Shown here: piece after piece, positions 1 through 64,000 of the stretch
How the letters are laid out: each line of letters starts with the position of its first letter
Numbering within the stretch: the stretch's first letter is position 1
NCBI RefSeq assembly: GCF_033242265.1
Contig: NZ_BTFW01000001.1
Coordinates: forward strand, 2,873,001 to 2,937,000
Origin: Novosphingobium sp. IK01
Lineage (GTDB): Bacteria > Pseudomonadota > Alphaproteobacteria > Sphingomonadales > Sphingomonadaceae
Direction of reading: 5' to 3'
DNA: 64,000 nucleotides
Notes under the pieces: generated by a model
Told to the model about the DNA's origin: nothing
Seen by the model: only the letters and a program-made list of their open reading frames with translations
Database searches by the model: none
Translations under genes and position numbers: made by a program

Positions 1-1584
1 CAGCAGGCGCTTGATCGCCACGTCGGTGCCCAGATTGCGCAGGCCTGCGGTAAAGCCCGCGGCCAGAATCACCGCCAGCACCTGCCCGATGTTGGCGTTG
101 ATGAAATGCTCGAAATCCTGCTGGTAGGTTTCCTGGATGCTGACCGCGGCGCAAAAACCCATGGCCATGGCCGTGGCCTGACCGGCCAGACGCGGGTTGC
201 CCACGCAATAGGCAATGGCCAGCAGCGGGGGCGAGAGCACGATGGCCATGGCGAGGAAATCGTGCACCATGGGCAGGATCGCGAAGACATAGACCCCCGC
301 CATCGGCACGCCCAGACAGATCGCCACGCCAAAGCGCAGGATCATCGGGACCGGATTGTCGAGCGAGGCGAACAGGCAGCAGAACACGGCGGTCATCGCC
401 GCCGCCCCGGCGCCGTCGGCCCAGCTCGAATAGATCCAGATCACGCAGCAGGCGAACACCGCCGCCGCCGCCGCGATGCCGGCCATCAGGGCCTGGCCGA
501 AGTCGCGATGCAGGCGGAAGGCCGCGCGCGGGCTGCGCAACGAGGCCAGAATGGGGGCATCGGGGTCGCGCAGGTGATTGAGCGCCTGACGGCATTCGCC
601 CAGCAGGGCAACGACCTGGGCCAGGCGCACGCGATAGCTGATGACCAGCAGGTCGTGCCAGTCGGCGGTGCGCGCATTGGCAAAGAGCGTGCTGTCGGCC
701 ATCGAGAGATCGGGCAGGGCATCGCTCGGGCTGCCTGCCGCGAGCCAGTCCTGGGCGGCCATCCGCGCACGGTCGAGATCGGGGTCGGGGTTTTCGGGCA
801 CGGCGGCGATGGCCGCGCGGCGGTCGGACAGGCCCGAGAGCAGGGGCAGCAGCAGGACCATGCGTTCGAGCAGTGCGCGCACCGTGCCGGTCGCCTCGCG
901 CCAGTGCGAGGTGTCGAAGGGCACATGGGTCGTCATCAGCGCGCAATCGACGACGTCGACCGCCAGCTGCTGCTGCTCGCGCGGGGTGCGTCGCGGGGCG
1001 TCGCGGGTCAGGCAGTCGGCCAGCCAGGTCTCGGCATCGCGCATCCAGCGCTCAAGGCGTCCGCCCAGCGGGACCGAGACCGATAGCGGCATGATGATGC
1101 TGTGGGTGAGCGTGGCGGCCACGATGCCCAGTGTGATTTCGGTCACGCGGGCAACGGCGGTGTCGAACACGCCATAAGGATTGTTGGTGCTGGGGAAGGC
1201 GATGATCGCGGCGGTATAGCCCGCCAGCATCAGGGTATAGGACCGCGCCGAACGGTCGAGCAGCGAGATCGTCAGGCACAGACCGACCCACGCCGCCAGC
1301 ACGCCCGAGAGCAGCAGCGGCCATTCGAACAGGCCCGGCACCACCGCCACGGCAAAGGCTGCGCCTGCGAACGTGCCGATCACGCGGAAGATCGCCTTGG
1401 AACGGGTCGCCCCGGCGAGCGGATTGGAGACGATGAACACCGTGGTCATCGACCAGAACGACATCGGCAGGCCGACCCACAGCCCGATCCACAAGGCCAG
1501 GAACGCGGCCAGCACCGTCTTGAACGCGAACATCAGCTGCGCAAAGTTCGGAGGCCGGATCGAGGAGAGGAGCTTTACCGGCAA
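1..1584 (-). CDS. FUSC-family (AaeB-like) membrane exporter, 3' end cut by window edge
   Basis: Reading leftward from about 1584, an open frame runs off the window without a stop. It has two blocks of hydrophobic segments separated by a long soluble, helical middle section. The first block contains the family-like stretch FWSMTTVFIVSNPLAGATRS, and a second membrane block follows near 1-460. This is the layout of fusaric-acid-resistance/aromatic-acid exporters (FUSC, AaeB), inner-membrane proteins that export aromatic acids together with a periplasmic adaptor. No ATG occurs near the expected start. TTG at 1584 gives a family-like N-terminus of about 17 residues before the first ATG (1533). The adaptor gene, if present, would lie left of the window. 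The family call is firm; the substrate is unknown. Confidence 0.8.
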   Translation of the reverse strand, partial: MPVKLLSSIRPPNFAQLMFAFKTVLAAFLALWIGLWVGLPMSFWSMTTVFIVSNPLAGATRSKAIFRVIGTFAGAAFAVAVVPGLFEWPLLLSGVLAAWVGLCLTISLLDRSARSYTLMLAGYTAAIIAFPSTNNPYGVFDTAVARVTEITLGIVAATLTHSIIMPLSVSVPLGGRLERWMRDAETWLADCLTRDAPRRTPREQQQLAVDVVDCALMTTHVPFDTSHWREATGTVRALLERMVLLLPLLSGLSDRRAAIAAVPENPDPDLDRARMAAQDWLAAGSPSDALPDLSMADSTLFANARTADWHDLLVISYRVRLAQVVALLGECRQALNHLRDPDAPILASLRSPRAAFRLHRDFGQALMAGIAAAAAVFACCVIWIYSSWADGAGAAAMTAVFCCLFASLDNPVPMILRFGVAICLGVPMAGVYVFAILPMVHDFLAMAIVLSPPLLAIAYCVGNPRLAGQATAMAMGFCAAVSIQETYQQDFEHFINANIGQVLAVILAAGFTAGLRNLGTDVAIKRLL

Positions 1585-1678
1585 GGGCTTGGTTCCATAA
1601 GAAAAGGCATGATGGAAGGGCGGCGCGACGACATGGGGATGGCCAATCTTGTGAAACGTGGTCTTGTGTACGTCTGCC

Positions 1679-2101
1679 TCAGGCCACCGACAAGGTCACC
1701 GTTACATTGTCCCGGACGGCATGGCTGTAGGGGCACTGGGCATGGGTGGCGGCCATCAGGGCCTGGGCGGTTTCGCGCTCCATGCCCGGCAGGCAGGCTT
1801 CGAGGGTGATCGTCAGCGCAAACCCGCCCGCAACGCGCGGGCCGATGCCCACTTTGGCGGTGACCGTGCTTTCTGCCGGGATCGCCGGATGGCCCTGGCT
1901 GCGCAGCGCGCGCATCGCGCTCAGGAACGAGGCGGCATAGGCGCTGGCAAACAGCTGTTCGGGATTGTTGCCATGGCCGCGTCCGCCCAGATCGGCGGGC
2001 AGGTCGAGCCAGGCGTGAAACGTGCCGTCGGCCGTGGACACGCGCCCTTCGCGGCCACCCGTGGCGGTGGCGGATGTTTCATAGATCGGGGCGGTCAACA
2101 T
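1679..2101 (-). CDS. Ohr/OsmC-family protein lacking the first catalytic cysteine
   Basis: A 140-residue protein of the size and layout of organic hydroperoxide resistance (Ohr) proteins, small cytosolic thiol peroxidases that reduce lipid and organic hydroperoxides. Family features visible are the N-terminal Gly/Arg strand (GGREGRV), the NPEQLFASAYAA helix with the conserved Glu at about 48, and the C-terminal CPYS motif (Cys123). Ohr enzymes have Cys in the AACF motif on the central helix; here the codon at 1928-1930 is TCG, giving AASF with Ser58. Cys103 is an extra cysteine. The start at 2101 fits the family N-terminus. The gene is divergent from a LysR regulator that probably controls it. 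Peroxidase activity is doubtful without the peroxidatic Cys, so it may have another OsmC-type role. Confidence 0.85.
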   Translation of the reverse strand: MLTAPIYETSATATGGREGRVSTADGTFHAWLDLPADLGGRGHGNNPEQLFASAYAASFLSAMRALRSQGHPAIPAESTVTAKVGIGPRVAGGFALTITLEACLPGMERETAQALMAATHAQCPYSHAVRDNVTVTLSVA

Positions 2102-2206
2102 GGGGCAGAGTCCTCGGGTCGCACGGGCGGGGCGTCCGGTCGGGTTGGTATGGTCCCGATCTAATCTTGTGCAGTGCAACAATCCAAGAAGGACTCTGGC
2201 CATCAG

Positions 2207-2224
2207 CCATAAGTTATCTTATGG
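2207..2224. promoter_or_regulatory. Inverted repeat in the divergent ohr-like/lysR intergenic region
   Basis: A perfect dyad, CCATAAG-TTAT-CTTATGG, lies 105 bp upstream of the Ohr-like start and just before the LysR coding region. It overlaps the possible upstream ATG at 2221, which favours translation from the ATG at 2233. LysR proteins commonly bind interrupted dyads between divergent genes and repress themselves, so this is a candidate operator. It does not match T-N11-A exactly. The regulatory role is inferred. Confidence 0.5.
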
Positions 2225-2232
2225 ATTGGGCC

Positions 2233-3165
2233 ATGTCGCTCACCCGCCTGCGTGCTTTTGTCGAGGTCTATCGCCAGCGCTCGTTCACCACGGCGGCGCG
2301 CAACCTCGGGCTGTCGCAACCGGCGATCTCGCAGGCCATTGCCAGTCTGGAAGCCACCGTGGGCCGCCCCCTGTTCGAGCGGCACGGGCGCGGGGTGGTG
2401 CCCACCGGGGCCGCGCGCGACCTGGCCTCGGACATTGGCGACCGCCTCGATCAGGCCGAGGCCGCGCTGGCCCAGGCCCGCGCGCGCTCGGCCGAACTGG
2501 CCGGGTCGATCCAGATCGTGGGCCATCCCGACTTCCTCGCCGAAGTGGTCGCGCCCCAGCTCGGCCCCTTGCTCGAAAGCGGCATCCGCGTGCGCCTTCA
2601 GGGGGGCAGCCGCACCGAGATCGAGCAATGGCTGATCCATGGCGAGGCCGATCTGGGCGTGTCGAGCTTCCCGGTGACCGACCGGCGCCTGCGCGGCGAG
2701 CAACTGCGCGAGGAAGGCGTCCATGCCGTGGCCGCGCCTTCCGTCGTCGCGCGCCTGCGCACGGCACTGGCGGCGGGGAGCGATCTGCCGACCTTTCTGG
2801 CGGGGCTGCCGCTCTTGTCCTATGGCCTCGACCATCCGCTGATCGAGGAATGGCTGCGGCGCCACGGGGTGAGCCAGGACCATGTTTCGCCCGCGCTGGT
2901 CGGGCAGGATGTGCGCAGCCTGCGCGGGCTGCTCGAAGATGGCCATGGCTGGACGGTGCTGCCCGAATACCTGTGCCGCGACCGCCTCGAATCCGGCGCG
3001 CTGGCCGAAATTCCTGCCCCTCAGCTCCATACCGGCCAGACGGACTATGGCCAGCCCGATCATGGCAAGATCAGCTATCACCTGATCTGGGCGCCATCCG
3101 CCCTGCGCCAGCCGCGCGTGGCCCATGTGCGCCACGCGCTGATCTGGCGGCTCTATCGTCGGTAG
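2233..3165 (+). CDS. LysR-family transcriptional regulator
   Basis: A 310-residue LysR regulator. The N-terminal winged helix-turn-helix is visible as LTRLRAFVEVYRQRSFTTAARNLGLSQPAISQAI (residues about 3-37), followed by the linker helix (ERHGRGVVPT) and a periplasmic-binding-like effector domain to the C-terminus. ATG at 2233 puts the DNA-binding helix in its usual place; ATG at 2221 would add four residues and sits inside a palindrome. It is transcribed away from the Ohr-like gene with 131 bp between the starts, the classic arrangement for a LysR protein and its target. The effector is not predictable. If it senses oxidants, conserved cysteines would be expected, and none stands out in the DNA-binding domain. 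Confidence 0.9.
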   Translation: MSLTRLRAFVEVYRQRSFTTAARNLGLSQPAISQAIASLEATVGRPLFERHGRGVVPTGAARDLASDIGDRLDQAEAALAQARARSAELAGSIQIVGHPDFLAEVVAPQLGPLLESGIRVRLQGGSRTEIEQWLIHGEADLGVSSFPVTDRRLRGEQLREEGVHAVAAPSVVARLRTALAAGSDLPTFLAGLPLLSYGLDHPLIEEWLRRHGVSQDHVSPALVGQDVRSLRGLLEDGHGWTVLPEYLCRDRLESGALAEIPAPQLHTGQTDYGQPDHGKISYHLIWAPSALRQPRVAHVRHALIWRLYRR

Positions 3166-3203
3166 GGGGGCGCCGGTAAGGGGCGAATTTCCGGATCAGA
3201 TTC

Positions 3204-4502
3204 TCAATTCGGATGCTCGTCGACGTCCTCGTCGGCCCAGATCACGTGGGAATCGATTTCCAGCTTGATCACCGCCCGGATCGCTTCGGCGCGGGCGGCC
3301 ACTTCGAGGCGGGCGGCGTCGTGCGCCTGACGGCGGGCGAGCAGGGCATCGGCAAGGTCGATGGCGCCCAGTTCCTGCCCGCGCGCGGTGCGCTCGGCGG
3401 CCTGTGCGGTCGATCGGGCCGAGGCGGCGATGCCTTCCCAGGCGGTGCGGCGGCCACGGGCATTGGCAAGGTCGCCATTGGCCATGGCCTCGACCTGACG
3501 GCGGACATTGACCAGATCGAGCATGCCCGCGCTGGCCTGTGCGCCCGCTTCCTGCGCGGCGGCCTTGCGATAGCCGCCCCCGATCGGAATCGAGAGCGTC
3601 AACCCGGCCCCGCGTTCCTGGCCGCCGCGTTCGCTGAACACGCGCAGGCCAAGGCTCGGGTCGGCGATGCGGTCGCGCTGCGCGCGGCGGGCGAGCGTGC
3701 CCAGCCGCGCGGCCTCGCGGTCGGCAGCGCCGATCTCGTGGCTGCGACTGACCACCAGGTCGCGCAAGGTGACAAGGTCGGTGGCCGGGGTCGGGATGTC
3801 GCCCAGCGCGGGCGGCTCGACCGGCAGGGGCAGGTCGGGGAAGTTGGCGGCGAGCAGGACACGGGCCTGATCGACATCGGCCTGGCTCATCGCCGCCGCG
3901 CCCTGTGCGCCATCGCGCGCGGCGCGGGCCTGGTCGACATCGAGATCGGCCGCATCGCGCAGGGCCTTGCGCCGGGTGACGGCGGCCAGCGCGCGGTCGA
4001 GCACGGCCAGATTGGCCATGTCGGTGCGGTGGAGTTCGCCTGCGGTCAGCCAGTCGAACCAGAGCTGGACGAGCATCAGCGAGGCCTGATGGCGGCTGTC
4101 CTCCATGCGGTTGTGCGCCACCTCGATGCCCAGGGCCCCGGCCTCGCGGTCGAGGCGCCCCTTGCCGGGCAGGCGGAACGGGCGCTGCACCGAGCCGTCG
4201 AATTCGGGAAAGGTCTGGTTGCTGCTCGTGCCGCGAAACTGCTCGTCATAGGCCGTGCGAAACTGGACGCTGCCGTTGACGGTCACTTCCTGCGTGCCCT
4301 TGGCGAGCATTCGGGCCGCGGCACGGGCAGCATCGACACGGGCCCCGGCGGCCTCGACCGTCGGGTGGTTGTCGAGCGCGGCGACGACGGCAGCCTCGGG
4401 CGGGAGGTTGGCCGGGGGAATTTCGGGCGCGGCCAGGGCGGGGGCGGAAAAGGCCAGCGCGAAGAGGGCCAGCGCCGAAACGGACATGCGAAACGGGTGC
4501 AT
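3204..4502 (-). CDS. TolC-family outer-membrane factor of the metal efflux system (CzcC-like)
   Basis: A 432-residue protein with a signal peptide (cleavage after ALA near residue 24) and two long alternating helical repeats typical of outer-membrane efflux ducts, trimers that span the outer membrane and periplasm. It lacks the lipobox cysteine some family members have. Its ATG overlaps the stop of the DUF3240 gene by one base (TGATG), so it is translationally coupled as the last gene of the RND unit. In canonical czcCBA operons the OMF gene comes first; here it comes last. The C-terminal tail is acidic and histidine-containing (WADEDVDEHPN), which might bind metal, though that is inference. 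Confidence 0.9.
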   Translation of the reverse strand: MHPFRMSVSALALFALAFSAPALAAPEIPPANLPPEAAVVAALDNHPTVEAAGARVDAARAAARMLAKGTQEVTVNGSVQFRTAYDEQFRGTSSNQTFPEFDGSVQRPFRLPGKGRLDREAGALGIEVAHNRMEDSRHQASLMLVQLWFDWLTAGELHRTDMANLAVLDRALAAVTRRKALRDAADLDVDQARAARDGAQGAAAMSQADVDQARVLLAANFPDLPLPVEPPALGDIPTPATDLVTLRDLVVSRSHEIGAADREAARLGTLARRAQRDRIADPSLGLRVFSERGGQERGAGLTLSIPIGGGYRKAAAQEAGAQASAGMLDLVNVRRQVEAMANGDLANARGRRTAWEGIAASARSTAQAAERTARGQELGAIDLADALLARRQAHDAARLEVAARAEAIRAVIKLEIDSHVIWADEDVDEHPN

Positions 4503-4816
4503 CAGGCGATCCTGCCCCGGCTGTGAACGGGAACCGCATGCCAGCGCACGGGCGCGCGGCAGCGGGCGGAACGGGCGGTCTCGACCAGCCGGTCCAGCTG
4601 GTCGGCCGGTGCGATCAGGTCGAGCACGGCGCGGCGCAGCAGGCCTTCGACCAGCTCGCCGGTGTCCGCATCGCCATAGTCGTGGCCCAGCACGCGTTCC
4701 TCGCGCCAGTGGATCGGGCCCGGACAGGCCTCGCGCAGCGCGAGGGCGAGCGGCTCGGCATCGGCCAGAGCGCAGGCGAAGCTGACCAGAAGGGCAGGAG
4801 CGGTGGTATCAGGCAT
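4502..4816 (-). CDS. DUF3240 family protein associated with metal RND pumps
   Basis: A 104-residue soluble protein resembling DUF3240, small proteins frequently encoded beside CzcA/CusA-type pumps and thought to be PII-like or ferredoxin-like in fold. The start overlaps the end of the pump gene by 8 bases and the stop overlaps the outer-membrane factor gene by one, placing it firmly in the operon. Two cysteines (FAC and ARCRAP) and several histidines could bind metal. The function is unproven; a metal-sensing or accessory role is inferred from gene order. Confidence 0.75.
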   Translation of the reverse strand: MPDTTAPALLVSFACALADAEPLALALREACPGPIHWREERVLGHDYGDADTGELVEGLLRRAVLDLIAPADQLDRLVETARSARCRAPVRWHAVPVHSRGRIA

Positions 4817-7800
4817 GATCAGGCTCCCGCAGCGGGTTGGTCTGGTCTTCCTGCTCGGCCTTGCTCTCGCCCAGCCGCTCGAACAGGATCGGCAGGAGGA
4901 TCAGCGTGAGCAGGGTCGAGGTGACGAGGCCGCCGATCACCACGATGGCCAGCGGCTTCTGGATTTCCGAGCCGGGCCCGGTGGCAAACAGCAGTGGCAC
5001 GAGGCCGAAGGCGGTGATGCTCGCGGTCATCAGCACCGGGCGCAGGCGGCGCTCGGCCCCCACGCGCACGACGTGTTCCATCGGCAGGCCTTCCTCGCGC
5101 AACTGGCGGAAATAGGCCACCAGCACGAGGCCGTTGAGCACCGCGATGCCCAGCAGCGCGATGAACCCGACCGAGGCCGGCACCGACAGGTATTGGCCCG
5201 AAGCCCACAGCGAGATCACCCCGCCAACCATCGCAAAGGGAATGTTGGCGACGATCAGCCCGGCAGCGCGCAGCGAGCGCAAGGTGACGAGCAGTACCCC
5301 GAAGATCAGCAGCAGCGCCACCGGGATCACCAGCATCAGCCGCGCGGCGGCACGCTGCTGGTTCTCGAACTGCCCGCCCCAGACGATGCGATAGCCGGTC
5401 GGCAGCGGCACCTTGGCGGCGACTTGCGCCTTGGCCTCGTCGACGAAGCCGACCAGATCGCGCCCGCCCACGAAAGCCTGGACGAGGGCGAAGCGCGAGG
5501 CGTTCTCGTGGTCGAGCTTGACCGGGCCCTGACGGCGCGAGACATGGGCCATGTCGGCCACGCGGGCGACCACGCCCGATGGGGTGACCATCTGCATGTC
5601 GGCAAAGCGGGTGGGGTCGTCGCGCAGGGCGTCCTGTCCGCGGATCACGATGGGGATGCGGCGCTGGCCTTCCGCGACGATGCCCGCAGGCATCCCTTCG
5701 ACCGCGGCGCGCAGGGTGTCTTCGAGCTGGTCGACGGGCATGCCCAGCCGTCCGGCGGCGACACGGTCGACATCGAGCTGGAGATAGTCGACATTGTCGT
5801 TGGCCACGGTCAGCACTTCGGAGGCCCCGCGCACGCCGCGCAGGGTCTTCTGGATGCGCCCGGCCAGATCGGCCAGAACGCGCGTGTCGGGGCCGAAGAT
5901 CTTGATCGCAAGGTCGCCGCGCGCGCCGGTGAGCATTTCGGACACGCGCATTTCGATGGGCTGGGTGAACGAGGTCTGCACGCCGGGCAGGCCATCGACG
6001 GCGTGGCGGATCTGCTCGACCACGAAATCCTTGTCGCCGCGCCATTCCGACTGGGGCTTGAGCACGACGAACGTGTCCGTCTCGTTGAGGCCCATGGGAT
6101 CGAGGCCGATTTCGTCCGAGCCGGTGCGGGCGATGGCCTGGTCGACTTCGGGAACGGTCTTGATCGCGCGTTCGACCGCGCGGTCGATGGCCAGCGACTG
6201 GTCGAGGTTGATCGTGGGCAGCTTGGTGAGCTGCACGATGACCGAGCCTTCGTCCATGGTGGGCATGAAGGTCTTGCCCACCGCGCCATAGGCAAGGCCC
6301 GCCAGCACGAGGCCCAGGCCCGCCACGCCATAGACCATGGTCTTGCGTTCAAAGGCCCCGGCCAGCAGGCGGCGATAGCGCGGGGCGAGCCAGCGCATGA
6401 CCGGCGGTTCGTGATCATGGCCCTGCTTGAGGCCGAACGAGGCCAGCACGGGCACCAGCGTGAGCGCGAGCAGCAGCGACCCGGCCAGCGCAAAGACGAT
6501 GGTGAGCGCGACCGGCGCAAAGAGCTTGCCTTCGAGGCCCTGAAGCGAGAGCAGCGGCAGAAACACCAGCGCGATGATCACGATGCCCGCCGAGACCGGC
6601 ACGATCACGTCGCTCGTCGCGCGCAGCACGAGGTTGAGGCGGGGGAGCGCCTCCTTGTCGCCCTGCCCCGTCTGGCGTCCCGTCTGACTCAGCCGCTCGA
6701 CGACATTCTCGACGACGACGACCGCCCCATCGACGAGCATGCCGATGGCGATGGCAAGGCCACCCAGGCTCATCAGGTTGGCGGTCAGCCCGAACAGGTG
6801 CATGAACAGGAACGTGATCAGCGCGGCCATGGGCAGCGTGGCCGCCACGATGGCCGCCGCGCGCCAGTCGCCCAGAAAGACCACCAGCAGCACGATGACC
6901 AGCACCGTGGCTTCGAGCAGGGCTTCCTCGACCGTGCCGACCGCGCGGCCGACCAGATCGGAGCGGTCGTAGAACGCATGGATCGAGGTTCCGGCGGGAA
7001 GCGCGTGCTGCAATTCCTCGACCCGCGCCTTGACACCCGCGACGACCTTCTGCGCGTCGGCGCCGCGCAGGGCGATCACGAGGCCCTCGACGACCTCGCT
7101 TCCGCCATTGCGCGAGACCGCGCCATAGCGGGTGAGGCTGCCGGTGCTCACGCTCGCCACGTCGGCCAGCCGCACGACGCGCGGGTCGCCGCTCGGCCCG
7201 GCGCGGCTGGCGATCACCAGCGCGCCAAGGTCGGCATTGGTCTGGATCGCGCCGACGGTGCGCACGATCAGGGTTTCCTCGCCGCTGACGAGGCGCCCGG
7301 CGCCATCGTTGCGGTTGCCGCTCTCGATGGCGGCCTTGATGTCGCCGATGGACAAGTGCGCGGCGGCCAGCGCCGTGGGATCGGGGCGCACTTCATAGGT
7401 GCGGACATAGCCGCCCAGCGCGTTGACATCGGCGACGCCGGGCACCGTGCGCAGGGCCGGGCGGATCGTCCAGTCGAGCAGTTCGCGCTTCTGCTGGAGC
7501 GAGAGCGGCCCCTCGATGGTGAACATGTAGACATCGGACAGCGGGGTCGAGATCGGCGCCATGCCGCCCGAGACCGAGGCGGGCAGATTGGCCATGACCC
7601 CGGACAATCGCTCGGCCACCTGCTGGCGGGCCCAGTAGATGTCGGTGCCGTCGGTAAAGTCGATGGTGATGTCGGCAATCGCATATTTGGCCGACGAGCG
7701 CAGCACAGCCTGCCCCGGAATGCCGAGCATTTCGGTTTCGATCGGGGCGATGACCCGGCTTTCGACTTCCTCGGGCGTCATCCCCGGCGCCTTGAGGATC

Positions 7801-7946
7801 ATCTTGACCTGGGTCTGGGCGATATTGGGATAGGCATCGACCGGCAGGCCGAGGAAGGCCCATGTGCCCAGCGTGGCCACGGCCAGCGCAAGGCCGAGCA
7901 CGACGAGCCGGTAGGACAGCGAAAGGGTGACCAGCTTGCGCAACAT
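4809..7946 (-). CDS. Heavy-metal efflux RND pump, CzcA/CusA family
   Basis: A 1045-residue HME-type RND antiporter, the proton-driven inner-membrane pump of a tripartite metal exporter. Visible features are the first membrane helix at about 10-32, the family motif DFTDGTDIYWARQQVAERL at about 96-114, two large periplasmic loops, and duplicated membrane bundles. TM4 carries the proton-relay acids D406 and E413 in GMLVDGAVVVVEN. The extra aspartate six residues before the VDG aspartate in CzcA-type pumps is Ala here, so the ion (divalent versus copper/silver) is not certain. ATG at 7946 is chosen because MLRKLV begins the usual N-terminus. It lies 13 bp after the adaptor gene. Confidence 0.93.
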   Translation of the reverse strand: MLRKLVTLSLSYRLVVLGLALAVATLGTWAFLGLPVDAYPNIAQTQVKMILKAPGMTPEEVESRVIAPIETEMLGIPGQAVLRSSAKYAIADITIDFTDGTDIYWARQQVAERLSGVMANLPASVSGGMAPISTPLSDVYMFTIEGPLSLQQKRELLDWTIRPALRTVPGVADVNALGGYVRTYEVRPDPTALAAAHLSIGDIKAAIESGNRNDGAGRLVSGEETLIVRTVGAIQTNADLGALVIASRAGPSGDPRVVRLADVASVSTGSLTRYGAVSRNGGSEVVEGLVIALRGADAQKVVAGVKARVEELQHALPAGTSIHAFYDRSDLVGRAVGTVEEALLEATVLVIVLLVVFLGDWRAAAIVAATLPMAALITFLFMHLFGLTANLMSLGGLAIAIGMLVDGAVVVVENVVERLSQTGRQTGQGDKEALPRLNLVLRATSDVIVPVSAGIVIIALVFLPLLSLQGLEGKLFAPVALTIVFALAGSLLLALTLVPVLASFGLKQGHDHEPPVMRWLAPRYRRLLAGAFERKTMVYGVAGLGLVLAGLAYGAVGKTFMPTMDEGSVIVQLTKLPTINLDQSLAIDRAVERAIKTVPEVDQAIARTGSDEIGLDPMGLNETDTFVVLKPQSEWRGDKDFVVEQIRHAVDGLPGVQTSFTQPIEMRVSEMLTGARGDLAIKIFGPDTRVLADLAGRIQKTLRGVRGASEVLTVANDNVDYLQLDVDRVAAGRLGMPVDQLEDTLRAAVEGMPAGIVAEGQRRIPIVIRGQDALRDDPTRFADMQMVTPSGVVARVADMAHVSRRQGPVKLDHENASRFALVQAFVGGRDLVGFVDEAKAQVAAKVPLPTGYRIVWGGQFENQQRAAARLMLVIPVALLLIFGVLLVTLRSLRAAGLIVANIPFAMVGGVISLWASGQYLSVPASVGFIALLGIAVLNGLVLVAYFRQLREEGLPMEHVVRVGAERRLRPVLMTASITAFGLVPLLFATGPGSEIQKPLAIVVIGGLVTSTLLTLILLPILFERLGESKAEQEDQTNPLREPDHA

Positions 7947-7959
7947 TGCCGGGCGCCCC

Positions 7960-9144
7960 TCAGTTGCCCTGGGCCAGCGCCTTGAGCGCCGCTGTGCCAT
8001 GGACCACGACGGCATCGCCCGCCTTGAGCGCGCCGGTCACGACCACCTGCCCGTCGGCGGCACCCAGCCGGTGGACGATGCGCCGGACATAGCCGCGCGG
8101 GTTGGCCACGAAGACCACGTCATCGGTGCCCAGCGTGGTGACCGCGGCCTCGGGAACGGTGATGGCCCCGTCCGACCTGGCGTCGGTATTGGCGCCGGTG
8201 TTGGCGCTGGTCGTAGCCGGGCCCCAGACGGTGATGGTGTCGACCCGGCCCGCAACGAGGCCCGGACTGGCGGGCAACTGGGCCTTGAGCATGGCCGAGC
8301 GGGTGGCCGGATCGATGGCATTGCCGACCGCGGTGACCGTGCCGCGCACGGCTTCGGCACCCTGACTCCCGGTATTCTGGCCCAGACGGACAGTCATGCC
8401 GGGGCGGATCTGGCCGATCAGGCGCTCGGGCACTTGCCCCGTCGCCTCGTAGCGGCCCGCCGCGTCGATCACGAAAGGCGCGCTCGTGCCGTCGAGCGGC
8501 ATGCCGGCCTGAATGTCGGCCTTGGTCACGCGGCCCGCGATGGGGGCGGTGAGCGTGTAGGTGCCCCCGCCCCGGTTGCTGCCGACGAGGCGGAGGATGC
8601 GGGATTTCTCGGCGACATCGGCCCCGGCTTCGGCGGCAAGGGCGCGGGCCTCGTCGGCGCGGGCCCCGGCGATGATTCCCTCGCGCGAAAGCTGGTTGAG
8701 GCGCGCCGCGCTCGACCGGGCGACCCCGGCGCGGGCATTGGCGCGCGCCAGATCGGCCGACAGGGTCATCACGTCGCGGCTGGCGACAACGGCCAGTGCC
8801 TGCCCGCGTGCCACAGTGTCACCCTCGACGACGAGCGTGCGCAGCACCGTGCCGGGCAGGGTCGCGGCGACAGCCACGCGGGCATTGGGCGGCGGGGCGA
8901 TGGTGACGGGCAGATCGGCGAGGGGAACCTCGCTGGCGGGCTGGGCGGGCGCGGTGACGATGCCCAGCGCACGGGCCTTGGCCGGGGCGACCAGCAGCAG
9001 GCCATCGGGGCGAACCGCTGCGGCCCCGACGGCATCGGGGGCTTCGGATGCCGTGGGCGCCTGTCCGTGCGGGGCCAGCAACCACCAGCCGCCTCCAGCC
9101 AGAACAAGGGCACCACCTGCTGCGAGAATCGTCTTCATCTGCAT
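7960..9144 (-). CDS. RND efflux periplasmic adaptor (CzcB-like membrane fusion protein)
   Basis: A 394-residue membrane fusion protein. An N-terminal signal or anchor helix (residues 4-23) is followed by a split barrel-sandwich (lipoyl) domain around a helical hairpin (about 90-200), a beta-barrel domain and a C-terminal membrane-proximal domain. It links the inner-membrane pump to the outer-membrane duct. No N-terminal His-rich metal-binding extension is seen, unlike some CzcB proteins. It is the first gene of the pump set and follows the two-component genes by 77 bp on the same strand. Confidence 0.9.
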   Translation of the reverse strand: MQMKTILAAGGALVLAGGGWWLLAPHGQAPTASEAPDAVGAAAVRPDGLLLVAPAKARALGIVTAPAQPASEVPLADLPVTIAPPPNARVAVAATLPGTVLRTLVVEGDTVARGQALAVVASRDVMTLSADLARANARAGVARSSAARLNQLSREGIIAGARADEARALAAEAGADVAEKSRILRLVGSNRGGGTYTLTAPIAGRVTKADIQAGMPLDGTSAPFVIDAAGRYEATGQVPERLIGQIRPGMTVRLGQNTGSQGAEAVRGTVTAVGNAIDPATRSAMLKAQLPASPGLVAGRVDTITVWGPATTSANTGANTDARSDGAITVPEAAVTTLGTDDVVFVANPRGYVRRIVHRLGAADGQVVVTGALKAGDAVVVHGTAALKALAQGN

Positions 9145-9221
9145 TCTGCCCCGCTAGAGCACCGGCCTGACGACAGTCTGACAGGGCTGGCAGGGACAAG
9201 TGCCAACGGCACTTTACGACA

Positions 9222-10277
9222 TTACTGAGGAAGGTTCGCAGTTCCGGGCGTGACAGGTTCGGGAAAGCGCAGGATCAGCGTGCGGGCCGGTTGGTCGGTG
9301 GCCAGCGCGCCGCCGTGGGCGGCCATGATCCGCTCGACGATGCTCAGGCCCAGCCCTGCGCCCTCGCGGCTGGCATGGTCGGCGCGGGCATTGCGACGGG
9401 TGAGGCGGGCGAGCGCTTCGGCTGAGAGGCCCGGCCCCTCGTCGGCCACGCGCAGGCAGGGGCCCGGCCCTGCCGAAACCCGCACGAGGCCGCCGGGCGG
9501 GGTGACGCGCACGGCGTTTTCGACAAGGTTGCGCAAGGCGGCGGCGACGGCTTCGCGATGGCCGACGATCTGGTGCCCGGTGAGGGGGGAGGGGGCCTCC
9601 GGGCTGTCCATCAGTTCGATCTGACGCCCGGCGGCGATCACTTGCGGGGCGAGCCGCACGACGACATCCTCGGCCACGCCCGCCAGTGAAAAGGCGGTGG
9701 GGCGCTGGGGGGTATCGGCCTCGGCCTCGATCTGGGCGAGCAGCAGCAATTGTTCGACCAGCCGGTTCATCGCGGCGATCTCGTGGCGCAAGTGGTCGCG
9801 GTCGAGCGGCTGGGGATCGTCGAGATGCATGGCCATGATGGCCAGCGGGGTGCGCAATTCGTGGGCGACATCGGCGGCGAAGGCCTCGTGCCGGGCGGCG
9901 GCGGCATCGAGCCGGGCGAGCAGCTGGTTGATGGATTCGACGAAAGGCGCGACTTCGACCGGCAGTTCCCCGACCGGCAGGCGCACCCCGCGCTGGGCGG
10001 GCGCGGTGGTGATCGTGCGGGCGGTGTGGGCCAGCGGGCGCAGCGCGCGGTTGATCACCAGGCTGGTGGCCAGCAGCGTGGGCATGATCACCACCAGGAT
10101 CGGCAGCATCACATGGTCGCGCATCTCGCGCCAGGCCACGCTGGTATCGGGCCCGGTCAGGTCTTCGGGGGTGATGTCATATTCCCAGAACAGCGCGAAG
10201 ACGAGCGTGGCCACCGCAAAGACGCAGATAAACCCCAGCCCCACCGACAGGCGCAGGCGGATGGAGCCTCCCTTCAC
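9222..10277 (-). CDS. Sensor histidine kinase
   Basis: A 351-residue membrane kinase. Two membrane helices (about 9-29 and 56-76) enclose a very short periplasmic loop of roughly 27 residues. Then come a HAMP-like segment, an H-box with the phospho-His in ADVAHELRTPLA (about residue 139), an N-box (LRNLVENAVRVTPPGG) and G-boxes (VADEGPGL, GAGLGLSIV). Its start overlaps the response-regulator stop by four bases (ATGA), so the pair is coupled. The small sensor loop suggests sensing in the membrane or of a metal ion. Position directly upstream of the RND genes suggests it controls the pump, as in CzcRS-type systems. Confidence 0.92.
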   Translation of the reverse strand: MKGGSIRLRLSVGLGFICVFAVATLVFALFWEYDITPEDLTGPDTSVAWREMRDHVMLPILVVIMPTLLATSLVINRALRPLAHTARTITTAPAQRGVRLPVGELPVEVAPFVESINQLLARLDAAAARHEAFAADVAHELRTPLAIMAMHLDDPQPLDRDHLRHEIAAMNRLVEQLLLLAQIEAEADTPQRPTAFSLAGVAEDVVVRLAPQVIAAGRQIELMDSPEAPSPLTGHQIVGHREAVAAALRNLVENAVRVTPPGGLVRVSAGPGPCLRVADEGPGLSAEALARLTRRNARADHASREGAGLGLSIVERIMAAHGGALATDQPARTLILRFPEPVTPGTANLPQ

Positions 10278-10951
10278 GACTTGCGATCTTCGAGCAGGTA
10301 ACCCAGCCCGCGGATGGTGTGGAGCATGGCGCCCAGCCCCTTGTCCTCCAGCCTGCGGCGCAGGCGCGAGACAGCGGCATCGACCGCATTGGGCGAGACC
10401 GGCTCGTCGAAATTGTAGAGCGCGTTCTCGATCTGGCTGCGCCGCACGACACTGCCCGCCCCGCGCATCAGCACTTCGAGCAGGTCCGCCTCGCGCCGGG
10501 TGAGATCGACGCGGTCTCCGCTCACGCTGGCCTGCCGGGCACCGGTGTCGAAGCGCAAGGGGCCGACCTCGATCACCGGGTTGGCGCGCGGGCCCGGACG
10601 GCGCAGCAGCGCGCGCAGGCGGGCGGCGATTTCGGCCGGTTCGGCAGGCTTGACCAGATAGTCGTCGGCGCCCGCATCGAGCCCGCCGATCCGGTCGTCG
10701 AGCGCGCCGCGCGCGGTGAGCACGAGCACGGGCAGGGCAAAACCGCCCGCCCGGCGCCGCTCCAGCCAGGCCCGCCCGTCGCCATCGGGAAGCCCCAGGT
10801 CGAGCAGCAGCGAATCAAAGTCGGCACAGGCCAGCGCTGCGTCGGCGGCTTCCAGCGTGGGGGCCAGGTCGCACACGATCCCCGCGCGCGTCAGCGCCTC
10901 GCCCACCAGCCCTGCCAGCCGTTCATTGTCCTCGACGATCAGTACCCGCAT
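10274..10951 (-). CDS. OmpR/PhoB-family response regulator
   Basis: A 225-residue response regulator. The receiver domain has acidic residues near the N-terminus (VEDN), the phosphoacceptor D51 (LLLDLGLPDGDG), a Thr/Ser switch (LTA) and K101 (LVKP). The C-terminal winged helix (about 130-222) has the OmpR pattern LTRREADLLEVL and a GLGYLL wing. The start ATG at 10951 gives the standard MRVLIVEDN N-terminus. It is the first gene of the leftward unit that continues through the kinase to the metal pump, making it the likely activator. Confidence 0.93.
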   Translation of the reverse strand: MRVLIVEDNERLAGLVGEALTRAGIVCDLAPTLEAADAALACADFDSLLLDLGLPDGDGRAWLERRRAGGFALPVLVLTARGALDDRIGGLDAGADDYLVKPAEPAEIAARLRALLRRPGPRANPVIEVGPLRFDTGARQASVSGDRVDLTRREADLLEVLMRGAGSVVRRSQIENALYNFDEPVSPNAVDAAVSRLRRRLEDKGLGAMLHTIRGLGYLLEDRKS

Positions 10952-11216
10952 CGTGCCATCATAGGACGGTCTTGCGCAAAAGGCAGCAGCGCGATCGAAA
11001 GGCCATGAAAGTGCAACATTTTGATGTTGGAGAGCGCAGGAAGGGGTCGCGGACGCTCCGGCGCCGGGGCGGCGTCCGGGGATCGGCGGCCGGAAGGAGC
11101 AATCATGCGGTTTTACACCCCGGCACATGACCGATTCTTGACGATGCGCCCGCTCACCCTCTAGCGCGCGAGAGAACCTTGCAGCCGGAGTCGGTCCCGT
11201 TCGTCAGATTGCCGCC

Positions 11217-12323
11217 TTGCCCTATCGCACCATCGGTGACGGCCTTACCGCACCGATCGAAGTCCTTCTCGTCACCTCGCGCGGGACTGGCCGCTGGGTG
11301 ATCCCCAAGGGCAATTCGGGCAAGGGCGAGGCCGCGCACGCCGCTGCCGCCCGCGAGGCCGAGGAAGAGGCCGGCGTGATCGGGGCGATTTGCCCCGCCG
11401 CGCTGGGCCGGTATGAATATCGCAAGACCTTGCGCTCGGGCGCGGCGGTCATGGTCCAGGTCCAGGTCTTTCCCCTGGCCGTGACCGAGGAACTGCCGCG
11501 CTGGGCCGAGGGCGAGCAACGCACACGCCAGTGGTTTTCGCTTGCCGCCGCCGCCGAAGCGGTCGACGAGCCGGACCTTCAGGCATTGATTCGCAGCTTC
11601 AGGGCCACGGAATTCCGGGCTCTGGCGACCACCGCACCGCTGATCCGCCGTCTGGGCAGCGTGAAAGAAAGACTGGGCATGTTTCACTGGTTCCAGAACC
11701 TGTTGCCGCGCCAGGGCAACTTCTTCGAGTTGTTCGAGGCGCATGGGCAAACGCTGATCGCAGGCAGCGGGGCGCTTGCCCGCCTGCTTCAGGGCGGGCC
11801 GGGCATGGCCGACCACATCCGCGAAGTGGCCGAGCGCGAGCACGATGCCGATGCCATCACCCGCGAGGTGCTGGTGACCGTGCGCCGCACGTTCCTCACT
11901 CCGTTCGACCGCGGGGCGATCACCTCGCTGATCAGTGCGATGGACGACTCGATCGACCAGATGCACCAGACCGCGCGCGCCATTGCCCTCTACGAAGTGA
12001 CCAGCTTCGAGCAGGAAATGAGCGACATGGCCGCGATCATCGTCGATTGCGCGCGCCTGATCGCCGAGGCGCTGCCGCTGCTGCGTTCGATCCACGCCAA
12101 TGCCGCGCGCCTGCACGAGCTGACCGAGCGCCTCGTGCGTCTCGAAGGCAAGGCCGACGAGATCCACGACGCGGGCCTCACCAAGGCATTCAAGACCCAT
12201 GCCGAGGCCGCCCCGATGCGCTTCTTCATCGCCCGCGAGATCTACAGCCACCTCGAAAAGGTGGTCGACCGCTTCGAGGATGTCGCCAACGAGATCGACG
12301 GGCTGGTCATCGACCACGCTTGA
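11217..12323 (+). CDS. Nudix hydrolase fused to DUF47 (PhoU-like) phosphate-transport regulator
   Basis: One continuous 368-codon frame. Residues 1-140 form a Nudix domain with a complete Nudix box (G32, E38, R46-E47, E50-E51, G53) preceded by GRWVIPKG, resembling enzymes that cleave dinucleoside polyphosphates or diphosphoinositol phosphates. Residues 155-368 form a complete DUF47 protein, a PhoU-like four-helix family that usually accompanies and controls Pit permeases. The first usable start is TTG at 11217; ATG at 11679 begins a normal-length DUF47 protein and is preceded by a weak AAGAAAGA. Both a fusion and a separate internal product are therefore possible. It lies 39 bp upstream of the Pit gene, in the same operon. 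Confidence 0.8.
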   Translation: MPYRTIGDGLTAPIEVLLVTSRGTGRWVIPKGNSGKGEAAHAAAAREAEEEAGVIGAICPAALGRYEYRKTLRSGAAVMVQVQVFPLAVTEELPRWAEGEQRTRQWFSLAAAAEAVDEPDLQALIRSFRATEFRALATTAPLIRRLGSVKERLGMFHWFQNLLPRQGNFFELFEAHGQTLIAGSGALARLLQGGPGMADHIREVAEREHDADAITREVLVTVRRTFLTPFDRGAITSLISAMDDSIDQMHQTARAIALYEVTSFEQEMSDMAAIIVDCARLIAEALPLLRSIHANAARLHELTERLVRLEGKADEIHDAGLTKAFKTHAEAAPMRFFIAREIYSHLEKVVDRFEDVANEIDGLVIDHA

Positions 12324-12362
12324 TCGGTTGGGCCTGACCGGCTCCTGAGGGACTATTCTGTC

Positions 12363-13367
12363 ATGAACCATGTAGCCGTGGCGCTGCCCCTGATCATCGC
12401 GCTGGTGATCATGGCTCTGGCGTTCGACTTCATCAACGGGCTCCACGATTCGGCAAATTCGATTGCCACCGTGGTGTCCACGCGTCTGCTCACGCCGGTC
12501 CAGGCCGTGCTGTTCGCCGCCTTCTTCAACTTTGCCGCCTACTTCACCTTCGGCCTGAAAGTGGCCGAGACGGTGGGCAAGGGCATCATCGACAAGGACG
12601 TGATCACCCCGCAGGTGATCTTCGGCGCGCTGGTGGGGGCGATGACGTGGAACGTTATCACCTGGTGGCGCGGCATTCCTTCCTCGTCGAGCCATGCGCT
12701 GATCGGCGGCCTGCTGGGCGCGGGCACGATGCACGCCGGGACCGGGGCGATCGTGTGGAAGGGCGTCACCTCGACGACCTCGGCCATCGTGCTTTCGCCG
12801 GTGGTCGGGCTGGTCGTCTCGATGCTGCTGATGCTGCTGTCCTCGTGGATGTTCGCCAAGACTTCGGCCAAAGTCGCCGAAGGCAGCTTCAAGCGCCTGC
12901 ACCTCGTCTCGGCGGCGGCCTATTCCATCGGCCATGGCGCCAACGACGCGCAGAAGACGATGGGGATCATCTCGGTCCTGCTCTATTCGCAAGGGCTGCT
13001 GGGCGGCACGTTCCATGTGCCCGGCTGGGTCGTGCTCTCGTGCTATGTGGCGATGGGCATGGGCACGCTTTCGGGAGGCTGGAAGATCATCGAGACGATG
13101 GGCAGCCGGATCACCAAGCTGTCGCACCACCAGGGCTTCTGCGCCTCGGCGGGCGGTTCGATCATGCTGTTCGCGGCCAGTGCCTTCGGTATCCCGGTCT
13201 CGACCACGCATACCATCACCGGCTGCGTGGTGGGCGTGGGCGCGGCGCGGCGGGCTTCGGCGGTGCGCTGGAGCGTGGCCCAGCGCGTGGTCGTGGCCTG
13301 GCTGGTGACGATCCCGGCTTCGGCCTTCGTCGGCGCGCTGTTCTACGAGATCGCCAGGGTGTTCTGA
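12363..13367 (+). CDS. Pit-family inorganic phosphate permease
   Basis: A 334-residue inner-membrane protein with about ten hydrophobic helices and the two inverted PHO4-family signatures: FDFINGLHDSANSIATVVSTR near the N-terminus and SIGHGANDAQKTMGI in the middle. It is a low-affinity symporter of metal-phosphate with H+. GAGGGA before the ATG provides a ribosome site. The partner DUF47 gene lies immediately upstream and a strong terminator follows at 13426, so the two form a compact operon. Confidence 0.95.
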   Translation: MNHVAVALPLIIALVIMALAFDFINGLHDSANSIATVVSTRLLTPVQAVLFAAFFNFAAYFTFGLKVAETVGKGIIDKDVITPQVIFGALVGAMTWNVITWWRGIPSSSSHALIGGLLGAGTMHAGTGAIVWKGVTSTTSAIVLSPVVGLVVSMLLMLLSSWMFAKTSAKVAEGSFKRLHLVSAAAYSIGHGANDAQKTMGIISVLLYSQGLLGGTFHVPGWVVLSCYVAMGMGTLSGGWKIIETMGSRITKLSHHQGFCASAGGSIMLFAASAFGIPVSTTHTITGCVVGVGAARRASAVRWSVAQRVVVAWLVTIPASAFVGALFYEIARVF

Positions 13368-13425
13368 GGGCCCTGTATCAGGTGCGCCCTGTGCAAGTGA
13401 TCGACGGGGGACCCCATGTGGGCAG

Positions 13426-13453
13426 AAGGCGGGGCGAAAGCTCCGCCTTTTTC
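13426..13453 (+). terminator. Rho-independent terminator of the phosphate operon
   Basis: A 10-bp stem (AAGGCGGGGC / GCTCCGCCTT, one G-T pair) closes a GAAA tetraloop and runs into five T residues, 58 bp after the permease stop. Confidence 0.88.
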
Positions 13454-13516
13454 CGTTTGGCGGGCCTGATTTCACTCTGGCGCAAATCCACCACGGACGG
13501 GCCGGGAATGCGGGTG

Positions 13517-13544
13517 AAAAAAAAGGCCGGTCAGATGACCGGCC
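13517..13544 (-). terminator. Rho-independent terminator on the minus strand with no known gene upstream
   Basis: Read on the minus strand, GGCCGGTC-ATCT-GACCGGCC is an 8-bp perfect stem followed by eight T residues. Genes on both sides are on the plus strand, so it must end a transcript starting around 13600-13700. Confidence 0.8.
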
Positions 13545-13660
13545 CTGGAAAGTTTGGGAGAGGATGCCTGAAAGGCCCGCTCCAAATGGGTCATCGACCG
13601 AGTCGTTGCAAATGCGAAGAGCGGATTCGCAATTGTGTTTCATGCAACTGTCGGCAAAAT
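13517..13660 (-). ncRNA. Candidate small RNA, 5' end uncertain
   Basis: The minus strand between the phosphate operon and the M28 peptidase has no reading frame of its own but ends in a textbook terminator. Upstream of it lie a hairpin GCGAA-tccgctc-TTCGC (about 13615-13631), a short hairpin GCCT-ttc-AGGC, and a C/U-rich single-stranded stretch (CCTCTCCCAAACTTTCC) just before the terminator stem. That layout matches trans-acting alphaproteobacterial sRNAs that pair through CU-rich loops. No strong promoter is apparent; the 5' boundary is a guess. It could also be antisense to the start of the peptidase transcript. Confidence 0.45.
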
Positions 13661-13766
13661 TCCGGCGATCCTGTGAAAATTGCCGGTTCTCGTGTTGGAC
13701 AGCGCGCTTGGCCCTGCCTTAGAATACCCACAGATGCATCGCGCATGGAACCAGAGGAATATCAAT

Positions 13767-15464
13767 GTGAAGAAGCTTGGGCTTGGTTTACTCGTCGGCC
13801 TTGCGGCAGCCACGACGGCGCCCTGCGGGGCTCTCGCGCAGGACGCGCATGCAGGGGGCGAGGCTCTCGTACCCGTCGCGCCCGCGCAGAAGCCGGGTTT
13901 CGATCGCATCCACGAAGCCGACTTGCGCGCCGATCTCGGCTTTCTGGCGTCCGACGGGCTCGAAGGGCGCATGTCGCTCGCGCCCGGCGACGATGCCAGC
14001 GTGCAATGGATTGCAGCTGAATTCGCCAAGGCCGGTCTCGTGCCCGCCGCGCGCGATGCCGATGGCAAGCCCAGCTACCTCCAGAGCGTCCCGCTGGTCG
14101 AATATCGCCCGAACAGCGCGGCCAATGTCCTGACGCTCAAGAGCGGGAAGGGCAGCCAGAGCTGGAAGGCGCCCCATCTGCTCGGCGGCTATCGCGACGA
14201 CATCGACCTGACCGCGCCGCTCGCCTTCGCCGGCTATGGCATCACCGCGCCGGGGTTGGGCTACGACGATTACAAGGGCCTCGACGTGCGCGGCAAGATC
14301 GTGCTGGTCTTCGAGCACGAGCCGCAGGAAAACGACCCGGCCTCGCGCTTTGGCGGCACCGGCAACACCCGCTATGCGACCAACCGCGTCAAGGCGCTCA
14401 ACGCGCAGGCCCATGGCGCGCTGGCGCTCGTCGTGGTGGCCGAGCCCAACCGCAAGCACCCCTCGAACTTCGACCGCCAGCAGCGCATCGGCGGCAGCGC
14501 GCGCCGCGTGCCCGGCCTGCCGGTCCAGACGCTGGTCGACGATGAACTGCACATCCCGGTCGTCACCGTCGACGATGGCGTGGGCGCGCAGCTTCTGGCC
14601 GGCGCGGGCGCCAGCCCCAAGGCGCTCCAGGCGGCTATCGACAAGGATCTTTCGCCCCAGGGCCGCGTGGTGGCGGGTGAAAGCGTGAGCCTTCACCTCG
14701 AAAACACCGTGCGCAAGCGCGGGATCAGCTGGAACGTGGTCGGCCTGCTGCCCGGTTCCGACCCGGCGCTGAGCGCCGAGACGGTGATCGTGAGCGCCCA
14801 TCACGACCACGATGGCTCGAACGGCCCTGAAATCTGGCACGGCGCCGACGACAACGGCTCGGGCACGGTCGGCGTGGTCGAACTGGCCCGCGCCTTTACC
14901 GCCAATGGCGCGGCGGGCCTCAAGGCCCCGCGCCGCTCGATCCTGTTCAGTGTCTTCGCCGCCGAGGAACGCGGGCTGCTGGGCGCCTACTACATGGCCG
15001 CTCATCCGCTGCGTCCGCTCGCCACGACCCGCGCGATGATCAATTTCGACATGATCGGCCGCGACGAGGCGCCCAGCGAACAGACCACCGGGCTGATCGA
15101 GATTCCCGCCGACACGACCAACCGCCTGAACCTGATCGGCGCCAACTACAGCCCCGATTTCAGCCGCACGGTCCACGAGGCCAACCGCTCGGTGGGCCTC
15201 ACCCTCGACGATCGCTTCGACCACGAGAACGCGCTCAACGTGTTCTTCCGCAGCGACCAGTTCCCGTTCGTGCTGCATGACATTCCGGCGTTCTGGTTCT
15301 TCACCGGCTTCCACCCGGACTATCACCACACCACCGACACCGCCGACAAGATCGACTATGCCAAGATGACGCGCATCCTTCAGGTGTCGTACCTCTCGGC
15401 CTGGCGCTTTGCCGACGAGGCCAAGGGGCCCGCTTTCATCGCCAACCCGCCGGGTGCGAAATAA
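13767..15464 (+). CDS. M28-family zinc aminopeptidase, secreted
   Basis: A 565-residue exported metallopeptidase. GTG at 13767 is chosen because AGAGGA lies 7 nt upstream and the product starts with a classical signal peptide (MKKLGLGLLVGL, cleavage after GALA at residue 24). An upstream in-frame ATG at 13734 would bury the signal. A PA-like insert occupies the middle. Zinc ligands and catalytic residues of the M28 fold appear in order: HHDHDG (His, Asp), GADDNGSGT (bridging Asp), AEERGLLG (Glu-Glu), INFDMIGR (Asp) and HPDYHHTTDT (His). It probably releases N-terminal residues from peptides in the periplasm. Confidence 0.9.
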   Translation: MKKLGLGLLVGLAAATTAPCGALAQDAHAGGEALVPVAPAQKPGFDRIHEADLRADLGFLASDGLEGRMSLAPGDDASVQWIAAEFAKAGLVPAARDADGKPSYLQSVPLVEYRPNSAANVLTLKSGKGSQSWKAPHLLGGYRDDIDLTAPLAFAGYGITAPGLGYDDYKGLDVRGKIVLVFEHEPQENDPASRFGGTGNTRYATNRVKALNAQAHGALALVVVAEPNRKHPSNFDRQQRIGGSARRVPGLPVQTLVDDELHIPVVTVDDGVGAQLLAGAGASPKALQAAIDKDLSPQGRVVAGESVSLHLENTVRKRGISWNVVGLLPGSDPALSAETVIVSAHHDHDGSNGPEIWHGADDNGSGTVGVVELARAFTANGAAGLKAPRRSILFSVFAAEERGLLGAYYMAAHPLRPLATTRAMINFDMIGRDEAPSEQTTGLIEIPADTTNRLNLIGANYSPDFSRTVHEANRSVGLTLDDRFDHENALNVFFRSDQFPFVLHDIPAFWFFTGFHPDYHHTTDTADKIDYAKMTRILQVSYLSAWRFADEAKGPAFIANPPGAK

Positions 15465-15482
15465 GATCAGGCCTACGAAACA

Positions 15483-15531
15483 AGATCAGGGAGGGGGCGC
15501 TTGCCCCCTCCTGCATACGGTTTTCCAGAAC
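15483..15531 (+). repeat. Palindromic intergenic repeat, variant copy
   Basis: GGAGGGGGC-GCTT-GCCCCCTCC (15490-15511) is a perfect 9-bp hairpin in the 82-bp gap after the peptidase gene. It shares the GGGGGC...GCCCCC core and flanking layout with the copies at 52888, 52989 and 58426. It has no T-tract, so any terminator role would be factor-independent only in part. Confidence 0.55.
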
Positions 15532-15546
15532 AACAGGATCAGGATC

Positions 15547-16128
15547 ATGGCTGCAAAACGCATTCTTCTCCTCGCCGGTGATTTCGTCGAGGATTACGAG
15601 ATCATGGTGCCCTTCCAGATGCTCACGATGGTTGGCCACACGGTCCACGCCGTGTCGCCGGGCAAGGCGGCGGGCGACCAGATCGCCACGGCCATCCACG
15701 ATTTCGAGGGTCATCAGACCTACACCGAAAAGCGTGGCCACAATTTCACGCTCAACGCCGCCTATGCCGACGTGAAAGAGGCTGATTACGACGCCCTGCT
15801 GATCCCCGGTGGCCGCGCGCCCGAACAGCTTGGCACCGACGCCAGCGTGCTCGACCTCGTGCGCGCGTTTGCCGCAGCGGGCAAGCCGATCGCGGCGGTC
15901 TGCCACGGCCCGCAGCTTCTGGCCGCAGCCGGGGTCATCGCAGGACGCAAAATCTCGGCCTATCCGGCCTGCCGCGCCGAAGTGATCCTGGCCGGGGCCG
16001 ACTATGCGACCCTGCCGATGGACGGCGCGGTGACCGATGGCCCCTTCGTGACCGGCCCGGCCTGGCCCGCGCACCCGGCGTGGATTGCCCAGTTCCTGAC
16101 CCTGCTGGGCACCCGCATCGAACCCTGA
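15547..16128 (+). CDS. DJ-1/PfpI-family protein (type 1 glutamine amidotransferase-like)
   Basis: A 193-residue DJ-1/PfpI protein with the nucleophile elbow AVCHGPQLLAAAG (Cys119-His120) and the N-terminal acidic residues (EDYE, about 15-18) that activate it. Relatives act as proteases, chaperones or glyoxalase/deglycase enzymes that protect against reactive carbonyls. There is no signal peptide, so it is cytosolic. ATG at 15547 is the natural family start. It is probably transcribed from its own promoter or with the M28 peptidase, and a terminator follows at 16146. Confidence 0.9.
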   Translation: MAAKRILLLAGDFVEDYEIMVPFQMLTMVGHTVHAVSPGKAAGDQIATAIHDFEGHQTYTEKRGHNFTLNAAYADVKEADYDALLIPGGRAPEQLGTDASVLDLVRAFAAAGKPIAAVCHGPQLLAAAGVIAGRKISAYPACRAEVILAGADYATLPMDGAVTDGPFVTGPAWPAHPAWIAQFLTLLGTRIEP

Positions 16129-16145
16129 GAGCAGCTAAGCTTAGG

Positions 16146-16185
16146 GCCGGTGGCGTTCCGAAACGGGGCTCCACCGGCTTTCTTT
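16146..16185 (+). terminator. Rho-independent terminator after the DJ-1/PfpI gene
   Basis: GCCGGTGG (16146-16153) pairs with CCACCGGC (16171-16178) around a 17-nt loop that can itself pair CCG/CGG, followed by TTTCTTTG. Confidence 0.75.
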
Positions 16186-16277
16186 GTTGCCAGCCCCCTT
16201 GCGACGGGGTTCAGGCAGCGCACGCGTGCGCCACGATCAGCGCGTTCGCTTTGTATCGGCGATGTCGGTGTGGAAAG

Positions 16278-16297
16278 TGGTGCTGGGGACGGAACCG
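16278..16297. repeat. Left attachment site (imperfect copy of tRNA-Phe 3' end)
   Basis: tggtgc-tggggacggaa matches the CCA-proximal end of tRNA-Phe at 26798-26816 except for one missing C, in the same orientation. It marks the left junction of the island. Confidence 0.7.
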
Positions 16298-16353
16298 TGA
16301 AATTTCAATAATAACTTGATAAACAGTGATGAAGTGAGATTCGATTTTTGGTG

Positions 16354-16373
16354 TGGCCCCCAATGTGGCCCCC
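16354..16373. repeat. Left arm-type integrase repeat
   Basis: TGGCCCCC occurs twice with a 12-nt period (spacer AATG). The 20-bp unit matches 26664-26683 at 19 of 20 positions in the same orientation. Such GGCCCCC repeats near both ends are what an integrase arm-binding domain would need. Between 16298 and 16473 nothing else is recognisable. Confidence 0.7.
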
Positions 16374-16473
16374 ATTCGGATCGTGCTGACCCACTTTACC
16401 CAACAGATTTGTACGTCTCTGTATGCTGCTGAACGCCTGTAATCAGGCGTCCTGAATGCCTTTCCCGGTGGAG

Positions 16474-19620
<3,147 letters not shown>

Positions 19621-19678
19621 CTCGACCGTTCACCATGCGTGGGGGAGGGCGCGGGCCGGGTACGGCGGCGTCCGGCCA

Positions 19679-21017
19679 TCAGGTGGCCTCGCCCTTGGGC
19701 ACAACGCGCACCGCGCCGGACATCAGCCGGGGCAGGAGGTAGTCGCGGGTTTCGGCGAGGGTGCGGTTTTCTTCATCGGCGGCTGCCGCACGTGCCCACA
19801 ATGGAGTGACCAGATTATCGAATGCCTTCCACAATGGCTGATTAGGAGTGACAATTTTCATTTCCCCCAACGCCTTTCTGGAAAGTTCAGTTTGACCTGT
19901 GCTCCCTTCACCCATCGATTCAATTTCTGGTTGCAATAACCGGAGATTGATACCGAGATAATATAGTCCAATCTTGGACTGGTCAGCGCGAATAACGGTT
20001 AAATGGCTATCGGCAATCGTGATTTTATCGACATGCCATATTTGCGCGACGCGGCCAAGCGTTCCAACGCCGGTTGAGTTGACCACGATATCGCCGAATT
20101 TTAATTCGCGACCAGTGATTGATCGGGCGTTTATATCGTGTTTGCGTGCAAGGGAAAAATTAACTTTTCCATCGCGAACGCACTTCTGGTTTAACACAAT
20201 CACGCCTTCGTTCACGGTGTATTTTGGAGAAATTCCGCGTCTCAATTCTGATGTTAAATTGCCTATGGTCTCCATTTTCCACCCCACCGGCAAGCCATCA
20301 TCGCCGAAGGCGGCGGGGAAGAGGGCGGCGAGTTGTGCGGCGCGGGCGGGGTCTGGGGTCAGGCCGCCCATGATCGCTTGCCAGTCGGCCTCGCCAGCCG
20401 CCTTGCCCCCCGCGCTGCTTTGCAGTGCAATCTTGCGACGCACGGGGCCGAAATCGACAAACCAATCCCGAAAGATTGCCTGCGCCATTCCCTCCAGCGT
20501 CTCATTCATCCGCCGGTTGAGTTCGATTTTTTGATCCAGAAGCGACAGCGTTTCAGCAATGGCCTGCTGAACCTCTTTGCCGGGAATCGTTACGATCAGC
20601 TTGTTGAGATCACCTGCCGCCAAGTATGGCAGCGCACTGCCTCGGCTAATGTTGTTGAAGTCAATTCCCTCCAGCACATAGAGCAAGAATGAAGGATTGA
20701 TGTCGCCCGTTGGTACGGCGCTCATCATGTTGTTGTCGATGATCGTTTCACGCACCAGAACACGTCTGCGATTAGCTCGCAGGGCTTCACCGATCTTTGC
20801 AAAAACCACCGATCCGGACGGGTGCAAACGATACTTGGAAGCGTCGGCTTTTTGTATCCAGTTGTTCGACCGTTGAATGAACCTCTCGTTGCCAGGCAGG
20901 TTCATGTCGCTGACCTTGATGAAAGGATATTCCCCTGCCGCGATCCCCTGCTTTTCTTTTGGGAAAGCATCGCCCGCCTGAAATTTGCACAAGCCGCCAA
21001 GTGGCGTCTCGACCCAC

Positions 21018-21025
<8 letters not shown>
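19679..21025 (-). CDS. hsdS: Type I restriction system specificity subunit S
   Basis: A 448-residue HsdS with two target-recognition domains, each followed by a conserved helical spacer (for example [34 protein letters not shown] near residues 165-200 and [15 protein letters not shown] near the C-terminus). It determines the bipartite DNA sequence recognised by the methylase and nuclease. ATG at 21025 overlaps the hsdM stop by 8 bases. The second recognition domain (about 19850-20270) is visibly more AT-rich than the rest of the island, consistent with recombinational replacement of that domain. The recognition sequence cannot be inferred. Confidence 0.93.
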
Positions 21026-22613
<1,588 letters not shown>

Positions 22614-22709
22614 TGAGGAGATTCTTGCCCATTCATAGTTTGGGCCTCGGGTTAGCGCGGCATGGCCGCCTTGCCAACCAAGTCATGGATAAGGCACGAA
22701 CCTTTCAGA

Positions 22710-23807
22710 TTAAAGATTGGCCTTGGCTGCAAGTGCCTTGAGCAGGGCGCGGACCTCGCGGTCTTCGGTCCAGTCGGCGTCGTTCGTTGCCATCATGCCC
22801 CGGATCAACTCGGCCTGCCGGTGAGGGGCCAGGGTGCCATAGCTGGTCAGGGTGGTCATGGCGCGGGCGTGGCCCAGGTTCTGCGACCAGGCCTTGAACG
22901 CCTCGATATTGGGGCACACCCGCTCGCCAAGCTGGACCAGGGTGTCGCGGAAGGAATGCGGGTTGAAATAGGGGAGGCCCGCCGCCGCAAAGGCATCGGC
23001 GAAAATCTTGCGGACCGGCCCGGCGTTGGTCCACCCGTCGCGGCGCAGGCCTGCTGCCACGAATCCGCCGCTTTCGCCAAGGGCAATGTGGGTGGCGGGA
23101 AACAGCGGGTCTTCGTCTCCCCACAGCAGCACCGTGTGTAAGTGCGTGCACCAGTCGCGCACGATGTCCAGCGCCTGGCCACCCACGGGGAAGAACCAGG
23201 TGGAAAAAGTCTTGCTGGCCTTGGTTCGCACGTCGCGCGCGTCCTGATCGACGCGGCCTTCTTGCAGATCGACGTGTTTCAAGCGGAACGATGCCAGCGC
23301 CCCGTCGCGCGCGCCGGTCAGCAGGGCAAAGGCCACCAGCGCGCGGTTGCGCTTTTCGATGTCGGTGGCGCAGGGCATGATGGACAGAACGTGGTGGACT
23401 TGCTCCAGAGTCGGGAACGGCTTGTGGCGCACGGCCTTGGCAATGCGCACGTCGGTATCGGGCAGATTGAAATAGTCGGCATCGCCATAGCGCAGGCAGG
23501 ATTTGTAACCCGGCTGCCCCGCCAGCCAGACAAAGAACGTGCGCAGGGCCGAAAGCGTGGAATTGACGGTGGCGCGGCTCAAGGGCTTGCCGGTGCGCAC
23601 GGCGCGTTCGGCATCGAGCTTGCGCTTGAACGCGACGGCTTGTTCGCGGTGGAACTTGCGAAAATCCTTGTGGCCATTGGCCTGTTCGAAGCGGTCCAGC
23701 GCCTTGGCCACGGCATCGATCGAGGCTTCGCTGCGGCGCCCGGCTTCCTTGAGATACTGGAAGTATTCCCGCTTCATTCGGGCGTTGGCGGCGTTGTGTT
23801 TGGCCAT
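22710..23807 (-). CDS. Tyrosine-type site-specific recombinase next to hsdM
   Basis: A 365-residue tyrosine recombinase with an N-terminal SAM-like core-binding domain (about 15-100) and a catalytic domain with R167 (TGARDG), H284-x-x-R287 (PHSFRD), H313 (LGHARA) and Y323. It lacks the DUF4102 arm-binding domain of the P4-type integrase in the same island. It lies directly before hsdM on the same strand. Roles could be excision of an element inside the island, or rearrangement of hsdS alleles as in phase-variable type I systems, but only one hsdS is present here. The catalytic set looks intact. Confidence 0.87.
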   Translation of the reverse strand: MAKHNAANARMKREYFQYLKEAGRRSEASIDAVAKALDRFEQANGHKDFRKFHREQAVAFKRKLDAERAVRTGKPLSRATVNSTLSALRTFFVWLAGQPGYKSCLRYGDADYFNLPDTDVRIAKAVRHKPFPTLEQVHHVLSIMPCATDIEKRNRALVAFALLTGARDGALASFRLKHVDLQEGRVDQDARDVRTKASKTFSTWFFPVGGQALDIVRDWCTHLHTVLLWGDEDPLFPATHIALGESGGFVAAGLRRDGWTNAGPVRKIFADAFAAAGLPYFNPHSFRDTLVQLGERVCPNIEAFKAWSQNLGHARAMTTLTSYGTLAPHRQAELIRGMMATNDADWTEDREVRALLKALAAKANL

Positions 23808-23867
23808 GGTCGGTCGTTCCTTTGGTTTGTCACAATTCAGGGAGGGCGGGGCGCGCTCTATTAGGCG

Positions 23868-24290
23868 TCAAGGTGCCTGCCTGATTTGGACGGCCAGCCG
23901 GGGCATGATGGCGGCAATCATGGCCATATTGGCCCGGCGGTGCATCACGGTGCCGCAAGCCTCGCACAGTGCGGCAAGATTGCCGGTGGCGCCCTTGCCG
24001 GGCATGAACTCGACCATGCCCAGCGCGGGTGCGCGGGGTTCGCGGCACCCGAAGCAATAGATCGTCCCGGGCGGGCAAGGGCGCTTGCGGCTGGTCTGGC
24101 GGGCCAGCAGAAATGCCCGGGTGGCTTTGCCGTCAAACAGGGTGGGGCGATTGCCGTCGATCGCGGCAAGGCCCGCGCCCTGCCAGTGGCGTACTGTATT
24201 CTTGTGTACGCCCAGGCAATCGGCCAGTTCCTGCACGCTGTAGGTGCGATGCAGCTTCACCCGGTGCGGATTGACGCGGCGGGCGGGCAC
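23868..24290 (-). CDS. Helix-turn-helix protein with C-terminal zinc ribbon
   Basis: A 140-residue protein. The N-terminus has a MerR/excisionase-like helix-turn-helix (YSVQELADCLGVHKNTVRHWQ, about 17-37) and the C-terminus two cysteine pairs, CFGC and CEACGTVMH (about 80-115), suggesting a zinc ribbon or HNH-like knuckle. GTG at 24290 is chosen because AGGAG sits 8 nt upstream, inside the end of the AlpA-like gene, so the two overlap and are coupled. A regulator or recombination directionality factor is plausible. I do not recognise a named family for the whole protein. Confidence 0.75.
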   Translation of the reverse strand: MPARRVNPHRVKLHRTYSVQELADCLGVHKNTVRHWQGAGLAAIDGNRPTLFDGKATRAFLLARQTSRKRPCPPGTIYCFGCREPRAPALGMVEFMPGKGATGNLAALCEACGTVMHRRANMAMIAAIMPRLAVQIRQAP

Positions 24291-24295
24291 CGGGC

Positions 24296-24463
24296 TTACT
24301 CCTGGCCCGCTACCAGGCGGCGGATCGAATCCGCCTTCACCAGTGTGCGACGGCCCAGCTTGAACGCTTCCAGCCGTCCGTCGGCGATCATCGCGTAAAT
24401 CGAGGTGCGGCCCAGGCTGAGGGCGCGGGCGGTCTCGTTGATCGAATAGGCAAGGCGTTCCAT
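24296..24463 (-). CDS. AlpA/excisionase-type helix-turn-helix protein
   Basis: A 55-residue protein, MERLAYSINETARALSLGRT followed by a second helix and a beta-hairpin wing (LEAFKLGRRTLVKADSI). This is the winged-helix excisionase pattern of AlpA proteins, which commonly control excision of P4-like islands through the integrase promoter. It starts at ATG 24463. Its last codons carry the AGGAG site for the next gene. In this island it is the best candidate for a recombination directionality factor. Confidence 0.8.
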   Translation of the reverse strand: MERLAYSINETARALSLGRTSIYAMIADGRLEAFKLGRRTLVKADSIRRLVAGQE

Positions 24464-24561
24464 CGGTGTTGCTCCGTTTGAACCGTGGCGGGTGCCAGCG
24501 GATGCAAGGAAGCATCAGGGAAACCGGGCAGTGTGTCGGCCAACAACCGCCGGAAAGGCCG

Positions 24562-25380
24562 CTAATCTGTTTTAGGCTTTTCGACCATCCGCATTATCTT
24601 GGCTGCTCGTTGGCGGATTTGGCTAACGGCTGGGGTATCCTGAACCTGGCTGTTGAACCAATTCGCTATCAGTTCTTCGATCCTAGCTTGTGCCCCAGGC
24701 CCGGTTGGCAAGCCATCGGGATGGTGGGCGATGGCAGCGATATGGGCCATAGCGCCTTCCCAGTCCCATTTGGGCGGGCGTCCCACAGGGCTGCGCCGTT
24801 CCGCTTGGAATGCCGTAAACCCCATGTTTTGTTTGAGCGTGAAGGAGGGTAGGAGCAGCTCGATCCGGGCCGCTTCGAAGCTTAGGCCTTCCAAAACAGC
24901 GCTGAATTCTGCTCGTTCCAATTCGGTTTGCAGAAACGTCGAATCAGGAAAAAACGAATCTCGCAGATCCCCTTCGCCGGGAATGTAGCTGGCCATCAAC
25001 GTCCCAGCGTCCCAGTCGATTTCATCTGCAACGAGGAAAAAGCCGGGGTCGATTGGCAAGGGGCCATCCATTTCGTCCCACACAACGGGCTCATCATCAA
25101 ATCTATCGAATGGATCCTTGCTGACCAGACGCTCTGCAACGGCGTGCGGGAATTCTCGACGTATAAGCGCGTCTATCTTGTCGCCTGAACTCTCGCCTGC
25201 CTCTTCTATCAAGTAGGCAATGACGGCGATCACTGACGTGTGGGGCTGAACTCTGCCTTTCCCGGTGAAGGCTTGCAGGCCTTCATCAAGCGCCATCCAT
25301 CGTAGCAGACGTTGAACCCATGGCTTTGGCGCTGCTTGGGACAGGAAGGTCACCGCTTCCGCAGAAGAAATTAGCTTCAC
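24562..25380 (-). CDS. Island protein of unknown function, coupled to the integrase
   Basis: A 272-residue soluble, acidic protein. The start overlaps the integrase stop by four bases (ATGA), so translation is coupled. The N-terminal half is rich in acidic and aromatic residues. The C-terminus (GRPPKWDWEGAMAHIAAIAH, about 200-220, and the following helices) resembles a segment found at the ends of several sphingomonad element-borne proteins and could be a DNA-binding helix bundle. No catalytic motif is visible. Function is unknown; a link to integration or its control is inferred from coupling. Confidence 0.75.
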   Translation of the reverse strand: MKLISSAEAVTFLSQAAPKPWVQRLLRWMALDEGLQAFTGKGRVQPHTSVIAVIAYLIEEAGESSGDKIDALIRREFPHAVAERLVSKDPFDRFDDEPVVWDEMDGPLPIDPGFFLVADEIDWDAGTLMASYIPGEGDLRDSFFPDSTFLQTELERAEFSAVLEGLSFEAARIELLLPSFTLKQNMGFTAFQAERRSPVGRPPKWDWEGAMAHIAAIAHHPDGLPTGPGAQARIEELIANWFNSQVQDTPAVSQIRQRAAKIMRMVEKPKTD

Positions 25381-26633
25381 TGGTTTGCCCCCGCACGTCG
25401 AGGCAACTCAATAACGGTGGCCCCCGTGCGGAGTGTATCGAGATAGTCAGCCCACCATTGCGCCATTTCTATCCGCTCCTGCCAATGCTGCCCCCGGTGA
25501 TAGGCGGCGCGCACGGCATCCTTGTCTTTGTGGGCGAGGGCCCGTTCGATCGCATCGGGTGACCATTTGCCCGATTCGTTCAAAAGCGTGCAGGCCATCG
25601 CGCGGAAACCATGGCCGGTCATGTCGCCATTGGAATAGCCCAACCGCCGCAGCGCCGCGTTGACAGTGTTTTCCGACATCGGGCGAAGATGGGTGCGGAT
25701 CGACGGAAACACATACTGTCCGTCGCCGGTCAACGCGTGGGCTTGGGCAAGCACGTCGAGTGCTTGGCGTGAGAGGGGCACGACGTGTTCCGTGCGCGCT
25801 TTCATCTTTTCGGCTGAGATGCGCCAGACCTTCGTGTCCGTGTCGATTTCCGACCATTCGGCATGGCGCAGTTCGCCGGGACGAACGAAGGCCAGTGCGG
25901 CCAATTGCAGCGCGTAGCGCGTGACAGGGTGGCCATCATACCCTTCGATTGCCCGCATCAGTTCCCCGGCCTGCTTTGGCGTCAGAACAGCGGCGTGGTG
26001 CTTGGCCTTGTGGCTGGTCAGTGCGCCGCGCAAATCGCGGGTGGGGTCCGACGCGGCAAGCTGGTTGGCGATGGCAAAGCGGAACACCTGGCTGGCGAAT
26101 TGCAGGGCGCGGTGGGCTGCTTCGGTCCGTCCGGTGGTTTCATATTTCCGGACCGCCTCCAACATTTCGAAGGGCTGGATTTCCGCAATGGGGCGCTGGC
26201 CAATGGCGCGGTCCAGCAAGTTCAGCAGCCATTCCTGTTTTGTGATCGTGGCCTGTGCGCGTCCCTCGCGTTTGCACTTGTCGATATAGGCGCGGGCGGC
26301 AGCTTGGAACGAGTTGGCGGCGCTGATTTTGGCGGTATGCGCGTCGCGGTGCTTTTTCTCGGCTGGGTCAATACCAGCCGCCAGCGTGGCGCGGGCTTCG
26401 TCGCGCAGTCGCCGTGCTTCTTTCAGGTTCACGTCGGGGTAGGCACCAAAGCCAACCTTCTTTTCGACGCGCTTGGGGTTGCCCTGATCGTCGCGGCCAT
26501 CGACGCGGAACTTGAGCCGCCAGAGCTTGCCGCCCGATGGCTGAACCAGCAGGAACAGACCCTTTTCGTCTGCCAGCTTATAGGGCTTCGCTTGGGGCTT
26601 CGCATTTCGGATTGCGGTGTCAGTCAGTGCCAT
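25377..26633 (-). CDS. P4-type tyrosine integrase (DUF4102 plus catalytic domain)
   Basis: A 418-residue integrase that inserts the island at tRNA-Phe. The N-terminal DUF4102 arm-binding domain (about 1-95) is followed by a core-binding domain and the catalytic domain with R251, K277, H341-x-x-R344, H368 and Y378, all intact. The ATG at 26633 lies inside an inverted copy of the GGCCCCC arm half-site, so integrase binding there could repress its own gene. The gene is 164 bp from the tRNA and directed away from it, as usual for this class. Confidence 0.95.
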   Translation of the reverse strand: MALTDTAIRNAKPQAKPYKLADEKGLFLLVQPSGGKLWRLKFRVDGRDDQGNPKRVEKKVGFGAYPDVNLKEARRLRDEARATLAAGIDPAEKKHRDAHTAKISAANSFQAAARAYIDKCKREGRAQATITKQEWLLNLLDRAIGQRPIAEIQPFEMLEAVRKYETTGRTEAAHRALQFASQVFRFAIANQLAASDPTRDLRGALTSHKAKHHAAVLTPKQAGELMRAIEGYDGHPVTRYALQLAALAFVRPGELRHAEWSEIDTDTKVWRISAEKMKARTEHVVPLSRQALDVLAQAHALTGDGQYVFPSIRTHLRPMSENTVNAALRRLGYSNGDMTGHGFRAMACTLLNESGKWSPDAIERALAHKDKDAVRAAYHRGQHWQERIEMAQWWADYLDTLRTGATVIELPRRAGANQ

Positions 26634-26689
26634 TGGGGGCCACGCCTTTCGCCGGTTTCAGTATGGCCCCCAAGGTGGCCCCCTGAAAC
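26631..26689. repeat. Right arm-type integrase repeats and dyad
   Basis: TGGCCCCC occurs at 26664-26671 and 26676-26683 (12-nt period), matching the left-end repeat. The pair is enclosed by a 7-bp inverted repeat GTTTCAG (26655-26661) / CTGAAAC (26683-26689). A third, inverted half-site covers the integrase start codon at 26631-26642. Probable arm-binding and autoregulatory sites. Confidence 0.7.
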
Positions 26690-26797
26690 GCCCGACTGCG
26701 AGCGGACAAAGGCGGACATCAGCGGTTAGGCCGATGCTGAAAATGGCAGAATTTGGGGATTTTTTCAATCTTTGGCAGGCATCAGCGCACAAGCCAA

Positions 26798-26873
26798 TGG
26801 TGCCTGGGGACGGAATCGAACCGCCGACACCGTGATTTTCAGTCACGTGCTCTACCAACTGAGCTACCCAGGC
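26798..26873 (-). tRNA. tRNA-Phe (anticodon GAA)
   Basis: A 76-nt cloverleaf with encoded CCA. The acceptor stem GCCTGGG pairs with CCCAGGC, the D-arm is GCTC...GAGC, and the anticodon loop is CTGAAAA, giving anticodon GAA. The T-loop is GTTCGATTC. Its 3' end (26798-26816) is the attachment site of the island to the left; the integrated copy keeps the tRNA intact. Confidence 0.97.
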
Positions 26874-27041
26874 ATCCGGTCGGAGCGTCTCGGTGGAGAG
26901 CATCCGGCGTTTGGTGAAGCGCCCTATGGCGGTGTGGGCGGGGCTTGTCCAGCCCCTCGTTTCATCTATTTTTCCACAGCGTGACACCATTGCGGAAACT
27001 TTGGGGCGGAAAGATGGCGTGGCGGAGGGCGTGTTGGCGGA

Positions 27042-27230
27042 TCAGTCCGGGGCTTCGTCTTCGGCGTCGACGGCGCGGCCGGGAAGGGCATAGCCATCGT
27101 CGAGCCAGCGCATCAGGTCGCGGTCGCGGCAGCGGTTCGAGCAGAACGGGGCGTGGGCTTCGACGCGCGGCTTGTGGCAGATCGGGCAGCGCTTGACCGG
27201 GGAAGGGGGCGGTGTGGTGGATGTCGTCAT
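27042..27230 (-). CDS. yacG: DNA gyrase inhibitor/zinc-binding protein YacG
   Basis: A 62-residue protein with the YacG four-cysteine zinc site (CPIC about 16-19, CSNRCRD about 30-36) and the signature RDLMRWLDDGYALPG. The C-terminus is short and acidic. YacG binds GyrB and inhibits gyrase in E. coli. It is the last gene of the infA-maf-RNase-yacG run, 20 bp after the RNase gene. Confidence 0.93.
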   Translation of the reverse strand: MTTSTTPPPSPVKRCPICHKPRVEAHAPFCSNRCRDRDLMRWLDDGYALPGRAVDAEDEAPD

Positions 27231-27250
27231 GATGTCAGGGCCTTATGGTA

Positions 27251-28291
27251 TCAGGGCCTCGCGGTGACCGCCTGGGCGAAACCGGCGGTGGGGGCCAGCG
27301 CCTCGTCGAGCTGCCAGTGGAGCGCGCGGCCGGTGCCGCGGGCGAGCAGGGCTTCCCATTCAGGGCGGACGGCGCGGCGCAGGGCCGGGTGGCAGGTGAG
27401 CAGGAGCGCGCCGGGGCCACTGACCCGTTCGGCGCGGCGCAGCAACTGGCGCGCGGCGGCGGCCAGCGGGGCGCGGGCAAACAGGGCCGGGAGGCTGGGG
27501 CGTTCGAGCCGCGAGACAAGCTGGACGAAGCCATAGCCGTTCATCGCCGTGCGTTCCGAGCGCCAGCCGGTGGTTTCGAGCAGAGCGGCCAGCGCCTCGC
27601 CCAGCGCGGTGTCGACGGCCTGTCGGTCGCGCTTTTCGGCCAGGGTGGGAAAGTCGATGCCGATCGAGCCGCCGATGTCGAGTCGGGCGATGGCGGCGAC
27701 GATGGCCGGCACCGCCGCCAGCGCGAGGGCGGGGAGCGGGGGGAACCCGTCCACGTCGATCAGCGTCATCGCCGGGGTCGGGCTGATGCAGAGGCCCCCG
27801 CGCGGGAAGGCGATCTGGCCGCTCATCGCCTCTTCCATCACCTCGTCCCAGCCTGCCTCGTCGAGGCTGCGGTCGGTGACGGGGAGCAGGCGCACCGGGT
27901 GGCCGCTCTGGGTGAGGGTTTGCGCAAGAGTGGGGGCGGGGCACGCCTGTTCGGCAGGGCCTGCCGGGCGAGCCATCGGCAGCTTGGTGCGGCCTTTTTC
28001 GGCAATTGCGGCGCGGGTCACGCGGAACAGGCCGCTGGCGCCTTCGGGAAGCGCCGGGGTCAGGCCATCGACCAGCGCGGTGGCGCCGTTTTCGAAGACG
28101 CCATTGTCAAAGACGAGCGTGCCGCGCCGGGTGCCCGCGATGCGGCTGGTGACGCGGGCCGGGGCGACGAGACCGGGCGCGAGGGTGTTTTCGCCAGCCC
28201 AGTCGATGCGTGCGGCCAGGATCGTGCCGCCCTCGACGAGCGCTGCGCGGGTCTCGCCGATGCCCTCCTCAACGAGCCAGGTGGCGGCCAC
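27251..28291 (-). CDS. Ribonuclease E/G family protein (short form)
   Basis: A 346-residue protein related to the catalytic part of RNase E/G. The magnesium-binding region is seen as TLIDVDG (about 179-185) and the family motif GGSIGIDFP (about 213-221). The S1 domain and C-terminal scaffold of RNase E are missing, so it is a short form like those found between maf and yacG in sphingomonads. It probably processes or degrades RNA in the cytoplasm; its substrate range is unknown. It starts 8 bp after maf. Confidence 0.8.
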   Translation of the reverse strand: MAATWLVEEGIGETRAALVEGGTILAARIDWAGENTLAPGLVAPARVTSRIAGTRRGTLVFDNGVFENGATALVDGLTPALPEGASGLFRVTRAAIAEKGRTKLPMARPAGPAEQACPAPTLAQTLTQSGHPVRLLPVTDRSLDEAGWDEVMEEAMSGQIAFPRGGLCISPTPAMTLIDVDGFPPLPALALAAVPAIVAAIARLDIGGSIGIDFPTLAEKRDRQAVDTALGEALAALLETTGWRSERTAMNGYGFVQLVSRLERPSLPALFARAPLAAAARQLLRRAERVSGPGALLLTCHPALRRAVRPEWEALLARGTGRALHWQLDEALAPTAGFAQAVTARP

Positions 28292-28299
28292 GGGATTGC

Positions 28300-28923
28300 T
28301 CAGGCGAGCAGGCGGGCGGCCACCAGCAGGCGGCGGGTTTCATAGAGAGGCAGGCCCACGACGCCCGAATGGCTGCCCTCGATCCATGCGCAGAAGCCTT
28401 CGGCGCTGCCCTGGATGGCATAGCCGCCCGCCTTGCCGTGCCATTCGCCGCCCGCGATATAGGCGTCGATTTCCGCCGGGGTCAGGCGCTTGAAGCGCAC
28501 GATGGTCTCGCTCAGCGCCTCGCGCAACTGGCCATCGGGGGTGAGCAGGGCGACGGCGGAAAACACGCGGTGGCGGCGGCCCGAAAGCAGGGCGAGGCAC
28601 GCGCGCGCGGTGGCCTCGTCCTCGGCCTTGGGCAGGATGCGGCGGCCTGCGCCGACCACGGTATCGCCTGAAAGGATCGCGGCATCGGGCGCCATGGCCG
28701 CCGCCGCGCGGGCCTTGCCAGCGGCCAGACGCACCGCATGGGCGCGCGGCAGTTCGCCGGGCAGCGGGCTTTCGTCGATGTCGGTGGCAATCACGCTGTC
28801 GGGCACGAGGCCGAGGCGCGCGAGCAGGTCGCGGCGCCGCGGGCTGGCCGAAGCCAGCACGAGCGGCGCGCGGGAAGCCGGTGCATGCACGGAAGGCACA
28901 CTCAGGGAAGAAGCGGCGACCAT
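28300..28923 (-). CDS. maf: Maf-family nucleotide pyrophosphatase
   Basis: A 207-residue Maf protein, which hydrolyses non-canonical or modified NTPs (dTTP/UTP or 7-methyl-GTP, depending on subgroup). The N-terminal loop LASASPRRRDLL (about 23-34) and the catalytic SGDTVV (about 94-99) are present. About 18 extra residues precede the core. It lies 16 bp after infA and is followed closely by the RNase gene. Confidence 0.93.
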   Translation of the reverse strand: MVAASSLSVPSVHAPASRAPLVLASASPRRRDLLARLGLVPDSVIATDIDESPLPGELPRAHAVRLAAGKARAAAAMAPDAAILSGDTVVGAGRRILPKAEDEATARACLALLSGRRHRVFSAVALLTPDGQLREALSETIVRFKRLTPAEIDAYIAGGEWHGKAGGYAIQGSAEGFCAWIEGSHSGVVGLPLYETRRLLVAARLLA

Positions 28924-28939
28924 GATGGGGTCGCCAGCC

Positions 28940-29185
28940 TCAGTACGAGCCAGGGCCGCCGCGGCCGGGCATGAAGCGGTAGGTGATGCGCCCCTTGGTC
29001 AGGTCGTAAGGGGTCAGTTCGACCAGCACTTCGTCGCCGACCAGCACGCGGATGCGGTTCTTGCGCATCTTGCCGGCGGTGTGGCCCAGGATCTCGTGAT
29101 CGTTTTCGAGGCGCACGCGGAACATGGCGTTGGGCAGCAGTTCGACGACCGTGCCACGCATTTCAAGGAGTTCTTCTTTCGCCAT
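28940..29185 (-). CDS. infA: Translation initiation factor IF-1
   Basis: An 81-residue IF-1 with the S1-like beta-barrel sequence [20 protein letters not shown] at the start and [14 protein letters not shown] in the middle. It binds the ribosomal A site during initiation. The C-terminus is extended by about nine residues ([10 protein letters not shown]) relative to the 72-residue E. coli protein. AAGGAG sits upstream of the ATG. It is the first gene of the leftward cluster to yacG. A very long antisense-frame extension to 32359 is spurious. Confidence 0.97.
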
Positions 29186-29354
29186 CGGCGGGTTCGGTAG
29201 CCTTTTTACGGGGGTGACACGACAGCCATCGGGCAGGTGCCAGGCCCGGTGGAGGGCAGGGAACCAGAAGAAAGCCGAGCGCCACAGGAAAAGAGTGTCG
29301 TGAAAACACGACGCGCGTCGCGCCCATAGCCTTCCCCCGGCAAAAAGGAAACCC

Positions 29355-29368
29355 CCCGAAATTTCGGG
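29355..29368. promoter_or_regulatory. Palindrome in the infA/receptor intergenic region
   Basis: CCCGAAATTTCGGG is a perfect 14-bp palindrome in the 370-bp divergent gap 29186-29554. It could be an operator for the receptor gene. The rest of the gap shows no recognisable gene. Confidence 0.35.
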
Positions 29369-29554
29369 CGGGCGCGGGGCGTGCGCCTTCTGGCGCGGAC
29401 CTGCCGGTGCCGATGGGGGACGACAAATTGATACGATTTGCGTATTGTTTCCATCGGGATCGAAAGCCAGCAAGGGTGGCGTGACCTGCCAACCGGCCAG
29501 CCAACAGGAATGCTGCGTTTCAGGATGGTTCGTTTCAGGATGGGCCGTTTCGCG

Positions 29555-32275
29555 ATGAGCAGGTCTTTCATTCAAGTCAGGGATTTCGCGTTCGTGCTTT
29601 TTCGCCGCCAGTCGTGTCGCTTCGGGTCGTTGGGTGCGGTGTCCGTGCTGGCGCTGGTTTCTGCTCTGGCGCCGGAACTGGCGATTGCGCAGGCCCAGGC
29701 GACACCGCCCGCAGACGCGCCTCCCGCCTCCTCCGGCACGGGGGAGGGGGAAGGCGATGCGCAGGCCGCGACCGCACCGATCACGGTCGATGCCCCGCCG
29801 ATGGTCACCGCCAGCGGGACACCGGGTGTCGATGCCGATGGCGACGGGGTGGACGACAACACCGGCGAGATTCTCGTCATTGGCACGCCGATCAAGGGGG
29901 TGGTCAAGGCCGACCAGCCGCCGATCGTGACGCTCGATGAAGATGCGATCGCGGCCTATGGCGTCAGCTCGATTCAGGAACTGCTTTCGGTGCTGGCGCC
30001 GCAGACCGGATCGGGACGGGGGCGCAGCAGCGACGGGCCGGTGATCCTGCTCAACGGGATGCGGATTTCCTCGTTCCGCGAAATGCGCGGGCTGCCGCCC
30101 GAGGCGATCCGCCGGGTCGAGGTTCTGCCCGAGGAAGTCGCGCTCAAATACGGCTACCGGCCCGACCAGCGCGTGGTCAATTTCATCCTCAAGGACCACT
30201 ATCGCGCCTTTACGACCGAGACCGGCGCGAGTGTTCCGGGCAACGGCAGCTATACCGGCCTCAGCGAGGAGGCCACGCTGGTCAGGATCGCCAACAAGGC
30301 GCGCCTCAACGTGACCGGAACGCTTTCGTCCCAGGGTTCGATCACCGAGGCCGAGCGCGGCATCACGCAGACCCAGGGCAGCGGATCGGACGTGGCGGGC
30401 GACCCCAATCCGGCGGCCTATCGCACGCTTCAGCCCAAGACCAACAGCGCCGCGCTCAACGCCACCTGGTCGAAACCGCTGGCGGTAGGGACGGGGCTGA
30501 CGCTCAACGCGCTGGTCCAGCGCGATTTCAGCCGCAGTTGGAACGGTCTCAACACCGTGTCGCTGACCGATGATGCGGGCAACGCCGTCAACCGCACGAC
30601 GACCGCGCCCGAGCCGCTGACCACGCGGACTTATACCACGACCTATTCGGCCGGGGCCGGGCTCAACACCGGGCTGGGGGCGTGGCAGCTTTCGCTTACT
30701 GCCGATGGCAGCCATGTCGTGACCGATACGCATATCGACCGCCGCGCCGACCTGTCGGGGCTTCAGGACATGGTCGACGCGGGCACGCTGAGCGCGACCG
30801 GGGCGCTTCCGGCAGGGGCCATCGTCGGGGGCGACCCGGACCGCGCGCACAGCCGGACCGACAGCCTGACCTCGCTCGCCACGATCAACGGCCAGCCGTT
30901 CCGCCTGCCCGGCGGGGAGGTCTCGCTCACGGTCAAGACCGGCTTTGCCTATTCGGGCATCCACAGCACCGATACCCGCACGACCAGCGGGGCCATCAAC
31001 CTGCAACGCGGCGACGCGCAAGTGGGCTTCAGCCTCGACCTGCCGATCACCAGCCATCGCGAGAATTTCGGCGCGTTCCTGGGCGACCTCTCGGTCAATT
31101 TCAACGCCGAGGCGCATCGCCTGTCCGACTTTGGCGGGCTTTATGACTTTGGCGGCGGGCTGACCTGGCGGCCAACGCAAAAGCTCAGCTTTACCGCCAC
31201 CTTCATCGGCGCCGAGGCCGCGCCCACCCTGACCAATCTGGGCGCGCCGACCACGACCACGCAGAACGTGGCGATCTACGATTTCGTCAAGAGCCAGACC
31301 GTGCTGGCCACGGTCACCACCGGGGGCAACCCGGACCTGCTCAAGCAGCGCCAGCGCGACGTGAAGCTGGCGGCGAACTGGACTTTGCCGTTCCTGTCCA
31401 ATTCGACGTTCATTCTCGAATATTTCCGCAATCGCAGCTTCAACACCACCAACAGCTTCCCGCTGCTGACCGCGCAAGTCGAGGCGGCCTTTCCGGGCCG
31501 GGTGACGCGCAATGCCAATGGCGACATCCTCTCGGTCGATGAAAGCCCGGTGACGTTCGCGCGCGAGGAGAGCAACAGCCTGCGCTATGGCATCAACCTG
31601 TCGGGCAGCTTCGGCACGCCCGATCCGGCCATGGCGCGCTCGCGCATGGGGATGATGCGCGGGATAATGCCGCCGCCGGGCGGGCGCGGCGGGCCTCCCG
31701 GAGGGCCGGGCGGTCCCGGTGGCCGGGCCGGAGCGGGCGGGCCCGGAGGTCCGGGCGGGCCGAGGGGGCCGGGTGGTCCCGGCGGTCCCGGCGGCTTCGA
31801 CGGGCGCGGGCGCTGGAATCTCTCGCTGACCCACACGATCATGATGATGAGCCGGGTCCAGTTGACGCCGGGAGGCACGGTCTACGACCTGCTGGGTGGC
31901 AGCGCGCTGTCGAGCACGGGCGTGGCGCGGCACAGCATCGAGCTGGAGGGCGGCGGTTTCTATCGCAGCTTCGGCTTGCGCGTGTCGGGCACCTATACCG
32001 GCGGGGCGCGGGCGGATTCGGGCACCTCCAACCTTGATTTCCATCCGATCGCCAAGGTCAACGTCCGGCTTTTCGCCGATCTGGGCCGTCGACCCGGCGT
32101 GGTCAGGGCCGTGCCGTTCCTCAAGAACGCGCGCTTCTCGCTGTCGGTCAACAACCTGTTCAATGCCATACAGAAGGTGACCGACCAGAACGGCGAAATC
32201 CCGCTGCGCTATCAGGCGGGCTATCTCGATCCGGTCGGCCGCCTGTTCAAGGTGGAGTTCCGCAAGCAGTTCTGA
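29555..32275 (+). CDS. TonB-dependent receptor with a Gly/Pro-rich insert
   Basis: An outer-membrane receptor of about 906 residues. A signal peptide ([17 protein letters not shown]) is followed by a low-complexity stretch with an aspartate-rich DADGDGVDD calcium-type loop and a TonB-box-like EILVIG. Then come a plug domain (about 120-210, VILLNGMRI and [16 protein letters not shown]) and a beta-barrel ending in F. The barrel is interrupted at 31670-31812 by about 47 residues made almost only of G, P and R. Four in-frame ATGs lie between 29510 and 29555 because of a triplicated 15-bp repeat; 29555 is the shortest form with a full signal peptide. The ligand is unknown. Confidence 0.85.
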
Positions 32276-32388
32276 GGGCCGGGGCGGGCTGGGCCGGGGG
32301 CCGGGCTGGGGCCAATGTTTGGCGATTGTCCACGGACGATCCGCGCGCCCCCTCCCCAAACCGGGCGGGAGGGCCTATCTCACGCGCC

Positions 32389-34335
32389 ATGGCCCGCAAG
32401 CCCGCTTCCCCACCGCCCGACCGCGACACCCAGCGCTTCCACGAGGACGCGGCGATCACCACCATGCGCGGTGGTGCCGAGACGCCCGACCTCGACAAGG
32501 GTGTCGAGACGATCCGCGAGGTCGTGCGCACGCTGGCGCCCAAGCCGGGGGTCTACCGGATGCTCGATGCGCGCGGCGAGGTGCTCTATGTGGGCAAGGC
32601 GCGCGCGCTCAGGAACCGGGTGGTCAATTACACCCAGGTCGAGCGCCTGCCCAACCGCTTGCGCCGGATGGTCAGCCAGACGCGGTCGATGACGATCGTG
32701 ACCACCAATTCGGAGGCCGAGGCGCTGCTGCTCGAAGCGCAGCTCATCAAGCGCTACCGGCCGCCCTACAATGTCCTGCTGCGCGACGACAAATCGTTCC
32801 CGTTCATTCTCTTGCGATCAGACCATGCGTTCCCGCGGCTGATGAAGCACCGCGGCGCGCGCAAGGCGAAGGGGAACTATTACGGCCCCTTTGCCAGTGC
32901 CGGATCGGTCAACACCACGATCAACGCCTTGCAGAAGCTGTTCCTGCTGCGCAGTTGCACCGACAGCTTCATGGCCCGGCGCGACCGGCCCTGCCTGCTC
33001 TACCAGATCAAGCGGTGCTCGGCCCCGTGTGTCGACCGCATCGACGAGCAGGGCTATGCCGATCTCGTGCGGCAGGCCAAGGACTTCCTCGGCGGCAAGT
33101 CGGGCGCGGTCCAGCGCGAGATCGAGACGCAGATGAGCGCGGCGGCAGAAGCGCTCGATTTCGAGCGCGCGGCCATGCTGCGCGACCGCCTGCGCGCGGC
33201 GACCTTCATCCAGGGCAGTCAGGCGATCAATGCCGAGGGCGTGGGCAATGCCGATGTCTTTGCCATCGCCGCCAAGGGCGGGCAGGTCGGCATCCAGGCC
33301 TTCTTCATTCGCGGCGGGCAGAACTGGGGCCACCGCGCGTTTTTCCCGACGCATACCGATGGCCTCGACGAGGTCGAGATCATGACCAGCTTCCTCGCCC
33401 AGTTCTACGAGGAAGTGCCCCCGCCGCGCCTGATCCTCGTCGATCGGGCCTTGCCCGAGGCTGATCTGCTGGCTGAGGCGCTGCATGAAGGCGCGGGCGG
33501 AAAAGTCGAGATTTCGGTGCCCCAGCGCGGCGACCGCCGCCGCCTGATGGAGCAGGCCGAACGCAACGCCATCGAGGCGCTCGACCGGCGCCTCGCCGAA
33601 ACCGGCACCAAGGCGAAGATTCTGGCCGAACTGGCCGAATTTCTCGAACTGGGCGACGTGCCCCGGCGCATCGAGATCTACGACAACAGCCACATTCAGG
33701 GCACCCATGCGCTGGGCGGCATGGTCGTGGCCGGGCCGGAAGGCTTCCTCAAGGGCCAGTATCGCAAGTTCAACATCAAGCGCGCCGAGACCCGCCCCGG
33801 CGACGACTTTGCCATGATGCGCGAGGTCATGGCCCGGCGCTTTGGCCGCGTGCAGGAAGAAGACCCCGACCGCGACAGCGGCACCTGGCCCGACCTCGTG
33901 CTGATCGACGGCGGCAAGGGCCAGATGACCGCCGTGCGCGAGACGCTGGAGGAACTGGGGATCGAGGACGTGCCTTTGATCGCGGTGTCCAAGGGGCCCG
34001 ACCGCAACGCCGGGCGCGAGCATTTCCATTTCCCCGATGGCCGGGAAAAGATGCTGCCGCTGACCTCGCCGGTGCTGTTCTACCTCCAGCAATTGCGCGA
34101 CGAGGCGCACCGCTATGCCATCGGAGCCCACCGCGCCAAGCGCAGCCGGGCGATCACCGCCAGCCCGCTCGACGAGATTCCCGGCATCGGCCCGGCCCGC
34201 AAGCGCGCGCTCCTGCTCCACTTCGGCACGGCGGGCAAAGTGCGCGCGGCCTCGCTCGACGACCTCAAGCGCGCGCCCGGCGTGAGCGAGGCCGTGGCGC
34301 AGACCATCTACGATTTCTATCATCCGGGCGGGTAG
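32389..34335 (+). CDS. uvrC: UvrABC excinuclease subunit C
   Basis: A 648-residue UvrC, which makes both incisions in nucleotide-excision repair. The N-terminal GIY-YIG nuclease is seen as GVYRMLDARGEVLYVGKA (about 55-72), the UVR motif for UvrB binding follows (MSAAAEALDFERAAMLRDRL), then the RNase H-like 3'/5' nuclease (EIYDNSHIQGTHALGGMVV; DLVLIDGGKGQM) and C-terminal helix-hairpin-helix repeats (IPGIGPARKRALL). ATG at 32389 is preferred over TTG at 32326. The gene converges with the lipoprotein gene (11-bp gap) and lies 3 kb from uvrB on the opposite strand. Confidence 0.96.
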   Translation: MARKPASPPPDRDTQRFHEDAAITTMRGGAETPDLDKGVETIREVVRTLAPKPGVYRMLDARGEVLYVGKARALRNRVVNYTQVERLPNRLRRMVSQTRSMTIVTTNSEAEALLLEAQLIKRYRPPYNVLLRDDKSFPFILLRSDHAFPRLMKHRGARKAKGNYYGPFASAGSVNTTINALQKLFLLRSCTDSFMARRDRPCLLYQIKRCSAPCVDRIDEQGYADLVRQAKDFLGGKSGAVQREIETQMSAAAEALDFERAAMLRDRLRAATFIQGSQAINAEGVGNADVFAIAAKGGQVGIQAFFIRGGQNWGHRAFFPTHTDGLDEVEIMTSFLAQFYEEVPPPRLILVDRALPEADLLAEALHEGAGGKVEISVPQRGDRRRLMEQAERNAIEALDRRLAETGTKAKILAELAEFLELGDVPRRIEIYDNSHIQGTHALGGMVVAGPEGFLKGQYRKFNIKRAETRPGDDFAMMREVMARRFGRVQEEDPDRDSGTWPDLVLIDGGKGQMTAVRETLEELGIEDVPLIAVSKGPDRNAGREHFHFPDGREKMLPLTSPVLFYLQQLRDEAHRYAIGAHRAKRSRAITASPLDEIPGIGPARKRALLLHFGTAGKVRAASLDDLKRAPGVSEAVAQTIYDFYHPGG

Positions 34336-34346
34336 GCGCCCGGCCT

Positions 34347-34922
34347 TTACTCCACCGCGCCCGGACCGGCGGGCTTGGCGCCAGTGGCCGGGTGGGTGGC
34401 GCAGTGGGCGAGAAGGGCGCGGACCAGCGGGCTGCCCGGCACGCTGATCTTGCCCGCGTCGGGCAGGGTGCCGACGAAGGGGCCGTCGAAGACTTCGGCG
34501 GCCGGGTCTCCGGCTGGAAGGCTGCCCTGCCAGAGATAGCCGCGCGCGCCCGGAACGGCGGTGGCATCGACGGCAAGGCGGACGATGCGCTTGCTGCCCT
34601 GAAGCGCGAACAGCGCCTGTGCGCCCACTTCGGCGACGACATGGCGCGTGACCACGATGACCCCCTGACGGCAGGCGAGCGAGAGCGCGGGCGCGCCGCC
34701 CGGCTGGCCGAAACGCACGCTGTCGCCGCCCGGCGATCCGGCCCAGATCGGCTTGGTGTCGCCCGAAGGCGCGGGGGGCAGTGCCTCGTTTTCGGGCAGC
34801 GGAACGCGCACGGCATTGACCGGGGCCCCGCTGTCCTGCGGGACGGGGGCCTTGGACGAGCAGGCGGCGAGGGCTGCAAGGGCCGTGAGGGCGGCGAGCG
34901 GGGTGAGGCGGCGCAAGGTCAT
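34347..34922 (-). CDS. Predicted lipoprotein of unknown function
   Basis: A 191-residue protein with a lipobox (LAALAAC, Cys21) and so a periplasm-facing lipid anchor. A proline-rich linker (about 25-60) leads to a small beta-rich domain with two cysteines (ACRQ about 83 and HCAT about 174) that may form a disulfide. It sits between convergent uvrC and the uvrB gene on the same strand as uvrB, 167 bp downstream of it. I recognise no family; the context is not informative. Confidence 0.75.
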   Translation of the reverse strand: MTLRRLTPLAALTALAALAACSSKAPVPQDSGAPVNAVRVPLPENEALPPAPSGDTKPIWAGSPGGDSVRFGQPGGAPALSLACRQGVIVVTRHVVAEVGAQALFALQGSKRIVRLAVDATAVPGARGYLWQGSLPAGDPAAEVFDGPFVGTLPDAGKISVPGSPLVRALLAHCATHPATGAKPAGPGAVE

Positions 34923-35047
34923 GGTGGGCCCTTGCTATCAGGCCGGGGCCGGGTTCTGAACCGGCAAATGTGGGTTGGCCGTTTTAGCCCCACCGCCCCC
35001 GTCCCTCTGCCACCGGCCCCTCCACCACCTGCTATGCGGGCGGTCCC

Positions 35048-35068
35048 CCTCCCCATTGCATGGGGAGG
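35048..35068. terminator. Hairpin after uvrB (possible terminator)
   Basis: CCTCCCCAT-tgc-ATGGGGAGG is a perfect 9-bp stem in the gap beyond the uvrB stop. It has no T-tract on either strand, so it may act in transcript processing or with Rho. Confidence 0.4.
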
Positions 35069-35089
35069 ACTGGGGAGGATTGGGGAGGG

Positions 35090-37276
35090 TCACTTCCCCC
35101 ACTTCTTTTGCGATTTGCCGAAGCGGGTCTTGCGGGTGCCGGGTTTGCCTTCGTTGCTGCGGCCCACGATGGGGGCTTTGTGTTCGCCTTCGGGGAGGCC
35201 CAGTTCGGTCGCTTCGAGGCGGCGGATCTCGTCGCGCAGCCTGCCTGCTTCCTCGAATTCGAGGTCGGCGGCAGCCGCGCGCATGCGCTTTTCGAGGTCT
35301 TCGATATGGCTGCGCAAGTTGTGGCCGACGAGGTTGTTGGTGGTGTCGTCGTCCAGATCGACCAGCACCCCGTCGCGGCTGGCGGTATCGGCGATGATGT
35401 CGGCGATCTGGCGCTTGATCGTGGCAGGCGTGATGCCGTGCTCGACGTTGTAGGCCTGCTGCTTTTCGCGGCGACGGTCGGTTTCGGCGATGGCGCGTTC
35501 CATCGAGCCGGTCATGCGGTCGGCATAGAGGATCACGCGCCCGTCCACGTTGCGCGCGGCGCGGCCGATGGTCTGGATCAGCGAGGTTTCCGAGCGCAGG
35601 AACCCTTCCTTGTCGGCGTCGAGAATGCAGACAAGGCCGCATTCGGGAATGTCGAGCCCCTCGCGCAGCAGGTTGATCCCCACCAGCACGTCGTAGACGC
35701 CAAGGCGAAGATCGCGGATCAGTTCGATGCGTTCGAGCGTCTCGACATCCGAATGCATGTAGCGCACGCGCAGGCCCGCCTCGTGCATGAATTCGGTGAG
35801 GTCTTCGGCCATGCGCTTGGTCAGCGTGGTGACCAGCGTGCGATAGCCTTGCGCGGCGGCCTCGCGGCAGGCGGCGATGCAGTCCTGCACCTGGTCCTCG
35901 GTCGGGCGGATCAGCACGGGCGGGTCGATCAGCCCGGTCGGGCGGATGACCTGTTCGGCAAAGACGCCGCCCGACTGTTCCATTTCCCAGTGGCCGGGCG
36001 TGGCCGAGACGGCAAATGTCTGCGGGCGCATCGCATCCCACTCGTTGAAGCGCAGCGGGCGGTTGTCGATGCAACTGGGCAGGCGGAAGCCATATTCGGC
36101 CAGCGTCATCTTGCGGCGATGGTCGCCGCGCGCCATCGCGCCGATCTGGGGGATCGTCTGGTGGCTTTCATCGACGAACAGCAGCGCGTTGTCGGGCAGG
36201 TATTCGAACAGGGTCGGCGGCGGTTCGCCGGGCATGCGCCCGGTCAGGAAGCGCGAATAGTTCTCGATCCCCGCGCACGAGCCGGTAGCGGCCATCATTT
36301 CGAGGTCGAAGTGCGTGCGCTGCTCCAGCCGCTGGGCTTCGAGCAGCTTGCCCTCGGCGTTGAGTTCCTTCAGCCGCTCGGCCAGCTCGAACTTGATCGC
36401 CTCGCGCGCCTGCATCAGCGTCGGGCCGGGGGTGACGTGGTGTGAATTGGCATAGACACGCACGTTTTGCAGGCGCGTGCCCGCCTTGCCGGTCAGCGGA
36501 TCGAACTCGGCGATTTCCTCGATCTCGTCGCCAAAGAAGGTGACGCGCCAGGCCGTGTCTTCATAGTGCGAGGGGAAGATTTCGAGGTTGTCGCCCCGCA
36601 CGCGGAAGGTGCCACGCTGGAACGCGTGGTCGTTGCGCTTGTATTGCAGGGCGACCAGCTTGCGCACGATCTCGCCCTGGTCGACGCTCTCCCCCACCTT
36701 GAGGTCGAAGACCATCGCCGAATAAGTCTCGACCGAGCCGATGCCATAGAGGCACGAGACCGAGGCGACGATGATCACGTCGTCGCGTTCGAGCAGCGCG
36801 CGCGTGGCCGAGTGGCGCATCCGGTCGATGGCCTCGTTCACCGAGCTTTCCTTCTCGATGTAGGTATCGGACCGGGGCACATAGGCTTCGGGCTGGTAAT
36901 AATCGTAGTACGAGACGAAATATTCGACCGCGTTCTCGGGGAAGAAGCTTTTCATCTCGCCATAGAGCTGGGCCGCGAGGATCTTGTTGGGCGCGAGGAT
37001 CAGCGCCGGGCGCTGCAATTCCTCGATCACCTTGGCCATCGTGAAGGTCTTGCCCGAGCCGGTGACGCCGAGCAGCACCTGCGTTTTCTCGGCCTCCTGC
37101 GCGCCCGCCACGAGGGCGGCGATCGCGGTCGGCTGGTCGCCCGCCGGGTGATAGTCGGACACCACCCTGAACGGGCGGCCCGGCTCCAGCTTTTCGGGGC
37201 GCACGGGCTTGTGGGGAACGAAGGTGCCCGAGGTGTCGGGTTCTTCGAGACCCCGGCGGATGATGATTTCGGCCAT
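35090..37276 (-). CDS. uvrB: UvrABC excinuclease subunit B
   Basis: A 728-residue UvrB, the damage-verifying helicase-like subunit of nucleotide-excision repair. Walker A is GVTGSGKT, the flexible beta-hairpin is [12 protein letters not shown], the DEAD-like box is DESH, and motif VI is QTIGRAARN. The C-terminal UVR domain for UvrC binding is [24 protein letters not shown] basic tail (about 30 residues, [17 protein letters not shown]) extends beyond it. ATG at 37276 (MAEIIIRRG) gives the normal start; upstream in-frame ATGs are less likely. Confidence 0.96.
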
Positions 37277-37432
37277 GGGCAACATATGGGGAACATTGCC
37301 CGGCGATGCAATCGGCCCCTGCAAATGCCGCCCCCTGCACATGACAGCGAGGGTTCAGGTGTCATGTGACAGTTTTGTGAAGCCCGGCGACTTTATTGGC
37401 ATTGTGGCTGGCGGGGCTTCATAGGTGGCAGG

Positions 37433-38272
37433 ATGAAATCGATGGTCTGGCACTCTTCTCTGGCATCTCTTGCCCCGCGCCGTGGTTGGCAGCAGTTCGG
37501 GCAGCAGCTTGAAACGCTGGGCACCGAACTGGCGCGGCGGCGGGCGCTGGCCTTTGCGCCGCGTCCGCGCGGTGTGCACGGGCCAGCCTGGCCGCGCCTG
37601 CTGGGTGAACTGGGCACGCCGATCGAGCATTGGCAGGCCTCCCGCCAATCTGATCTACACCAGTCTGATCTGCAACCGGCGGCGCCAGAGCGGCCCGCAG
37701 GGTCGCGCGCGGTCATGCTGCTGCCCGGTTTTGGCACGCATCCGGTGCGGATGAAGCCTCTGGCCACGGCGCTCGAAGCGGCCGGGCACCGGGTGAGCGA
37801 CTGGGGGCTGGGCTTCAATTTCGGGCCGAGCGAGGACCGTTTTGCCCGGCTGGCCGAGCGGGTCGAGGTCATGGCCCGGCGCGAGGGCGAGCCGCTGGTG
37901 CTGGTGGGGTGGAGCCTGGGCGGGCTGTTCGCGCGCCAGTTGGCCAAGGCCGTGCCCGAACAGGTCGGGCTGGTCATCACCATGGGCACGCCCTTTTCGG
38001 GCGACCGGCGCGCCAACAATGCCTGGCGGGCCTATCAACTGGTGGCCGGGCACAGTGTCGACGAGGCGCCGATGGGCGAGGATCTGGCCGTCAAGCCGCC
38101 GGTGCCCACGGTGGCGCTGTGGAGCCCGCGCGACGGGTTCATCGCCCCGCGCTGTGCCGCCGGATGGCCGGGCGAGCGCGATCTGGCGGTGGCGCTGCGG
38201 TGCACGCATCTGGGCTTTGCCGCCCACCCGCAAGTGGCGCGCACGCTGGTGGACCTGATCGCACAGCATTGA
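37433..38272 (+). CDS. Alpha/beta-hydrolase-fold protein
   Basis: A 279-residue alpha/beta hydrolase. The core fold starts near residue 92 (VMLLPGFGTHPVRMKPLA, oxyanion region) and has the nucleophile elbow GWSLGG with Ser about 164, a candidate acid at about 228 (SPRDG) and His at about 255 (CTHLGF). Such proteins are lipases or esterases; the N-terminal 90 residues are helical and not part of the core. It is divergent from uvrB (156 bp). The substrate is unknown. Confidence 0.8.
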   Translation: MKSMVWHSSLASLAPRRGWQQFGQQLETLGTELARRRALAFAPRPRGVHGPAWPRLLGELGTPIEHWQASRQSDLHQSDLQPAAPERPAGSRAVMLLPGFGTHPVRMKPLATALEAAGHRVSDWGLGFNFGPSEDRFARLAERVEVMARREGEPLVLVGWSLGGLFARQLAKAVPEQVGLVITMGTPFSGDRRANNAWRAYQLVAGHSVDEAPMGEDLAVKPPVPTVALWSPRDGFIAPRCAAGWPGERDLAVALRCTHLGFAAHPQVARTLVDLIAQH

Positions 38273-38480
38273 GCGGGCATGGGGTAGCCGTGCTTAATAA
38301 CTGATTTACCGTCATTTTGCGCCGGGGGCTGTTCCGAATCCGGATCTCGTGGCGCGCCCGTCGGGGAAGCCCTTCCGCAAGCCAGAATCACCTAGAGGAA
38401 CAATTGTTTCGCAACTGCGGCATCCACGCTTGCGGTGGGGCCGATCGTGTGCAAGCAATAGGCCAGACGGGAGGTTCTGC

Positions 38481-39914
38481 ATGACAAAATCCTCGCTCTC
38501 GTCCTATGACGAGATGCTTGAAGCCGATGGCTCCACGCGTGCCGCTTACAGCGGCTATTGCGAGTGGCTCAAAGAACAGCCACCCGAATTGTTGCGGCGG
38601 AAATCAGGGGAGGCCGAGGCCTTTTTCCGCAAGACCGGTATCACCTTCAATGTGTACGGCAGCGAGGACGCCGAAGAGCGTCTGATTCCTTTCGATATGG
38701 TTCCCCGGATCATCAGCGCGGCGCAATGGCGGCGGCTGTCCAAAGGCATCGAACAGCGCGTGCGCGCGCTCAACGCCTTCCTCCACGATCTCTATCACCG
38801 TCAGGAAATCGTGCGGGCCGGGCGCCTGCCCGAGCGGGTGCTCAAGGGCAATTCGGCGTTCCTGCCGCAGATGGCCGGGTTCACCCCGCCCGGCGGGGTC
38901 TATACCCATATCGTGGGGATCGACCTCGTGCGCACGGGCGAGGACGAGTTCATGGTTCTCGAAGACAATGCCCGCACGCCTTCGGGCGTGTCGTACATGC
39001 TCGAAAACCGCGAAACCATGATGGCGATGTTCCCCGAGCTGTTCACCAAGGTGCGCGTGCGCGAGGTGTCGGACTATCCGCGCCGCCTTGCGCGCAGCCT
39101 TGCCGCCTGCGCGCCGCCTGCGGCCAGCGGGCACAAGCCGGTGGTCGCCGTGCTCACGCCCGGCACCTTCAACAGCGCCTATTACGAACACGCGTTCCTG
39201 GCCGACCAGATGGGGGCCGAACTGGTCGAGGGCAGCGATCTGCGGGTCGAGAACGGGCGCGTGGCCATGCGCACCACGCGCGGCTGGCAGGCGATCGACG
39301 TGCTCTATCGCCGGGTTGATGATGATTATCTCGATCCGCTCACCTTCAAGCCCGAAAGCGTGCTGGGCGTGTCGGGGATCATGGATGTCTATCGCGCGGG
39401 CGGGATCACCATCGCCAATGCGCCGGGCACGGGCATTGCCGATGACAAGGCGATCTACAGCTTCATGCCCGAGATCGTCGAGTTCTACACCGGCGAGAAG
39501 CCGATTCTGGCCAATGTGCCAACCTGGCGCTGCTCGGAGGCCGACAGCCTGGCCTATGTGCTCGACAATCTGGCCGATCTGGTGGTCAAGGAAGTCCATG
39601 GCTCGGGTGGCTATGGCATGCTGATCGGGCCGACCTCGTCGCGCCGCGAGATCGCCATGTTCGCCGAAAAACTGCGCGCCAACCCCGATAACTACATCGC
39701 GCAGCCCACGCTCTCGCTCTCGACCGTGCCGATCTTCACCAAGGCCGGGCTGGCCCCGCGCCATGTCGACTTGCGGCCCTTCGTGCTGGTCTCACCCCAG
39801 GGGATCGACATCACGCCGGGCGGATTGACGCGCGTGGCGCTCAAGAAGGGGTCGCTGGTGGTCAATTCCTCGCAGGGCGGGGGCACCAAGGACAGCTGGG
39901 TTCTGGACGACTGA
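38481..39914 (+). CDS. Circularly permuted ATP-grasp protein (Anbu cluster)
   Basis: A 477-residue protein of the circularly permuted ATP-grasp type 2 family (DUF404/DUF407), predicted to ligate amino acids or peptides to a carboxylate using ATP. The core motifs EDNARTPSGVSYMLENR (about 160-176), VDDDYLDPL and KEVHGSGGYGMLIGP (about 375-390) are visible. GGGAGG lies 6 nt before the ATG, fixing the start. The alpha-E gene follows by 22 bp, then the transglutaminase-like and Anbu genes. In comparative genomics the four are recurrent partners. Confidence 0.93.
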   Translation: MTKSSLSSYDEMLEADGSTRAAYSGYCEWLKEQPPELLRRKSGEAEAFFRKTGITFNVYGSEDAEERLIPFDMVPRIISAAQWRRLSKGIEQRVRALNAFLHDLYHRQEIVRAGRLPERVLKGNSAFLPQMAGFTPPGGVYTHIVGIDLVRTGEDEFMVLEDNARTPSGVSYMLENRETMMAMFPELFTKVRVREVSDYPRRLARSLAACAPPAASGHKPVVAVLTPGTFNSAYYEHAFLADQMGAELVEGSDLRVENGRVAMRTTRGWQAIDVLYRRVDDDYLDPLTFKPESVLGVSGIMDVYRAGGITIANAPGTGIADDKAIYSFMPEIVEFYTGEKPILANVPTWRCSEADSLAYVLDNLADLVVKEVHGSGGYGMLIGPTSSRREIAMFAEKLRANPDNYIAQPTLSLSTVPIFTKAGLAPRHVDLRPFVLVSPQGIDITPGGLTRVALKKGSLVVNSSQGGGTKDSWVLDD

Positions 39915-39936
39915 GCCGGAAGGGAAAGACAACACG

Positions 39937-40884
39937 ATGCTCGGACGTTCCGCAAATGGCACTTTCTGGCTGTTCCGCTATCTCGAAAGGGCCGAGAATA
40001 CCGCGCGCCTGATCGAGGCGGGTTTCCGCATGGCGCTGACCCGCGATGCCTCCGATGCCAGCGACGAATGGCGCTCGGTCATCGTCACGATGGGGCAGCA
40101 GGCGGCCTATGAGGCCAAGTTCGGTGCCGATTATGCCGGCACCAATGTATTCAACTTCGTGCTGCGCGACCGCGACAACCCCGGCAATGTGCTGAGCATC
40201 GTGGAGCAGGCGCGCCACAATGCCCGCATGGTGCGCACCGGGATCACGCGCGAGGTGTGGGAAGCGGTCAACGAAAGCTGGATGATCCTCAAGGAGGAGC
40301 TGGCCCACCCCGTCGCCGAGACGCGGCTGGGCACCGTGCTCGACATCATCCGCCGCCAGTCTGCGCTGGTGCGCGGGGCGATGGAAGGCACGATGCTGCG
40401 CAACGAGATCTACTATTTCGCGCGCGCGGGTTGCTTCATCGAGCGGGCGGACAACACCGCGCGGCTGCTCGACGTGAAGTACTATGTCCTGCTGCCCTCG
40501 GTCTCGTATGTGGGGTCGAGCCTCGACAATGTGCAGTGGGAGAATGTCCTGCGCGCAGTGGCCGGGGATCGCGCCTATCGCTGGCTCAATGCCGGGCGGA
40601 TGGACGCGCGCGGGATCGCCGAGTTCCTCATGCTCGATTCGCGTTTTCCGCGCGGGCTGGCCTTTTGCTACACCCAGTTGCACGATTGCCTCGACCGGCT
40701 GGGTGCCGAATATGGCGAGCGACTGGAGACCCACGCCATCGTCGCGCAGACCCATGAATGGCTCAATGCCCAGACCATCGAGACGGTGTTCGAGCAGGGC
40801 CTGCACCAGACGATCAGCCAGTTCATCGCCCGCAACAACCATCTCGCGCAGCAGATCCAGCGCGATTACCGCTTCGTCGAATAA
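39937..40884 (+). CDS. Alpha-E domain protein (DUF403, Anbu cluster)
   Basis: A 315-residue all-helical protein of the alpha-E/DUF403 family, which accompanies the permuted ATP-grasp ligases. The family start MLGRSANGTFWLFRYLERAE and the later repeat YFARAGCFIERADNTARLLD are both visible, suggesting an internal duplication. No catalytic residues are known for the family. It probably scaffolds or regulates the ligase. It is 20 bp ahead of the transglutaminase-like gene. Confidence 0.93.
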   Translation: MLGRSANGTFWLFRYLERAENTARLIEAGFRMALTRDASDASDEWRSVIVTMGQQAAYEAKFGADYAGTNVFNFVLRDRDNPGNVLSIVEQARHNARMVRTGITREVWEAVNESWMILKEELAHPVAETRLGTVLDIIRRQSALVRGAMEGTMLRNEIYYFARAGCFIERADNTARLLDVKYYVLLPSVSYVGSSLDNVQWENVLRAVAGDRAYRWLNAGRMDARGIAEFLMLDSRFPRGLAFCYTQLHDCLDRLGAEYGERLETHAIVAQTHEWLNAQTIETVFEQGLHQTISQFIARNNHLAQQIQRDYRFVE

Positions 40885-40904
40885 GGAAAGAGGGGAGCTT
40901 CGCC

Positions 40905-41729
40905 ATGCGCCTCGCGATCAGCCATACCACGCGCTACACTTTTTCCGGGCCGGTCGCCCATGGGCTTCAGCGTCTGCGCCTGACCCCGCTCTCGTGGGGC
41001 GGGCAAAGCGTGGAATCCTGGGCGATCGATCTGGAGGGCGCCCGCCACGAGGCATCCTACGACGACGAGAACGGCAACCATGTGACGCTGATCTCGTTCG
41101 TGCCGGGCGTGCGCGAGGTGGTCATTGCCTGCAAGGGCGTGGTCCTCACGGCGGACAATGCCGGGATCGTGGGCAAGCAGCGCGGGCACCTGCCCTTGTG
41201 GCATTTCACCGAACAGACGCGCCTCACGCGCGGGGGCGCGCGGATGAAGGCACTGGTTGCGGCGTTGCAGGAAGGGCTTGCGGCGGGCGAGGATACGCTG
41301 GCACGGCTTCACGCCCTTTCGGACCGAGTGCGCGAGGCGGTCGTCTATGAACCGGGCCATACCGACGTGGCCAGCACCGCCGAGCAGGTGCTCGAAGCCG
41401 GGCGTGGGGTCTGCCAGGATCAGGCCCATGTCTTCATCGGCGCGGCGCGGATGCTGGGTATCCCCGCGCGTTATGCCAGCGGCTACCTGATGATGGACGA
41501 CCGGGTCGAACAGGACGCCAGCCATGCCTGGGCCGAGGCCTATGTCGCCGGGCTGGGCTGGGTGGGCTTCGACGTGGCCAATGCGATCTGCCCGGATGCG
41601 CGCTATGTCCATCTGGCGACCGGAAGCGACTATACCGCCGCCGCGCCGATCACCGGCATCGGCTATGGCGCGCGCGACGAGGCGATGGAGGTTTCGCTCG
41701 CGGTGGAGCAGCAGCGCGTCGAACAGTAA
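40905..41729 (+). CDS. Transglutaminase-like protein (Anbu cluster)
   Basis: A 274-residue protein with an N-terminal beta domain (about 1-75) and a transglutaminase/papain-like core with the catalytic triad C170 (GVCQDQAH), H207 (SHAWAEAY) and D223 (GFDVANA). Members act as cysteine peptidases, amidases or amide-transfer enzymes. No signal peptide, so it acts in the cytosol with its partners. GGGGAG precedes the ATG at 40905. Unlike the ATP-grasp it could remove or rearrange the amide bonds made by the ligase. Confidence 0.92.
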   Translation: MRLAISHTTRYTFSGPVAHGLQRLRLTPLSWGGQSVESWAIDLEGARHEASYDDENGNHVTLISFVPGVREVVIACKGVVLTADNAGIVGKQRGHLPLWHFTEQTRLTRGGARMKALVAALQEGLAAGEDTLARLHALSDRVREAVVYEPGHTDVASTAEQVLEAGRGVCQDQAHVFIGAARMLGIPARYASGYLMMDDRVEQDASHAWAEAYVAGLGWVGFDVANAICPDARYVHLATGSDYTAAAPITGIGYGARDEAMEVSLAVEQQRVEQ

Positions 41730-41928
41730 CGCCGCCGGGATGGTGCCGCGTCTCGATTGGAGACAACGGCAGCGGAACCGCTTGCGGTCCCCGGCCATCG
41801 GCGGCATGAGCCTGTGTTCACATCTGCACATGTGCGAGTCCCTGTCGGTCAGGCGTTTGAAGTGCCTGCCGGGTGAGGGGTGTCGCCCAGGCAGGGCCGG
41901 GCAGGAACAGACGGTACAGGAACAGACG

Positions 41929-42666
41929 ATGACGTATTGCGTGGGGATGATGCTCGACAAGGGGCTTGTCCTGATGAGCGACACCCGCACCAATTCGGGC
42001 GTCGACAACATTTCGGTGTTCCGCAAGATGTTCACCTGGTCGGTGCCGGGCGAACGCATCATCACGATCATGACCGCGGGCAATCTGGCCACGACCCAGT
42101 CGGTGATCAGCCAGCTGGAGGAGCGCAACAAGGCGCCCGACGAGCGCCGCCCGTCGGTTCTCGAAGAGGCCACGATGTTCCAGGTGGCCACCCATGTCGG
42201 CAACCTCTTGCGCACGGTGATCGAGCGGCGCCAGTCGGGGCCGGTTCAGGGCGAGGGCGCGCGCTTTACCGCCACGATGATCGTGGCCGGCCAGATCAAG
42301 GGCGGCGAACCGCGCCTGTTCATGATCTATCCCGAAGGCAATTTCATCGAGGCCAGCTTTGACACCCCGTTTTTCCAGATCGGTGAAACCAAGTACGGGC
42401 GCCCGATCCTTTTGCGCGGCTATGACAAGGGGCTCGATTTCGAGCAGGCGGTCAAGCTGCTGATGGTCTCGTTCGATTCGACCGTGGCGGCCAACCTGTC
42501 GGTGGGCCTGCCGTTCGACCTGATGGTGATCGAGCGCGACACGTTCGCGCCGCTTCACCAGCGCCGGATTCGCGCCGACGATCCCTATTTCAAGGCGATT
42601 TCCTCAGGTTGGAGCGAGGCGTTGCGCAATGCCTTCCACCAGTTGCCCGACTATTCGTTTGAGTGA
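41929..42666 (+). CDS. Anbu-type proteasome-like peptidase
   Basis: A 245-residue member of the Anbu (ancestral beta subunit) family, a proteasome/HslV relative. Thr2 would become the N-terminal nucleophile after Met removal (MTYCVGMMLDKGLV). The supporting residues are in SDTRTNSGVD (Asp/Arg) and FRKM (Lys). AGGA is 7 nt upstream of the ATG at 41929. A 199-bp gap with no visible gene separates it from the transglutaminase-like gene, so it may have its own promoter. Anbu forms helical or ring assemblies whose peptidase activity is weak or debated; the natural substrate is not known. Confidence 0.93.
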   Translation: MTYCVGMMLDKGLVLMSDTRTNSGVDNISVFRKMFTWSVPGERIITIMTAGNLATTQSVISQLEERNKAPDERRPSVLEEATMFQVATHVGNLLRTVIERRQSGPVQGEGARFTATMIVAGQIKGGEPRLFMIYPEGNFIEASFDTPFFQIGETKYGRPILLRGYDKGLDFEQAVKLLMVSFDSTVAANLSVGLPFDLMVIERDTFAPLHQRRIRADDPYFKAISSGWSEALRNAFHQLPDYSFE

Positions 42667-42685
42667 GGGCCTGTCTGCGCATGAA

Positions 42686-42707
42686 TGCTACGTAATAATA
42701 CTACGCA
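42686..42707. promoter_or_regulatory. Imperfect dyad upstream of the FixJ-like regulator
   Basis: TGC-N3-GTA-N4-TAC-N3-GCA is an interrupted dyad in the AT-rich 120-bp gap between the Anbu gene and the regulator. It could be the regulator's operator; unproven. Confidence 0.35.
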
Positions 42708-42786
42708 CATTCTTCTAGATGCGCTGGCTGATCGGTCAATCATGTTTGCAAATATTTGAAACACACCCTGTCTTCATGCTGGTTGC

Positions 42787-43578
42787 ATGGGACAAGAACC
42801 AACACATATCGATGAACTCCGTCTGAATTATCGGCTCCGGTTCGGAGCCGAAATCCCTAAGGGAATTGGGGATGTCACCCCGGTGGAACCTGCCGGAAGT
42901 GTTCAGAACGAAGCTTTCGCGCATGGCGCGGCAAGGGGCGAGAGTGGTTACTTCAACCCTATGGTCGAACGTGTCACACTCCACATCCTCGATAGCGACT
43001 CCGCCCGCCGGGCCCAGCTCGCTCGTCTCGCCTTTGCCGCCGGGCATCATGCCGAGATCTACGGCACGACGGAGGAACTGCTGGCCCATGCACCCGGCAC
43101 CGGCCTGCTGCTCGCGCATGACGAACCACCGGGGGAGGGGGTTCCCGCGCTGATCGGCGCGATGATGCGGGCCGGGCACTGGCTCCCCGTCATTGCCATT
43201 GGCGATGCGCCCGATACCTGGGCCGTGGTCCGCACGATCAAGGCTGGCGCGCTCGATTATCTGGCCATTCCCACCCAGATCGCTCCGCTCAACGATGCCA
43301 TTGCCCGTGCTTCGCAGGAGGCCGAATCGCACCGAGTCCAGCGCGCCCGCGCTGCCGAGGCCCGGCAGCGAATCGCCCGTCTCTCGCTGCGCGAACGCGA
43401 GGTGCTCGACCGCCTCGCCGAAGGGTGCAGCAACAAGGCCATCGCCCGCGACCTCGACATCAGCCCGCGCACCGTGGAAATCCACCGGATGAAGATGATG
43501 GGCAAGCTCGGCGCCCGCCATGCCGCCGAGGCCGTGCGCCTGCGGATCGAGGCCACCGGGCTGGGGGATGCGGCCTGA
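42787..43578 (+). CDS. FixJ/LuxR-type regulator with degenerate receiver
   Basis: A 263-residue protein. A LuxR helix-turn-helix occupies the C-terminus (LSLREREVLDRLAEGCSNKAIARDLDIS, about 198-225), with the usual motif RTVEIHRMKMMGKL. The middle (about 62-180) has the size of a receiver, but where response regulators have the phospho-Asp (LLLD), this has LLLA-HDEP; an acidic residue is shifted two positions on. The Thr/Ser and Lys positions (IAIGD, LAIPTQ) are also poor, so phosphorylation is unlikely. About 60 residues precede it; ATG at 42961 (MVERVTLHILD) is an alternative start. It is 120 bp downstream of the Anbu gene and may control that cluster. Confidence 0.8.
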   Translation: MGQEPTHIDELRLNYRLRFGAEIPKGIGDVTPVEPAGSVQNEAFAHGAARGESGYFNPMVERVTLHILDSDSARRAQLARLAFAAGHHAEIYGTTEELLAHAPGTGLLLAHDEPPGEGVPALIGAMMRAGHWLPVIAIGDAPDTWAVVRTIKAGALDYLAIPTQIAPLNDAIARASQEAESHRVQRARAAEARQRIARLSLREREVLDRLAEGCSNKAIARDLDISPRTVEIHRMKMMGKLGARHAAEAVRLRIEATGLGDAA

Positions 43579-43649
43579 AAAGACGCCGTTTGGGGTGGTC
43601 CTGAATTTCAGGCCGGTTTCTGGCGGGAGCCTTCTGCGAAACACTATCC

Positions 43650-44333
43650 TCAGCGGCAGAATGGCCGGCTGGAGCCTACTTCCAGATGCAGATGGTCGCG
43701 GTGGGCCGCGTTGTAATCGGGGCTCAGGACCGTGCCGAATCGCTTGCAGGCGCTCTCGCGCACCGTGCGCAGGAAGGCGCGCACTTGCGGGTCATTATCG
43801 CGCCAGTCGCGCAGAACCGTGATTCGCCGCCCGTCGGCCAGCAGAAATCCGGAAACATCGATGGCATTGGCCGTGGCATGGGCCGAGCGATGGCCGGTTC
43901 CGGCCACGTTGCGGCAGTTGTAGCTGCCCATCGTCTCGATCTTGACCAGCGGGCTGCCCATGATCTGCTGTGCCGCGCGGTCGACACCAAAGCGTGCCCA
44001 GCCTTGCAGCGAACTGGCCAGCTGGCAGGTGACCGGACCGGCATTGGCAAGGCCCAGTTGCGCGCGGTCGCTGCGCAGATAGGCCAGCCGCACACTGCCC
44101 AGCGTGCTGCACCCTGCGCCATAGGACTGGTCGGGAACGCGGGTATAGCCGATGGCGTCGCGGCGCAGGCTGACCATGCAGGCGCGCGTGGCGGCGGCAC
44201 TGGGCAGGGGCTGGACCACCGGGCGCGAGACCATCCGCGCCGGGCGGCGGTGCGTGGCCTGCGGGGCATCGACGCAACCGGCAAGTGTCACCACCGGAAG
44301 CATGGCCCAGGCAAGAAATTTCCGATGTGCCAT
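43650..44333 (-). CDS. Extensin-like lipoprotein (LAS-type fold)
   Basis: A 227-residue protein with a lipobox (LAGC, Cys20) and the extensin-like C-terminal domain: CQLASSLQGWARFGVDRAAQ..., GTGHRSAHATANAIDVSGF and AAHRDHLHLEVG. The His residues in GHRSAHATANAID and HRDHLHLE resemble zinc ligands of LAS-type peptidoglycan peptidases. Conserved cysteines (about 52, 74, 104, 139, 206, 226) probably form disulfides. Likely acts on the cell envelope; the exact activity is unknown. Convergent with the FixJ-like gene. Confidence 0.85.
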   Translation of the reverse strand: MAHRKFLAWAMLPVVTLAGCVDAPQATHRRPARMVSRPVVQPLPSAAATRACMVSLRRDAIGYTRVPDQSYGAGCSTLGSVRLAYLRSDRAQLGLANAGPVTCQLASSLQGWARFGVDRAAQQIMGSPLVKIETMGSYNCRNVAGTGHRSAHATANAIDVSGFLLADGRRITVLRDWRDNDPQVRAFLRTVRESACKRFGTVLSPDYNAAHRDHLHLEVGSSRPFCR

Positions 44334-44505
44334 GGGGATGAAACCTGCGCGATGTTTGGTTACCCGGTGGTAAATGGAAAGCCCGCAAAGGCGCGATGCG
44401 TGGTTTTTTGCGACGAACCGCTGCGCCGCCCGCTGTACGGCCCATCATGCAGCCATCACGCAGACCATCACCCAGCCCATCACTCGGCATAGTGCAAAAG
44501 GTCGA

Positions 44506-44533
44506 TTGACAAGCCATCAGCTGAGCTTATGAA
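44506..44533 (+). promoter_or_regulatory. Sigma-70-type promoter for serC-serA
   Basis: TTGACA (44506-44511) and TATGAA (44528-44533) are separated by 16 bp. The predicted start, about 44540, coincides with the beginning of the structured serC leader. Confidence 0.6.
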
Positions 44534-44535
44534 CG

Positions 44536-44590
44536 CCATCGGGCCACGCGGTCCCAACGCCGCGCGTGCTCTCTGTGAGGAGAGTTTTAC
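44536..44590 (+). ncRNA. serC leader (putative cis-regulatory RNA)
   Basis: The sequence after the promoter contains a hairpin CACGCGG...CCGCG-c-GTG with loop TCCCAACG, and then CTCTC-TGTGAG-GAGAG, whose 3' arm and loop hold the ribosome-binding GAGGAG of serC. A putative regulatory RNA of this kind (the serC motif) is known upstream of serC-serA in alphaproteobacteria. Its ligand is not established. Sequestration of the ribosome site by the second hairpin suggests control of translation initiation. Confidence 0.6.
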
Positions 44591-45727
44591 ATGACTGTTG
44601 GTATTCCCGCCGCCAAGCCGGCGCGTCCCTTCTTTTCCTCGGGTCCGTGCGCCAAGCCGCCGGGCTACGCCCCCGAAAAACTCGCCACTGTCTCGCTCGG
44701 CCGCTCGCACCGCGCCAAGATCGGCAAGGCTCGCCTTCAGCTTGCCATCGACCTGATGCGCGAAGTGCTCCAGCTGCCCGACACGCACCGCATCGGCATC
44801 GTGCCCGGTTCGGACACCGGCGCTTTCGAAATGGCGATGTGGACGATGCTGGGCGCCCGCGGCGTGACCACGCTGGCCTGGGAAAGCTTTGGTGAAGGCT
44901 GGGTGACCGACGCGGTCAAGCAGCTCAAGCTCGAACCGACCGTCATGCGTGCCGATTACGGCCAGCTTCCCGACCTCGACAAGGTCGATTTCGCCGACGA
45001 CGTGCTGTTCACCTGGAACGGCACCACCAGCGGCGTGCGCGTTCCCGATGGCGAGTGGATCCCTGACAATCGCGAAGGCCTGACCTTTGCCGACGCGACC
45101 AGCGCCGTCTTCGCCTACGACATTCCGTGGGACAAGATCGACGTTGCCACGTTCTCGTGGCAGAAGGTTCTGGGCGGCGAAGGCGCTCATGGCGTGCTCA
45201 TCCTCGGCCCCCGTGCGGTCGAACGCCTCGAAACCTACACCCCGTCCTGGCCGCTTCCCAAGGTGTTCCGCCTGATGGCCAAGGGCAAGCTTGCCGAAGG
45301 CATCTTCAAGGGTGAAACCATCAACACCCCCTCGATGCTGGCCGTCGAAGACGCGATCTTCGCGCTCGAATGGGCCAAGTCGGTCGGTGGCCTCGAAGGT
45401 CTCAAGGCGCGCTCCAACGCCAACGCCCATGCGCTCGACAAGATCGTGGCCGAGCGTTCGTGGCTGGGCCACCTCGCGGTCGACAGCGGCACCCGCTCGA
45501 AGACCTCGGTCTGCCTGACTGTCGAAGGCGCGGACGCCGACTTCATCAAGAAGTTCGCCGCCCTCCTCGAAAAGGAAGACGCCGCCTACGACATCGCGGG
45601 CTATCGCGATGCGCCCGCTGGCCTGCGCATCTGGTGCGGCGCCACGGTCGACACGGCGGATATCGAGGCGCTCGGCCCCTGGCTCGACTGGGCCTATGCC
45701 CAGCTGACCGCCAAGGCCGAAGCCTGA
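44591..45727 (+). CDS. serC: Phosphoserine aminotransferase
   Basis: A 378-residue class V PLP-dependent aminotransferase that converts 3-phosphohydroxypyruvate to phosphoserine, using glutamate, in serine biosynthesis. The alphaproteobacterial type is recognisable from [17 protein letters not shown] near the N-terminus. The PLP-binding lysine lies in [14 protein letters not shown] (about 192-205). Codon usage is strongly biased to C/G-ending preferred codons, as expected for high expression. serA follows 146 bp downstream. Expression probably depends on the upstream leader. Confidence 0.96.
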
Positions 45728-45741
45728 TCCTGCAGACAAGT

Positions 45742-45772
45742 CCCGCTGTCCGTCCTGCGGACGGATAGCGGG
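45742..45772 (+). promoter_or_regulatory. Strong intercistronic hairpin between serC and serA
   Basis: A 14-bp stem (CCCGCTGTCCGTCC / GGACGGATAGCGGG, one G-T pair) with a TGC loop. A pyrimidine-rich stretch follows but no clean T-tract. It may attenuate or protect transcript ends, lowering serA relative to serC. Confidence 0.6.
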
Positions 45773-45873
45773 AGCTGCCATACACCATCCTTCTTCTTTC
45801 CCGTTTTTCCCGTGGCCGCGTCGTTGCGCGTGCCGCTGCGCCCCCTTGTGTCCGGGGGTATGGAGCCAAGACC

Positions 45874-47457
45874 ATGACCAAGCCCAAGGTTCTGATTTCC
45901 GACAAGATGGATCCCAACGCCGCCCGCATCTTCCAGGAGCGCGGCTGCGACGTGGACGTGATCACCGGCAAGACCCCGGAAGAACTCAAGGCGATCATCG
46001 GCCAGTACGATGGCCTCGCCATCCGTTCGTCGACCAAGGTGACCAAGGAAATCCTTGAAGCGGCCACCAACCTCAAGGTCGTCGGCCGCGCCGGCATCGG
46101 CGTGGACAATGTCGACATCCCGGCAGCCTCGGCCAAGGGCGTGGTGGTGATGAACACCCCGTTCGGCAACTCGATCACCACTGCCGAACACGCCATCGCG
46201 CTGATGTTCGCGCTTGCCCGCCAGCTGCCCGAGGCCGACGCCTCGACCCAGGCCGGCAAGTGGGAAAAGAACCGCTTCATGGGCGTGGAAGTGACCGGCA
46301 AGACGCTCGGCCTGATCGGCGCGGGCAACATCGGCTCGATCGTTGCCAGCCGCGCGCTGGGCCTGCGCATGAAGGTCGTGGCGTTCGATCCCTTCCTGAC
46401 GCCCGAGCGCGCCGTGGAAATGGGCGTTGAAAAGGCCGACCTCGACACGCTGCTCGCCAAGGCCGACTTCATCACCCTCCACACCCCGCTGACCGACCAG
46501 ACCCGCAACATCCTCTCGGCGGAAAACCTCGCCAAGACCAAGAAGGGCGTGCGCATCGTCAACTGTGCGCGTGGCGGCCTGATCGACGAGAAGGCGCTCA
46601 AGGATCTGCTCGACTCGGGCCACATCGCGGGCGCCGCGCTCGACGTGTTCGAAACCGAACCGGCCAAGGAAAGCCCGCTGTTCGGCACCCCCAACTTCAT
46701 CTGCACCCCGCACCTGGGCGCCTCGACCACCGAAGCACAGGTCAACGTTGCGCTTCAGGTTGCCGAGCAGATGGCCGACTTCCTCGTGACCGGCGGCGTG
46801 ACCAACGCGCTCAACATGCCCTCGCTCTCGGCTGAAGAAGCCCCCAAGCTCAAGCCCTACATGGCGCTGGCCGAAAAGCTGGGCACCCTGGTCGGCCAGC
46901 TGGCCCACGACAACCTGACCAAGATCGCCATCGAGGTCGAAGGTGCTGCCGCCCAGCTCAACCAGAAGCCGATCACCGCGGCGGTCCTGACCGGCGTGAT
47001 GAAGCAGTATTCGGACACCGTGAACATGGTCAACGCGCCGTTCCTGGCCAAGGAACGCGGCCTTGACGTGCGCGAAGTGCGCCATGACCGCGAAGGCGAA
47101 TACCGCACGCTGGTCCGCGTGACCGTCAGCACCAGCCAGGGCGACCGTTCGGTGGCCGGCACGCTGTTCGGCAATGGCCAGCCGCGTCTGGTCGAGATCT
47201 TCGGCATCGGCATCGAGGCCGACCTCGATGGCGACATGCTCTACATCGTCAACACCGACGCGCCCGGCTTCATCGGTTCGATCGGCACCCTGCTGGGCCA
47301 GTCGGGCATCAACATCGGCACGTTCCACCTCGGTCGCCGCGAAGCCGGTGGCGAGGCCGTGCTGCTGCTCTCGGTCGACAGCCCGGTCAGCGAGGCGGTG
47401 CTGGCTTCCGCGCGCGAGATTCCCGGCGTGCGCGTGATCAAGGCCCTCAAGTTCTGA
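45874..47457 (+). CDS. serA: D-3-phosphoglycerate dehydrogenase
   Basis: A 527-residue PHGDH of the long form, which oxidises 3-phosphoglycerate with NAD+ in the first step of serine synthesis. The NAD-binding Rossmann motif is GLIGAGNIGS (about 147-156), the catalytic Arg in NCARGGLIDE (about 231-240) and the His in HLGASTTEAQ (about 282). An intervening domain (about 320-450) precedes a C-terminal ACT domain (LYIVNTDAPGFIGSIGTLLG) that in other enzymes binds serine for feedback control. Highly biased codon use, like serC. Confidence 0.97.
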   Translation: MTKPKVLISDKMDPNAARIFQERGCDVDVITGKTPEELKAIIGQYDGLAIRSSTKVTKEILEAATNLKVVGRAGIGVDNVDIPAASAKGVVVMNTPFGNSITTAEHAIALMFALARQLPEADASTQAGKWEKNRFMGVEVTGKTLGLIGAGNIGSIVASRALGLRMKVVAFDPFLTPERAVEMGVEKADLDTLLAKADFITLHTPLTDQTRNILSAENLAKTKKGVRIVNCARGGLIDEKALKDLLDSGHIAGAALDVFETEPAKESPLFGTPNFICTPHLGASTTEAQVNVALQVAEQMADFLVTGGVTNALNMPSLSAEEAPKLKPYMALAEKLGTLVGQLAHDNLTKIAIEVEGAAAQLNQKPITAAVLTGVMKQYSDTVNMVNAPFLAKERGLDVREVRHDREGEYRTLVRVTVSTSQGDRSVAGTLFGNGQPRLVEIFGIGIEADLDGDMLYIVNTDAPGFIGSIGTLLGQSGINIGTFHLGRREAGGEAVLLLSVDSPVSEAVLASAREIPGVRVIKALKF

Positions 47458-47534
47458 TCTTGCCGGCCTTTTGATCTTGCCGGTCTCTCGGGGGCGGCCC
47501 GTTGGGGGGCTGCCCATTGAAGACTGTTGAGGGA

Positions 47535-47571
47535 GGGGCGGTTCCGCGCATGCGCGGGGCCGCCCCTTTTC
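47535..47571 (+). terminator. Rho-independent terminator of serC-serA
   Basis: GGGGCGG (47535-47541) and CCGCCCC (47560-47566) close an inner stem CCGCGC / GCGCGG, followed by TTTTCTT. Confidence 0.88.
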
Positions 47572-47605
47572 TTGCATTCATGCCCGGTGCGGCTATGGCC
47601 CGCCC

Positions 47606-47956
47606 ATGCGCACGCTGGACAATATCCTGAGCGACCGGGGCTCGAAATATGCGGTGTCGGGCGCGCCGTGTACGAGCGTGGAGGAAGCCCGCGCGCTGGT
47701 TGCCGCGCTCAAGACCAACAAGAAGTTTGCGCGTGCCACGCACAATTCCTGGGGGCTGCGGTGTGCTGCCGGGCCCGTCAAGAACGACGATGGCGAGAGC
47801 GGGGCGGGCATGATCATCCTGCGCATGCTCGAACGCGAGGGGGTGGACGACCACCTCGTCGTCGTCACCCGCTGGTATGGCGGCAAGCATCTGGGCGGAG
47901 ACCGTTTTCGCCATGTCCAGGATGCGGTTCGGGCCTATCTCGACAGCAGGCCCTGA
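47606..47956 (+). CDS. IMPACT-family protein (UPF0029)
   Basis: A 116-residue protein comprising just the IMPACT/YigZ N-terminal domain (KYAVSGAPCTSVEEARALVAALK; HNSWGLR; DDGESGAGMIIL; VVVTRWYGGKHLGGDRFRH). The closing motif RWYGG...DRFRH is nearer the eukaryotic IMPACT/YIH1 form than the bacterial YigZ form (VTRYFGGIKLG). Eukaryotic IMPACT dampens GCN2 signalling by binding GCN1; bacterial members are proposed to bind RNA or ribosomes. The C-terminal EF-G-like domain of YigZ is absent. Function here is unknown. Confidence 0.85.
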   Translation: MRTLDNILSDRGSKYAVSGAPCTSVEEARALVAALKTNKKFARATHNSWGLRCAAGPVKNDDGESGAGMIILRMLEREGVDDHLVVVTRWYGGKHLGGDRFRHVQDAVRAYLDSRP

Positions 47957-48133
47957 GGGGACGGGCAGGCCGGAATGTCACACTTTGGGCGACTTGCGTC
48001 CAATTTCGCTGCACTGCAAAAAACCGAGGCGCGCGGGCATGTCTGCCGTGGTATGAGGCTTCGGGAATCGCCTGTTCTTCCACGTGCCTGTCGGCCCGTG
48101 TGACCATGCCGATCCGCGTTTGCGAGGCCTTTG

Positions 48134-48538
48134 ATGTTCTGCATTACCTCTGATCCCGCCGCCAGCTTTGGCGAAGCCCGTGCCCAGGTTACGGCGCAGG
48201 CCAGCCGGATGATCCGGTTGTGGAGCGAACAGGCCCTTTTGTGCAGCGAGGCGGCGGGCGTGATTGCCGCGCGCCTGATGATGATCGCGGCGGGCGATCC
48301 GCGCGTGGGCGATGAAAGCGGGCGCATGGTGGCCGAAAAGGTCGAGGCGCTGGGCGAAGTCTGGTGGCATCTGGCCGATGCGAACTGGCAGGCGGCCTGG
48401 GGCACCCGTGCGTTCCCCGGGGCCGAGCAGCAGGCCACGCGGGTCGTGCGGCTCTATCGCCGCAAGGTGCGCTCCAACCTGCGCCGTCTCTCGCACGGGA
48501 ATCGCGGGCGGATCAGACCCGTTTCCGGGCGGCCTTGA
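48134..48538 (+). CDS. Small helical protein of unknown function
   Basis: A 134-residue protein, predicted helical and basic at the C-terminus (VRLYRRKVRSNLRRL). It resembles hypothetical proteins common in sphingomonads with a phasin-like helical pattern, but I assign no function. ATG at 48134 (a TTG at 48131 is in frame). Its last 26 nt overlap the 3' end of a small membrane-protein gene on the other strand. Confidence 0.55.
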   Translation: MFCITSDPAASFGEARAQVTAQASRMIRLWSEQALLCSEAAGVIAARLMMIAAGDPRVGDESGRMVAEKVEALGEVWWHLADANWQAAWGTRAFPGAEQQATRVVRLYRRKVRSNLRRLSHGNRGRIRPVSGRP

Positions 48539-48692
48539 TCAGCATCGAGCCGGTCGTTCCACAGAGTGCGAGGGCCAGGATCAGGCCCACGCCAGCCCCC
48601 CATTCGGCCCCTGTGCGCCCGGCGATCAGGCCTCCGGCGATCAGGCCGAGGATGGGAAAGACGAGCAGGGCGAGACAACCGACGACAACCAT
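48513..48692 (-). CDS. Small two-helix membrane protein
   Basis: A 59-residue frame, too short for most gene calls, with two hydrophobic helices (VVVGCLALLVFPILGLIAGGLIAG about 2-25 and GAGVGLILALALC about 32-44) and a positively charged end (KAARKRV). It begins ATG at 48692 and ends TGA at 48513-48515, converging with the 48134 gene. A two-TM hairpin with a cytoplasmic basic tail is plausible; no family is recognised. Confidence 0.5.
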   Translation of the reverse strand: MVVVGCLALLVFPILGLIAGGLIAGRTGAEWGAGVGLILALALCGTTGSMLIKAARKRV

Positions 48693-48730
48693 GACCTTTG
48701 CTCTGGCGCGCGCCGGGTGAACCGGGGCTG

Positions 48731-48780
48731 AGCGAGCAGGGGGGCGAACAGGGGGGCGAACAGGGGGCGAACCGGGGCGA
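48731..48780. repeat. Short tandem repeat upstream of hisZ
   Basis: Four degenerate copies of a 12-nt unit (GCGAACAGGGGG with variants) lie 75-125 bp before the hisZ ATG. Slippage here could vary the spacing of its promoter. Confidence 0.6.
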
Positions 48781-48856
48781 TTCTGGCCCGAAGAAGGTAT
48801 GGTCTGCGCGGTTTCCCCCTGTCCCCCCGCGCCTATTGCCGCTAAAGGCCCGGCCC

Positions 48857-49984
48857 ATGGACACCAGCGATCCCGATCTCCTGCCAGAAGGCCTCGAAGA
48901 CCGTCTCCCGCGTGCGGCGGCCACCGCCACGCGTGTCATGCGCACGATCCATGGCGTGATGGAGGGCCATGGCTACGACCGCGTGCTGCCCCCGATGATC
49001 GAGTTCGAACGCTCGCTCGCCAGCCGCATGGCCGGGATCAGCTCGCGCCGGATGTTCCGCTTCGTCGATCCGCAGTCGCTGCGGATGATGGCCCTGCGCA
49101 GCGACATCACGCCGCAGATCGGCCGCATCGCGGGTACCCGGCTGGCCAGCGCGCCGCGTCCGCTGCGCCTGTGCTATGCGGGGCAGGTGGTCACGATCAA
49201 GGGCGCCGGGCTCGATCCGGCGCGTGAAAAGCTTCAGTGCGGGGCCGAACTGATCGGCGTCGACAACGTGGCCGCTGCCGCCGAAGTGGTGGCCGTTGCC
49301 ATCGAGGCGCTTCAGGCAGCCGGCGCGCGCGGGGTGAGCGTCGATTTCACGCTGCCCGATCTGGTTGATACGCTGGCCGAAAAGGCCCTGCCGCTGGCGC
49401 CGGGCCAGATCGACGCGGTGCGCCGCGAACTCGATACCAAGGACGCGGGTGGTCTCGTCGAGGCAGGCGGGGAGGCCTATGTCCCGCTGCTCTATGCAAC
49501 CGGCGATTTCGAGACGGCCATCGAGAAGCTCGCGGCGATCGACGCGGGCGGGGTTCTGGCGGGCCGTATCGATGCCTTGCGCGCGATTGCCGCGCGTCTG
49601 GGCGGGCGGGCGCGGCTCACGCTCGATCCGGCCGAGCGCCATGGCTTCGAATATCAGTCGTGGTTCGGTTTCGTGCTCTATGCCGAAGGCGTGCGCGGCG
49701 CGCTGGGCCGGGGCGGCACCTATCGCATCGCCGTTCCCGGTGGTATGGAACACGGCGAAGTGGCCACCGGCTTCTCGCTCTATCCCGATGCGCTGATCGA
49801 TCTTCTGGCGGGCAGCGAACCCGCGCCCGACAAGCTGTTCCTGCCGCTCGGCCACGATGCGCAGGCCGCCGAGCGCCTGCGCGCGATCGGCTGGCGCACG
49901 GTGGCCGCGCTGAGCGAGGCGGACGAGGCCGCAACGCTCGGATGCAGCCATGTGCTGGGTGCCGATGGCCCAGAGGCGCTCTGA
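48857..49984 (+). CDS. hisZ: ATP phosphoribosyltransferase regulatory subunit
   Basis: A 375-residue HisZ, a catalytically inactive relative of histidyl-tRNA synthetase that forms a complex with short-form HisG in the first step of histidine biosynthesis. It shows class II synthetase motif traces (RIHGVMEGHGYDRVLPPMIE; RMMALRSDITPQIGRI; RPLRLCYAGQVV). The anticodon-binding domain is truncated, as expected. ATG at 48857 (MDTSDPDLLPEG) is the family start. hisG is not in the window. hisZ-purA adjacency is common in sphingomonads. Confidence 0.93.
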   Translation: MDTSDPDLLPEGLEDRLPRAAATATRVMRTIHGVMEGHGYDRVLPPMIEFERSLASRMAGISSRRMFRFVDPQSLRMMALRSDITPQIGRIAGTRLASAPRPLRLCYAGQVVTIKGAGLDPAREKLQCGAELIGVDNVAAAAEVVAVAIEALQAAGARGVSVDFTLPDLVDTLAEKALPLAPGQIDAVRRELDTKDAGGLVEAGGEAYVPLLYATGDFETAIEKLAAIDAGGVLAGRIDALRAIAARLGGRARLTLDPAERHGFEYQSWFGFVLYAEGVRGALGRGGTYRIAVPGGMEHGEVATGFSLYPDALIDLLAGSEPAPDKLFLPLGHDAQAAERLRAIGWRTVAALSEADEAATLGCSHVLGADGPEAL

Positions 49985-50031
49985 GCGGCGCTCTGAGCGC
50001 CTAGAATCTGGCCGTCCCGGCTTGACTTTAC

Positions 50032-50057
50032 GGTGGCGCTCCCCCTAGGGCGCCACC
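50032..50057 (+). promoter_or_regulatory. Hairpin in the purA leader
   Basis: GGTGGCGC (50032-50039) and GCGCCACC (50050-50057) form a perfect 8-bp stem between a TTGACT (-35-like) element and the purA start 103 bp on. It may be a leader stem or a Rho-dependent end for hisZ. Confidence 0.4.
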
Positions 50058-50159
50058 CGCACCTCGGGCGCCCGTGCGCGTCCATCTGACCATCCACTAC
50101 GCCGAGTCCTGTCGAAGGGCGTTGTCTGGATCCACCTGGCAGGGTGGAGGAGTGTATCT

Positions 50160-51449
50160 ATGGCCAATGTAACCGTGATCGGCGCCCAGTGGGGCGATGA
50201 AGGCAAAGGCAAGATCGTCGACTGGCTCGCCAGCCGGGCCGACGCCGTCGTGCGTTTTCAGGGCGGGCACAATGCCGGCCACACCCTTGTCGTGGGCGAG
50301 CAGGTCTACAAGCTCTCGCTGCTGCCCTCGGGCATCGTCACCGGCACGCTGTCGATCATCGGCAATGGCGTGGTGCTCGATCCCTGGGCGCTCAAGGCCG
50401 AAATCGAGAAGCTTTCGGGCCAGGGCGTGGAAATCAACGCCGACAATTTCGCGATTGCCGACAATTGCCCGCTGATCCTGCCCATGCACCGCGACCTCGA
50501 TGGCCTGCGCGAAACCGCCGCTGGCGCTGGCAAGATCGGCACGACCGGTCGCGGCATCGGCCCGGCCTATGAAGACAAGGTTGGCCGCCGCGCGATCCGC
50601 GTGTGCGATCTGGCCCACCTCGACGCGCTCGACGCCCAGCTCGACCGCCTGTGTGCCCACCACGATGCGCTGCGCGCCGGTTTCGGCCAGCCGCCGGTCG
50701 ACCGCGAGGCGATGCTGGCCGAACTGCGCGAAATTGCGCCTTTCGTGCTTCAGTTCGCCCAGCCGGTGTGGAAGCGCCTGAACGCCGTGCGCAAGGCCGG
50801 CGCGCGCATCCTGTTCGAAGGCGCGCAGGGCGTCCTGCTCGACGTCGACCACGGGACGTATCCGTTCGTCACTTCGTCGAACACGGTTTCGGGCACGGCG
50901 GCTTCGGGTTCCGGCCTTGGCCCGGCGGCGACCGGCTTCGTGCTGGGCATCGTCAAGGCCTATACCACGCGCGTCGGCTCGGGCCCGTTCCCGACCGAAC
51001 TGGAAGACGAAGTGGGCCAGCGCCTTGGTGAACGCGGCCATGAATTCGGCACCGTCACGGGGCGCAAGCGCCGCTGCGGCTGGTTCGACGCCGTGCTCAC
51101 CCGCCAGTCCTGCGCCATTTCGGGCGTGACCGGCATCGCGCTGACCAAGCTCGACGTGCTCGACGGCTTCGACAAGGTGAAGATCTGCATCGGCTACCGC
51201 CTCAACGGCAAGGTGATCGACTACTTCCCCAGCCACGCTGCCGACCAGGCCGCGGTCGAGCCGATCTACGAGGAAATGGACGGCTGGCAAGGCACCACCG
51301 CCGGTGCGCGCTCGTGGGCCGATTTGCCCGCCCAGGCGATCAAGTACATCCAGCGCGTGCAGGAACTGATCGAGACCCCGGTGGCGCTCGTCAGCACCTC
51401 GCCCGAGCGTGAAGATACCATCCTCGTGCGCGATCCCTTCGTGGACTGA
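50160..51449 (+). CDS. purA: Adenylosuccinate synthetase
   Basis: A 429-residue PurA, which condenses IMP and aspartate using GTP in AMP synthesis. The GTP-binding loop is [14 protein letters not shown] (about 8-21), followed by [10 protein letters not shown] (catalytic His), [13 protein letters not shown] (about 128-140), [18 protein letters not shown] (about 228-245) and [11 protein letters not shown] (about 301-311). The stop is followed by a strong terminator, so it is a single-gene unit. Confidence 0.97.
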
Positions 51450-51476
51450 TCGCGGCAGGACAGGCTTGCTTGCAAG

Positions 51477-51513
51477 GCGGCGGTGGCGCTTCTGGCGCTG
51501 CCGCCGCTTTTGT
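51477..51513 (+). terminator. Rho-independent terminator after purA
   Basis: GCGGCGG (51477-51483) pairs with CCGCCGC (51501-51507), extended by GGCGC/GCGC pairs, and is followed by TTTTGTTTG. Confidence 0.88.
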
Positions 51514-51716
51514 TTGTTGTCTGTGAACCGAGAGCCGGGCGGCTTTCCCGGCGTGCCGACCGATCTCCTCCGAAATCGAGTAAATATGCGAGCGCTCTGG
51601 CGGGGTAGGACCAAAACGCACCGATCCTTGATCCAGAATCGAAGTATCTGGCGTTGACCTGATCCTGATTTGTTCCGCAAGTGTTCGCATACGCGATTTT
51701 ACGGAGTGTGGGGACA

Positions 51717-52877
51717 ATGGGGCAGTCTGCGGCGCGTTTCGATTTTGGTCAGGCCAATTCCCTGATTTCAGGCCCTGTGTCGGGCGGCGGTTCGTCGCCT
51801 CGGGCCCTTGAAGGCGCATGGGGGCAGGATTGGGGCTCCACGCCGGGCGGGGACGGCGCCTATGGCCGGGGGCCGGGGATGGCCGCGGTCGCGGTGTCGA
51901 TTTTTGCCGACAGGGGCTATCTGCGGGCCGAAATCGCCGAAGATGCCACCGCTGCGGGTCTGCATGTGGCCCGGTCGTCCACGCTGGAAAGCCTGCTCGA
52001 ACGCAGCCCCGACAATGATCGTGGTGGCGCTGCAAACGGGGGGCTCGGTGCGCCTTCCAACGACCGGGGGCCCGATGCGCTCGTGCCGGGGGATCTGGTG
52101 CTGGTCGATTGCCCGGTGATCGAGGGCGCGGGGCTGGCCGCGCTGGCGTGGCTGGCGATGCATGTGGGGCAGCGCGGGGCGCAACTGGTGGTCTCCACCA
52201 GTATCGGCGCGCTCGACGATGTGTTCGGCTGTCTCGACCAGTCCGAGGCACAGATTCTGGTCAACCCCAGCCGGGCCGAGCGGGTGATCGCGCTGGGCCG
52301 CATGCTGGCCCGGACGGGCAACCGCGTGCGCGAACTGGGCGAGGAAGACCGGCTCACCCTGCTGCGCCTGACCGAGCAGGTCACCACCATCGCCGCGCGC
52401 CTCGAACAACTCTCGTTGGGCGGGGCCGATGTCGAAAGCCCCTCGGCCTTCCGCTTTCAGGGCGAGGCGGACAGCGCGCCGCGTGTCGACGAAGGGTCAG
52501 ACCGTCTGGTCCGCACCGCGCGCCCGCCGCTGCCCGATCCGCGTCTGATCCGCAAGATCATCCGCCAGCGTCAGGTGCGCGCCCGCTATTTCGAGGGCGA
52601 TCTCTTTGCCGATCCGGCCTGGGACATGCTGCTCGACCTCACCGCCGCGCGGGTCGAACATGTGCGCGTATCGGTCACCTCGCTGTGCATCGCCTCAGGC
52701 GTCCCGCCGACGACCGCGCTGCGCTGGATCGGCCAGATGACCGAGGCAGGCCTGCTGCAACGGGTGGACGATGAAACCGACCGCCGCCGCGCCTTCATCA
52801 CCCTGACCGACAAGGCTGCGGACGCCATGGCCCGCTATTTCGCCGAGTTGGGCTCGGGCAGTGGGACGCTGGTCTGA
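51717..52877 (+). CDS. Winged-helix (MarR-like) DNA-binding protein with an N-terminal pseudo-receiver
   Basis: A 386-residue protein of a type common in sphingomonads. The N-terminal 70 residues are low complexity. Residues about 75-190 have the alternating strand-helix pattern of a receiver (ADRGYLRAEIAEDATAAG; DLVLVDCPVIEGAG) without a canonical phosphoacceptor arrangement. A linker (about 210-280) leads to a winged helix at about 310-375 (LTAARVEHVRVSVTSLCIASGVPPTTALRWIGQMTEAGLL...FITLTDKA). GGAG lies upstream of ATG 51717. Target unknown. Confidence 0.75.
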   Translation: MGQSAARFDFGQANSLISGPVSGGGSSPRALEGAWGQDWGSTPGGDGAYGRGPGMAAVAVSIFADRGYLRAEIAEDATAAGLHVARSSTLESLLERSPDNDRGGAANGGLGAPSNDRGPDALVPGDLVLVDCPVIEGAGLAALAWLAMHVGQRGAQLVVSTSIGALDDVFGCLDQSEAQILVNPSRAERVIALGRMLARTGNRVRELGEEDRLTLLRLTEQVTTIAARLEQLSLGGADVESPSAFRFQGEADSAPRVDEGSDRLVRTARPPLPDPRLIRKIIRQRQVRARYFEGDLFADPAWDMLLDLTAARVEHVRVSVTSLCIASGVPPTTALRWIGQMTEAGLLQRVDDETDRRRAFITLTDKAADAMARYFAELGSGSGTLV

Positions 52878-52887
52878 TCGCGGCTGA

Positions 52888-52966
52888 AGAAAAGGGATGA
52901 CGAAGGGGGCAGGGCCCCCTTCACCCCATTATCTTTGGCTGTCGTTGCGCCATTGGCCATGCCGGG
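52888..52966 (+). repeat. Palindromic intergenic repeat copy A
   Basis: GAAGGGGGC-AGG-GCCCCCTTC (52902-52922) plus flanks. It shares 28 identical consecutive bases with copy B (inverted) at 58426-58505 and the same layout with copy C. Confidence 0.8.
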
Positions 52967-52988
52967 CATGGCAGCAGGCATTGCCCTC

Positions 52989-53043
52989 TCCAAAGCTCAT
53001 GGAGGGCAGGGGGCTTTGCCCCCTGCGGTATTCCTTGTTCTTC
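52989..53043 (-). repeat. Palindromic intergenic repeat copy C
   Basis: GCAGGGGGC-TTT-GCCCCCTGC (53006-53026) with diverged flanks in the opposite orientation to copy A, 22 bp away. Together A and C form a head-to-head pair beside the ndh 3' end, like a BIME. Confidence 0.65.
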
Positions 53044-53056
53044 AACGCTCGGGCGA

Positions 53057-54412
53057 TCAGTGCAGTTTGAGGCGGGGGCGGATGATCGCGTTGACGCGGC
53101 CAATGGCGATCATGGCAAGCCCCTTTACCCAGCCGTGGATGGCGATGATGTGCATCCGGTAGAGCGAGGTATAGACGAAGCGGGCGAGGCGCCCTTCGAC
53201 GGCCATGCGCCCGCCGACCAGATTGCCCATCAGGCTGCCCACGGTCGAGAACCGGCTGAGCGAGACCAGCGAGCCGTGGTCGTGATAGACGAAGTCCTTG
53301 AGCGGCTGGCCCTTCATCATGCGGGTGAGGTTCTCCGCGACGGTATCGGCCATCTGGTGGGCCGCCTGCGCGCGCGGGGGGACCGGGCGTTCGCTGCCTG
53401 GCAGGATGCACGAGCAGCAGTCGCCCATCGCGAAGATGCGATCATCGGTCGTGGTCTGCAACGTGGGGCGCACCACGATCTGGCCATTGCGCGACAGTTC
53501 GAGATTGCCCAGCCCGCCTGCAATCGGCGTGCCCTTGACCCCGGCGGCCCAGACCTTGAGATCGGCCTCGATCACTTCGCCATCGCGGGTGATGATGGCA
53601 TCCTTGGTCACTTCGACAACTTGCGTGCCAGTGGCCACGCGCACGCCCAGCGCGGTCAGTTCGGCATGGGCGGCGGCGGCGAGGCGCTCGGGCAGGGCGG
53701 GCAGGATGCGTGGGCCCGCCTCGATCAGGGTGACTTCGAGGCGGCTGGCATCGAACACTTCGAGGCCATAATAGCTCAGCGCCTCGGCGGCGTTGAACAG
53801 TTCGGCAGACAGTTCGACCCCGGTCGCCCCGGCGCCCACGATGGCCACGCGCACGCGCGAATCGGCGGACGGGTTGGCGCTCATCTCGCGCGAGACGCGC
53901 AGGCAGTGGTTGAGCAGCTTGGTGCGGAAGCGGTCGGCCTGGTGGCGTCCGTCGAGGAACAGGCAGTTCTGGGCCACCCCCGGCGTGCCGAAATCGTTGG
54001 TGACCGATCCGGTCGCCATGACCAGATAGTCGTAGCGGATGGCATGGCGACCGAAGATCTCGCTGCCGTCATCGTCGAGCAGCGGGGCAAGAATGACCTG
54101 GCGGCGCTGCGGATCAACCGATTCGAGCGAGCCGTGGAAATAGCGATAGCCCCAGCGGCGGCAGTGGCTGCGATAGCCGGTCTCGTCGAGGTTGGCGTCG
54201 AGCGAACCGGTGGCCACTTCGTGGAGCAGGGGCTTCCAGATGTGGGTGCGGTTACGGTCGACGAGGATGATGTCGTGCTTCTTGCGCCCGTAGCGCGCGC
54301 CGAGCTTGGCCGCCAGTTCGAGACCGGCAGCGCCGCCGCCCACGATCACGATCTGGGTCTTGCCGCCTTCCGTCACGAGCGGGGAGGGGGCGGTGTCCTG
54401 TCCGGTCGTCAT
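53057..54412 (-). CDS. Type II NADH dehydrogenase (Ndh-2-like FAD oxidoreductase)
   Basis: A 451-residue membrane-associated NADH:quinone oxidoreductase that does not pump protons. The FAD-binding GxGxxG is VIVGGGAAGLELA (about 22-34), the NADH-binding one is VAIVGAGATGVELSAEL (about 189-205), and the C-terminal FAD motif is FAMGDCCSC (about 322-330). The C-terminal amphipathic region (about 415-450) matches the membrane-attachment segment. It lies 323 bp from the PepSY gene on the same strand and so may be co-transcribed. It would feed electrons to the quinone pool. Confidence 0.9.
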   Translation of the reverse strand: MTTGQDTAPSPLVTEGGKTQIVIVGGGAAGLELAAKLGARYGRKKHDIILVDRNRTHIWKPLLHEVATGSLDANLDETGYRSHCRRWGYRYFHGSLESVDPQRRQVILAPLLDDDGSEIFGRHAIRYDYLVMATGSVTNDFGTPGVAQNCLFLDGRHQADRFRTKLLNHCLRVSREMSANPSADSRVRVAIVGAGATGVELSAELFNAAEALSYYGLEVFDASRLEVTLIEAGPRILPALPERLAAAAHAELTALGVRVATGTQVVEVTKDAIITRDGEVIEADLKVWAAGVKGTPIAGGLGNLELSRNGQIVVRPTLQTTTDDRIFAMGDCCSCILPGSERPVPPRAQAAHQMADTVAENLTRMMKGQPLKDFVYHDHGSLVSLSRFSTVGSLMGNLVGGRMAVEGRLARFVYTSLYRMHIIAIHGWVKGLAMIAIGRVNAIIRPRLKLH

Positions 54413-54735
54413 GCCTCACCCCCTGCGATCAGCGGGGTGGGCAGCAGGATGGAGGTCGTGATGAAGGACATGAAGCGAAGGCGCGCGGAGCGGGAAGCGA
54501 CAGGATGCGACATTTAATCGTAAACTCACCAATGGGGGCCGGCTGCGCGGGGATGAGGGTGATGCGATGGGGGGCATCCTCAGGCGCGCAGCCGCAGCAC
54601 ATGACCTTGCAAGCGCACTTTGTCGCAAGATGAAAGCCATTTCGGTGTTTCGCGGCTATTTTTCCGACCATTTCGCTGCCCGGATCGGTCGGACAGGTTT
54701 CCTGGAAGAAAGGGGGCGTGGGCGAGCGCCGGTGG
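54413..54735. other. Intergenic region, no gene recognised
   Basis: 323 bp between the PepSY gene and ndh. I see no gene with credible coding character on either strand and no known riboswitch. It presumably contains the ndh promoter. Confidence 0.5.
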
Positions 54736-56031
54736 TCAGTCCGGTCGGATGGTCTCCGTGTTTGGCCCCGTCCTGAGGCGCGTCTTGATGCGTGCGGTTT
54801 CGCGGGCCTGCCGCTTTTTCCACCAGATCAGGACACCGGTTACGCTCAGCATGGTGACACAGGCCCCGATGATCGTTACCAGAACCTGCCAGACCGATCC
54901 CCAGACGCGCGCCATGTGCAGCGCCACGATCCAGTCGGTCAGGCGATCAGCCAGATTGGCACGGGCGGCCGGGCGGGCGAGGCGCAGGACGCCCGTGCGA
55001 TCGTCGAAGGCGATCTGCGATCCGCCGCCTTCGTCGGGGATGTCGGCGCGCGTGGTGAAGCCATAGACATAGACGCCGCTGGCCGGCACGTGCCAGAGCC
55101 AGCGGGCGCCGGCGTGGGGCAGGGCATCCTCGTTCCGGGCCAGTTGCGCGCCGCGGGCGGCGGCCTGGGCAAAGGAGAGCGCGGGCATCGGGCGGGGCAG
55201 GACGGGGCGACTGGCGGCAAGGCTGGCCAGATCGGCGCGGCGGTCGCTCGCGCCCATCACGCCCATCACCGTGGTATAGACCGGGCGCAAGTTGAACGAG
55301 ACGCTCGACCAGGCGAAGACCAGCAGGGCGAGCCAGATCCACAGGCCGCCCGCGCGGTGGAGGTCGAAGGTCAGCTTGTGGCCGCTCGCGCGCCAGCGCA
55401 CCTGCCACGAGGGTTTCCAGCGCTTCCACCAGCCGGGCGGCGTATTGGTCCGGCGGACCGGGCGCGGGATTGGAACAGGCGGCTTTTTCAGGCGCACGGG
55501 CAGCGTGAGATAGAAGCCCACGAAACAGTCGAGCGTCCACACCAGCGCAGCCAGCCCCATCACCAGCCTGCCTGTCGGCCCGAGCAGCAGGGTATAGTGC
55601 AGCAGATAGAGGAAAGGCAGCAGGTTGACCTGCCCTTCGGTGATGTCGCCCCAGTGGCGATGGCCGAGTTCGCGCGTGGTGTAGGGATCGATGAAGAGTT
55701 CGTCCCACCCCTGTGCATGGGCCGGATCGCGCCAACTGACGCGCAGGCGCAGGCTGTGGCCCGGTTCGATCGTGAGCGGCAGGAAATCGGCGACCATGCC
55801 GGGGTGGCGGGTCAGAGCCAGCGCCCGCAGTTCGACGGGATCGTGCGCGCGTGCGCCGGGCACGGGTGGCGCGGCCAGCAGCAGGCCCGGCGCACTCCAG
55901 GCTTCCAGTTCGTCTTCCCAGGCCAGCGCCATGCCGGTCAGCCCGGCGATGGCCAGGAACAGCGCAAGGCTCAGGCCCGCCCAGCGATGGACGAGCACCC
56001 AGACCTTTCGCGATGGCAGCGCGCGCGTCAT
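54736..56031 (-). CDS. PepSY-associated membrane protein, iron-uptake type
   Basis: A 431-residue membrane protein with an N-terminal helix (VLVHRWAGLSLALFLAIAGLTG, about 10-31), a periplasmic PepSY region (about 35-150), two central helices (about 150-195) and further helices, ending in a basic tail (WWKKRQAR). Conserved histidines (HRW, LLHYTLLL, FDLHRAGG, ALHMARVW) could bind haem, as in proteins of the FoxB/PiuB-like siderophore-reduction family. It starts 8 bp after the siderophore receptor on the same strand and probably releases iron from the internalised ferri-siderophore. Confidence 0.85.
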   Translation of the reverse strand: MTRALPSRKVWVLVHRWAGLSLALFLAIAGLTGMALAWEDELEAWSAPGLLLAAPPVPGARAHDPVELRALALTRHPGMVADFLPLTIEPGHSLRLRVSWRDPAHAQGWDELFIDPYTTRELGHRHWGDITEGQVNLLPFLYLLHYTLLLGPTGRLVMGLAALVWTLDCFVGFYLTLPVRLKKPPVPIPRPVRRTNTPPGWWKRWKPSWQVRWRASGHKLTFDLHRAGGLWIWLALLVFAWSSVSFNLRPVYTTVMGVMGASDRRADLASLAASRPVLPRPMPALSFAQAAARGAQLARNEDALPHAGARWLWHVPASGVYVYGFTTRADIPDEGGGSQIAFDDRTGVLRLARPAARANLADRLTDWIVALHMARVWGSVWQVLVTIIGACVTMLSVTGVLIWWKKRQARETARIKTRLRTGPNTETIRPD

Positions 56032-56039
56032 TGCCGTGC

Positions 56040-58256
56040 TCACCAGCGGAAGCTGATGGTGCCCTGGATCGTGCGGCGCTGGCCATACCAGCACCACGCG
56101 CTGTAGGCCGGATAGAGATAGCAGCTGGTCAGGTACTTCTTGTTGAACAGGTTGGTGACGTTGAGCGCAAGGTTTAGGCCTTGCAGGCGCGGATCGAGGT
56201 TGGCCAGATCGTAGTGGGCCATGGCGTCGATGAGGGTGTAGGACGGGGTGTAGTACTGGCGATAGGCATTGCCGGTCAGCGTCTGGTCGAAGACCCCGCC
56301 ATAGACCCCGTCGACATGGCGCAGGCCCGCGCCCAGATTCAGGCCCTTGAGCGGGCCGCTGCGCGCCGTCCAGTCGAGGTTGACCGCCAGATTGCCGTCG
56401 CCCGCGCCGATCAGGCCGCCGCCGACATAGCGCGCGTCATCGTCGGCCACGTCGCGCACGCGCTGGTGGCTGTAGGCCGCGCGCAGGGCAAAGCCATAGG
56501 GCAGCGGGGCCCTGGCTTCGATCTCGAAGCCTTCGGAGCGATACTTGCCGCTTTGCGAAGAGAGGAAGGTGACCGGATTGGTGGTGACGACGCCGGTCTG
56601 CTCGATGTGGAACCAGGCCGCAGTGACGAGGATCGCGGAGCCATTGGGCTGGAACTTGGCGCCGACTTCGACCTGCTTGCCCAGCGAGGGGCGGGCAAGG
56701 CCCCCGGTGGCGAGTCTGGCACTTTGCGGCTCGAACGAGGTGGCATAGCTGACATAGGGCGCGAGGCCGAAGGAGGTCTTGTAGAGCAGGCCCGCGCGCC
56801 CGGTGAACTTGCGGTCGGTCTGGCTGTCGGTGCCGCTGCGGATGCTGGCCCAGTCGTGACGGCCCGAGAGCATCAGGCGCAGGCCGCCCCAGCTCATCGT
56901 GTCCTGGGCATAGATGCCGGTCTGGTGCTGGCGGATGTTGTAAGTGGTGACGTCGGCATAGGCGCCGGGGGTGTAGCCGGGCACGGTGTAGGGCGAGGTG
57001 GGCGCCTGCTGGGTGCCATAGACCGGATCATAGGCATTGATCGGCTGCGCGGTGCCGAAGGCGGCGGCCTCGAACGAGTGGGCGGTCTGGTAATCGACGC
57101 CGACGAGCAACGCGTGCCGGACCGGGCCGGTTGTGAACGTGCCCGAAAGCTGGTGGTCGAAGGTCCAGTTGTCGAGGGTTTCGTGGGTGGCGTAGCTGGC
57201 GCGGGCAAATTGCGCCATGGCCGCATCGGCCGGAACGCCGGTTTCATAGATCGCGCCCAGATCGGTATCGACATGCTGGTAGCGGCCACTGGCCCGGAAA
57301 TGCCAGCTGGCGCCGAAATCGTGGGTCAGGATGTAGGTTCCCGCTTCCTGATTGCGGCGGAAATAGTTGCTCGGTTCGCCATCGGCATAGCGGGTGTCGA
57401 TCTTGCCGTTGGGGTTGTCGAACAGCGTGCCATAGCCGGGCGCGCCGCTGTAGTTGCCGTTCTTGGGATCGTGCGACCATGCGCCGAGCACGGTCAGGGT
57501 GGTGGCCGGGTCGATTTTGAAGGTGACCGCGCCGCTGAGCGTCTGGCGTGCGCGGCTGCCGTAATATTGCTGGGTATCGGCGCCGTTGGCGCTGCCATAG
57601 AGGCGCACGCTGACCGCATCGGACAGCTTGCCGCCGACATCGGCATCGACGCGATAGAGGTTGTAGGACCCATACGTGGCCGAAGCCGCGCCATAGAACG
57701 CCTCGTCGAGCGGGAGCTTGCTGCTCATCGCCACGAGACCGCCGGGGCTCGACTGGCCATAGAGCGCGGAGGCGGGCCCCTTGACCACCTCGATGGAATC
57801 GAGGCGCGACATGTCGACTTGCGGCGAGGCATAGCCCGAGGCGCTGGCGAATTGCTTCAGCCCGTCGAGATAGACCGGCGCATCGAAGCCGCGCAGCTTG
57901 AACTGGTCGTAGACTTCGGCGCTGGCCCCGCGCGTTTCGGGGGTGATCCCGGCGACATAACGCAAAGACTGGTTGAGATTGGCAAGGCCCAGCCGGGCAA
58001 TGTCGTCGGCGGTGACCACGCTGATCGATTGCGGGGTTTCGGCGATGGGGAGGGGAGACTTGGTAGCGGCGAGCGATTCCATGTCATCGTGAAGCCCGCG
58101 CACGACGATCTGGCCTTCACTGTCGCCCGAGGCGCTTTCGGGGCTGGCTGCATCGGAGGATTCTGCGGCGCGCGCAGGAGCGCCGAGCGCCAGCAGCGAG
58201 GCCGACAGCATCAGGCCGGCGCCAATTTTCCCGAAACCCCTCAAACGAGCGTGCAT
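56040..58256 (-). CDS. TonB-dependent siderophore receptor
   Basis: A 738-residue outer-membrane receptor. ATG at 58256 has AAGGA 7 nt upstream and yields a signal peptide (LMLSASLLALGAPARA). The TonB box region is EGQIVVRG (about 48-55). The plug domain has the siderophore-receptor pattern PLPIAETPQSISVV (about 70-83), DQFKLRGFDAPVYLDGL and VEVVKGPASALYGQSSPGG (about 155-175). The 22-strand barrel ends in ...TISFRW with aromatic C-terminus. A Fur-like box precedes it at 58356, so it is iron-repressed. The siderophore is unknown. Confidence 0.93.
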   Translation of the reverse strand: MHARLRGFGKIGAGLMLSASLLALGAPARAAESSDAASPESASGDSEGQIVVRGLHDDMESLAATKSPLPIAETPQSISVVTADDIARLGLANLNQSLRYVAGITPETRGASAEVYDQFKLRGFDAPVYLDGLKQFASASGYASPQVDMSRLDSIEVVKGPASALYGQSSPGGLVAMSSKLPLDEAFYGAASATYGSYNLYRVDADVGGKLSDAVSVRLYGSANGADTQQYYGSRARQTLSGAVTFKIDPATTLTVLGAWSHDPKNGNYSGAPGYGTLFDNPNGKIDTRYADGEPSNYFRRNQEAGTYILTHDFGASWHFRASGRYQHVDTDLGAIYETGVPADAAMAQFARASYATHETLDNWTFDHQLSGTFTTGPVRHALLVGVDYQTAHSFEAAAFGTAQPINAYDPVYGTQQAPTSPYTVPGYTPGAYADVTTYNIRQHQTGIYAQDTMSWGGLRLMLSGRHDWASIRSGTDSQTDRKFTGRAGLLYKTSFGLAPYVSYATSFEPQSARLATGGLARPSLGKQVEVGAKFQPNGSAILVTAAWFHIEQTGVVTTNPVTFLSSQSGKYRSEGFEIEARAPLPYGFALRAAYSHQRVRDVADDDARYVGGGLIGAGDGNLAVNLDWTARSGPLKGLNLGAGLRHVDGVYGGVFDQTLTGNAYRQYYTPSYTLIDAMAHYDLANLDPRLQGLNLALNVTNLFNKKYLTSCYLYPAYSAWCWYGQRRTIQGTISFRW

Positions 58257-58355
58257 GATCTTGTCCTTGTCAACCTTGTCCCGTTGCATCGCGCCTTGAT
58301 CCGCGATGAAGGGATGCCGTGGCGGTGCCCGGCTGCCTGAATGGCAGGTCAACTA

Positions 58356-58372
58356 ATGAGAGTCATTCTCAT
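58356..58372. promoter_or_regulatory. Fur box ahead of the siderophore receptor
   Basis: ATGAGA-GTCAT-TCTCAT is a perfect inverted repeat; on the minus strand TGAGAAT-G-ACTCTCA fits the 7-1-7 Fur pattern with one mismatch between the arms. It lies 100 bp upstream of the receptor start. Confidence 0.75.
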
Positions 58373-58425
58373 GTGCAAGTCATAAACGGAAAGGCACGCT
58401 CCAGTGACAGATGCCCGCTGCGAAA

Positions 58426-58505
58426 CCCGCCGTGGCCCATGGCACGGCGCCAGCCAAAGATAATGGGGTGAAGGGGGCGATGCCCCCTTCGATATCCCTT
58501 TTTCT
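58426..58505 (-). repeat. Palindromic intergenic repeat copy B
   Basis: GAAGGGGGC-GAT-GCCCCCTTC (58470-58490), an inverted copy of copy A at 52888, with 28 identical bases and similar flanks over about 75 bp. It lies between the receptor and the export operon's last gene. Confidence 0.8.
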
Positions 58506-58527
58506 GTTTGTCTCTGAAAACAGACCG

Positions 58528-59994
58528 CTATTGCAGCCTGAGCGCGCCTTCGTCGGCGGTCGCGGCGGCCAGTTCCGCATGGGCGGCAGCGATGCGCGCG
58601 CGGGCCTCGATCAGCTTGACTTCGGCGTCGGTGGAGGCTTCCTCGCGCTGGTTGACGAGGAAGAAGTCGCTCGATCCCAGCTCGAAGCGGCGGCGCTCGG
58701 CCTGCGCCAGTTTCCCGGCAAGGTCGCGCTGGCGCAGGGTCGTGTCGACGAGCTTGCGCGCGGTTTCGACCTCGATGCCGATGCCCGCCACTTCGGCGCG
58801 GATCTTTTCGCCGAGATAGCGCTGCTTGATCGAAAGCTCGTCGAGCTTGGCTTGCGTTTCGGCGAGCTTGCCCCTGGCCTTGCGGTTTTGCAGCGGGATC
58901 TTGAGGCTGATGCCCATGATCACTTCGGTGGCGGTGCGGCTGTGGCCGCCCAGTCCCTCGGGGCCGATGTCCTTGGCGATTTCGCCCTTGAGGTCGAGCT
59001 TGGGGCGCAATTCGTTGCGGGCGAGCGCCAGCTTGATCCCGGCCTGATCGATTTCTTCCATCAGGATGCCGAAATCGGGCCGGTTCTCGATGGTGAACAC
59101 CGGGTCGAGGCGCAGGCCGGAAAAGGCGCTGGCATCGGGGGGGAGGCGGCTGGCATCGACGATCACCGGCGCGCCCTGATCGTCGCGGAAGTAGAGCGAG
59201 AGCTTGTTGGCCGCGTCGAGGAAGTCCTGACGGGCAGCGAGCACGAGCGCCTCGCGCTTGACCATGTTGGCTTCGTTTTCGGTCAGCAGGATGTCGGGCT
59301 TGGCGCCCAGTACGACCTGACGGCCGATGCCCCGGCCCCGCCGGGCGGCCAGATCGTAGAGCGCCTGATAGGCCTTGAGTTTCAGCCCCGTGGCGACCCA
59401 TTTCTGGTAGGCCTGCGTGGCGCGGGCCTGAACGCCGATGCTGGTGGCGCGGGCTTCGAAGCGGGCGATGTCGATGTCGTTGGCGGCCATGCTGCGCCCG
59501 GCGCGGCGGGCGTCGATCAGGCGGTCGCGCATCAGCGAATAGAGTACGCCGACTTTGAATTCACCCGCCTCGTTGGTGTAGGCCTTGTCCTCGTAGACCG
59601 GAAACGCGCCGCGCGAATTGCGGTACTGGCCGTAGAAATGGCCGCCGTTGTTGGCAAACGGGGTGTCGGCAAGGCCGGTGACCTCGGTGCCGTCGTAATA
59701 GCCTGCTACGCGGCTGCGGGCATCGACTGAAAACACGGTGTCGAAGGCGCCGTCGGCGGTCAGCGAGCGCCCTTCGGCCTGCCGGGTGCGGGCCAGCGCG
59801 GCGATGATGTCGGGCGTGGCGCGGGCCGAAGAGGCCAGCACTTCGTCGAGCAGGAGCGGCGTGGCGCTCTGGCCGGGGGTGGCCACGAGTTCGCCACCGG
59901 GCAGGACAGCCGGGATGGTTTCGGCCTGCGCGGGCGCAAGGCAGAGGCTCGCGGACAGCGCCAGCAGGGGGAGGAAGCGGGCTGGAAGCATCAT
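58528..59994 (-). CDS. TolC-family outer-membrane protein of the pseudo-ABC export operon
   Basis: A 488-residue outer-membrane efflux duct. Signal peptide MMLPARFLPLLALSASLCLAPAQA; long helical repeats follow, with the second half in DFGILMEEIDQAGIKLALARNELRPKLDLKG. The start overlaps the HlyD stop by one base (TGATG), so all three genes of the operon are coupled. It would connect the HlyD-like adaptor to the exterior. The substrate is unknown. Confidence 0.9.
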   Translation of the reverse strand: MMLPARFLPLLALSASLCLAPAQAETIPAVLPGGELVATPGQSATPLLLDEVLASSARATPDIIAALARTRQAEGRSLTADGAFDTVFSVDARSRVAGYYDGTEVTGLADTPFANNGGHFYGQYRNSRGAFPVYEDKAYTNEAGEFKVGVLYSLMRDRLIDARRAGRSMAANDIDIARFEARATSIGVQARATQAYQKWVATGLKLKAYQALYDLAARRGRGIGRQVVLGAKPDILLTENEANMVKREALVLAARQDFLDAANKLSLYFRDDQGAPVIVDASRLPPDASAFSGLRLDPVFTIENRPDFGILMEEIDQAGIKLALARNELRPKLDLKGEIAKDIGPEGLGGHSRTATEVIMGISLKIPLQNRKARGKLAETQAKLDELSIKQRYLGEKIRAEVAGIGIEVETARKLVDTTLRQRDLAGKLAQAERRRFELGSSDFFLVNQREEASTDAEVKLIEARARIAAAHAELAAATADEGALRLQ

Positions 59995-61115
59995 CACTTC
60001 TTCTTCTCGCCCGTGCCTGCGCCCTTGCTGCCGCCATCGGCCTTGGCGCCGCCCGCCTTCTGGTCTTGCCCGTAGCCGACTTTTTCCTGCCCGAAGTTGA
60101 GCGGGAAGTCGTTGAGCTGGCGCCAGAGTTCGTAGCCGACCGTCACCGTGTCGCCCTGAATCCAGCCCAGCACCTTGCCGCCCTGACGCACGAAGCGCAG
60201 GTCGGGCCACGGGGTCTTGCCCGGCGCGGGTTCGACCAGCACGCGGAACAGGCCGTCGCCGCGCGGGGTCGGATCGACCGCGCGCACGCGGCCATCATAG
60301 ATCCCCACCGCGAACGAGGGCCAGCCGCTGAACTGGATCGCCGGGAAGCCTTCGAATTCGAGGCGGACGGCGCGTCCGGCCTCGACCAGCGGGATGTCGC
60401 GGCCATCGACATAGAGTTCGACCGCGCGCTCGACATGTTCGGGCGCAATCGTGGCCAGTACGGTGCCCGACCCAATCAGCGCGCCCCCCGAGGCGGCGTT
60501 GAGGTTCTGCACGCGACCGTCACGCGGCGCGCGGACGAGCTGGGCGGAACTCTGCGCGAGCTTGACCTTGATCTGCTGGAGCTTGGCACGCGATTCGGCA
60601 AGCTTGGCCCCCGCATCGGCGACCTTGATCAGCGTCTGTTCGTAGTCGCGGCGGGCGGCCAGCCCCTCGCGATAGAGTTGCAGGGTGCGCGCCACGTCGA
60701 TCGCGGCGGTCGAGCGGGCCTGTTCGACGGCGGCGATCTGGGCCTCGACTTGCGCCTTTTCACCCGCCAGCCGGTCGAGCAGGTCGGGGTCGACATCGAC
60801 CACGCGGACGATGGGATCGCCCTTTTTGACGAAATCGCCATCCTGCACGTAAAATTCCTCGACGCGCCCGCTCACCAGCGAGGAGACCTGCCGGGCGCGG
60901 TCGTCGGCGTTGAGGGTTGTCACTTGCCCTCGCCCTTCGGCGGTCTGGAGCCAGGGCACGAACAGGATCGCGATGGCCAGCGCGATTCCCAGCACGATCA
61001 GCCAGGCGACCGTCCTGATGATGCGCGGCGGACGGAGCCGGGCGAGTGAGGGGAAGTGCGCCATCTGCGCGGCTTCGAGCGGCATTTCGGAGCTCGTGCT
61101 GTTCTGGCCGGTCAT
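59994..61115 (-). CDS. HlyD-family adaptor (membrane fusion protein)
   Basis: A 373-residue adaptor with one N-terminal membrane helix (VAWLIVLGIALAIAILFVP, about 37-56), a lipoyl/barrel-sandwich domain flanking a coiled-coil hairpin (about 95-190, EKAQVEAQIAAVEQARSTAAI... LAESRAKLQQIKVKLAQ), and a beta-barrel domain. The C-terminal 20 residues are lysine/glycine-rich (GGAKADGGSKGAGTGEKKK). ATG at 61115 overlaps the ABC gene stop by four bases (ATGA). Confidence 0.92.
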   Translation of the reverse strand: MTGQNSTSSEMPLEAAQMAHFPSLARLRPPRIIRTVAWLIVLGIALAIAILFVPWLQTAEGRGQVTTLNADDRARQVSSLVSGRVEEFYVQDGDFVKKGDPIVRVVDVDPDLLDRLAGEKAQVEAQIAAVEQARSTAAIDVARTLQLYREGLAARRDYEQTLIKVADAGAKLAESRAKLQQIKVKLAQSSAQLVRAPRDGRVQNLNAASGGALIGSGTVLATIAPEHVERAVELYVDGRDIPLVEAGRAVRLEFEGFPAIQFSGWPSFAVGIYDGRVRAVDPTPRGDGLFRVLVEPAPGKTPWPDLRFVRQGGKVLGWIQGDTVTVGYELWRQLNDFPLNFGQEKVGYGQDQKAGGAKADGGSKGAGTGEKKK

Positions 61116-62857
61116 GCGCGGCGCTCCCGTTCGGCGAGGAAGCGGGCGAGATCGGCCCGGCTGGTGAAGCGGTGCTGGGCGTGTCTGCCCAGCCAGTACC
61201 AGGCGTCGGGGCCCTTTCCGCCGTCGGCGTGGCCATCGGTATCGAGGGCTTCGGGGCGCCCGGTGCTGAGCAGGACGGTCGTTCCCATGGCCCGGAATTC
61301 GTCCAGCGTGGCCCGGAGCGCGGCGATGGGCATCATGTCGTAGAGCGGCGAAAGCAGCAGGACATGGGGCCGCGCGAGCACGGCATTGGCAAGCTTGAGC
61401 TGCATGACCTCGACAATCGAAAGGGGCGAGCCGGAGGCGGCAAGGCGGGTGTCGAGCCCGGTGGGCAGGCTGGCAATGCGGCTGCCCAGCCCGACCAGAT
61501 CGAGCGCCTGCATGATCCGCACGCTGTCCGGGGTGCCGCCGCAGGCCAGGGCGAGGAATTCGCGGATGGTGATGTCGACGATGGTCGGGCGGCTGAGCAC
61601 GGTGACCGCCGAGCGCAGCAGGTAGGAATCGAGGCTGCCCAGTTCGCTGCCGCCGATCGAGACGATCCCGGCATGGGGTGTGTGATGGCGCTTGAGCAGC
61701 AGGGCGACCTCGTTCTCGATGCCCGGTGCTGCGGCAAAGACGATCTGTTCGCCGCTGGCGATCTCGAAGTCGAGGCGGGCGAGACCGATCCTGTTCTCGC
61801 CGATCTCGACCTCGCGGAAGCGCACCGCGCCGTCGGCCGGGGCCTGCCCGCTGCCGCCGCTGCGTTCCTGCGGGATCGCGAAGACTTGCGACAGTTCCTC
61901 GGCGCTGGCCACCAGATCGTAGAACACGTCGAGGTAGGAGCCGAGCTGGTAGATCCCGTAGAACACGCCCGACAGGATCAGCTCGGCGGCGACCAGCTGG
62001 CCGATCGACAGCTCGCCCGCCAGAATGAGATTGCCCCCCAGCGCCAGCAGCGCGGAGGCGGCAAAGGCATAGACGAGGAAATAGGCGAGCGTCTGGGCAA
62101 AGCTGTAGCGGAAGAAGCAGCGATGCGCGCGGATATAGTCGGCGGTCACCGCTTCGGAGCGGTCCATCGCAAAGTCGAAGTGGCGGGCCGACTTGTAGAA
62201 GCCGTTGGAGCCGCCCAGACTTTCCAGCCACTGCGCGGCATTGTGCTTGGCATGGCTGACCCCGACCGAGCCGGCAATCGCCCCCCGGCGCCAGATCAGC
62301 CAGATCGCCAGGCACGCGAGCACGAGGATCAGGTTGAAGGCGAGGAAGAACGGGTGGTAGAAACTCGTCACCATCAGCCCCACCGCGCCTTGCAGCACGA
62401 TGGTAAAGGCGCCGATCACCAGACTGGGCACCGATTTCTGGATGATCGCGGTGTCGAAATAGCGGTTGAACAAGCTGCTGCGGCTTTCGTCCACGAAGAA
62501 CGGGTTCTGGGCATGGACCGTGCGCACGGTGATCTCGGCCACGACGCGGGCGAACAGGCGCCGCTCGAACAGGGCAAGGATATAGAGCCGCATCGAACTG
62601 AGCCCGGCCACCACCAGCAGCAGTGCCAGCAGAACCCCCGAGAGGATCCACAAGGGCGCCACCAGCGCGGTGCGCGCCACCGAATTGATCAGCAGTTGCA
62701 CCGAGATGGGCGTGGCCAGCGAGAGCAGGCTGATCGCCATCGAATAGACGATGCACAAGTTGATATAGGCCCGGTCAGGCCCGACGATCTCCCTCAGCCA
62801 GGCGACCGCCTGACGCAGGCCGATGTTCTCACTCGCCACGGCGCGCCCCTGTTTCAA
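61112..62857 (-). CDS. ABC exporter subunit with a catalytically dead ATPase domain
   Basis: A 581-residue type I ABC exporter half-transporter: six membrane helices (about 30-305) then a nucleotide-binding domain from about 340. All ATPase motifs are lost: Walker A reads AAPGIENEV (no Gly-Lys-Ser/Thr, about 376-384), the signature LSGGQ reads ASGSPLS (about 474-480), Walker B reads VLLLSPLYD (no Asp-Glu, about 499-507), and the H-loop His is replaced in LLSTGRP. The surrounding residues stay alignable (TIREFLALA; LPTGLDTRL; LKLANAVLARPHVLLLS), so this is degeneration, not a frameshift. It is the first gene of the ABC-HlyD-TolC operon. It may need an ATPase partner elsewhere or be a non-hydrolysing scaffold. 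Confidence 0.88.
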   Translation of the reverse strand: MKQGRAVASENIGLRQAVAWLREIVGPDRAYINLCIVYSMAISLLSLATPISVQLLINSVARTALVAPLWILSGVLLALLLVVAGLSSMRLYILALFERRLFARVVAEITVRTVHAQNPFFVDESRSSLFNRYFDTAIIQKSVPSLVIGAFTIVLQGAVGLMVTSFYHPFFLAFNLILVLACLAIWLIWRRGAIAGSVGVSHAKHNAAQWLESLGGSNGFYKSARHFDFAMDRSEAVTADYIRAHRCFFRYSFAQTLAYFLVYAFAASALLALGGNLILAGELSIGQLVAAELILSGVFYGIYQLGSYLDVFYDLVASAEELSQVFAIPQERSGGSGQAPADGAVRFREVEIGENRIGLARLDFEIASGEQIVFAAAPGIENEVALLLKRHHTPHAGIVSIGGSELGSLDSYLLRSAVTVLSRPTIVDITIREFLALACGGTPDSVRIMQALDLVGLGSRIASLPTGLDTRLAASGSPLSIVEVMQLKLANAVLARPHVLLLSPLYDMMPIAALRATLDEFRAMGTTVLLSTGRPEALDTDGHADGGKGPDAWYWLGRHAQHRFTSRADLARFLAERERRA

Positions 62858-63128
62858 TCCATTTCATCCGCATGGGCCCGGTCAGCCACAATTCCGGGGG
62901 CGATGCAAACCGGGATGGCACGCTGTGCTGGCCAGCAACACTTCTTCACCAGACGCCAAAAATGCAGACGTCTTTGCTTACGCAACGATCACGTTCCATG
63001 TCTGGCAGGACACACAAGGCCGTTTGGGTGGTGGTGGCGAGGCAGGGCGCGCGAGGTAGAACGCGCGAGGCAGAGCACGCGGGCAGGGGGCTTCTGTCCG
63101 CCCACAGATGCGGACGGGATGGCCGGTT

Positions 63129-64000
63129 TCAGGGTGTTTCTGCCCCGGCAAAACTGGCGGCCAGCGTGTCGCAAAAGCGCGTGATTTTCTGCTCCGTCGC
63201 ATCGGCAAAGCCGATCACCAGCCCGGTCATCCCGGCCTGAAGGCACAAGGCGGATAACCGGGATGGTGAAAATCCGGCGGCATGCAGCGCCTGAAGCGCA
63301 GCGTCCTCGTCCTGTCCGGCCCGGAACACCAGCGCCAGTTGCAGGCCACCGTCAGGCCCATGCAGCGAGACTCTCTTGCCAAAGGCCTCTCGCAGCCGCT
63401 CGGCCAGCATGGCTCCGCGCCGGGCATAACAGCGGCTTATCCGGCGCAAGTGGGCGCGGTACTCGCCGCTGGCCAGCCAGTCGCCATAGGCGGCCTGTAT
63501 CTGGAGATTGGCCATCATGCCCAGATTGCGCTGCGCCTGCGTGAACGGTTTTACCAGTTCGGTCGGAACGACCATCCAGGCCAGATGCAGGGTCGGGGCG
63601 AGCGCCTTTGAGGTCGTACCCAGATAGATGACCTCTCGCCCGGAGCCCAGGGCATGCATCGCGGCGATCTCGCGCCCGCGCCAGTGGAACTCGCTGTCGT
63701 AATCGTCTTCGAGGATGATCGCGCCCGTGCGCCGGGCATGGTCGATGAAGGCAAGGCGCCGCGCCAGCGACAGCCTGTGCCCGAGCGGATACTGGTTCGA
63801 CGGGGTGAGGTAGACGAGCCTGGCCCTGTCGCCTGCTGGCGGCACGCGCGCGCCTTCCTCGTCGAGTGGCATCGGTTCGGGGACAAGTCCCGCGCCGAGC
63901 ATTGCGGCCCGAGCGCCCATGTAGCCGGGGTCTTCCATCAACACCCTGTCGCCCGGCCGTGCCAGCACCAGCGCAACGAGCGCGAGTGAAGCCTGCGTGC
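63129..64000 (-). CDS. MocR/PdxR-family regulator, 5' end beyond window
   Basis: The aminotransferase-like (fold type I) domain of a GntR-MocR regulator, open at the right edge. It includes LARPGDRVLMEDPGY, an Asp-Tyr in EDDYDSEF, and the PLP-binding lysine in GTTSKALAPTLHLAW. The N-terminal GntR winged helix lies outside the window. PLP-dependent regulators of this class control genes for vitamin B6, GABA or other amino compounds. It precedes the export operon on the same strand but with a 271-bp gap, so linkage is uncertain. Confidence 0.85.
   Translation of the reverse strand, partial: TQASLALVALVLARPGDRVLMEDPGYMGARAAMLGAGLVPEPMPLDEEGARVPPAGDRARLVYLTPSNQYPLGHRLSLARRLAFIDHARRTGAIILEDDYDSEFHWRGREIAAMHALGSGREVIYLGTTSKALAPTLHLAWMVVPTELVKPFTQAQRNLGMMANLQIQAAYGDWLASGEYRAHLRRISRCYARRGAMLAERLREAFGKRVSLHGPDGGLQLALVFRAGQDEDAALQALHAAGFSPSRLSALCLQAGMTGLVIGFADATEQKITRFCDTLAASFAGAETP

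Follow-up and report, generated by a model that had tools for sequence, protein, structure and literature searches.

Conserved ABC-exporter-type proteins without catalytic ATPase residues, encoded in an operon with HlyD- and TolC-type genes

What can an export operon do with an ABC subunit whose nucleotide-binding domain (NBD) is kept and whose catalytic motifs are gone? The question is raised by three overlapping minus-strand genes spanning 62857-58528 of the window, by which we mean the whole stretch of 64,000 nucleotides of Novosphingobium sp. IK01 that was analysed. In order, they encode an ABC-exporter-type protein (here pABC), an HlyD-type adaptor and a TolC-type duct:

61112..62836, minus strand: pABC, an ABC-exporter subunit with a very probably ATPase-dead NBD (open reading frame, start context, homologues, fold)
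59994..61115, minus strand: HlyD-type periplasmic adaptor (Pfam HlyD_3, 57.1 bits)
58528..59994, minus strand: TolC-type outer membrane duct (Pfam OEP, 72.6 bits)

The open reading frame of pABC is unbroken over 581 codons (61112-62857, minus strand) from a TTG at 62857. A GTG at 62836, with AGGGG upstream, gives a protein of 574 aa; four of the five relatives compared start at about the same point, and this GTG appears to be the likelier start. The stop codon of pABC and the start codon of the adaptor gene share ATGA at 61112-61115, the adaptor stop and the duct start share TGATG at 59992-59996, and translational coupling is therefore likely. An earlier annotation made from the DNA letters alone (below, the sequence-only reading) had described just such an intact gene coupled to an intact adaptor and duct. 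Promoter, terminator and Rfam scans returned nothing useful.

No Pfam family matched pABC at E<=1. The best NCBIfam model was type_I_sec_HlyB (95.7 bits, cut-off 725.55), and the other type I secretion ABC models also scored below their thresholds (LssB, 90.7 bits, cut-off 693.1; PrtD, 36.6 bits, cut-off 510.15). The adaptor is likewise under the cut-offs of RND_mfp (81.5 bits) and type_I_hlyD (78.2 bits). The ABC-HlyD-TolC gene order of a type I secretion system is nevertheless present, in a row on one strand, at 68 of 69 loci when the genes are recognised by translated homology with those of the window. The 69 loci include the window itself and some near-copies, and pABC was called by the gene caller in 65 of them; at locus L109 the window TolC gives no match, yet the gene in third place groups with TolC proteins. 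Compared with HlyB-HlyD-TolC and other ABC tripartite exporters, pABC is without working ATPase motifs, and it is shorter than HlyB, whose aligned part starts at residue 138; among its clustered neighbours no gene for a secreted protein was recognised.

The state of the NBD was read by alignment with 30 rows of ordinary exporters and by AlphaFold2 modelling, with the following features on the minus strand:

61115..61849, minus strand: degenerate NBD from about residue 337 on, predicted fold intact, catalytic motifs gone (Pfam, alignment, AlphaFold2)
61715..61717, minus strand: codon of E381, at the Walker A lysine position (alignment)
61346..61351, minus strand: codons of S503 and P504, at the Walker B aspartate and catalytic glutamate positions (alignment)
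61259..61261, minus strand: codon of G533, at the H-loop histidine position (alignment)

Seven of the eight canonical ATPase residues checked are missing from pABC. In Walker A the lysine is replaced by E381 and the serine/threonine by N382, the Q-loop glutamine is R423, the Walker B aspartate and catalytic glutamate are S503 and P504, and the H-loop histidine is G533. The sequence-only reading had listed the losses from Walker A, Walker B and the H-loop, and the alignment bears them out; its statement that the LSGGQ signature is gone needs softening, as the motif reads LSIVE, with the leucine and serine (S480) surviving and the second glycine replaced by V482. None of the four hallmarks of an ATP-driven ABC transporter (Walker A, Walker B with its catalytic glutamate, Q-loop with H-loop, signature) is present in full. 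In the AlphaFold2 prediction pABC has the full type IV ABC exporter fold, a six-helix transmembrane domain (TMD) fused to an ABC-fold NBD, with the dead domain folded as well; pLDDT in the NBD is mostly 94-98 and is lower at residues 351-360 and 531-550. A full-length, recognisable domain had also been claimed from the letters, at 61112..61840.

Homologues of pABC were found at 79% down to about 33% identity. Most of the collected proteins are without an organism name, and group names were taken from those that have one. The named homologues are mostly Sphingomonadales, among them SARO_RS19820 of Novosphingobium aromaticivorans DSM 12444, with some Kordiimonas and some gammaproteobacterial metagenome-assembled genomes (MAGs). 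With the window protein as query (E<=1e-30), a relative turned up in 27 of the 249 family genomes, in 19 of 99 at order level and in 3 of 289 at class level; the family and order sets overlap, and each count includes the window genome. At phylum level, profile A1 (E<=1e-60) detected one in 6 of 299 genomes. The best 4 to 13 candidates were scored per genome in these many-genome searches. The distribution is patchy, and 15 Sphingomonadales records place a relative on a plasmid. Profile A1 separates the group clearly: five members score 619-760 bits, and the top match outside the group among 150 genomes reaches 119.5 bits (152 for its whole open reading frame).

To the alignment, 427 sequences of this main group and of a second, Bacteroidota group were added and 6 identical ones dropped, leaving 300 main-group rows, near-copies included, of which 296 were complete after 4 with gaps at the sites had been set aside. 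Among these 296, the Walker A lysine is retained in 2, the Q-loop glutamine in none, the Walker B aspartate in 2, the catalytic glutamate in 21, the H-loop histidine in 4 and the signature serine in 217. Counted per protein, none of the eight sites is kept in 58 rows, one in 150, two in 84 and three in 4. The check for conservation of the losses across genomes, proposed by the sequence-only reading, thus came out in its favour, with no row keeping more than three of eight. Ordinary exporters kept all eight in 28 of 29 complete rows. Of their 30 rows, five come from the window genome (one CydC-like protein appears twice among them) and the others from 25 of 150 Pseudomonadota genomes, each represented by the locus that scored best; since this set holds no Bacteroidota exporter with intact motifs, a closer active relative may exist. 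That pABC is conserved and devoid of catalytic residues is close to certain. That it is truly incapable of ATP hydrolysis is very probable, a step lower because motif loss is not strict proof of lost activity.

Could the gene simply be decaying, or misread? Single broken copies do occur: the gene is split in genome G323 (L033/L050; L117), and in G535 a TAG lies within the matched stretch. The window and the other matched genomes have intact open reading frames, without internal stops, and a second assembly, a MAG named Novosphingobium capsulatum and probably of the same species as the window genome, matches pABC at 100% over residues 1-581. Sequence error, which the sequence-only reading had named as a possible refutation, is excluded, since this MAG has the identical gene and relatives share the losses. 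The other escape it had named, recent pseudogenisation, fares no better: the losses are family-wide and common to two phyla, and the NBD is under purifying selection. This was estimated from 33 coding sequences (528 pairs), of which 113 pairs were usable, with dS of 0.05 to 0.9 in both domains. The median dN/dS was 0.16 for the TMD and 0.35 for the dead NBD. In the closest pairs the NBD value fell between 0 and 0.12 (L003-L016, 0.017; L009-L010, 0.049; L030-L031, 0.117), and values as high as 0.82 were reached where the pairs were farthest apart and close to saturation. The low ratios imply that the dead NBD still matters, less strictly than the TMD. With the identical second assembly, dN/dS and the family-wide losses taken together, decay and sequence error were rejected for pABC and retain next to no probability.

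A half-transporter with degenerate motifs might instead be rescued by an active partner, and heterodimerisation with such an ABC half encoded elsewhere was among the suggestions made from the letters. In ordinary heterodimers one ATP site is degenerate and the partner supplies the missing parts; TmrAB, TM287/288 and BmrCD each have one half with degenerate motifs, keep one complete site and have the partner gene adjoining. Chains of all three appear in the structural match list of pABC. Unlike their degenerate halves, pABC retains nothing that could complete a site, and a search nearby found no partner. By established ABC biochemistry, a protein that offers neither the Walker A/B and H-loop set nor the signature would leave a partner able to complete neither composite site. 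Nor was a second exporter half found, adjacent or farther off, in the sequence retrieved around the 69 loci, which reached at most about 8-10 kb to either side. An earlier scan used called genes; this one covered, in six frames, every open frame of at least 100 aa with two profiles, one of the family and one of active NBDs. Its matches other than the family gene were confined to ABC ATPases standing alone (311 aa in L013, 313 aa in L150), to frames that we take to be UvrA-like (982-1060 aa; L112, L122, L128, L131, L135 and L136), and to the remaining fragment of the gene that is split in L117.

Elsewhere in the window genome, where the sequence-only reading had advised looking for an active partner, the search did not yield one. 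The exporters recognised there are two MsbA-like, one PrtD-like (accompanied by HlyD and OEP genes of its own), one CydD-like and one CydC-like protein, and they likely serve roles other than partnering pABC. The highest ABC_tran score of the genome belongs to a 700-aa frame, which was rejected as an exporter, being an ATPase with a TOBE_2 domain. PF00664 picks four exporters in this genome and misses pABC, so another divergent exporter could escape detection. All in all, a heterodimer with a distant active half is improbable.

A sister group among the Bacteroidota shows a different extent of loss. Starting from a match on a Persicobacter plasmid (L109), 120 proteins were collected, and every one that bears an organism name is from Bacteroidota. 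The 120 score 270-314 bits with profile A1; Aureibacter (231) and Riemerella (197.5) proteins score lower. Proteins named Fulvivirga, Catalinimonas and others belong to these relatives. Of 122 Bacteroidota rows, the Walker A lysine is retained in 119 and the Q-loop glutamine in 66, the Walker B aspartate and the catalytic glutamate in one each, and the H-loop histidine in none. The Walker B aspartate is replaced by asparagine in 117 rows and the catalytic glutamate by aspartate in 118; in Aureibacter the Walker A glycines and serine/threonine are lost and the lysine is kept. With pABC these relatives share the operon (Persicobacter, Aureibacter and Riemerella; the records of the latter two annotate ABC, HlyD and TolC kinds of product in succession) and the invariant TMD glutamate described below. 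They differ from it in mostly keeping the Walker A lysine and, for the 120, in a length of 706-765 aa with an N-terminal extension.

A tree of the TMD only (81 rows), made by a quick method, rooted on the ordinary exporters and containing several long branches that could be falsely joined, sets the ordinary exporters apart from all other rows by a branch with an SH-aLRT value of 100. In it, 23 Bacteroidota rows form one clade (99) and 28 main-group rows another (96), as sisters. The simplest history compatible with these alignments would be a single loss of catalysis, after which the ATP-binding residues were also lost in the main group. The family-wide extent of the losses, a Bacteroidota sister group half way along and a TMD that carries the most conserved residues are observations that go beyond the sequence-only reading.

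Since Walker A is kept in the Bacteroidota relatives, ATP binding is plausible there, which brings up the idea that the dead NBD acts as a switch: it would still bind a ligand, ATP or some other, in an unusual manner, and export would be ligand-gated or regulated, running downhill or driven by binding alone. The confidently predicted NBD fold and the purifying selection on it fit this idea, as do the 119 retained lysines and the new near-invariant residues of the main group at the old motif sites (R423 in 294 of 296 rows; also P478, K488 and D507). The main group, however, keeps at most three of eight canonical sites, and the invariant columns of the family fall mostly in the TMD, not in the NBD. 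We consider such a ligand switch possible and rather doubtful.

The TMD is thus where conservation is strongest:

61850..62836, minus strand: TMD with six long helices (residues about 14-326), the better conserved part of pABC (AlphaFold2 helices, invariant columns)
61982..61984, minus strand: codon of E292 in TM6 (alignment)
62354..62356, minus strand: codon of H168 in the TM3-TM4 loop (alignment)

E292 is glutamate in all 300 main-group and all 122 Bacteroidota rows and in none of the 30 ordinary rows, where asparagine stands in 18; it is the one invariant membrane glutamate found in the family. K204 shows the same division (299/299, 122/122 and 0/30), H168 nearly so (299/299, 121/122 and 2/30), and Q156 is present in 292 of 299 main-group, 122 of 122 Bacteroidota and no ordinary rows. 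Q54 is also invariant in the family, yet it occurs in 18 of 30 ordinary rows. With the modelled helix bounds (TM1, 14-63; TM3, 126-165; TM6, 285-326), Q54, Q156 and E292 would lie at about one depth, each 7-9 residues from the periplasmic end of its helix. E292 and the NBD losses may descend from one ancestor, in which case their association counts as one event and lends no independent support.

Many tripartite systems use non-ABC motors, and pABC could be an inner-membrane anchor or scaffold for the adaptor and duct in a complex energised by an unrelated transporter. The near-constant presence of both genes downstream of pABC (68 of 69 loci) would suit such a role. No transporter gene is constant among the clustered neighbours, however, and strict conservation deep in the TMD exceeds what an anchor needs; an anchor function therefore seems unlikely. 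The one widely recurring neighbour is a LysR-type gene, at most four genes away in 28 of 65 loci and directly upstream in most Sphingomonas loci; the cluster behind the count is broad (joining threshold E 1e-8) and takes in unrelated LysR genes such as one near the N. capsulatum locus. TonB-receptor-like genes were dismissed as a functional clue, their excess (11 of 325 near against 4 of 378 farther genes, some rows near-copies) being too weak.

We tentatively propose that the operon encodes a tripartite exporter, with pABC in the inner membrane, the HlyD adaptor and the TolC duct, in which an ABC fold has been turned to ion-gradient drive. In this proposal, pABC would no longer run on ATP hydrolysis by its own NBD, and alternating access in the TMD would be driven by an ion gradient. 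Protons would be the simplest ion, acting through a periplasm-side polar layer of E292, Q54 and Q156 with H168 in the loop above. The dead NBDs would stay on as a dimerising or regulatory base. The cargo would be a small molecule, not a protein, because a LysR-type regulator is the sole frequent neighbour. Retention of the NBD under selection counts against a gradient-driven mechanism, since it suggests that some function is left in the domain, nucleotide binding perhaps. Among the explanations given by the sequence-only reading (energy from another source, a regulatory role, a heterodimer), another energy source is the most likely; the heterodimer is disfavoured, as a search of the flanks of the 69 loci found no second half.

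A precedent for such a change of drive exists. SbmA/BacA are described as proteins driven by protons by way of membrane glutamates, with a TMD of the type IV ABC fold, and their proposed ancestors are full-length ABC transporters, the NBD having since been lost; SbmA has a ladder of six glutamates, has lost the coupling helices with the NBD, carries an extra TM0 and imports peptides (PMC13316013). These transporters (SLiPT) resemble pABC in their ABC-exporter-type TMD with conserved acidic residue(s) in the membrane, and they are not driven by ATP hydrolysis, as would by our inference also hold for pABC. They differ in having six ladder glutamates where the pABC family has a single invariant one in TM6, a contrast that speaks against the proposal. 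They are also defined by having no NBD, whereas pABC retains the NBD fold as predicted by AlphaFold2 and is encoded in an operon with HlyD and TolC.

Together, these comparisons hint at a second route, besides SbmA/BacA, from ABC exporter to gradient-driven secondary transporter. It might have silenced the ATPase in place, not shed it, inside a complete inner-to-outer-membrane machine, with stages still living: Walker A kept in Bacteroidota and lost in Proteobacteria. This remains a more tentative suggestion than the mechanism itself. The sequence-only reading knew of no characterised system of this make-up, and searches of the open-access literature likewise found no description of an ATPase-dead tripartite system. 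As far as the literature searched tells, the family is undescribed, its fold and operon type being already known. Some family genes are named 'ABC transporter ATP-binding protein' in public records, so that their annotated function is probably wrong. ABC exporters, and HlyB-type tripartite machines above all, are regarded as ATP-driven. With a conserved family that occurs in two phyla and retains the machine without the catalytic residues, two questions become testable: how ABC transporters switch energy source, and what role the NBD has beyond ATP hydrolysis.

The pABC operon, which encodes the ABC-exporter subunit with an ATPase-dead nucleotide-binding domain together with its HlyD-type adaptor and TolC-type duct, is followed downstream in the window, on its own strand, by:

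54736-58352, minus strand: TonB-dependent receptor and PepSY-associated membrane protein.

Gene clustering revealed that the two clusters to which these window genes belong are also represented near pABC at loci L006 and L115. Upstream, most Sphingomonas loci carry a LysR-type neighbor, exemplified by:

L012:6890-7912: LysR gene, just upstream of the operon, as in other Sphingomonas loci.

Judged by eye, this upstream gene resembles OxyR; Pfam assigned only LysR domains to it. On the Sphingobium plasmid pHAL16 (L110), the gene immediately upstream of the operon is:

L110:1362-3911: DabA gene (Pfam DabA, 731 bits).

DabA functions in inorganic carbon transport; a LysR gene also lies close to the operon on this plasmid, as does a carbonic anhydrase, and the DabA adjacency was seen at this one locus only.

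The Bacteroidota relatives (the Persicobacter plasmid match L109 and proteins P0241-P0360) carry about 150 extra residues at the N-terminus, and some sources label them as peptidase domain-containing; a Pfam search with P0265 at E ≤ 0.001 identified two ABC domains and nothing else. The Riemerella 'plasmid' record around another relative (L152:1-13593) may be partly chromosomal, because it contains the housekeeping genes rplU, murB, rsmI and fabG.

In genome G323 (L033, L050, L117), pABC is split into two ORFs and is probably a recent pseudogene; apart from this copy, the family is mostly intact.
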